Origin: an uncultured Prevotellaceae bacterium
GTDB taxonomy: Bacteria > Bacteroidota > Bacteroidia > Bacteroidales > Bacteroidaceae
Direction of reading: 5' to 3'
Length of the DNA: 34,601 bases
NCBI GenBank assembly: GCA_900316355.1
Contig: ONCQ01000026.1
Coordinates: 1-34,601, forward strand
Shown: piece after piece, positions 1-34,601 of the stretch
How positions within the stretch are numbered: position 1 is the first letter of the stretch
How the letters are laid out: each line of letters starts with the position of its first letter
Notes under the pieces: model-generated
Databases searched by the model: none
What the model saw: only the letters and a program-made list of their open reading frames with translations
Told to the model about the DNA's origin: nothing
Translations under genes and position numbers: made by a program

Positions 1-2530
1 TTTTCCGTTTGATGCTCTGTTCAATAGGCGACAGTATTACCCAGGCATCATACGAAGAGAACTCGCAAACGGTATTCTGTTGCTGCACGAAATCGCTCAA
101 ATTCTTTACACTGTCTTTGTTCTCTTTGCTTGTAACAGCACAGATGGTTTTGTGCTGGTTCGCAGACTTGGAAAAAAGGAGAATATTTGTATCGACGGTA
201 GCACTCTCGAAAATCTTTACGCCAGCGAAGTCTATTAACTGTATGGGGTTTGTCTCATCAGCAAAGAACTCTCTTGTCTTTTCACCATAGCCAGCACGCA
301 TCCACTTGTTAGAAGTGATAAAGCAAAGGTGGCCTCCGTTTTTCAATAGTTGCCATCCGCGTTCGTAGAACAGGCAATAGATGTCACCCGTACGGGCAAA
401 GGTCTTGAAATGACAATCTTGATAGAGACGAGCCAGTTCACCGCCATTGTTTTGCAACTGGATATATGGTGGATTGCCAATGACGATGTCGAAACCATCA
501 GTAATGCCGAACATCCATTCAGAGTCAAAGAATGGGCTCACTGCATTCTGGTCGTAAGGATTCCATGCTGCCAGTTGCTCTGCACCGAGTTGGCTTTCGA
601 AGCCTTCAGATAAAAGCTCTGTCAGCTTGCCCCTTAGTTCCTCATCCAGCTTACGAAGCCTTACCTTCTTGGCCGCAGAAGAAGCGTTAAAATGTTGATG
701 ACGGCAATTGCGCAGTTGCTGTTTGATTTCGTTGATTTGGCTATCCACGAATAAATTGCCCTGTACTTCTTTACCTTTGTTTTTCCTTGCTATCAAGGTG
801 TTTGCTGTTACAAATTTGGTTTCAAGGTTAGGCAGCGTAGGGATGCCAAAATTAGGTTTCGATGGGTCTCTCTCGCAGTCGCAAATGAGTGAGATAAAGA
901 AGCGTAATTTTGTTATCTGTGCTGCTATGCTTTGAATGTCGCAACCATAGAGACAGTTCTCTATAATTTTCAACTTCAGGTCGTAGGTCGTCGTATCTGT
1001 ATCTATCTTTTGTAAGACATCCACGATTCGGTTAAGTAATCCCATAGGGAAAGCCCCGGAACCACATGCAGGATCAAAAATCTTCACGCTCTTTAATTTT
1101 CCGGAAATCATCTGGTAATCAGACCATCGCAGTTCGTCGGGCACAAAGTCTGGATGAAAAATCGAGCGCACAAATGAAGAGTCACCGAGGTAAGCAATCA
1201 GACTTTCGTCCACCATGTAGTTTACTATCTCTCGGGGAGTATAGAACGAGCCACTTTGATTACGGGCAGTCTCTTTTGTCTCAGGATTATATGCCCCAAG
1301 AAGATTCTCGAACACCTTACCTAACAACTCTGGGTCGAGAGCCACTTGCTGTTCTTCTGGCGAGTTTTCCTCAATAGTGAAGTTATATCGGCTGAGAATT
1401 GAAATCAGTCCTCGTTGGGGTTCAAAGAAAAGAATATTTGGTATTACGGCGCGATGTTTGTAGCGACCGTCTGCAAATTTCATGTCGTTGCGGCTGAATC
1501 CATCTAAGTTATATGCCACTTCCACACCATCAATATACCGTGTTTTGTCGAGGCATTCAAAAAGACCACCATTCAGGAAGGGCACTTCGGCAAACAAGCT
1601 GATAACTTCCTCCTCACTTATGCAAAACAGTTCAGCGTAGCGATAAAGTGTCTTGATGTCGCGTTTACTTCCTTTTGCAAATTTCCGTTGGTTGCCATCT
1701 TCGTCAGTAATGGCGCGATTAAGTGTGGCGAAAAATAAGTTCTGGAGAATCGCATTATAAAATATCCCATTGCTTTCAGACTGGGCATCAAAGTCTTTGA
1801 GTATTGTTGACAAAAATCTTATGTCAAAGATTCGTTCTGGTATAAGTCCTTTCTGTTTGATAAACCATACGAACATGAGACGTGTTATCAATCGGATAAT
1901 TTTGATGTCAATATCCTCACGGTCATCCTCCTCTATTGTCGTGTCGTTTGGGAATGTAATTCCCGTATCAGGGTCAACGGCCCATTGATACCACTCATAC
2001 AGGTCTTGATAAAATTGTTTTGTTAATGCCTCCACTGAAAAGGCATCCTTGATGTTCTCAAAGGAAATGCCGTTACGCTGCAAAGCATCGAAACGACCTA
2101 CAGGTGTATTATAGTAGTTGTCGCTCTCTCCAAAAACGTAAGTGAAACGTTTGGCGGCTGTGTTTTCACCTTTTATATCGCAGACAAAAGACAAACGCCA
2201 GACGGAACCACTATCAAAGACAACGAGGGCTGCATCGAACTCGCCCCAATTGGGATTGATGAATGACTTGACGAGGTTACGCAAACCAACACGTTTGCGA
2301 GCCACATTGCCATGCTGAATCTGATAATAGAACAAGCCGATGCGGTAGTTATCTGTGGTGTCAATGGCACCAAGGTAGTAGCCTTGTTCGTCATCAGCTG
2401 TACCATCTATGCGCTCTGGTTCTGTTTTCAGCTCGGTAGCATGGAAGTAGTTGCGTAATATGCTCTGCCATTCTTGCTGATTGAACGGCTGCTGAAATAT
2501 CTGTCGCAGGTTGTCTTTGGTATAGGTCAT
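1..2530 (-). CDS. Eco57I-class N6-adenine DNA methyltransferase (type IIG / PglX-like), C-terminus beyond window
   Basis: The reading frame is open from an ATG at 2530 to the left edge, giving 843 visible residues, so the gene is partial. The central part has the N6-adenine methyltransferase signatures: a GSFYTPREIV segment typical of the fold, AdoMet motif I DPACGSG at about residues 486-492 and catalytic motif IV NPPY at 686-689. The last visible residues (WVILSPIEQSIKRK) resemble the start of a TaqI-like target-recognition domain, so specificity probably lies outside the window. In this family one chain usually carries methyltransferase and target recognition together. It is the last visible gene of the defence operon, starting 19 nt after the YhcG-type nuclease. 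I infer that it protects host DNA by adenine methylation. Whether it also cuts, as type IIG enzymes do, cannot be told here. No frame break was found in the visible part. Confidence 0.88.
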   Translation of the reverse strand, partial: MTYTKDNLRQIFQQPFNQQEWQSILRNYFHATELKTEPERIDGTADDEQGYYLGAIDTTDNYRIGLFYYQIQHGNVARKRVGLRNLVKSFINPNWGEFDAALVVFDSGSVWRLSFVCDIKGENTAAKRFTYVFGESDNYYNTPVGRFDALQRNGISFENIKDAFSVEALTKQFYQDLYEWYQWAVDPDTGITFPNDTTIEEDDREDIDIKIIRLITRLMFVWFIKQKGLIPERIFDIRFLSTILKDFDAQSESNGIFYNAILQNLFFATLNRAITDEDGNQRKFAKGSKRDIKTLYRYAELFCISEEEVISLFAEVPFLNGGLFECLDKTRYIDGVEVAYNLDGFSRNDMKFADGRYKHRAVIPNILFFEPQRGLISILSRYNFTIEENSPEEQQVALDPELLGKVFENLLGAYNPETKETARNQSGSFYTPREIVNYMVDESLIAYLGDSSFVRSIFHPDFVPDELRWSDYQMISGKLKSVKIFDPACGSGAFPMGLLNRIVDVLQKIDTDTTTYDLKLKIIENCLYGCDIQSIAAQITKLRFFISLICDCERDPSKPNFGIPTLPNLETKFVTANTLIARKNKGKEVQGNLFVDSQINEIKQQLRNCRHQHFNASSAAKKVRLRKLDEELRGKLTELLSEGFESQLGAEQLAAWNPYDQNAVSPFFDSEWMFGITDGFDIVIGNPPYIQLQNNGGELARLYQDCHFKTFARTGDIYCLFYERGWQLLKNGGHLCFITSNKWMRAGYGEKTREFFADETNPIQLIDFAGVKIFESATVDTNILLFSKSANQHKTICAVTSKENKDSVKNLSDFVQQQNTVCEFSSYDAWVILSPIEQSIKRK

Positions 2531-2549
2531 GATAGGTACGTTTTTGTTG

Positions 2550-3668
2550 TTACTCATTCATCAATTTCTTCAAATCCTCCATATCTGGCAATGCTTGCCT
2601 GATTTCTGGAGGCAATTCCTGAGAAGTGCGATAGGTAGCTACTCCCATTGGCTTAGACGTGTCAGAGAACGAAAGTTCAACGATTTCATCATTTTTTGTT
2701 TTACAGAGGATGATACCAATAGACGGATTCTCATCTGGCAATCTCACATACTTATCAAGAGCCGCAAGATAGAAGTTCATCTTTCCAGTGTATTCCGGTT
2801 TGAACTCACCGCGCTTTAATTCGAAAGCCACGAGGCTTCTCAGACGGCGTGAAAAGAAAAGCAAGTCAACTACAAACTCCTGTCCCGCCACCTCCAATCG
2901 GTACTGATTACCCATGAAGGTGAAGTCGGGACCGAAAGCCATGATGAAGTTCTTTACATTCTGAATGATACGCTGTTCTATCACCCTTTCGTCAACCAAT
3001 TCTGGGTCTTCAATGTTAACGAAGTCGAGCAAGTATTCATCCTTAAACGATTGAAGGGCACGTTGCTTGAAGGCTGCATTATCTATCGTCTTATTGAAGT
3101 TAGTTTGTTGGATATTACCCTCTTTCTTGAAAAGATTTTCAGCAAGATGATATTTTGCTTTTTCGTAAGTCCAGAACTCCTTTGCACTTCGGCGTATATA
3201 AAACAAACGCTCTTCTATTGTTGCCGTTTTTCTGAGTATCTCCCGATGTATTGAGAAACCAACGCTTAAAAAGCAGTCTAAATCTTCTTTCCCTAAATCG
3301 GCAGACGTTATCTGCCGATTTAGTAACTCACTGAAGGATTGATATCTATTCAAATCGGCAGCTAACATCTGCCGATTTAACACAGGACTCCATGCCTCAT
3401 AGAATATGCGCATGTTTTTTATGTTCGTTTCTGAGAATCCCGTAAGTCCTGGTAATTCCTGTTGAAGCATTTTAGAGATAGTTGGAATGGCATTGGTATT
3501 CCAAGCATCTGTACGACTATGTACAGAAACATAGTTTCCTACCCAATAATATAAAGCTAACACTTCTTTGTTAACGTGTCGGGCAGCCCGATAACGACTT
3601 TCAAGGATTGCTTGCTTGATGGTCTTTACTGCATTGAGATATTCTGATGATATGATTGTTTGCTTCAT
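2550..3668 (-). CDS. YhcG/DUF1016-family PDDEXK nuclease
   Basis: This 372-residue protein has the two-part layout of the YhcG family. The N-terminal DUF1016 region (about residues 10-190) is helical, with the LALYYWVGNYV and FSETNIKNMRIFYEAW signatures. The C-terminal PDDEXK nuclease fold shows VVDLLFF (catalytic Asp) and FELKRG (E-x-K). YhcG-type proteins are often found next to restriction-modification genes in Bacteroidetes. Here the gene sits between the helicase (13-nt gap) and the methyltransferase (19-nt gap), which argues for one transcript. It may be the DNA-cleaving part of the locus, or a cargo nuclease. Odd feature: two near-identical palindromes at 3294-3322 and 3352-3378 lie in frame and encode a repeated LNRQ-x4-ADL-like peptide 19 residues apart, just before the PDDEXK half. 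The ATG at 3668 is the only sensible start. Confidence 0.85.
   Translation of the reverse strand: MKQTIISSEYLNAVKTIKQAILESRYRAARHVNKEVLALYYWVGNYVSVHSRTDAWNTNAIPTISKMLQQELPGLTGFSETNIKNMRIFYEAWSPVLNRQMLAADLNRYQSFSELLNRQITSADLGKEDLDCFLSVGFSIHREILRKTATIEERLFYIRRSAKEFWTYEKAKYHLAENLFKKEGNIQQTNFNKTIDNAAFKQRALQSFKDEYLLDFVNIEDPELVDERVIEQRIIQNVKNFIMAFGPDFTFMGNQYRLEVAGQEFVVDLLFFSRRLRSLVAFELKRGEFKPEYTGKMNFYLAALDKYVRLPDENPSIGIILCKTKNDEIVELSFSDTSKPMGVATYRTSQELPPEIRQALPDMEDLKKLMNE
3294..3378. repeat. Two in-frame palindromic elements inside the YhcG gene
   Basis: Copy 1 (3294-3322) has perfect 12-bp arms around a 5-nt loop. Copy 2 (3352-3378) has perfect 10-bp arms around a 7-nt loop. Both share the arm AAATCGGCAG/CTGCCGATTT and differ only in the loop. 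They start exactly 57 bp (19 codons) apart, so the frame is kept and the protein gains two similar peptides (LNRQMLAADL and LNRQITSADL). Confidence 0.9.
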
Positions 3669-3680
3669 GCCTATAAAATC

Positions 3681-6600
3681 CTAAATAAAAGTCTCGGAAA
3701 TAATGATTTGCGGGTCGCTGACTTTGGGTACAGCCTTTTCCTGCATTTCGTTGCTCATGGTCTGGTACTCATCAATGAGTTCAGCTAACGTCCGTTTCAG
3801 CTTGGTTTCGTCTTCCTTGATTTGTACTTTATCGCCCTTGTAGGGCTTAGAGAGGTCACGCAAGCGACGGGGTAATTGGGTATATATACCTTTATTTATA
3901 TAGTCAGTAAGAATATGGCATTGCACCTTTGTTGTATTGTCCGATATCACTTGAGAAATCCTGCGAAGGAAGTTCAGAGCTGTCTTTGAGATGTTGTCAA
4001 GGTCTGTACGATTGATAGATGCATCATCGGCAGCCTCCACATATTCTGAGGTATATTTTTGCAAGGCACGGTTGACGTGGTCGTAGTTCTTACTGTCAGG
4101 GAGGAACGGAGCTGCCTGCTCTCCTGGCTTTGCCTTCAGATACTTGATGGCCTCCAGGAAATCGATAGGCTTTACAGTCTTATCGGTAGCGAGATAGAAT
4201 TCGGTCTTCACGTCGGATGAGACATAGACAATAGACTTGTCCGTATGTTTGCCTGTGCTGCGAGCCACGCGACTCTTCAACGGCAGTTGCTTCACCTTTT
4301 CGTATAGTTCGCGGTTGTTGTGAAAGACTTCACGCAGTTCACGTATCAAAGCTAACTTCTCGTCCATGCTGTCCTTCACATTACTATCGAACATCTGGAA
4401 TTGCTTGACGATTTCTTCCTTGGAATAAATCTGCACATCCTCTCCAAAAGCAGAGTGGAAGCCCTGCAACTTAATAAGGGCATTCTCGTAAAGCTGGATT
4501 TGTTCATTGCCTTGCGGGGATGGATAGAACATATAATTATATATGCACTCTGCTACAGAGCCAATACGATTTACACGTCCAATGCGCTGCATCAACCGAG
4601 AGGCATTCCAAGGGGAATCATAATTGACAATGATATGAGAACGATGCAGGTTGACACCTTCAGCCAACACATCAGAGGTGAGGATGATGTTGTATTGGTC
4701 TTTCTGTTCTTCGCTATTGGCATCGAAGTTTTCTTTGATGATCGTGGCTTTCTTGTCGCGATTGTCAGCAGTAATGGTCAATATGTCTTTCCTGCCCAAT
4801 TCAGTTTCTAATCGGCCTTTGAGATAATTAAGTGTATCAACACTTTCAGAGAATACCACCAACTTACCTGAAACGTTCCGGCTATCGAAGAATTCTGTTT
4901 CCAGCTTCTTACGGAATAGGTCATATTTCTGGTCATCGTGTTCTTTCTGCCAATCGGCATTCAAGGCTTCAAGTACCTGCTTGTCGTGGCGAAGCATTTC
5001 GATGAAATCAGGTTCGAAATCGTCAGACTGATAAAGAATATCGCTTTCCTGATAACCTTTCTTCATGGCCAGTTCAATAATCTGGTCCAGCTCCATACCT
5101 TTTGCCTGCAACTCTTTCACATTCAACTCTGGGGCAATGATGACCTTGTTTTCGGCAAACATCTTTAGCATGTCGTTGGTGATGCGAAGCAAGGTGGCCA
5201 AAGAAAGCTTGAAGGCATGGAAACTACTTTCCAGACGCTTTACCATGTGAACACGATAGATGCCTGCCAACGTCTGGCCAACATGAACGGCGTTACGATA
5301 CCTGGCGCGATATTCTGGCTTCAAGAATTCAACAGCACGATAGCGGGCATAATGCAAATGAGGATTGAATCCATCATCCGATAACACATTCAATGTGTAG
5401 AAGAAACGCTGACTGGTGTTAGCATCCATCTCGTATTCAAGTGAGATAGGGGGCTGAGGTTTTGGGAAAATAATACCTTGTGTCTGTAAGTCCTTCTTAT
5501 ACTCAGGGTCGTTCTCGATATTGTGGCGAGTACGGCGGACAGTGACTTTGTCGATAACCCTTTCACGAATTACCTCATAGATTCTATCTACATCTGCAGT
5601 CACATCTCGAGTCTCGCGCTCTTTCATCAATATTCTGTATTCCTTGATGTACTCTGCAAAGAACCCTTTTAGATTGGGTATGCCATCAATCGTACAGTTT
5701 TGACTGTCTTGGAATAACAAAAGAAGATTGAGCAAGTCGTCTGGACGGTTATTCAAAGGCGTCGCAGAAAGCAGCATCACTTTCTTACGTTGGTTCTTTA
5801 ACAAGCCTGCGTTTACGCAATCTGCCTTACAGATCTTCTGCAGTTCATCATACTTGCCTGCGCCATCATTGCGGAAGCCATGTGCCTCATCTACGATAAT
5901 CAAGTCAAACTCTTCCTTGGCCTTGTACTGCTCTTTCCCCTCCAGCACACTTGCAAGTTTCCCATTAGTAATGAACTGCGCTTTTCTGGAAATGCCAAAC
6001 ATCTTGAACGTATTTTCCCAGTTCTCGCGAAGAGCCGGAGGGAATACCACTAGAATGCTTGTGCTCTTGCCGTTCGCCTCTATGAACCGCTTGGCTATCA
6101 TGGTCGCTATCATCGTCTTGCCAAGACCCACCACGTCTGCAAGGAACAGGCCATTATGGCGCATCAACATTTGAAATCCTTGAATTACAGCATCCGTCTG
6201 GTATTTCAGTTCCATAACGCCATTGGGCAACTGAATGGAGAAATCATCCTCAATTTGATCACCAAAAGTGTCAATGAGTACCTTCAAATAGATTTCGTAT
6301 GGTGTAGGTTGATTACCTAAGTAGGTCTTTTGCTTGATGCTTTCGATATCCTCTAATGTCAGTGCAACGGCTTCTTCCCATAATTTCTTAAACTCAGAAT
6401 GACAGTAGTCCACATCATCGAAGTCCTTCATGGCTACATTCAACTCATATCGGGGTGACTGCGTTGTTCCAAGTCCAGAATCAGAGATGTTGGAGGAGCC
6501 CATGATAACCCAGCCGTCAGTATTCTCATTGTGGTTATGGGGAAGGCAAAGGTAGAACTTTGCATGAAGATTCTTGGTGGCATGAATCTTCATCTGGAGC

Positions 6601-6959
6601 CTGCCTTCTACGAGGTCTTGACACATCTGCAAGATGCCTTCCTCCACCTCTGGAGCATAACGTGCATTGACGATGTCTTGCCTGAACTCCTCGTCATAGA
6701 CGACTTTTGCTTTCTCGGCACTCTCCAACATGAGCATTGTCTTGTTGTGCCGACGGAAAATATCATCAATATTTATGCCCACCAAAATCTTAATCTCTTC
6801 TACGTTGCCCAACTCTTTGCGCAGTTTGAAATATCCGGAAGAACGGAAGAAGCCAACAACGGCTAGGAAACGGTCAAAGTTGGCCATGCCAGAAGCGATG
6901 CCCTTAAGCTTGTCAAAGAGGGTGTTGCCTGTATCGTTATTGAAAAATTTACTACTCAT
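3681..6959 (-). CDS. PLD-SNF2 helicase fusion, putative anti-phage defence protein
   Basis: A 1092-residue protein. The N-terminal ~200 residues form a phospholipase D-like domain with one visible HKD-type half-site (HAK at 132-134, then GSSNIS at 154-159). A superfamily 2 SNF2-type helicase follows: Walker A VGLGKT (277-282), DEAH (357-360), motif III SATP (398-401), motif V LAEGVN (765-770) and motif VI QRIGRVNRIG (791-800). The last ~290 residues are unassigned. Such proteins use ATP to move along DNA, and the PLD domain could act as nuclease or only bind DNA. With an adenine methyltransferase and a PDDEXK nuclease behind it, a restriction-like role is likely. DISARM has the same activities on separate proteins, but I see no DrmB, so I do not call this DISARM. 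It is the first gene of its operon, with an ATG at 6959 and a long leader. Confidence 0.85.
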   Translation of the reverse strand: MSSKFFNNDTGNTLFDKLKGIASGMANFDRFLAVVGFFRSSGYFKLRKELGNVEEIKILVGINIDDIFRRHNKTMLMLESAEKAKVVYDEEFRQDIVNARYAPEVEEGILQMCQDLVEGRLQMKIHATKNLHAKFYLCLPHNHNENTDGWVIMGSSNISDSGLGTTQSPRYELNVAMKDFDDVDYCHSEFKKLWEEAVALTLEDIESIKQKTYLGNQPTPYEIYLKVLIDTFGDQIEDDFSIQLPNGVMELKYQTDAVIQGFQMLMRHNGLFLADVVGLGKTMIATMIAKRFIEANGKSTSILVVFPPALRENWENTFKMFGISRKAQFITNGKLASVLEGKEQYKAKEEFDLIIVDEAHGFRNDGAGKYDELQKICKADCVNAGLLKNQRKKVMLLSATPLNNRPDDLLNLLLLFQDSQNCTIDGIPNLKGFFAEYIKEYRILMKERETRDVTADVDRIYEVIRERVIDKVTVRRTRHNIENDPEYKKDLQTQGIIFPKPQPPISLEYEMDANTSQRFFYTLNVLSDDGFNPHLHYARYRAVEFLKPEYRARYRNAVHVGQTLAGIYRVHMVKRLESSFHAFKLSLATLLRITNDMLKMFAENKVIIAPELNVKELQAKGMELDQIIELAMKKGYQESDILYQSDDFEPDFIEMLRHDKQVLEALNADWQKEHDDQKYDLFRKKLETEFFDSRNVSGKLVVFSESVDTLNYLKGRLETELGRKDILTITADNRDKKATIIKENFDANSEEQKDQYNIILTSDVLAEGVNLHRSHIIVNYDSPWNASRLMQRIGRVNRIGSVAECIYNYMFYPSPQGNEQIQLYENALIKLQGFHSAFGEDVQIYSKEEIVKQFQMFDSNVKDSMDEKLALIRELREVFHNNRELYEKVKQLPLKSRVARSTGKHTDKSIVYVSSDVKTEFYLATDKTVKPIDFLEAIKYLKAKPGEQAAPFLPDSKNYDHVNRALQKYTSEYVEAADDASINRTDLDNISKTALNFLRRISQVISDNTTKVQCHILTDYINKGIYTQLPRRLRDLSKPYKGDKVQIKEDETKLKRTLAELIDEYQTMSNEMQEKAVPKVSDPQIIISETFI

Positions 6960-7263
6960 GTTGTGTATCTATTAGTCTGTGATACGTTCTTTCTTATCAC
7001 ATACAATTCCTCCAATGTCTTGTTTGTCGAAACGAGCAACGCGCGAAAGCCCCACGCCGATGAATATACTGAGTCCTCTGGCCTATATGGCCAATGGGGG
7101 CTGTCATATAAACATCCCAAGGGGCGTTGCCGTTGCTTTGAATTTTGACAGAGTGTTCGAACTTGCGAGATTCTTACTTCGTCAAAGCCAAAGCGTTAGA
7201 TAACGCCTTTAATGTATGTAGTTCCACCTTCTCAGCTCTCCAAGAGCCTTTTTTCGGGTGATG
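6960..7263 (-). ncRNA. Long structured 5' leader (candidate regulatory RNA) of the defence operon
   Basis: About 300 nt separate the helicase ATG from its predicted transcription start. I find no convincing ORF on the minus strand here. The RNA can fold: an outer AGCCCC/GGGGCT stem (7048-7053 with 7097-7102) encloses a GGCC-TATAT-GGCC hairpin (7080-7092), and a GCGTTA/TAACGC hairpin lies near 7196-7209. Two overlapping plus-strand ORFs (6963-7148, 6979-7203) look like chance products of this sequence. I cannot match it to a named RNA family. A leader this long is unusual for the window, where other leaders are about 10-50 nt. Confidence 0.4.
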
Positions 7264-7269
7264 ACGCGA

Positions 7270-7277
7270 CAAAGTTA
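7270..7277 (-). promoter_or_regulatory. Promoter -7 box of the defence operon
   Basis: Read on the minus strand this is TAACTTTG, an exact match to the Bacteroidetes -7 consensus TAnnTTTG. At the expected 20-bp distance there is TTTT (7298-7301), one mismatch from the TTTG -33 box. The predicted transcription start is near 7263. Confidence 0.55.
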
Positions 7278-7348
7278 CACAATTAGGTGAAAAGTGAAAA
7301 ATAAAAGCACGGAAAATTGCGGAAAGGAACGGAAATACGCGGAAAGGA

Positions 7349-7380
7349 AACGCTCCGCTATCGTGGGACAGCGGAGCGTT
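7349..7380 (-). terminator. Stem-loop terminator after nqrF
   Basis: Perfect 11-bp inverted repeat (AACGCTCCGCT / AGCGGAGCGTT) with a 10-nt loop, 20 bp beyond the nqrF stop. No strong U tract follows on the minus strand, so termination is inferred from position and stem strength. It also separates nqr from the defence-operon promoter. Confidence 0.65.
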
Positions 7381-7400
7381 GGTTTGAGGGTTGGCTGGTA

Positions 7401-8690
7401 TTAACCGCCAAAGTTATCGAAGCGGATCATGTCGTCTTCGACGCCGAGGCTGTGCAGGAGGTCGAGGACGGTCTTGGCCATCATTGGAGGACCGCAGAGG
7501 TAGTACTCACAGTCTTCGGGTGCCTCATGAGCCTTGAGGTAGGTGTCGCCCATGACGGGAGCCACGAAGCCCGGGGTGTACTTGATTCCAACTGCATCGG
7601 CCTTGGGATCGGGACGGTCGAGAGCGAGGTGGAAGTGGAAGTTGGGGAAGTCCTTCTCGAGCTGCAGGAAGTCGTCGAGGAAAGGAATCTCCTCCAGCGC
7701 ACGGGCACCATAGAAGTAGTGCATGGGGCGCTTGCGGTCTTCCTCCTTCACGCCGTGGCCCTTGAGCATGTGCATGATCTGAGCACGCAGGGGAGCCATA
7801 CCGGCACCACCGCCGACCCAAATCATCTCGCGGCCTGTGCCGTACTGCGGACGGAACTCACCGTAAGGGCCACTCATGATGACCTTGTCACCGGGTTTGA
7901 GGCTGAAGATGTACGAAGAGGCAATACCCGGGTTGACATCCATGAAGCCGGGACCCTGATCCTTCGGCTTGAAGGGAGGCGTGGCGATACGGACGTTGAG
8001 GGTGATGATGTCGCCCTCGTCGGGGTAGTTAGCCATGGAGTAAGCACGGATGGTGGGTTCGGGGTTCTTACACTTGAGCGGGAAAAGACCGAACTTCTCC
8101 CATGCGGGCAGATAGGTGTCGCCGATGAGGGACTTGTCGAAGTCCTTGTCGTAGTCGATGCAGTCGAAAGCGGGAATCTTGATCTGAGCGTAGGAGCCGG
8201 GCTCGAAGTCCATGTGCTCGCCAGCAGGCAGAGCCACCTTGTACTCCTTGATGAACGTTGCCACGTTCTTGTTGCCGATAACGGTGCACTCCCACTCCTT
8301 GACGCCGAGGACGCTGTCGGGCACTTTGATGCCGAGGTCGCCCTTGACCTTGCACTGGCAGCCGAGGCGCCAGTGGTCCTTCTGTTCCTTACGGGTGAAG
8401 TGTCCCTTCTCAGAGTCAAGAATCTCACCGCCACCTTCTACGACCTGACATTTGCACTGGCCGCAGGAACCCTTACCACCACAGGCTGAGGGGAGATAGA
8501 CACCTTCAGCGGCGAGGGTGGAGAGCAGGCTGGCACCCTGGGGCACGGACAGCGTGTCCTTGCCATTCATTGTAATCGTGACATTACCACTCGGCGAGAG
8601 GTATGCCTTTGCTACAAGCAGAATGATGACCAGCGCGATGATAATCACGAGGAAGACCACAATGCTTGTGAGAATTAATGATGTATTCAT
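7401..8690 (-). CDS. nqrF: Na+-translocating NADH:quinone reductase subunit F
   Basis: NADH-oxidising entry subunit of the Na+-NQR complex, 429 residues, typical length. It has an N-terminal membrane anchor (about residues 5-27) and a plant-type 2Fe-2S ferredoxin domain with ligands Cys70, Cys76, Cys79 and Cys111. The FAD-binding motif RAYS is at 215-218, and the NADH-binding part has GGGAGMAP at 293-300 and CGPPMM near the C-terminus. Electrons pass from NADH to FAD to 2Fe-2S and on to the membrane subunits. It is the last gene of nqrABCDEF and is separated from nqrE by 161 bp holding a pair of inverted GC-rich hairpin elements, unlike the near-zero gap between nqrD and nqrE. Those hairpins might lower its expression relative to the upstream genes. 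Confidence 0.97.
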   Translation of the reverse strand: MNTSLILTSIVVFLVIIIALVIILLVAKAYLSPSGNVTITMNGKDTLSVPQGASLLSTLAAEGVYLPSACGGKGSCGQCKCQVVEGGGEILDSEKGHFTRKEQKDHWRLGCQCKVKGDLGIKVPDSVLGVKEWECTVIGNKNVATFIKEYKVALPAGEHMDFEPGSYAQIKIPAFDCIDYDKDFDKSLIGDTYLPAWEKFGLFPLKCKNPEPTIRAYSMANYPDEGDIITLNVRIATPPFKPKDQGPGFMDVNPGIASSYIFSLKPGDKVIMSGPYGEFRPQYGTGREMIWVGGGAGMAPLRAQIMHMLKGHGVKEEDRKRPMHYFYGARALEEIPFLDDFLQLEKDFPNFHFHLALDRPDPKADAVGIKYTPGFVAPVMGDTYLKAHEAPEDCEYYLCGPPMMAKTVLDLLHSLGVEDDMIRFDNFGG

Positions 8691-8697
8691 AATTGAA

Positions 8698-8849
8698 GAC
8701 CCACCCCCTTACCCCTCCCGTTAGGGAGGGGAGCGGCTAGCGCTTGGAAGTTTATAGGGTCATTCTTTTAATGATTAATGATTAGACTTTGTTTAACGTA
8801 ACACCCCGCAGGCTCTCCCCTCCCTTACGGGAGGGGTCGGGGGTGGGTC
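8698..8849. repeat. Inverted pair of GC-rich hairpin elements (BIME/REP-like)
   Basis: Element A (8698-8733) and element B (8811-8849) are inverted copies of each other. Each begins or ends with GACCCACCCCC and contains a perfect 8-bp hairpin CCCCTCCC/GGGAGGGG with a 4-nt loop (8712-8731 and 8817-8836). About 78 bp lie between them. Element B ends 2 bp from the nqrE stop and element A begins 7 bp upstream of the nqrF ATG. The arrangement resembles paired REP elements of other bacteria. Confidence 0.8.
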
Positions 8850-8851
8850 TG

Positions 8852-9478
8852 TTAGAGATTTAATCCGCTGAAGCACATGAAGGCCATAGCCATCAGGCCG
8901 ACGGTGATGAACGTAATGCCGAGACCCTGCAGGGGCTTGGGCACATCGGTGTAGGCCATCTTCTCGCGAATGGCTGCCAGGCAGGTGATAGCCAACAGCC
9001 AGCCGATACCGGAACCGAGGGCGTAGGCCACAGCATCCCAGATGCCGGTGATGGCCTGGGAGTTGGTGTCGGGCATAGTGATGCGCTGCTGCATGAACAG
9101 CGAGGCACCCATGATGGCGCAGTTCACAGCAATCAGGGGAAGGAAGATACCGAGGGCGGCATACAGCGAGGGGCTGAAGCGCTCGACAATCATCTCCACC
9201 AGCTGCACGATAGCGGCAATCACGGCGATGAAGAGGATGAACGACAGGAAGCTCAGGTCAACGCCCTCCACCAAACAGTTGGGGCCAAGGACATAAACTT
9301 GCAACAGGTAGTCAACGGGCACGGTGATGAGCAGCACGAAGGTGACTGCCACGCCGAGTCCGAGGGCGGTCTTCACAGTCTTGGACACGGCCAGATAGGA
9401 GCACATACCCAGGAAGAACGCGAAAATCATATTGTCCACAAAGATGGAGCGGACGAATAGGCTTAATAGATGTTCCAT
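8852..9478 (-). CDS. nqrE: Na+-translocating NADH:quinone reductase subunit E
   Basis: Integral membrane subunit of Na+-NQR, 208 residues with about six hydrophobic segments. Conserved cysteines sit at Cys26 ([10 protein letters not shown]) and Cys120 ([10 protein letters not shown]), the residues which with those of NqrD bind the iron centre inside the membrane that carries electrons from the NqrF 2Fe-2S cluster to FMN on NqrC. It starts 2 bp after the nqrD stop, which implies translational coupling. The fold is the same as NqrD and the RnfA/RnfE pair. Rnf is excluded because the operon carries nqrA and a ferredoxin-flavin NqrF. Confidence 0.97.
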
Positions 9479-9480
9479 AA

Positions 9481-10104
9481 TTACTGAAGGTCTTTATTAT
9501 ATGCTCTGTGTGCCCAGATGACGCAGCCGACGAGGATCAGGGACATCGCGGGCATGGTCATCATACCATTGTTCACATAACCGTGGTCATAGCACCACTG
9601 CGGAACAACCTGGAAGCCGAGCAGTGTGCCGGCGCCGAGGAGTTCACGGAAGAAGCCTACGATGACGAGGATAATGGCGTAGCCAATGCCGTTGCCAATA
9701 CCATCGAGGAAAGAAGGCCAGGGCTTGTTCATCATAGCAAAAGCCTCGAGGCGACCCATGAGGATACAGTTGGTGATGATCAGACCGACATAGACGGAGA
9801 GCTGCACGCTGACGTCATAGGCAAAGGCCTTCAGCACCTGGCTGACGATGGTCACCAGCGCAGCGACAACCACCAGCTGCACGATGATACGGATGCGGTT
9901 GGGGATGGAGTTGCGGATGAGAGAGATAATCAAGTTGGAGAAGGCGGTGATGATGGTCACGGAAAGACCCATCACGATGGCAGGCTCGAGCTGAGCCGTC
10001 ACAGCCAAGGCCGAGCAGATACCGAGCACCTGCACCACCACGGGGTTGTTCAAGTTCAGCGGACTGATCAGTGCCTCCTTATTTGCTTTGGATAATAATG
10101 CCAT
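9481..10104 (-). CDS. nqrD: Na+-translocating NADH:quinone reductase subunit D
   Basis: Integral membrane subunit, 207 residues, paralogous to NqrE. Cys30 (GICSAL) and Cys113 (TNCILMGR) match the iron-ligand positions of the family. The many hydrophobic helices and the NGIGY loop are typical. The gene lies between nqrC (34-bp gap) and nqrE (2-bp gap). The ATG at 10104 gives the usual family N-terminus. No anomalies seen. Confidence 0.97.
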
Positions 10105-10138
10105 AACTTTCTATAGTTTTAGGTTGAAAGTTTCTTGT

Positions 10139-11137
10139 TTATTGTTCCTTGTCTAAGTCTGCATTCTTGACACAAGCACAGGAACACTCTTCTTTTGCAC
10201 AGCATTGTGCATCAGAAGCGCAGTTGCAGGCTGCATCACCACAGCTGCCATCCTGACATGCACAACCACGCTTGGTAGCGCAGACACATTCGGGCTTGTC
10301 GCAGCACTTGGTCTCGCTCTGGCTGCATGCATCAGCAGGGTTCGCAGCAGCACCAAATGCATCTACATACTGCTGGATACCGCTGAGCACCATTTCGCCA
10401 ACACCCTTGGAGGTGAGGGTTGCACCGGTGACGCCGTCAATCTGAGTCTCGGCTTCACTGGCACCTTTCTTCACAACGGTGAGGGCCACCTTGCCATCAG
10501 CGCCCATCACAGGATGACCGATGAACTGGCTCTGGAACTTCTCCTCCTTGATGAGGGCACCGAGACCGGCGGTCTCGCTCTCATGGTCGAAGTAAGCACC
10601 GAGGACCTTCTGGAAGTCGGGTGTAACGGCTACATAACCCCAGAGGCCACCCCAAAGGCCGCGACCTTTCAAGGGCAGGACAAGGGCTTCGTCGCCAGCG
10701 GCGGTCTTAGCCTTATAGACAGGGAACTTCTCGCCAATCTCCTTGGTCTCGACCTCGAAGGCACCGCCTTCGGTGACCTGACCGTCGGGCGTGACGACAC
10801 ATGTCTCCTGAATCAATTCGTCGAACTTCGCTTCCACGTCGCTCTTGGCGATGCCGCGAACGTTGAGGGAAGCAAGAATCTGTTTCTTCTTATCGATAGC
10901 CACGTTGGCATCCTGAGCAGGCTTCAGCGCGCTGCTGACAAAGGCCAACAGGAAGGCTACGAGCACCACCATTACGGCTGCATAGCAGATGGTATAGACA
11001 TTGCCGTTGGTGTTAATGCCCTTTGACTTCACCTCGGAGAGATGTGAAGTGTCAGCGCCGCAGATAGGGCACTTGTCGGGCATGGATGCGGCCTCAAAGG
11101 TCTGACCGCACTGACTGCATATAAATTTCTTTGCCAT
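10139..11137 (-). CDS. nqrC: Na+-translocating NADH:quinone reductase subunit C with extra zinc-ribbon and Cys-rich tail
   Basis: NqrC carries covalent FMN and passes electrons to NqrB. The core is clear: one membrane helix (about residues 48-70), then the soluble FMN-binding domain with the flavinylation motif DGVTGAT, which makes Thr240 the likely FMN site. At 332 residues it is far longer than a usual NqrC. Residues 1-30 add a rubredoxin-like or zinc-ribbon module with ligands Cys7, Cys10, Cys23 and Cys26. Residues 270-332 add a hydrophilic tail with 15 cysteines (271, 278, 279, 284, 286, 292, 294, 299, 304, 306, 312, 313, 318, 320, 322), which looks like a metallothionein. From the known NqrC topology the N-terminal module should be cytoplasmic and the tail on the periplasmic side. 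The role of either addition is unknown. The same frame runs through all parts without a break. Confidence 0.93.
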   Translation of the reverse strand: MAKKFICSQCGQTFEAASMPDKCPICGADTSHLSEVKSKGINTNGNVYTICYAAVMVVLVAFLLAFVSSALKPAQDANVAIDKKKQILASLNVRGIAKSDVEAKFDELIQETCVVTPDGQVTEGGAFEVETKEIGEKFPVYKAKTAAGDEALVLPLKGRGLWGGLWGYVAVTPDFQKVLGAYFDHESETAGLGALIKEEKFQSQFIGHPVMGADGKVALTVVKKGASEAETQIDGVTGATLTSKGVGEMVLSGIQQYVDAFGAAANPADACSQSETKCCDKPECVCATKRGCACQDGSCGDAACNCASDAQCCAKEECSCACVKNADLDKEQ

Positions 11138-11213
11138 AATCTAATTTGACGATTTTACGATTTACGATTTTACGATTTACTTTTCATTTGTACAATTGTA
11201 AATTGTCCAATTG
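11138..11213. repeat. AT-rich repeat spacer between nqrB and nqrC
   Basis: The 76-bp gap holds direct copies of ACGATTTTACGATTTA and an ACAATTGTAAATTGT-type inverted repeat. The nqrA-nqrB gap carries closely similar words (ACAATTGTCCAATTGT, TTACGATTTAACAATTTAC). It is non-coding and no promoter box is evident. Confidence 0.65.
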
Positions 11214-12380
11214 TCAAATCTTTGCACGCTTGGCGCGACGGCTGATGTTACGGCTGACGAAGCAGTAGTCGATGAGCGGAGCAAAGAGGTTCATGAGCAG
11301 GATGGCAAGCATCATACCCTCGGGGTAACCGGGGTTGAGCACACGTACTGTGACGGCCACGAAGCCAATGAGGAAACCATAGATCCACTTACCGCCTTCC
11401 GTGCGGGCAGAGGTGACAGGATCGGTAGCCATGAAGACGGCACCGAAGCAGAAGCCACCGAGCACGAGGTGCTGCACAGCATCGAGGGGCGAGAGGCCGA
11501 GGGCGTTGTAGAGCCAACCCGTGCAGGCACCGCCTACGAACACGCTGAGCATGGTCTTCCAGCTGGCAACGCCAGTCCACAGCAGCAGACAGGCGCCAAG
11601 GGCAATGGCAATGACGCTGGTCTCGCCGATGGAACCGGGGATGAGACCGATGATCTGGTCGCTGAGAGAGGTGCTGAGGGCACTGGCGCCGGCGGCAATC
11701 TCACCCAACGGGGTTGCAGCTGAGAACGTGTCGGGCACATCGAAACCGAGGCCCCAGATAGCGTTCTGAGCCACCCAGACGGAGTCGTCGCCCGTCATGC
11801 TGGAGGGATAAGAGAAGAATAGGAACGCGCGCGTGATAAGGGCGACGTTGAAGATGTTCATACCTGTGCCACCGAAAATCTCCTTGGCGAAGATGACGGA
11901 GAAGGCCACGGCGATGGCGAGCATCCACAGCGGCGTGTTCACGGGGACAATCATCGGGATGATGATACCCGAGACGAGGAAGCCTTCCTGGATTTCCTCG
12001 TTCTTCCACTGCGCAACGGTGAACTCAATGCCGAGGCCGACCACATAGCTGACAATCAGCTTGGGCAGCACGGCCAGGAAACCAAACCAGAACATGCCCC
12101 AGAAGGTGGCATTCTCCAGTTGACCGGCAGCGAGCGCATTCTGATAACCTACGTTATACATTCCGAAGAGCAACGCAGGCACAAGCGCGATGACAACGAG
12201 CGACATGATGCGCTTGCTGTCGATGGCATCGTGGATGTGTGTTCCGCCTACGCGCGCCGTGGTGTTGGGCACGAAGGCAAACGTCTCGAAGCCATCATAA
12301 AGCGAACGGAAGGCGTGGAGCTTGCCACCCTCCTCGAAGTTCGGCTTTATTTTGTCGAAAAATTTTCTTATTGCATTCAT
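11214..12380 (-). CDS. nqrB: Na+-translocating NADH:quinone reductase subunit B
   Basis: Large membrane subunit, 388 residues, typical length. It contains the flavinylation motif DTFSAAT, so Thr223 is the expected covalent FMN attachment site. About ten hydrophobic segments follow the cytosolic N-terminus. In the studied enzyme NqrB also binds riboflavin, takes part in Na+ passage and holds the quinone site near its N-terminal part. FMN attachment on NqrB and NqrC needs an ApbE-type transferase, which is not in this window. It is second in the operon, after nqrA and a 98-bp repeat-rich gap. Confidence 0.97.
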   Translation of the reverse strand: MNAIRKFFDKIKPNFEEGGKLHAFRSLYDGFETFAFVPNTTARVGGTHIHDAIDSKRIMSLVVIALVPALLFGMYNVGYQNALAAGQLENATFWGMFWFGFLAVLPKLIVSYVVGLGIEFTVAQWKNEEIQEGFLVSGIIIPMIVPVNTPLWMLAIAVAFSVIFAKEIFGGTGMNIFNVALITRAFLFFSYPSSMTGDDSVWVAQNAIWGLGFDVPDTFSAATPLGEIAAGASALSTSLSDQIIGLIPGSIGETSVIAIALGACLLLWTGVASWKTMLSVFVGGACTGWLYNALGLSPLDAVQHLVLGGFCFGAVFMATDPVTSARTEGGKWIYGFLIGFVAVTVRVLNPGYPEGMMLAILLMNLFAPLIDYCFVSRNISRRAKRAKI

Positions 12381-12478
12381 AATGTAATCTTACGATTTAA
12401 CAATTTACAATTTTACAATTGGGCTGCGCCTTTTGGGAACAGACAATTGTCCAATTGTAAATCGTCCAATTGTCCAAT
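12381..12478. repeat. AT-rich repeat spacer between nqrA and nqrB
   Basis: 98 bp of low-complexity sequence with CAATTGTCCAATTGTAAAT and CAATTGTCCAATTTA repeats, related to the nqrB-nqrC gap. It can form AATTG/CAATT hairpins. No gene or promoter box was found. Confidence 0.6.
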
Positions 12479-13807
12479 TTATGCGTTCTCTTTTCTAAGG
12501 ATATCCAATCCCTCACGCACAATGCGTTGCAATTCAAGTTTTGAACTATCCACGAACTCGGCAATGGCGAAATCCTCGGGAGCCACCTCGTAGATGCCGA
12601 GGGCTTCCTGACGGTCGATGTCACCGGCGATGATAGCCTTCACAAGATAGCCGGCATAGATGTCCATGGGGAACACACGGTCGTATTCACCCGACATGAT
12701 CATGTGGCGCTCGCCACCCTTGATGCGGGCATCCAGCTCGTATTCGGCCTTCTTAGGACGCAGCCAGCTGAAATAGCTGCGGCTGGTGCTGAACTCCTTG
12801 AAGCGGGGAGCAATCCAACCGAGCATCTCATAGACATCGTCACCCTCGGGAATCACAGTGACCTCCGTGGCATGAGCTGCAAGCCAGCCTTCCTTGGAGG
12901 TCTTTACGCCCACCATGGGGTTGCCGTTGATGATGCGCAGGCTCTTGCTTTCGTCGATCTGTCCGGCGAGGATAGATTTGATGGGCTGTCCCACGAGCGT
13001 CTTGGCGTACTTGGGAGCCTTCACCTCGGAACCGGCGACGGCGATGGTGCGAGTGAAGTCCACCTTACCTGTCAGCACCAGACGGCCGATGAAGATGACT
13101 TCCTCAGCGCCCAGCGTCCACACGACTTCGCCCTTGTTGATGGGATCAACGTGGTTGATCTGAACGCCCACGTTGCCTGCAGGAGCAGGACCGTCGAACA
13201 CGGTGATGGTGCAGTCCTTGGCAGCGGTCAGCGCCTGCGCCTTCTGTTGCTTGCTGATGCCGAGGTTCACCTTGGCAATCTTAGCCAGCAAAGAGAGACC
13301 TGCCTGCCACTCCTTCTCCTGTCCCTGCAGGACATACTCGAAGTCAGCAGCCAGTGGCATTGAGTTGAACGCGCTCACGAAGATAGCCTTGGGCTTGTCC
13401 TCGGGATTCGCCACCACGTCGTAAGGACGCATCCGGAAGAACCCGAACAATCCGCTTTCGAGCAGAAGCTTCAGCGGCTCCTTCTCTGTGAAGGAGGCTG
13501 CCGTCTGCTTGCCGTCGGCATCTACGCGCACGCTCATCACCTTACGGCGTTCTCCGCGCTCCACGAGGGCGACAGTGCCGCTGACAGGCGAAACGAACTT
13601 CACTTCGGGATGTCTCTTGTCCACAAACAAGGCATCCCCGACCTTGACAGCATCCCCTTCCTTGACAACGACCTTGGGTTTCATGCCACAGAAATCATCG
13701 GGGACCAGCGCATACTGGCCCTCGACCTTCGTCTGCATGGTTTCCAAGTTCGCTTTGCCCTTCAGGTTTACGTCGAGGCCTTTGCGTAACTTGATTACAT
13801 TTGCCAT
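12479..13807 (-). CDS. nqrA: Na+-translocating NADH:quinone reductase subunit A
   Basis: Cytosolic subunit of Na+-NQR, 442 residues, normal length. The N-terminus (KLRKGLDVNLKG) and the early lipoyl/barrel-sandwich-like stretch (VVVKEGDAVKVGDALFVDK, then VSPVSGTV) are family signatures. NqrA contributes to the quinone-reducing end of the complex together with NqrB. It is the first gene of the operon. The ATG at 13807 is supported by the conserved N-terminus and by a -7 box about 40 bp upstream. It is divergent from the tamB-like gene. Confidence 0.97.
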   Translation of the reverse strand: MANVIKLRKGLDVNLKGKANLETMQTKVEGQYALVPDDFCGMKPKVVVKEGDAVKVGDALFVDKRHPEVKFVSPVSGTVALVERGERRKVMSVRVDADGKQTAASFTEKEPLKLLLESGLFGFFRMRPYDVVANPEDKPKAIFVSAFNSMPLAADFEYVLQGQEKEWQAGLSLLAKIAKVNLGISKQQKAQALTAAKDCTITVFDGPAPAGNVGVQINHVDPINKGEVVWTLGAEEVIFIGRLVLTGKVDFTRTIAVAGSEVKAPKYAKTLVGQPIKSILAGQIDESKSLRIINGNPMVGVKTSKEGWLAAHATEVTVIPEGDDVYEMLGWIAPRFKEFSTSRSYFSWLRPKKAEYELDARIKGGERHMIMSGEYDRVFPMDIYAGYLVKAIIAGDIDRQEALGIYEVAPEDFAIAEFVDSSKLELQRIVREGLDILRKENA

Positions 13808-13848
13808 ATAAAATAAGTATGAATAAATGGTTTTAGCTAAAAACTGCG

Positions 13849-13856
13849 CAAAATTA
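13849..13856 (-). promoter_or_regulatory. nqrA: Promoter -7 box of the nqr operon
   Basis: On the minus strand this reads TAATTTTG, an exact TAnnTTTG box. The -33 position is poor (TGCG). The transcript would start near 13842 and give a leader of about 35 nt before the nqrA ATG. Confidence 0.5.
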
Positions 13857-13896
13857 AAGAAAAAACGTCAATCATCACGCATAAACGTCCAACTAT

Positions 13897-13928
13897 TTTG
13901 CCTAAGAAGCAAAAAAACACTACTTTTG
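13897..13928 (+). promoter_or_regulatory. Full Bacteroidetes promoter at the 5' end of the tamB-like gene
   Basis: TTTG (13897-13900), 20 bp, then TACTTTTG (13921-13928): both boxes match the TTTG-N19-21-TAnnTTTG consensus. Transcription would start near 13935, which is downstream of the TTG at 13898 that opens the longest reading frame. Confidence 0.55.
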
Positions 13929-16900
13929 CTCTCACAAATCAGGAAAGAACCATCAAAAGGCTCAGCTATATCATTCGATTTGTGGTAGCACTCATCCTCG
14001 TCTGCTACCTCGGATTACTACTCTTCACGGCAATGCCAGCATGTCAGCGCTGGTTAGCCGCGAAGTCTTCTGTGATGCTGTCTCAGGAGCTGCAGACAGA
14101 GGTCAGCATCGGCAACGCACGCATTGGACTCCTGAACCGCATCGTGCTGGATGATGTGCTGCTTCATGACCAACAGGGCGACACGCTCGTGAGTGCCACG
14201 CGCCTGAGCAGCAAGCTGGACATCTGGCAACTCCTCAACGGCCGCATCCACATCGCCAACGTACAACTCTTCGGCTATGACATCCGAGTGCATCGCACGG
14301 ACTCACTCTCACCATATAACTTCCAATTCCTCGTTGATTATTTCGCCACCGAGGACACCACCACTACCCCACTCGACCTGGCCATCAACAGCATCCTCAT
14401 CCGACGGGGTAACATCACTCACGACATCGACAGCGAACCCTACAAGGACCACTTCACCCCTGCCCACATGAAGTTGGAAGACCTTAACATAAAGGCTCAA
14501 ATCAATACTCTCACCAACGACAGTATATCTCTGGCTATTAAAGAACTACGGTTCAAGGAGTCACACAGCGGTTTCATCCTTGAGGACCTTTCCGCACAGT
14601 TATCTGGCACCCCGCAGCACGCACTCTTGACACATCTCATCCTACGTCTGCCACACTCTCAAATAGAGATTCCTTCGCTATCTTTGGATGGCGAACTCAC
14701 CTCGTGGCAGGAGAACCATAGCCGCCTCCTACTGCGAGGCGATGTCACGCCTGCCGACTTCTCCGCCTTTGCTGCTGTCCTGCACTCATTCCAATCGCCT
14801 TTGCACATCGATATCCACGCCGAGAAGCAGGCCCGATGGTTGCATCTTCAGTCCCTATCCATGGATGCTGAGGGCTTGGACCTTCAGCTACGGGCCTACG
14901 GCATGTTACATCCCAGCGACAGTAGCGCGCAGGCTTTTGACCAACTGCAGGTCACGCTGCAACAACTTCAGCTGAAACCGGCCTTCACACAGCCACTCCT
15001 TCAAACGTTAAGCAGCACCCAGCCGCAACCGATTATCCCAGCTGAAACAGCTGCGATGATTGGTCGCTTAGGCGATGTCAGCATAATGGGCGAATGGGCA
15101 GGAAATGGCAGCCAGGATGTGATGACAGCACACCTTCAAGCGCAAACAACTCTTGGCAGCATCAAGGCTGACGGTCACATGACGGCCCATGACCGCTTCA
15201 AGGCCCAGGTGCAGACGACGGGCTTCAAACTAGCTTCGCTACTGACAGCCGATGCCTCATTCCCGCTCAATGACCTCACACTCGACGGGGATTTCGACGG
15301 CAGCATCCGCCAGCGTTCCGCAAAAGGCAGCGCCCAGCTGAGGAACTTCCTTGTCAAGGATACACGTCTCGACTTCCTCACTACGCAGTTCGACATCTCA
15401 CCACATGCGCTGCGCAGCCACACTGAACTCGCTGACAACGAGTACAGCCTGCAGCTGACCACAGACCTGCAAACGCCGAATGAATGGAAGCTGAACATGG
15501 CTTCCTTGGAGGACATACAAGGCCGTATAGGGTTGGACAACGTGCGCGTACTGCATGATGACGAGACCTACGAGTTGAAACAGTTGCAGATCTCCACGAC
15601 CAACGACGACCACGGACATCACCTCCTGCTCAGCGGCGATTTCATCGACGCCCATGCCGATGGTCAGTTCAGCTATGCCAACCTGGCTCCGGCCGTGCAA
15701 CAGCTCCTGCACCAATCGCTCCCCTCGCTTATCGCTGCACCTGTATTGGGCAATGTAGCCTCCGAAGAGAAACTGAATTTCTCCGTCAACCTCTGGAACA
15801 CCACACAGTTGCTTCAGCTTGCCGGCATCGACATGTCACTCCCCCAGCCAGGGTATATCGAGGGGGAACTGAACGTGGCATCCAATGCCTTCTCCATGAT
15901 GGCTGACTTCCCGCACATCATCTACGGCAACGAAGAGATGCGCGCCGTGAGTATGCTGGCACGTCAGGAGCGCGACAGCCTCACCTCCTTCGTCACACTA
16001 CAACGTATGATGGAAAGCGGTCCCATGGATCTCTCCGTGCTGGCCGAGGGCGGCCACGACAGGCTTCGCTCCACCCTCGCCTGGGACGACCACAACGAAC
16101 CCTCGCAGCGAGGTGAGCTCTCAGCTATCGCCTCATTCTTCAAGGATGAGAAAGAACAGCTGGGCGCCGACATTCACTTCCAGCCCACCAGCATCATCGT
16201 CTCTGACACTATCTGGGACGTGCATGAGTCACGGGTGCGCTACCACGACAACATCGTGGATGTGAGTGGTTTCCAGGTGTCACAGGCTGGGCGTCACCTG
16301 CGCGTGGACGGTCGTGTGTCCCGCAATGCTGCCGACACCCTCTATGCCGACCTGCGCGGCATCAACCTACAGTATATCTTCGGTATCATCGACTTTCATG
16401 ATGTGGAGTTCGAGGGCGAAGCCACCGGTGGCGTGAAGATTCATGACATCTATGAGAACATCGCCGTGGATGCTAACCTGCGCGTCGATGACCTCAAGCT
16501 CAACGGCGGTCTGTTGGGCGAGGCACACGTCATGGGCGGCTTCGGCCGCAAGGACGATCGAGCCATCGACCTCGACATCTATGTGCGTGAACCCGTCCGC
16601 AATGAGATAAGCCACATCTTCGGCATCGTGAAACCGGGGCATGAGCCGGGACGCGGCATGGACCTGAACATTCAGGCGCGCTACCTGAACATTTACTTCC
16701 TGAATTTCTTCACCGAGGGTATCTTTGACAACCTGCAAGGTCGAGCCTCCGGCTACGCATACCTCCACGGTCCCTTCAAGCAGCTCGACCTTGAAGGAGG
16801 TCTGGCGTTGGACACCCTCGACGTGGGCATCCCTGTCCTTGGCACACGCTACCACACCCTTGGCGGCGACAGCATCCGCCTCTACCCCGGAGGCATCAGC

Positions 16901-18331
16901 ATCACCGACGCCCATCTCTATGATCGCCACCACGGCAACGACAACCGTCGCCACGAAGCCGTCCTTGACGGTGTCCTGAGTTTCGAACATTTCAAGAACC
17001 TGCGCTACGCCTTCGACATCGAGGCGCACGATTTCCTGGGCTACGACTTCCGCGACTTTGGCGATCAGACATTCTACGGCACCGTCTTCGCCGATGGCAA
17101 CGTAAACCTGTCCGGACGACCTGGCGAACTGAACGTTGAGATCCAGTGCACGCCCACTCAAGGCACCGTGTTCACCTACAATGTATCCTCACCAGAGACG
17201 CTGACAGAAAATGAGTTCATCACCTATAAGGAGAAAAACCACCTGGCCCCCCTTTCGCCCCCCGAGGGTGGCACTGATGCTCAATCCAATACTGATGATG
17301 GTAATGTAGCCCCCTCGGGGGCAGAAGAGGGGGCCACTTCTGACGAGCCCACCGATATGCGCATTAACTTCGACCTCAACATCACCCCTGCGGCTCAGAT
17401 GCGCCTGCTGATGGATGCCAAGTCCGAAGACTATATCGACTTATACGGCGATGCCCACATGCGCGCAGACTTCTATAATAAAGGCCACTTCCAGATGTAT
17501 GGCACCTACCGCGTAGATCATGGCACCTACCGCCTCTCGCTGCAAGATGTCATCCGCAAGGAATTCCGCTTCCAACAGGGCAGCACCATCGTTTTTGGCG
17601 GCGACCCCATGAAAGGCAGTCTCAACCTGCAGGCCATCTACACCGTGCCCAGCGTATCGCTTAACGACCTGGCTGTGGGCAACAATTTCTCCAGCAGCAA
17701 TGTCCGTGTGAACTGTCTGATGAACATTGGCGGCAGTCCCTCGCAGCCACAGGTGACCTTCGACTTCGACATCCCCAATGTCAACGAGGACGAGAAGCAG
17801 ATGGTGCGCTCGCTCATCTCCACCGAGGAGGAACGTAATATGCAGGTCATCTATCTGCTCGGTATCGGCCGTTTCTACACGCAGGATCTCTCGGCAGGTC
17901 AGAGTCAGACCAATGCCGCCATGCAGAGTCTCCTCTCCTCCACGATCTCCGGTCAACTGAACAACCTCCTCGGCTCAGTCATCGGCAACAACAACTGGAA
18001 CTTCGGCACCAGCCTCTCCACAGGCACGCAAGGATGGAACGAGGTCGATGTCGAGGGTATGCTCAGCGGCCGCCTCCTCAACAACCGGCTCCTCATCAAC
18101 GGCACCTTCGGCTATCGCGACACGCCCATCGCCAACACTAACTTCATCGGCGACTTCGACGTGCAATGGCTCCTCACCCCCAACGGCGGCATCAGCCTCA
18201 AAGCTTACAGCGAAACCAACGACCGTTACTTCACCAAGACAGCCCTTACCACTCAAGGTATCGGCATCCAGGTGAAGAAGGATTTCAATACACTGCGCGA
18301 GCTCTTCCGCTTCCGCAGGCGTAAGCAATAA
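13898..18331 (+). CDS. TamB-like translocation/assembly module protein
   Basis: A very large protein (up to 1477 residues) with one N-terminal membrane helix (about residues 25-47), a long beta-rich body of repeated short strands, and a C-terminal TamB (DUF490) domain over roughly the last 350 residues. TamB/AsmA-like proteins span the periplasm as a hydrophobic groove and serve outer-membrane lipid transport or protein insertion. The start is uncertain: no ATG precedes the membrane helix. The longest frame begins at TTG 13898, but a consensus promoter (13897-13928) predicts transcription from about 13935, so translation may begin at a non-ATG codon near 13950, shortly after AGGAAAG. Odd feature: an in-frame insert (about residues 1116-1146) is encoded by an inverted pair of GC-rich elements. 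It ends 13 bp from the convergent clpC stop. Confidence 0.85.
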   Translation: MPKKQKNTTFALTNQERTIKRLSYIIRFVVALILVCYLGLLLFTAMPACQRWLAAKSSVMLSQELQTEVSIGNARIGLLNRIVLDDVLLHDQQGDTLVSATRLSSKLDIWQLLNGRIHIANVQLFGYDIRVHRTDSLSPYNFQFLVDYFATEDTTTTPLDLAINSILIRRGNITHDIDSEPYKDHFTPAHMKLEDLNIKAQINTLTNDSISLAIKELRFKESHSGFILEDLSAQLSGTPQHALLTHLILRLPHSQIEIPSLSLDGELTSWQENHSRLLLRGDVTPADFSAFAAVLHSFQSPLHIDIHAEKQARWLHLQSLSMDAEGLDLQLRAYGMLHPSDSSAQAFDQLQVTLQQLQLKPAFTQPLLQTLSSTQPQPIIPAETAAMIGRLGDVSIMGEWAGNGSQDVMTAHLQAQTTLGSIKADGHMTAHDRFKAQVQTTGFKLASLLTADASFPLNDLTLDGDFDGSIRQRSAKGSAQLRNFLVKDTRLDFLTTQFDISPHALRSHTELADNEYSLQLTTDLQTPNEWKLNMASLEDIQGRIGLDNVRVLHDDETYELKQLQISTTNDDHGHHLLLSGDFIDAHADGQFSYANLAPAVQQLLHQSLPSLIAAPVLGNVASEEKLNFSVNLWNTTQLLQLAGIDMSLPQPGYIEGELNVASNAFSMMADFPHIIYGNEEMRAVSMLARQERDSLTSFVTLQRMMESGPMDLSVLAEGGHDRLRSTLAWDDHNEPSQRGELSAIASFFKDEKEQLGADIHFQPTSIIVSDTIWDVHESRVRYHDNIVDVSGFQVSQAGRHLRVDGRVSRNAADTLYADLRGINLQYIFGIIDFHDVEFEGEATGGVKIHDIYENIAVDANLRVDDLKLNGGLLGEAHVMGGFGRKDDRAIDLDIYVREPVRNEISHIFGIVKPGHEPGRGMDLNIQARYLNIYFLNFFTEGIFDNLQGRASGYAYLHGPFKQLDLEGGLALDTLDVGIPVLGTRYHTLGGDSIRLYPGGISITDAHLYDRHHGNDNRRHEAVLDGVLSFEHFKNLRYAFDIEAHDFLGYDFRDFGDQTFYGTVFADGNVNLSGRPGELNVEIQCTPTQGTVFTYNVSSPETLTENEFITYKEKNHLAPLSPPEGGTDAQSNTDDGNVAPSGAEEGATSDEPTDMRINFDLNITPAAQMRLLMDAKSEDYIDLYGDAHMRADFYNKGHFQMYGTYRVDHGTYRLSLQDVIRKEFRFQQGSTIVFGGDPMKGSLNLQAIYTVPSVSLNDLAVGNNFSSSNVRVNCLMNIGGSPSQPQVTFDFDIPNVNEDEKQMVRSLISTEEERNMQVIYLLGIGRFYTQDLSAGQSQTNAAMQSLLSSTISGQLNNLLGSVIGNNNWNFGTSLSTGTQGWNEVDVEGMLSGRLLNNRLLINGTFGYRDTPIANTNFIGDFDVQWLLTPNGGISLKAYSETNDRYFTKTALTTQGIGIQVKKDFNTLRELFRFRRRKQ
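17245..17335. repeat. Inverted GC-rich element pair inserted in frame in the tamB-like gene
   Basis: 17245-17272 and 17309-17335 are imperfect inverted copies (GGCCCCC, a variable 6-7 nt, CCCCCGAGGG-GGC). The 36 bp between them encode a polar Asn/Asp/Thr-rich linker. The arrangement matches the element pair between nqrE and nqrF, but here it is translated. Confidence 0.75.
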
Positions 18332-18344
18332 AGAATCTTAGGAA

Positions 18345-20876
18345 TTATGCACTTGCCATGTCGGCTGCCTTCAACGTCAGCTCCTTGGCATCGGGCGCAG
18401 CGGCATCCACCTCTATGGTCTGCCCTGCCTGGATGTTGCCGTCGAGCAACAACTGACAGAAGGCATCCTCCACAGCTGTTTGGATGAGGCGCTTCAGCGG
18501 ACGAGCCCCGAACTGCACATCGTAGCCCTTCTCGGCCAACCAGTTGCGGGCGGCATCCGTGAGGGTAATGCCATAGCCCATCTCCTCTATGCGCTTCTGC
18601 AGCGGGCGCATCTCGATATCGACAATCTTGTGAAGTCCTTCCTTCGTGAGTTGATCGAAGAAGATGATGTCATCGAGTCGGTTCAGGAACTCCGGCGAGA
18701 ACTGCTTCTGGAGCGTCTTCTGGATGATGCTGCGCGCCATCTCGCGGTTCTGCGTGTCGCCACCGCGTGTGAAGCCGATACCCTGTCCGAATTCCTTCAA
18801 CTGGCGTGTGCCGCTGTTGGAAGTCATAATGATGACGGTGTTGCGGAAGTCCACCGTCGTACCGTTGCCGTCGGTCATACGGCCCTCATCCATCACCTGC
18901 AGCAGGATGTTGAAGACATCGGAATGCGCCTTCTCAATCTCGTCGAGCAGCACGATGCTGTACGGTTTGCGACGCACACGGTCGGTGAGCTGTCCGCCCT
19001 CTTCGTAGCCGACATATCCCGGAGGAGCGCCCACCATGCGGCTCACGGTGTGCTTCTCCATGTATTCGCTCATGTCAATGCGGATAAGGGCATCCTCGCT
19101 ACCGAAGAGTTCCACGGCCAGACGCTTGGTGAGATAGGTCTTACCCACACCCGTGGGGCCCAGGAACATAAAGGTGCCGATGGGTTTGTTGGGGTCTTTA
19201 AGTCCCACGCGCGAACGCTGGATGGCGCGCACGAGTTTGTCCACGGCATCGTCCTGTCCCACGACAGCACCCTTCAGTGCCGTGCCGAGGTTGCGGAGGC
19301 GTTCGTTCTCACCTTCACCCACGCGCTGCACGGGGATGCCTGTCATCATCGACACCACCTCGGCAATCTGTTTCTCGTCGATTTGCTCACGGACATCACG
19401 CATCTGGTGGTCCCAGTCCTTCTTCATCAGCGCCAGCCGCTCCTGTTCGTTGGCCAGTTGGTCACGATATTCAGCCGCCAGCTCGAACTGCTGCTTGCGC
19501 ACCGCCTCGTCCTTCAGTTCGCGCAGATGCACACAGAGTTCCTCCTTACGGGTGATTTCCTCGCTCACGGGGATATTCACGAGATGAATGCGAGAACCGG
19601 CCTCGTCCATTGCATCGATGGCTTTGTCGGGCAGACAGCGGTCACTCATATAGCGGTCCGTGAGGGTCACACAGGCACGCAACGCCTCGGGCGTATAGCG
19701 CACCTTGTGGTGCTCCTCATAACGTTCTTTGATATTCTCCAGAATGGTGATGGTCTCCTCAATGGTGGTGGGTTCCACGAGCACCTTCTGGAAACGGCGC
19801 TCCAGGGCTCCGTCCTTCTCGATGCTCTTTTTGTACTCATCGATGGTGGTGGCACCGATGCACTGCACCTCGCCACGCGCCAACGCAGGTTTCAGCATAT
19901 TGGCAGCATCCATTGTGCCAGCAGCGGAGCCGGCTCCGATGAGCGTATGGATCTCGTCGATGAACAGGATGATTTCCTTGTGCTGCTGCAGTTCGTTGAT
20001 GATAGCCTTGATGCGTTCCTCGAACTGACCACGGTACTTGGTACCTGCCACTACGCCAGCCAAGTCAAGCACGATGACGCGCTTGTCAAACAGCAGACGT
20101 GCCACCTTACGCTGCACGATGCGCAATGCAAGTCCTTCCACGATAGCGCTCTTGCCCACACCGGGCTGCCCGATGAGGATGGGATTGTTCTTCTTCCTGC
20201 GGCAGAGGATCTGTGCCACGCGCTCTATCTCGCGCTCACGCCCCACGACAGGATCCAGCAAGCCCTCGGCAGCCGCCCGTGTCAGGTCTGTGCCGAAAGT
20301 GTCAAGGGCTGGTGTACCGTTCTCCTTGCCGCCCTTTCGGGTAGCATTCTTAGTGGCAGATGACTGCTGTCCGGGGCGCCCGGTGTTGTGGAGGTCATTG
20401 TCCTCCTCCTCATCGTCTTCGTCCTCATCCGTGAATCCGAAGCGCGCCTGCGAATCCTGCTTCTGTGTCAGCGTGCTCTTCACACTTTGGTAGTCCACAT
20501 TCATGCTCGTCAGCACTTGTGCCGCAGGCTCTTCCGTGGCACGCAGCAGCGCCAGCAGGAGGTGCTCCGTGTCAGCTTGTTCGGCCTTCATGGAGCGTGC
20601 TTCCAGAAGCATCAGGCGGAGGACACGGTTGGCAGCATCGTCCAACTCAGGCTGCTGGACGTCCGAGGTACCTTCGGCGATGCGCTCCAGTTCCGACTTG
20701 AGGGACGCGAAATCCACACCCATCTGTCGCAGGATGGCAACAGCCGTGCAGTCCTCCTCGCGCATCAAGCCCAACAGCAGATGGGCCGGTGCCACGGCGG
20801 CACTGCGCAGACGTCCTGCCTCCTCGCTGCTGAAATTCACAATCTTCGATATATTGGGTGAGAATCCGTAATCCAT
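18345..20876 (-). CDS. clpC: ATP-dependent Clp protease ATPase subunit ClpC
   Basis: Hsp100 unfoldase that feeds proteins to ClpP, 843 residues from the chosen start. Order: Clp N-domain (1-140), an acidic linker (148-161), AAA+ module 1 with Walker A GQPGVGKS (236-243) and Walker B LFIDEIH, a UVR-like middle region (about 450-475), AAA+ module 2 with Walker A GPTGVGKT (573-580) and Walker B LLDEIEKA, and an IGF loop (700-702) as used for ClpP docking. I chose ATG 20876 over the upstream TTG (20939). It is preceded by AGGAGG, a rare good Shine-Dalgarno for this phylum, and the promoter lies between the two. It sits directly downstream of htpG but has its own promoter. The Cys and Asp/Glu-rich linker region is poorly conserved in this family. 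Confidence 0.95.
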
Positions 20877-20908
20877 GAGTCCTCCTTCTTCTGTTGATGA
20901 ATGCGGGG

Positions 20909-20940
20909 CAAAGATAGGTCTTTTCGCTGTCCCCTGCAAA
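20909..20940 (-). promoter_or_regulatory. clpC: clpC promoter
   Basis: On the minus strand: TTTG (20937-20940), 20-bp spacer, TATCTTTG (20909-20916). Both boxes match the Bacteroidetes consensus exactly. The -33 box is 4 bp from the htpG stop codon. Expected transcript start near 20902, leader about 26 nt carrying AGGAGG. Confidence 0.75.
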
Positions 20941-20944
20941 TTTT

Positions 20945-22993
20945 TTACAATAATTCTACGCTGCGCTTCACGAAGCGGGTCAGCGCCTCGCCCGTGAGCA
21001 GACCGTTCTGCAGCAGCGCCAAGTCGATGAGCTGGTGCACGCGCTCGTTGCCCTTGGCGTACTCGCCCAGCACTTCACGGCGCTTGCCCTCCTGGGCTTC
21101 AATGTCGGCGCGGCACTGTTCCATGTCCTTGCGCTCGTCATCGGTAATCTCGTCGTATTTCTTTTTATCCTGCTCAGCCTGCAGCACAGCCTTGCGGGCA
21201 TTGAGTCCGCGCAGCTCGGCCTCGATGGGCTTCAGCGCTTCTGCGGTGGCGGCTTCGCTCTGCTCCAGCACCTCCTTCACGAGGCGGTTGTCGGTGTTCA
21301 GCACCAGGTTGTACATATCCGGCATCTCACCATAGAAGCCCATGCCCGGCTGTATGCGGGCCATATCTTTCATGCGGCGCATGTACTCGCTTTGGGTAAT
21401 CACCACAGGCATCGCCTCCTCGCCCATCGGCTGTGTCTCCACGTGATAAGTTGTTTTGTCCGTCTTTGGCAGCTGTGTCTCGAAGACGGCTGACAGATTG
21501 GCAGAACGCTCGGCTGACAATTCTTCACCCTTGGGCTCGTCCTTCTGGATGAGGCGGTCGATGACATCGCTATCCACACGCGTAAACGTGGTCTTCTCCA
21601 GCTTGCGCTCTAGCATCTGCACGAGCGGCGTGTCCAGCTGTCCGTCCATGAGCAGCACATTGTAGCCTTTCGCGCGTGCGCTATCAATATAGGTGTAGTG
21701 TGCCTCACGGTCGGCAGCATAGAGGTACACGAGCTGTCCGTCCTTGTTCGTCTGGGCATCCTTGATGAGTGCCTGGTACTCCTCCAGCGTGTAGAACTTA
21801 CCCTCGGTGTCCTTCACGAGATAGAACGCCTTGGCCTTCTCGTAGAAGTCATCCTCGGAGAGCATACCGTAGGCGATGAAGATCTTGATATCATCCCACT
21901 TGGCCTCAAAGTCCTTGCGGTCGTTCTTGAAGAGCGAGCTCAAGCGGTCGGCCACCTTCTTGGTGATGTAGCCGCTGATCTTCTTCACGTTGCTGTCGCT
22001 CTGCAGGTAGCTGCGGCTGACATTCAGGGGGATATCCGGTGAGTCGATGACACCATGCAGCAGTGTCAGGAAGTCAGGCACGATGCCCTCCACCTGGTCG
22101 GTGACGAACACCTGGTTGCAGTACAACTGAATCTTGTTGCGCTGCAGGTCGAGGTTATTCTTGATTTTTGGGAAGTACAGGATACCTGTGAGATGGAACG
22201 GATAATCCACATTCAGATGAATCCAGAACAGCGGTTCGTCAGCCATGGGATAGAGGCTGCGGTAGAAGGCTTTGTAGTCCTCATCCTTCAGGTCGCTGGG
22301 CTTGTGCGTCCACAGCGGCGTGGTGTCGTTAATCTGGTTGTCCTCGTCGGTGTCCTGCATCTTGCCGTCCTTCCATTCCTGCTTCTTGCCGAAAACGACA
22401 GGCACAGGCAGGAAGTGGCAATATTTCTTCAGCAGGCCTTCCAGCTTGTCCTTCTCCAGGAACTCCTTGCAGTCCTCGGAGATGTGCATCACGATGTCGG
22501 TGCCGCGGTCCTGCTTCTCCACCTCTTCGAGGGTGAACTCGGGCGAGCCGTCGCAGCTCCACTTCACGGCGGGAGCATCCTGATAGCTCTTGGTGATGAT
22601 GTCCACGCGGTCGCTGACCATGAACGAGCTGTAGAAGCCCAGACCGAAGTGGCCGATGATGGCGTTGGCGTCTTCCTTATACTTGTCCAGGAAGTCGTTG
22701 GCGCCGGAGAAAGCTATCTGGTTGATATACTTGTCGATTTCCTCGGCTGTCATGCCGATACCGCGGTCGCTGACGGTGATGGTGCCGGCCTCCTTGTCGA
22801 TGCTGACGCTGACCTTCAGCTCGCCCATCTCGCCCTGGAAATCGCCCTTACCTGCGAGTGTCTTCAGCTTCTGCGAGGCATCTACGGCGTTGCTGACAAT
22901 TTCACGGATGAAAATCTCGTGATCCGAATACAGGAACTTCTTGATGACCGGAAAGATGTTCTCGGTCGTTACTCCGATATTACCTTTTTGCAT
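20945..22993 (-). CDS. htpG: Molecular chaperone HtpG (Hsp90)
   Basis: Bacterial Hsp90, 682 residues from ATG 22993, normal family length. The N-terminal ATPase shows the Bergerat-fold motifs: REIVSNAVDA (catalytic Glu and Asn), SDRGIGMT and GHFGLGFYSSF. Middle and dimerisation domains follow. The frame is open to an upstream start at 23047, but the conserved N-terminus (QKGNIGVTTENIF) favours 22993. A weak promoter-like TTCTTTTG (23033-23040, minus strand) with TTTG 18 bp further upstream (23059-23062) could serve it. It is followed by clpC, giving a small chaperone/unfoldase cluster. Confidence 0.96.
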   Translation of the reverse strand: MQKGNIGVTTENIFPVIKKFLYSDHEIFIREIVSNAVDASQKLKTLAGKGDFQGEMGELKVSVSIDKEAGTITVSDRGIGMTAEEIDKYINQIAFSGANDFLDKYKEDANAIIGHFGLGFYSSFMVSDRVDIITKSYQDAPAVKWSCDGSPEFTLEEVEKQDRGTDIVMHISEDCKEFLEKDKLEGLLKKYCHFLPVPVVFGKKQEWKDGKMQDTDEDNQINDTTPLWTHKPSDLKDEDYKAFYRSLYPMADEPLFWIHLNVDYPFHLTGILYFPKIKNNLDLQRNKIQLYCNQVFVTDQVEGIVPDFLTLLHGVIDSPDIPLNVSRSYLQSDSNVKKISGYITKKVADRLSSLFKNDRKDFEAKWDDIKIFIAYGMLSEDDFYEKAKAFYLVKDTEGKFYTLEEYQALIKDAQTNKDGQLVYLYAADREAHYTYIDSARAKGYNVLLMDGQLDTPLVQMLERKLEKTTFTRVDSDVIDRLIQKDEPKGEELSAERSANLSAVFETQLPKTDKTTYHVETQPMGEEAMPVVITQSEYMRRMKDMARIQPGMGFYGEMPDMYNLVLNTDNRLVKEVLEQSEAATAEALKPIEAELRGLNARKAVLQAEQDKKKYDEITDDERKDMEQCRADIEAQEGKRREVLGEYAKGNERVHQLIDLALLQNGLLTGEALTRFVKRSVELL

Positions 22994-23088
22994 AGTAGTA
23001 TATGATGTTTTGTTAGATTGTATTCTGTTGTCAAAAGAAAAACACAATCTTCACCATGCAAAAGGCGTGCCAAAACATCTGCCCAGGA

Positions 23089-24663
23089 TTATTCCTTCCA
23101 TTCATAGCACCCCGCATCGGGTGTGCCGTCGGTCATGCGGTCGTGTCCGCGACGATCTGTTGGCCATGCCACAGAGTAGGCAGGATTAGCCATCTTGCAG
23201 ATCGACGAGATGGGCAGCGGCATGAAGTTATAGACGAAGGCATGTGTGTCCATGTATGCAAAGTTCTTTTCATGGGCATACTCGCCATGCGGGTCGTCAT
23301 ACACGCAACCTACGAAGCGGTTAATGAACTCCGACGAGGTCGGTATCTCCGTGGCCAGAAAGCAATGGATGAAGTGATACTCCTCCAACGCCTCTGTGAC
23401 ATCCGATGGCAACATCGATGGTTTCGCCCATTCGCCCATCACCACATCGTCGGCATAGCCCGTGATGACTGTGTTGATGAAGTCGGCCCGATACAGGGGA
23501 TGATAAACGCGTTCCAGCACATTCGCCAGATGCAGGGCATCGCCGCGATTGGCATCAAGGGGATAGAACTGAGCGATGGTACAGTGCGTCGCCACGACAT
23601 CGCCGCCGACGATATCCACGCAGTGTCCCAACGTATTGGAGATCTCCGTGTTGGCAATTTCCGCACGGCAGTCGCGAAGCATCAGGCCTGTGCCTTTGAT
23701 GTTATGTATGAGGCTGTTGGTGAGGCTCAGTTTCAGGGGTGTCTCATCGGTGATGGGCACTACCGCGTTGCCGTCGCCGGGAAGAGGACATTGGATACCA
23801 TAGGTACCGCCGTGGAGATCAACATAGTCGAGCACATTGCCTGTGCTCTCAGGGGCTATCGTGATGCCCTGCCAACGCCCGGGCAGACGGTCGTAGGGCA
23901 AGTAGTCGAAGATGTGGTCAGTCCTGTCGCCGCGGAAGGTGACGGGCTTGTCCAACGTCCCTTGCGCCACGATGCGGCCGTGCACCGTCATGAAGGCATC
24001 GTCGTGGAACAGCAGGCGTGTGCCGGCCTCCATCGTCACCGTGACGCCCTCAGCCACTGACAGCTCGCCGCGCACAAGAATCGGACGCCGTGCCGTGAGT
24101 GTGGTGTCCTGCGCCAGCGTGCGACGGTCGAGATAGAAGGCATCCTGCCCCACGGTACGCAGCGCCACATGCTGCTCCACGCCGCTCTCCAGCGTGAATA
24201 TCAGCTCATCGCCCACCTCGTGACAGTCATCGTTGCCAAATTCGGACACCGTCACCTCCGCACGCACCATGATGCTGTCACGACGGCGCACCTCAAAATC
24301 AGTGGCGCTGTTGTCCGCTGTGCGACTGAGGTCCTGGCCGTCGATGTTCACGCGGAACGGACTGCCGGCGCCACCCACCAGCCGCACCTGCCGTATGCGC
24401 AGTCCCTTGTCGCCTCGGTTGTACACCGTCAGCGTCTGCGTGGCAGAGGGTATCGTGGTGATGAGCGTATCGAACACCACCTCCGTGCTGCTGAACTGTA
24501 GCGTGGCAGAACGGTCGGTGGTGAACGTGTCGTATTTGTCGCAGGAAGTAAAAGAGTGAAAAATGAATGAATGAAAAATGAAAAATATAAGTAACCTGAA
24601 CGCTCTGTTGAAGCGCTTGCTAATCAAAGCTTTCCTTTCGTATATCATCTTACTATTCTTCAT
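23089..24663 (-). CDS. Right-handed beta-helix repeat lipoprotein
   Basis: A 524-residue predicted lipoprotein. The signal region ends in FTSC with Cys41 as the likely lipidated residue. After it come beta-sandwich-like strands (about 50-170) and then a region of short strand/turn repeats (about 190-440; RWQGITIAPEST, then LRDCRAEIANTEISN) typical of parallel beta-helix proteins. Many Bacteroidales have such cell-surface or periplasmic proteins of unknown or carbohydrate-related function, and I cannot name a substrate. The hydrophobic part of the signal peptide (FFIFHSFIFHSF) is encoded by the same TTTTCATTCTTCAT-type repeat that fills the upstream gap. The gene lies between pepD and htpG, all on the same strand. 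Confidence 0.75.
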   Translation of the reverse strand: MKNSKMIYERKALISKRFNRAFRLLIFFIFHSFIFHSFTSCDKYDTFTTDRSATLQFSSTEVVFDTLITTIPSATQTLTVYNRGDKGLRIRQVRLVGGAGSPFRVNIDGQDLSRTADNSATDFEVRRRDSIMVRAEVTVSEFGNDDCHEVGDELIFTLESGVEQHVALRTVGQDAFYLDRRTLAQDTTLTARRPILVRGELSVAEGVTVTMEAGTRLLFHDDAFMTVHGRIVAQGTLDKPVTFRGDRTDHIFDYLPYDRLPGRWQGITIAPESTGNVLDYVDLHGGTYGIQCPLPGDGNAVVPITDETPLKLSLTNSLIHNIKGTGLMLRDCRAEIANTEISNTLGHCVDIVGGDVVATHCTIAQFYPLDANRGDALHLANVLERVYHPLYRADFINTVITGYADDVVMGEWAKPSMLPSDVTEALEEYHFIHCFLATEIPTSSEFINRFVGCVYDDPHGEYAHEKNFAYMDTHAFVYNFMPLPISSICKMANPAYSVAWPTDRRGHDRMTDGTPDAGCYEWKE

Positions 24664-24792
24664 TCTTCATTCTTCACTTTTCATTCTTCATTTTTCACTC
24701 TTTCACTTTTCACTCCCAACGCTCCCCTTTAGGGGGCTCGGGGGCTCTATGCTCCCCTTTAGGGGGCTCGGGGGCCTTTTAACTTTTCATTC
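24664..24792. repeat. Repeat-filled gap: TTCATTCTTCA repeats and two 25-bp GC elements
   Basis: 24664-24718 is a run of degenerate TTCATTCTTCACTTTT repeats. At 24721-24745 and 24751-24775 are two identical 25-bp GC-rich units, 30 bp apart start to start, each with a CCCC-TTTA-GGGG hairpin. No gene or clear promoter box was found. The GC units might end transcription from pepD. Confidence 0.75.
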
Positions 24793-26238
24793 TTAAATAT
24801 TCTCCAATATGGCCAACAGATGCTTCCACACTAATTCCACAGTGGGAATCAGCAGACGCTCGTCGGGCGAGTGCACGCCGCGCAGCGTAGGACCGAAGCT
24901 GACCATATCCAGTCCCGGATACTTCTCCGAGAACAGGCCGCACTCCAGACCGGCATGGATGCCGCGCACGACGGGTTCTTTCTTGAACAGGCGCACATAC
25001 TGCTCACGAGCGATGCGCAACAGTTCGCTCTTGGGGTTCATCGCCCAGCCCGGGTAGCCCTCGCCAATCTCCACTTCGGCACCTGCCAGCTCAAAGACGG
25101 CAGCTACCGTGTGCGCCATGTTCAGGCGGTTGCTGAGCAGCGAGCTACGCTGGCTGCTGTTGATGGCGATGACACCGGGTTCCACCTGCTTGATGCTGGC
25201 GAGGTTCGAACTGGTCTCCACGAGAGCGATATCCTGACTCATGGCATAAACGCCGTTGTCCACAGCCTGCAGGGCGCTGATGAGACGGCAGTTGGCATCG
25301 GCGGGCAACACGGTAGCTGCGGCATCGGCGCTCTCCAACAGGAACTCCATCGTCTTCTCCGTGACGCTGAACTCCTCCTGCACCTCGGCAGCGAAGATGT
25401 TCCATCTCACGCGCGCCTGTTCTTTATATTTATTGGGAATGCACACCAGACACGTAGCCTCGCGCGGGATGGCGTTGTGCAGACCACCGGCCTGAATGTC
25501 GCTCAGGCGCAGGCCCCAGGCCTTCATACCGTCGTAGAGGAAGCGCGCCAACAGCTTGTTGGCATTCGCACGTTTCTTGTCGATATCGTCGCCGCTGTGA
25601 CCGCCTGTCAGGCCTTTGATGGTCAGCTGCAGGAAGAAAGCGTCGGCGGGTGCCGCCTCGGGGGTGTAGCGGAAAGTGACAGCCGTGCGGCAGCCACCGG
25701 CACAGCTCACGAAGATCTCACCCTCATCCTCGCTGTCGAGGTTGATGAGCATCTGACCCGTCATGAAGCCGGGTTGCATACCCTCGGCGCCTGTCAGGCC
25801 CGTCTCCTCATCGCGCGTGAACACGCACTCCAGCGGCCCGTGCTTCAGGTTGTTATCGGCCAGGATTGCCATCTCCATGGCGCAGCCGATGCCGTCGTCG
25901 GCGCCCAGCGTCGTGCCCTTCGCTTTCATCCATTCGCCGTCGATATAGGTCTGGATGGCATCCTTGTCGAAGTCGAAGTCCACATCGTTGTTCTTCTCGC
26001 AGACCATGTCCATGTGGCTCTGCAGGATGACCGTGGGCTTCGCCTCCATACCGGGTGTCGCAGGCTTGCGTATCAGCACATTACCCGTGTCGTCCACCTT
26101 GGTTTCGAGGCCTAGTCCCTCACCGAACTGGCGCAGGAACTCTATCATCTTTTCTTCGCGCTTCGAGGGGCGCGGAACGGCATTGATTCGAGCAAACATC
26201 TCGAAGACACTGGCGGGTTGGAGTTGGTTCTTTTCCAT
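24793..26238 (-). CDS. pepD: Aminoacyl-histidine dipeptidase (M20 family)
   Basis: Zinc metallopeptidase of 481 residues, the usual PepD length. It splits Xaa-His dipeptides such as carnosine in the cytosol. Metal-site motifs are clear: SHMDMV (His75, Asp77), GADDGIG (Asp114 or Asp115 bridging) and RDEETGLTG (catalytic Glu144, metal Glu145). The GGHSGDDI segment of the dimerisation lid is also typical. No signal peptide is present. ATG 26238 is the only good start. It is divergent from the small membrane-protein gene, with 101 bp between. Confidence 0.95.
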   Translation of the reverse strand: MEKNQLQPASVFEMFARINAVPRPSKREEKMIEFLRQFGEGLGLETKVDDTGNVLIRKPATPGMEAKPTVILQSHMDMVCEKNNDVDFDFDKDAIQTYIDGEWMKAKGTTLGADDGIGCAMEMAILADNNLKHGPLECVFTRDEETGLTGAEGMQPGFMTGQMLINLDSEDEGEIFVSCAGGCRTAVTFRYTPEAAPADAFFLQLTIKGLTGGHSGDDIDKKRANANKLLARFLYDGMKAWGLRLSDIQAGGLHNAIPREATCLVCIPNKYKEQARVRWNIFAAEVQEEFSVTEKTMEFLLESADAAATVLPADANCRLISALQAVDNGVYAMSQDIALVETSSNLASIKQVEPGVIAINSSQRSSLLSNRLNMAHTVAAVFELAGAEVEIGEGYPGWAMNPKSELLRIAREQYVRLFKKEPVVRGIHAGLECGLFSEKYPGLDMVSFGPTLRGVHSPDERLLIPTVELVWKHLLAILENI

Positions 26239-26300
26239 TTTAATATTGCTAATTTAGGTTAAAGTCCGTTGATTCATGCGCTCGACACATAAGTTTAATG

Positions 26301-26308
26301 TATCTTTG
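26301..26308 (+). promoter_or_regulatory. Promoter -7 box before the small membrane protein / ompH-like cluster
   Basis: TATCTTTG, exact TAnnTTTG. No TTTG at the -33 distance. Predicted transcript start near 26314. An 8-codon ORF (26321-26347) overlaps the next start codon and could couple or hinder translation. Confidence 0.5.
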
Positions 26309-26339
26309 CAAAGTTTTTATATGAAATATAACGCAGAAG

Positions 26340-26558
26340 ATGCTTAAATTATTGCTCATCACAGCCGGAATTATTGCCTTGGCGGTCGCACTACTGGCCC
26401 TGAAACTGCTGGTGAAAGGCGATGCACGCGGTCCCATGACGCACATCGGGGCGTCTAAGGCTATGCGTGAACGCGGCATCCACTGCGTAGAGAGCATGGA
26501 CGCCATCGAGCGCCACCAGAAGGCCACAAAGCCGCATGCGAGGGAATTTAGAGTTTAG
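26340..26558 (+). CDS. Small single-pass membrane protein
   Basis: 72 residues: a hydrophobic helix at about 2-25 (LLLITAGIIALAVALLALKLLV), then a basic, hydrophilic tail. Bacteroidales genomes often have short proteins of this layout in a similar setting. I know of no assigned function. It has an exact -7 box 32 bp upstream, which supports expression. The tail sequence is not one I recognise. Confidence 0.55.
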   Translation: MLKLLLITAGIIALAVALLALKLLVKGDARGPMTHIGASKAMRERGIHCVESMDAIERHQKATKPHAREFRV

Positions 26559-26611
26559 AGTTTAGACCTAAAGTTCAAAAGTATAAAGTATAGAATAAAA
26601 ACATATCATCA

Positions 26612-27238
26612 ATGAAGAAAATCTATTTTATCGCACTTGGCGCCATGCTGGCGCTCAACGCTTGCAACAAACAGGGAGCAGAAACAGAGACCGAGGCCGA
26701 AGCGCCCGCAGAGGCCGGGGAGGTCACAGGCCTGAAAGTGGGCTATATCGAGATTGACAGCCTCATGAGCCAGTATCAGTTCTGCGTCGATTACAACCTG
26801 CTGCTCAACCAGAAGAGCGACAATGCCGCCAACACCCTCCAGCAGAAGCAGCGCGCACTCCAGCAGCACGCCGCAGCCCTGCAGAAGAAGTACGAGAGCA
26901 ACGGCTTCACCACACGCGACGAACTCGAGAACGCCCAGAACCAGCTCGCTCGCGAGCAGCAGGATCTCGCCGAACTCGAGCAGCGCCTCACCAACGAGCT
27001 GGCCATGGAGAATGCCAAGCTCAATGCCGAGCTCCGCGACTCCATCCAGGCCTTCCTCAAGGTCTATAACAAGACCAAGAAGTACGACTACATCATGTCC
27101 AAGCTGGGCGATAACCTGCTGTGGGCCAATAAGAAGTACGACATCACCAAGGAAGTCATCGCCGGCCTCAACAAGCGCTATAAGAAGGGCAAGCCTGCCA
27201 CCGCAGAACAGCCCGACAGCAAGCCCGAGAAGAAATAA
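26612..27238 (+). CDS. OmpH/Skp-like lipoprotein
   Basis: 208 residues with a lipoprotein signal (lipobox LNAC, lipidated Cys18). An acidic, Ala/Glu-rich linker (about 20-40) is followed by a long charged coiled coil (about 70-160) and a short C-terminal globular part, the layout of Skp/OmpH periplasmic chaperones that hold unfolded outer-membrane proteins. Typical Skp is soluble, whereas Bacteroidetes often have lipidated versions. The coiled coil is rich in Gln/Glu. Upstream is a short TTTAGAGTTTAGAG repeat with no clear promoter box, so it may be read from the promoter at 26301. Confidence 0.8.
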   Translation: MKKIYFIALGAMLALNACNKQGAETETEAEAPAEAGEVTGLKVGYIEIDSLMSQYQFCVDYNLLLNQKSDNAANTLQQKQRALQQHAAALQKKYESNGFTTRDELENAQNQLAREQQDLAELEQRLTNELAMENAKLNAELRDSIQAFLKVYNKTKKYDYIMSKLGDNLLWANKKYDITKEVIAGLNKRYKKGKPATAEQPDSKPEKK

Positions 27239-27273
27239 CCCATACACTGCGCCCTACTGCGGCGCCCCACCCC

Positions 27274-28179
27274 ATGCAATACCTGGAACTCACCTTCCAT
27301 ATCAACCCCTACAACGAGGCGGCAGCAGATGTGCTGGCCGCCTTGTTGGCTGACGCGGGTTGCGACACCTTCGAGCCATCGGACACCGGCCTCACCGCCT
27401 ACATCCTCCAGGACGCCTACGACGAAGCCGCCATCCGCGCCGCCATCGCCAGCACCCTTGCCACCTTCCCCGTTACGGTTCCCGAGGATTCTCCCATCCC
27501 TCCCGTTACGGTTCCCGAGGATTCTTCCATCCCTCCCGTTACGGTTCCCGAGGGTTCTCCCGAGGGTTTATCCATCACCTTCACCGCCGCCCCCGCCCCC
27601 GATGAGAACTGGAACGCCACCTGGGAAGCCGAACACCACTTCGAGCCCATCGCCCTCCCCGACGGCCAACTCCTGCACATCATCCCCCGTCAGGCCTTCG
27701 GCAGCGGCGAGCACGCCACCACGCGCCTGATGCTGGGCCTGCTCTCAGACCTCGCCCCCCTCGCTGGCGCCACCGTCATCGACGCCGGCTGCGGCACCGG
27801 TATCCTCGGCATCGCCGCCCTCAAGCTCGGTGCCGCCCATGTCTTCGCTTACGACATCGATGAATGGAGTGTCCGCAACGCCCAGGACAACTACGCCCTC
27901 AACGGCTGCGAGGCAGAGATAGTCCTCGGCGATGCCAGCTGCCTCGCAGCAGCCCCGCAGGCCGACATCCTCCTGGCCAATATCAACCGCAACATCCTCC
28001 TGGCCGACCTCCCCGCCTTCGCCTCGCATCTGAAGCCCGCCGGCCACCTACTCCTCTCCGGCTTCATGGAGCCCGACATCGCCCCACTCCTCGCTGCCGC
28101 CACCCCACTCGGCCTCACCCTCAGTGACACCCTCGCCGACGGCGACTGGCGTGCCCTGCACTTTCAAATTGAGAATTGA
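27274..28179 (+). CDS. prmA: Ribosomal protein L11 methyltransferase
   Basis: 301 residues. PrmA trimethylates ribosomal protein L11 using AdoMet. The N-terminal L11-binding part (1-110) is followed by the Rossmann-fold domain with AdoMet motif DAGCGTGILG and the catalytic-loop segment LLANINRNILL. AFGSGEHATT, the usual pre-motif loop, is present. Odd feature: residues 66-97 carry three copies of an 11-residue Pro/Val/Glu/Ser-rich unit (PVTVPEDSPIP-like) encoded by a 33-bp tandem repeat, placed in a loop between the N-domain and the conserved NWNATWE segment, where other PrmA proteins have no such insert. The frame is kept. Confidence 0.93.
   Translation: MQYLELTFHINPYNEAAADVLAALLADAGCDTFEPSDTGLTAYILQDAYDEAAIRAAIASTLATFPVTVPEDSPIPPVTVPEDSSIPPVTVPEGSPEGLSITFTAAPAPDENWNATWEAEHHFEPIALPDGQLLHIIPRQAFGSGEHATTRLMLGLLSDLAPLAGATVIDAGCGTGILGIAALKLGAAHVFAYDIDEWSVRNAQDNYALNGCEAEIVLGDASCLAAAPQADILLANINRNILLADLPAFASHLKPAGHLLLSGFMEPDIAPLLAAATPLGLTLSDTLADGDWRALHFQIEN
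27469..27567 (+). repeat. 33-bp tandem repeat, three copies, inside prmA
   Basis: Units at 27469-27501 and 27502-27534 differ at one base. A third diverged unit starts at 27535. Each begins CCCGTTACGGTTCCCGAGG. Part of the third copy (27538-27564) is identical over 27 bp to 30767-30793 in the flavoprotein gene. Confidence 0.92.
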
Positions 28180-28328
28180 AGCGGCCAGGCAATAGTCGAA
28201 ATAACGTTATAACGAAATACCGATATTACGAGGCCGCAAAACCATAAACCCTCAACCCACTTAACCCTAAACCCTTAACCCTTGACCCCTTGAACCCTCA
28301 ACCCTTAACCGCCTCCCCCCCAGCCCCT
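28180..28328. repeat. Gap with GC-ended inverted repeat and telomere-like AACCCTTAACCC repeats
   Basis: 28181-28186 (GCGGCC) pairs with 28232-28237 (GGCCGC) around CGTTATAACG, a possible prmA terminator. From about 28240 to 28310 the sequence is a degenerate repeat of AACCCT/CAACCC words. No ORF or TAnnTTTG box was seen, so fbp is probably read from upstream. Confidence 0.6.
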
Positions 28329-30317
28329 ATGCCCACCACCGACCCACGCATCCTCGAACTTCTCTCCCGAAGCTACCCCACCATCGCCGCCGCCTCCAGC
28401 GAGATCATCAACCTCGAGGCCATCCTGAACCTGCCCAAGGGCACGGAGCATTTCATGGCCGACATCCACGGCGAGTACGAAGCCTTCCTGCACATCCTCA
28501 AGAACGCCTCCGGCAATATCAAGCGCAAGGTGAAGGAGCTCTATGCCGACACCCTCAGTCCCGACGAGCTGCGCGAGCTCTGCACCCTCATCTACTACCC
28601 CGAGCAGAAGCTCGAGATTATCAAGAACCAGCTCGAGGCCGCCCAGTCCGACACCACCCTCTCCGCCTTCTACGCCACCACCCTCCAGCGCCTCATCCGC
28701 GTCTGCCAGTCGGTGTCCTCCAAATACACGCGCTCCAAAGTGCGCAAGGCTCTGCCCGCCGAGTTTGCCTACATCATCGAGGAACTGCTCCATGAGTCAC
28801 CATCCGACGACGACAAGCAAGCCTACTTCGACCGCATCATACAAACCATCATCGAGACCGGTCGCGCCGACGCCTTCATCACCGCCCTCGCCACCGTCAT
28901 CCAACAGCTCGCCGTCGATCAGCTCCACATCCTCGGCGACATCTTCGACCGCGGTCCTGGCGCCCACATCATCATGGACCGCCTCTGCCAGCACCATAGC
29001 TTCGACATCCAGTGGGGCAACCACGACGCCCTGTGGATGGGCGCTGCTGCCGGCAACGACTGCTGCATCGCCAATGTCTTGCGCCTCTCGTTGCGCTACG
29101 GCAACATGCAAACCCTCGAGGACGGCTACGGCATCAACCTCGTGCCGCTGGCCACCTTCGCCATGGAGACCTACGCCAGCGACCCCTGCGACCTCTTCGG
29201 CCCGCGCCTCGACAAGGACGACACCACGCACAACGAGAAGACGCGCCGCCTCATCGCGCAGATGCACAAGGCCATCTCCATCATACAATTCAAGCTCGAA
29301 GCCCAGATGATCCTGCGCCGTCCTGAATGGCAGATGCAGGACCGCCTCGTGCTGCAGTATATAGACAAGGAACGCGGCCTCTTCGTGAAGGACGGTGTCA
29401 CTTATGAGATGACCGACACCTTCCTGCCCACCCTCGACCCCGCACACCCTTATGACCTCACCCCCGAGGAGGCCGAGCTGGTGCGACAGCTCCACCACTC
29501 CTTCCGCGTCAGTGACAAGCTGCAGAAGCACATCAAATGCCTCTTCTCCCACGGCTGCATGTACGCCATCTACAACGGCAACCTCCTCTTCCACGCCAGC
29601 GTGCCCCTCAATGCCGACGGCACCCTCAAGGAAGTCGATCTCAACGGCCAGCGCTACAGCGGCCGCGAGCTGTTGCATCAGATAGGCATGACCATGCGCT
29701 CCGCTTTCAACGCCGACACGCCCCGCCAAGAGAAGCAGTTTGCCAAGGATTACTTCTGGTATCTGTGGTGCGGACAGGACTCTCCCCTCTTCGACAAAGA
29801 CCGCATGGCCACCTTCGAGCGTTACTTCCTCCGAGACAAGTCAACGCACGAAGAACGAAAGGGTTACTACTACCTCCTGCGCGACAACGCCGAAGTCTGT
29901 GACCGCATTCTCGACGCCTTCGGTGTCGAAGGTAAGCACCGTCATATCATCAACGGCCATGTCCCCGTACGCGTGGCAGGTGGAGAGAGTCCCATCAAGG
30001 CCGACGGCCGCCTCATGGTCATCGACGGCGGCCTCTCCAAAGCCTACCACAACACCACCGGCATCGCCGGCTACACCCTCGTCTTCCACAGTCGCGGCTT
30101 CGAGCTCATCCAGCACGAACCCTTCGAGAGCGCTGATGATGCCATCCGCCGAGGCACCGATATCGTCTCCAGCAAGCAGATTGTCGAACTCAGCGGCCAC
30201 CGCCTGCGCGTCCGCGACACCGACAAAGGACGCGAGATCCTGTCACAAATCCAGGAACTCCAGCACCTCCTCTACGCCTACCGCCACGGCATCCTCAAGG
30301 AGCGCACCCGCCAGTAA
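28329..30317 (+). CDS. fbp: Fructose-1,6-bisphosphatase class III
   Basis: 662 residues from ATG 28329, the normal size of the class III (Firmicute/Bacteroidetes) enzyme. It removes the 1-phosphate of fructose-1,6-bisphosphate in gluconeogenesis, in the cytosol. It belongs to the calcineurin-like metallophosphatases: DIHGEYEAF, GDIFDRGPG, WGNHDALWMGAA and NGHVPV supply the two-metal site. I reject the TTG at 28290 because it lies in the repeat-filled leader and would add a Pro-rich, non-family N-terminus. The next gene follows after 17 bp, likely the same transcript. Confidence 0.95.
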   Translation: MPTTDPRILELLSRSYPTIAAASSEIINLEAILNLPKGTEHFMADIHGEYEAFLHILKNASGNIKRKVKELYADTLSPDELRELCTLIYYPEQKLEIIKNQLEAAQSDTTLSAFYATTLQRLIRVCQSVSSKYTRSKVRKALPAEFAYIIEELLHESPSDDDKQAYFDRIIQTIIETGRADAFITALATVIQQLAVDQLHILGDIFDRGPGAHIIMDRLCQHHSFDIQWGNHDALWMGAAAGNDCCIANVLRLSLRYGNMQTLEDGYGINLVPLATFAMETYASDPCDLFGPRLDKDDTTHNEKTRRLIAQMHKAISIIQFKLEAQMILRRPEWQMQDRLVLQYIDKERGLFVKDGVTYEMTDTFLPTLDPAHPYDLTPEEAELVRQLHHSFRVSDKLQKHIKCLFSHGCMYAIYNGNLLFHASVPLNADGTLKEVDLNGQRYSGRELLHQIGMTMRSAFNADTPRQEKQFAKDYFWYLWCGQDSPLFDKDRMATFERYFLRDKSTHEERKGYYYLLRDNAEVCDRILDAFGVEGKHRHIINGHVPVRVAGGESPIKADGRLMVIDGGLSKAYHNTTGIAGYTLVFHSRGFELIQHEPFESADDAIRRGTDIVSSKQIVELSGHRLRVRDTDKGREILSQIQELQHLLYAYRHGILKERTRQ

Positions 30318-30334
30318 CCCCCATCCTTGTCCCC

Positions 30335-31595
30335 ATGCGAACAGCCATCATCGGCGGAGGTGCCGCCGGCTTCTTCCTCGCCATCAACCTCAAGGAGATG
30401 TGCCCGCAGATGCACGTCACCATCTACGAGCGCAGCCAGCATCTCCTGCGCAAGGTCAAGGTCTCTGGCGGCGGACGCTGCAACTGCACCAACACCTTCG
30501 AGGATGTCCGCGACCTCAGCGCCGTCTATCCCCGTGGTCATCGTCTCATGAAGCGCCTCATGAAAGGCTTCTCCCAGCGCGATGCCTACGCCTGGTTCGA
30601 GCGCCATGGCGTGCCCCTCACCGTGCAGCCCGACCATTGCGTCTTCCCGGCAGCCCAGGACTCACAGGTCATCATCGACTGCTTCCTCCACCATGCCCGC
30701 CGCCTCGGCATCGACATCCGCCTCTCCACCCCCGTCACCGCCATCACCCCCGCATCTCCCCTTCAAGTTACGGTTCCCGAGGGTTCTCCCGAGAGCTTCG
30801 ACTTCATCGCCCTCACCACCGGCGGCCAGTCCTCCCTCTCAGGCCTCCGCTGGCTCGCCGACCTCGGCCACGAAATAGAGTTCCCTGTGCCGTCCCTCTT
30901 CACCTTCAGCATCGAAGACCATGCGCTGCGCGCCCTCATGGGCACCGTTGTCGAGGGTGCCACCGCCGCCATCCCCGGCACCAAGTTCCGCGCCTCGGGG
31001 CCTCTGCTCATCACCCATTGGGGCGTGAGCGGTCCCGCCATCCTCAAGCTCTCCAGCTATGCCGCCCGTTACCTCGCCGACCACGACTACCACGCGCCAC
31101 TCATCATCAACTGGACCGGCATGAACGAGGAACAGGTCCGCGCCGAGCTGCAGGCTCTCCTCGCCGCCAATCCCCATAAGCAGCTCACCTCCCTCCACCC
31201 CTTTGGTCTCCCCACCCGCCTCTGGCACCACCTCCTCTCCAAAGCCAACAGCCAATCGCTAACACCCAATCCCCAACACCCAACACCCAATCGCCTGCCC
31301 CCACCCCCCCAAAACCCTCTCTCGCTTCGTCGCCCTCCTCACCGCCGACCCCTACACCATCGCCTCCCGCGCCCCCTTCAAGGACGAGTTCGTCACCTGC
31401 GGCGGCATCTCCCTCAGCAGCGTCAACCCCTCGACCCTTGAGAGTCGCCACTGCCCCCACCTCTACTTCGCCGGTGAGCTCCTCGATATCGACGGCATCA
31501 CCGGCGGCTTCAACTTCCAAGCCGCCTGGACCACCGCCTACACCGTAGCCCGTGCCATCGCCACGACCTACGCTGCCACATCTTTCCCGGAATAA
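30335..31595 (+). pseudogene. HI0933-family flavoprotein (NAD(P)/FAD-dependent oxidoreductase), frameshifted at a C7 run
   Basis: The N-terminus has the FAD dinucleotide motif GGGAAG and the family motif KVSGGGRCNCTN. ALTTGGQSS and the middle substrate-like domain follow. The first frame ends at 31441 with a nonsense C-terminus (the last ~57 residues are Arg/Pro-rich). From 31311 the family C-terminus continues in the +1 frame: ADPYTIASRAPFKDEF, TCGGISL, YFAGELLDIDGITGGFNFQ (the FAD-binding end) to a stop at 31593-31595. Dropping one C from 31304-31310 joins the frames. The shift lies inside a Pro/Asn-rich AACACCCAATCCCC-type repeat (about 31248-31310) that has no counterpart in the family. 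It may be a real pseudogene, a slippage-controlled gene or a sequencing error. A second insert is at 30767-30793. It ends 2 bp from the gpmI stop. Confidence 0.85.
30767..30793 (+). repeat. 27-bp copy of the prmA repeat inside the flavoprotein gene
   Basis: Identical over 27 bp to 27538-27564 in prmA, about 3.2 kb away. It encodes VTVPEGSPE here and in prmA (same reading frame in both). It sits in a variable loop between the FAD motif region and the ALTTGGQSS segment. Confidence 0.9.
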
Positions 31596-31597
31596 CC

Positions 31598-33244
31598 TTA
31601 CTGTTTAATGAGGCACACACCCGTCATCTCCTTGGGCTGCTCCAGCCCCATGATGTGGAGGACGGAAGGAGCCACGTCTGCCAAGACGCCGCTCTGCACC
31701 TTCGCGTGCTTGTTCTCTGTTACATAGATGAACGGCACGGGGTTGACGGAGTGTGTCGTGTTGGGCGTGGCGTCGGCATTGAGGGCATGGTCGGCATTGC
31801 CGTGGTCTGCCGTGATAATCGTTTCATAGCCCATCTTGCGGGCCGTCTCCACAATCTCACTCAGGCACTGGTCTATCGTCTTCACAGCCGTCTCGATGGC
31901 AGGGTAAACACCTGTGTGGCCCACCATATCGGCGTTGGCCAAGTTCGCCACAATCCAGTCATACTTGTTGGTCTTGAGCGCCTCCACCAGTTTGTCCTTC
32001 ACCTCGATGGCAGACATCTCGGGCTTCAGGTCATAGGTAGCCACCTGTGGCGAGTTCACCAGAATACGGTCTTCGCCCTCAAACGGCTCTTCACGCCCGC
32101 CGTTGATGAAACTCGTCACATGGGCATACTTCTCCGTCTCAGCGATGTGCAACTGCTTCAGTCCCCTGCTGGCAATGTATTCGCCCAGGGTGTTACTCAG
32201 CTTCTCCTTGGGGAAGAGGATGTGCACACCCGTGAAAGTGTCGTCGTAGGGCGTCATGCAGTAGTATTGGAGATGAGGAAGGGTCCGCATACCCTCCTCT
32301 TCCATATCCCGCTGCGTGAGCACGACGGTCAGCTCCTTGGCGCGGTCGCTGCGGAAGTTGTAGAAGATGACCACGTCACCCACCTTGATACGTCCGTCAA
32401 CGCTGCAGTTGACGAGCGGCTCCATGAACTCGTCGGTGTTCTTGTGTTCCTCCGTGTGAGAGTCGTAGCACGACTGCACGCCCTCCACCATGTCCGTCAC
32501 CTGACGCCCTATGCCATGTACCAGCAGGTCGTAAGCCAGTTTGATGCGATCCCAGTGCTTGTCGCGGTCCATCGCGTAGTAACGGCCAATGACAGATGCG
32601 ATAGCACCCACACCCGCCTCATCCACGTACCTTTGCAAGTCTGCAATAAAGCCCTTGCCAGACCTGGGGTCCGTATCGCGGCCGTCCATGAAGCAATGCA
32701 GATAGCAGCGTTCAATACCATACTCCTTGGCGATATCAATGAGCTTCAGAAGATGGTTGAACGAAGCGTGAATGCCACCCGTGGACGTCAGGCCCATCAG
32801 ATGCACGCTCTTGCCGTTGGCCTTCGCATAGCCGAACGCCGACTTGACCTCCGGGTTCTCCATGATGGAATTGTCGGCACAGGCACGGTTAATCCTCACC
32901 AGATCCTGATAGACAACGCGGCCGGCACCGATATTCAAGTGTCCCGTCTCGGAGTTGCCCATCTGTCCGTCGGGAAGCCCCACGAACGATCCCGACGCCT
33001 GCAACTGGGAGTATGGGTAGTTGGCGTACAAGTGGTCGATATAAGGCGTGGTTGTCTGTGCAATCACGTCGCCCTTACTCCTGTCGCCGATACCCCAGCC
33101 GTCGAGAACAATCAGCAGCGCTTTCTTGGCGCGATTGCCTCCTTTCGTTCCAGAAGGTGTGGCGTTGTCCGACGAGCACGCGGTGAACACACTGGCGCCG
33201 CAGATAAAGAGAAAGGCAAAGATGGCAAATAGTTTCTGTCTCAT
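31598..33244 (-). CDS. gpmI: 2,3-bisphosphoglycerate-independent phosphoglycerate mutase with lipoprotein signal
   Basis: Mn-dependent enzyme that interconverts 3- and 2-phosphoglycerate. From ATG 33244 it has 548 residues; the catalytic body is of normal length with LDGWG (metal Asp48), [14 protein letters not shown] (phosphoserine nucleophile Ser98), FMDGRDTDP and TADHGNADH. Before the body there is an extra N-terminus: a basic start, a hydrophobic helix (residues 5-20), FTAC with Cys23 as the candidate lipidated residue, then a Ser/Asn/Gly linker to [13 protein letters not shown], where the family normally begins. So the enzyme should be a membrane-anchored, exported lipoprotein, which is strange for a glycolytic enzyme. 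The lipobox has Phe at -3, not ideal. No internal Met lies between the signal and the body, so no obvious cytosolic form exists. An upstream in-frame start at 33274 is less likely because the -7 box lies between the two. Confidence 0.92.
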
Positions 33245-33263
33245 AGTTCGTAATATTTCGCCA

Positions 33264-33271
33264 CAAAGATA
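33264..33271 (-). promoter_or_regulatory. gpmI: gpmI promoter -7 box
   Basis: Minus strand TATCTTTG, exact TAnnTTTG, 19 bp from the ATG at 33244. No TTTG at the -33 distance. The leader would be only about 13 nt. Confidence 0.55.
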
Positions 33272-33306
33272 CACAATATTTCTTTACGCACATATTTTTT
33301 TGTGAC

Positions 33307-33637
33307 GAAAAATCCCTCATTCCCTCAAACCTGCTGGCTTTCAGCTCGTAAGGGCTGAGGGAATGCTGAGGGAAAGCTGAGGGAATGAGGGAAACTGGTG
33401 AGGGAGTGAGGAAATTCACAACAGGTTCCTCGCCCATGAAGAGCATGGTCTTACGACTTGTCCCACTAGTGGGACACGCCATCACGGCCTTACGTTACGA
33501 CCTTCACGACCTTACGTGAGTGCCCTCACGACCTAACGTAATGACCCTAATGACCTAACATTATCCCTCATTCCCTCAGCTTTCCCTCAGCCCTTATGGC
33601 GTGATATACAATAAGTTTGAGGGAATGAGGGTTTTTC
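33307..33637. repeat. 331-bp inverted-repeat element (MITE-like), non-coding
   Basis: The ends 33307-33330 and 33615-33637 are inverted copies (AAAAATCCCTCATTCCCTC-type). A second inner pair, 33349-33392 and 33564-33596, continues the same inverted order, with an 11-bp duplication (TGAGGGAATGC-type) in the left arm. The centre holds an 18-bp perfect palindrome (33459-33476) and degenerate ACGACCTTACG repeats (about 33480-33560). No ORF of note and no transposase were seen. Confidence 0.75.
33459..33476. repeat. 18-bp perfect palindrome
   Basis: TGTCCCACTAGTGGGACA is its own reverse complement over all 18 bases. It could be a dimeric protein-binding site or a hairpin. It lies inside the inverted-repeat element, left of its centre. 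Confidence 0.8.
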
Positions 33638-33668
33638 TCGCCAAAAACTCTATAGAGAAAACTATCAA

Positions 33669-33866
33669 TCATAGATAATATGCGGATGCCGTTCCAATCC
33701 AATACACCGACGCCTCGCAGTTACCCACAACGCTACACATCAGCCCAATCCGCCTCATATTAGGGTCAAAGAAACCGCTCAGGTCCTTTATCCTAATGAA
33801 CGCGCTGATGCCCAGCTCCTTCATCTTTGCTTCTGTTAGTACGATGATGTCCGACATGTCTTCCAT
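33669..33866 (-). CDS. Doubtful small ORF (65 aa), unknown
   Basis: The ATG at 33866 follows directly on the TGA of the next ORF upstream, as in coupled genes. A second Met (codon 4) is an alternative start. The product has mixed, protein-like composition (IIVLTEAKMKELGISAF), no signal peptide and no known motif. It lies in a repeat-rich region, so it may be part of a repeat family and not a gene. Confidence 0.3.
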   Translation of the reverse strand: MEDMSDIIVLTEAKMKELGISAFIRIKDLSGFFDPNMRRIGLMCSVVGNCEASVYWIGTASAYYL

Positions 33867-34055
33867 TCACCCGTTCATTTCGAAATAAAGTTTTGCCAAA
33901 AACCCTATGAGCCCTACGCAACCTGCCATTTCTCCGCCATAGTCACTCCGTGTTTGCGTAACCCTCATAGGGTTTTCCGCAAAAAAAATTCTATCCCACA
34001 CAAAAGACACTAGTAGTCCCTCGCCTGACCCTCTATAGAGGGTAAGCGCAGACAC
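33867..34055 (-). CDS. Doubtful small ORF (62 aa) across an inverted repeat
   Basis: The 62-codon frame covers an inverted repeat (33898-33921 / 33954-33976). The C-terminal half (MAGCVGLIGFLAKLYFEMNG) is hydrophobic. No promoter box and no recognised family. Low confidence that it is translated. Confidence 0.22.
   Translation of the reverse strand: MSALTLYRGSGEGLLVSFVWDRIFFAENPMRVTQTRSDYGGEMAGCVGLIGFLAKLYFEMNG
33898..33976. repeat. Inverted repeat with 32-bp spacer
   Basis: 33898-33921 and 33954-33976 are inverted copies (AAAACCCTATGAG ... TACGCAA) with about three mismatches. A second family of short repeats follows at 34028. Confidence 0.7.
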
Positions 34056-34098
34056 TATAGAGGGTACGCTTAAGGACTATAGAGGCCCCCTCTCCGAA
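34028..34098. repeat. Three CTATAGAGG copies spaced exactly 22 bp, first within a 16-bp palindrome
   Basis: CTATAGAGG starts at 34033, 34055 and 34077, so the period is 22 bp (two DNA turns). The first copy is inside the perfect palindrome ACCCTCTATAGAGGGT (34028-34043). TAAGCG/CGCTTA flank the second copy as an inverted pair. No gene between 34056 and 34268; the rest of that gap (34099-34268) is AT-rich with nothing recognised. Confidence 0.7.
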
Positions 34099-34268
34099 CC
34101 CTGCAGGGTTTTCGCGATAAGGGTGCCAATCCACCTATTATCCCACATACGAGCTATCTCGTCAAAATTCAAGAATGGAATACTATAAAAGCAAGGATAT
34201 ATCTTTATCGAATCAGAAACACACGTCTATATTCATATCCTAATAACGTTTTAACACTGAATATGGCA

Positions 34269-34601
34269 TTATTCTTCATCCTTTCGATTTCTATATTTCT
34301 CAGGAAAGAGGCTGCACATATCAACAAAATACTGGTTGCCATATTCGCAAATTCCTTCTCTCAAGATATTTTCTTTGCGAGCCATTACCAGAAAATCGTT
34401 GATGGCATTTATGTCCTGAGGATTACGCTCTATATATGAAAGAATTGTACAACAACATATATTGCGATAGACATTGTAAAGCCAATTCGGGATCTCAGAA
34501 TCTTTAGATGCCCCCTTGGAATCCTGATACAATACGCGCCATGTCTCCCACAAATCTCTCAGATACAAAGAAAACTTCTTCTCTTTCATTAACGATTCCA
34601 G
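34269..34601 (-). CDS. Unknown protein, possibly N-terminally truncated by the window edge
   Basis: A 106-residue frame from ATG 34589. The frame stays open through the edge (LESL before the Met), so the real start may lie outside. The sequence is helical and mixed-charge (LYLRDLWETWRVLYQD; two adjacent Cys-rich turns, ICCCT). No known family is recognised. It is AT-rich like the rest of this end. Confidence 0.5.
   Translation of the reverse strand: MESLMKEKKFSLYLRDLWETWRVLYQDSKGASKDSEIPNWLYNVYRNICCCTILSYIERNPQDINAINDFLVMARKENILREGICEYGNQYFVDMCSLFPEKYRNRKDEE

Follow-up and report, generated by a model that had tools for sequence, protein, structure and literature searches.

The NqrC subunit encoded in the window (the whole stretch of 34,601 nucleotides of DNA from an uncultured Prevotellaceae bacterium that was analyzed here) carries a rubredoxin-like head at its N-terminus and a cysteine-rich tail at its C-terminus. 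The tail is no accident, as it is kept throughout the clade of closely related proteins to which this NqrC belongs (clade A). The operon around its gene codes for a complete Na+-translocating NADH:quinone oxidoreductase (Na+-NQR), in which the protein serves as subunit C; it is equipped with two independent accessory modules. In rumen Prevotella, Na+-NQR is described as a main NADH-oxidizing pump (PMC6560451), and the complex is common in the order, with an NqrC match in 163 of 198 sampled genomes. The named relatives of the host are gut Prevotellaceae/Bacteroidaceae, many of them of ruminant origin.

Architecture of the NqrC subunit

By ORF reading of the window, the minus strand forms a single open frame of 332 amino acids at 10139-11137, and frame 1 of the plus strand is interrupted by stops over the same positions. 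The frame lies in a complete nqrABCDEF operon, in which every subunit exceeds its curated TIGR cut-off (Table 1). NqrC itself was identified by TIGR01938 (165.1 bits, cut-off 144), with more closely bounded NqrC models staying under their cut-offs (e.g. NF003750, 220 bits vs 352), and by the Pfam domain FMN_bind at residues 160-252 (56.3 bits, cut-off 22). The core contains the flavinylation motif DGVTGATLTS, whose Thr240 (codon at 10418-10420) is invariant across 75 aligned NqrC sequences. NqrC structures were also the top Foldseek matches, including 3lwx of Parabacteroides distasonis (E 1.2e-17, 38% identity, TM 0.88 by target). Thus, the preliminary description of this DNA, which had placed both additions in one frame around an intact NqrC core, was right on this point.

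A structure prediction, which the same description had called for, gave a mean pLDDT of 86 for the 332-residue protein (AF2), with high confidence for head and core and a poor model of the tail. A helix was predicted at residues 46-90, where a hydrophobic stretch is also visible in the sequence. NqrC of Vibrio cholerae is periplasmic with one transmembrane helix (PMC10643135). Homology with this topology places head and tail on opposite sides of the membrane, in support of the two-sided arrangement proposed earlier.

Table 1. Features of the nqr operon and of the NqrC protein in the window
Feature	Position	Strand	Basis
nqrA	12479..13807	-	TIGR01936 458.6 bits, cut-off 321.05
nqrB	11214..12380	-	TIGR01937 449.9 bits, cut-off 349.9
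nqrC, 332 aa: head, transmembrane helix, FMN-binding core and Cys-rich tail	10139..11137	-	ORF, Pfam, TIGR01938, AF2
Rubredoxin-like head, residues 1-38, Cys 7, 10, 23, 26	11024..11137	-	RUBY_RBDX; AF2; Foldseek (weak)
Single transmembrane helix, about residues 46-68, ends estimated	10934..11002	-	Predicted helix, hydrophobicity, V. cholerae homology
Periplasmic NqrC core, residues 70-260	10358..10930	-	FMN_bind; invariant Thr240; Foldseek 3lwx
Cys-rich C-terminal tail, residues 261-332 (72 aa), 15 Cys	10142..10357	-	Sequence; falling pLDDT
nqrD	9481..10104	-	TIGR01939 302.0 bits, cut-off 244.85
nqrE	8852..9478	-	TIGR01940 289.8 bits, cut-off 247.55
nqrF	7401..8690	-	TIGR01941 528.5 bits, cut-off 295

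The operon is bordered by a TamB-family gene (13898-18331, plus strand) and a PLD/SNF2-type helicase gene (3681-6959, minus strand) with no evident link to it. The gap between nqrB and nqrC (11138-11213) holds two short AT-rich tandem repeats with the units ATTTACGATTTTACG and TTGTACAATTGTCAAA.

All 15 cysteines of the tail fall within the 52 residues from 271 to 322, so that the count given earlier stands, while the span is shorter than the approximately 60 residues stated then (no strand had been given). Most of them are grouped as CC or CxC, mostly with 5-6 residues between the groups. Along the tail, which ends in DKEQ, the block pLDDT drops from 79 to 38. We scanned 654 kb of the organism's own genome (about 21% of it, including the window) for cysteine density, taking the longest ORFs of at least 80 amino acids as crude gene calls. 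Among these 542 calls NqrC has the most cysteines per 60 residues, namely 15; the next value is 8, and no other call exceeds it. A query with the tail against the own genome (E up to 10) matched NqrC alone, and as the scan of about 21% of this genome added just one FKBP-type protein, the idea of a tail shared with other proteins was discarded within this scope. This second most cysteine-dense call (L314:1881-2468) belongs to the FKBP-type prolyl isomerases (PF00254, 27.9 bits) and has a SlyD-like C-terminal tail rich in Gly and Cys; its fold class is known for metal-binding tails in other bacteria (SlyD, PMC7055735). Tandem Repeats Finder reported no repeat in the cysteine-coding part (10172-10327) and one weak row touching the last bases of the gene. 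A repeat artefact in the tail DNA was rejected on this ground.

Conservation and distribution of the tail

In the genus sample, 122 of 139 genomes (the own one included) gave an NqrC match, counted as one place per genome, and 118 of the proteins are complete. The final genus tallies exclude four partial or frameshifted places (L097, L175, L176 and L184), and L097 is also missing from the tail-selection, the 75-sequence alignment and the head silent-change analyses. In one assembled genome (G111, L060/L097), NqrC is split across two frames before the tail, which is either a real split or an assembly error.

Clade A comprises 33 NqrCs including that of the window and has a local support of 100 in the FastTree core tree. 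Each of its 33 complete members has a Cys-rich tail, with 7-45 cysteines (median 29) and at least 15 in 29 of them. An end module with the consensus CKSGNDCCKSGxCDKSGSCGKPGCDGDKACC is found in 27 of the 33 tails and is absent from the window's protein. In the alignment it occupies columns 521-563, and its eight cysteine columns hold Cys in all 28 rows that reach there; the conservation count from a separate 26-row set is partly circular, as these rows were picked for holding part of the module. The tail of the window is therefore a short form of one that is longer in most of clade A, and it probably arose by loss of the end.

Across the 33 sequences, the 30 Cys-dominated tail columns are 96.8% conserved compared to 72.4% for the 111 other tail columns, in an alignment that may have been guided by the cysteines themselves. 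In 29 of the 30 Cys columns TGC occurs beside TGT, that is, the codons were exchanged silently. At a silent divergence of 0.45-0.70, the median dN/dS is 0.157 for the tail vs 0.081 for the core, and the two lower bins gave 0.153 and 0.113 vs 0.019 and 0.074; the tail values are rough because its silent sites are near saturation (pS ~0.61). Taken together, dN/dS and the conservation of the Cys columns point to a tail that changes more quickly than the core and yet is under constraint, the cysteines most of all.

Outside clade A the picture is patchy. At least 4 tail cysteines are present in 25 of the 85 other complete genus members and at least 10 in 10 of them, and 38 have no tail. With fewer than 4 tail cysteines in 60 of these 85 proteins, the tail must be dispensable for pumping. 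The Cys tails of these relatives consist of unrelated units such as KKCADCTKECKDG, GQGQC, HEGCP or PMAGCPKED; other relatives are tailless or have an acidic tail. A VEQ-like C-terminus (TDVEQ, TNVEQ, EDVKQ; a loose pattern) closes 38 of the 47 non-clade-A tails longer than 10 residues, many of them acidic, and is possibly the ancestral tail end to which cysteines were added. In the family sample, 228 of 249 genomes matched (same-genus genomes included), and among 74 NqrCs chosen from 18 other genera, 13 have at least 3 tail cysteines and 8, from three genera, at least 4. The best 29 loci of the order sample besides the window include two of the same family, and none of the other 27 NqrCs has a Cys tail. 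The least number of changes by parsimony on the core tree (192 rows) is 11 for tails with at least 10 cysteines and 21 for those with at least 4; these counts are rough, with 61 of 186 forks open, and do not separate gain from loss. Altogether, judged from the sequences, unrelated Cys-rich tails seem to have appeared on NqrC several times. The comparison of NqrCs suggested in the preliminary description thus finds the head common in the family and the tail universal in clade A.

This distribution has to be weighed against the idea that such tails are tolerated low-complexity growth, in which an exposed C-terminus grows by slippage and short duplications and Cys-rich units are by-products of little function. 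Evident repeats in some relatives (KAEGCA, HEGCQK and KKCADCTKECKDG units) and the great variation in tail length, down to tailless and acidic-tailed proteins, would fit. We nevertheless regard it as unlikely: the Cys columns are 97% conserved despite silent codon exchange, the tail dN/dS is ~0.16, the end module never departs from Cys in its eight columns, unrelated sequences converge on a similar composition, and the cysteine-coding tail of the window itself is free of tandem repeats. Likewise, a tail that varies randomly like a decaying repeat, which had been named earlier as a refuting outcome, is not what clade A displays: length and filler vary much and the Cys positions are kept.

The rubredoxin-like head

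The four N-terminal cysteines were correctly described before as CxxC pairs (C7/C10 and C23/C26). They lie in a match to the Pfam domain RUBY_RBDX at residues 6-31 (34.7 bits, cut-off 26.5), and the block pLDDT over residues 1-40 is 82-97. Foldseek matched the head to rubrerythrin 1b71 with a probability of 1.00 but a weak E of 0.079 over 41 columns. By sequence, zinc fingers of the PDB score best, followed more weakly by rubredoxins and rubrerythrins. Heads alone matched a further set of loci (L085-L094), of which the two that were looked at, L085 and L086, are reverse rubrerythrins with the rubredoxin domain first, sharing MPDKCPICG with the head of the window. The own genome encodes one reverse rubrerythrin (L002). 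On sequence grounds, the head resembles the N-terminal rubredoxin domain of reverse rubrerythrin.

For the survey, heads were scored by the pattern CxxC-x9-15-CxxC, and since the pattern defines the head, invariance of its cysteines would be a circular statement. A head is present in 23 of the 33 clade-A members, in 50 of the 85 other complete genus members, in 46 of the 74 sampled family NqrCs (9 of 18 other genera) and in one of the 27 NqrCs outside the family among the best 29 loci of the order sample. Every combination of head and tail, present or absent, occurs among the 118 complete genus NqrCs, and the head is therefore independent of the tail. Its presence requires at least 28 changes on the core tree by parsimony, and among very similar cores some have a head (L104 and L186) and another lacks it (L144).

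The DNA of the head is unusually similar between groups. In codons of shared amino acids, a comparison of the 23 clade-A members that have a head with 24 genus members of the same head type outside the clade, the latter picked by their first residues, gives silent differences of 26% in the head and 48-62% in the rest of the gene, including the adjoining linker. Within these two groups the values are 23% vs 33-40% elsewhere and 16% vs 40-52%. In a third genus group (n = 26) there is little dip (40% vs 41-57%), and outside the genus it is small in g16 and g18 and clear in genus g20 (head 0.24 vs core 0.44). As silent change in the head is far below that of the rest of the gene, these sequence comparisons suggest that the head spreads by exchange as a DNA cassette; a constraint on the head DNA is possible as well. 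Two sources of such a constraint were considered and found wanting. A general codon constraint at the 5' end is not strong in headless genes, whose first 42 columns gave 0.51 and 0.39, and an Rfam search of 7300-14000, judged by gathering scores, yielded no structured RNA.

Proposed function and comparison with known systems

The tails have a characteristic composition, with 15-22% Cys, much Lys, Gly, Glu and Ala and nearly no aromatic residues, and this was arrived at from unrelated sequences. In clade A, Cys makes up 21.6% and His ~2%, and aromatics past tail residue 12 occur in two of the 33 tails. Cysteine pairs in the pooled clade-A tails, compared to shuffles, are rare at distances 2 (122 vs 180), 3 (CxxC, 65 vs 178) and 4 (31 vs 177) and frequent at distance 6 (355 vs 175). 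No Pfam family matched any of 8 tails at E 1, and a PDB sequence search with one tail had no match. AF2 found no confident fold for the tail, neither in the window's protein nor in 26 tails, for which the overall pLDDT was 40.7 and most blocks of the end module reached 48-55. Membership in a metallothionein family was rejected on the missing Pfam (8 tails) and PDB (one tail) matches and on the pooled clade-A spacing, which is not metallothionein-like, and a knottin-like fold on the low AF2 confidence.

Based on this analysis, we propose a metal-binding thiolate tail that is disordered and periplasmic, works in the manner of those of SlyD and HspA and shields a soft-metal-sensitive pump, with the head as an independent module; we give this reading about an even chance of being correct. 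The tail would extend into the periplasm, disordered while ligand-free, and take up soft metals (Cu(I), Zn(II), Ag(I)-like) via its CC and CxC pairs as putative thiolate ligands. Tethered to the moving, flavin-carrying NqrC, it would work as a local metal sponge and keep such metals off the exposed Fe-S and flavin sites of the pump. The silver site of the complex, which we take to be located in the cytoplasmic NqrF, sets a limit here, because a periplasmic shield would then give no direct protection. Towards one soft metal, silver, NQR shows unusual sensitivity. In membranes of Prevotella bryantii, NADH:quinone activity is half-inhibited at ~0.75 μM AgNO3, while NDH-I and NDH-II are said to be unaffected by silver (PMC6560451). 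A metal-binding tail on NqrC would also lie near the docking spot at the [2Fe-2S] cluster of NqrD-E, which, once reduced, opens to the periplasm where NqrC docks (PMC10643135).

The head would sit on the cytoplasmic side, close to NqrF. It may be a site for Fe or for Zn, between which the sequence cannot tell, and it could tap electrons from NqrF. In a bolder version, Na+-NQR of gut Prevotellaceae relatives would be a metal-armoured, branched pump that combines recurrent metallothionein-like periplasmic tails of unrelated sequence with an exchangeable cytoplasmic rubredoxin cassette letting NqrF feed an acceptor path for peroxide or oxygen defence; this we consider rather improbable.

Alternatively, the tail might act as a redox fuse. 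Its thiols would be reduced in the anoxic gut, and oxidants would drive disulfides within the tail or to NqrB or NqrD, locking NqrC and switching the pump off reversibly. The tail is indeed carried by the moving subunit: NqrC moves back and forth between NqrD-E and NqrB, and locking it by engineered disulfides impairs electron transfer and growth, with reduction of the bonds said to have a restoring effect (PMC10643135). A few well-placed cysteines would suffice for such a lock, however, instead of 29-45, and the variable filler and length do not suggest defined docking, so that we consider a fuse unlikely.

Small disulfide-bonded periplasmic domains, for instance a knottin-like end module serving stability or protein contact, are a still less probable explanation. 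The high conservation of the end module, its presence in most clade-A tails, the strong cysteine spacing of 6 and the periplasmic location speak for them. On the other side stand the low AF2 confidence, also over the end module, the lack of PDB or Pfam matches, and the window's own protein, which does without this module. Furthermore, the cysteine total is odd in 21 of the 33 clade-A tails, which argues against simple complete disulfide pairing; the parity argument fails outside clade A, where, of the 25 genus tails with 4 or more cysteines, 15 have even totals and 10 odd ones.

Fe-S clusters are assembled in the cytoplasm, for which a periplasmic tail would lie on the wrong side, and the depletion of CxxC, the usual spacing of Fe-S and rubredoxin sites, argues against a site of either type in clade-A tails. 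A store of iron or Fe-S that serves to mature NQR or to buffer electrons, along the lines of the preliminary description, is accordingly very unlikely, even though Fe-S clusters are required in NqrD-E and NqrF (PMC10739449) and a rubredoxin-like head lies across the membrane.

Under the metal-binding reading, the tail would connect respiration to metal stress in a way open to experiment, and pumps of closely similar core with and without tail or head within one genus offer a natural experiment. In the NqrC and Na+-NQR literature, we found no mention of a Cys-rich tail or a rubredoxin-like head on NqrC in the accessible parts of the papers covered, including PMC10739449, PMC6560451, PMC12174285, PMC4014512 and PMC10643135; subscription literature lay largely outside this scope.

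With NqrC of V. cholerae, P. distasonis (3lwx) and P. bryantii, the protein shares the core fold, the single transmembrane helix, the FMN-Thr motif and the operon. It differs from P. bryantii NqrC, whose 210 amino acids leave no room for a head or a tail (PMC6560451). The head has its counterpart in the N-terminal rubredoxin domain (RUBY_RBDX) of reverse rubrerythrin; in contrast to that protein, NqrC lacks a ferritin-like diiron domain, and its head is fused to a transmembrane subunit.

Metallothioneins contain ~20% Cys in CC and CxC pairs, are rich in Lys and almost free of aromatics, and are unfolded without ligand. The tail is similar in its high Cys content, CC/CxC pairs, Lys, few aromatics and lack of a predicted fold. 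Unlike metallothioneins, it is fused to a respiratory subunit and without a family match, and the overall cysteine spacing has its maximum at 6, not at 2-3.

SlyD and HspA, the closest functional models for the proposed metal-binding tail, are cytoplasmic proteins. In E. coli SlyD, metals are bound by an unstructured C-terminal tail with many His, Cys, Asp and Glu residues, which varies among SlyDs (PMC7055735), and the His/Cys-rich extension of the GroES protein HspA of Helicobacter pylori binds nickel in vitro, its deletion raising nickel sensitivity (PMC3856676). The likeness lies in a conserved housekeeping protein with a predicted-disordered, lineage-variable, ligand-rich C-terminal extension. 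In contrast to these extensions, which are rich in both His and Cys, the NqrC tail of clade A has up to 45 Cys and ~2% His, and it belongs to a membrane electron-transfer subunit and is periplasmic by homology. If the tail binds metal, a respiratory pump would join a folding catalyst (SlyD) and a co-chaperonin (HspA) among the proteins with such tails.
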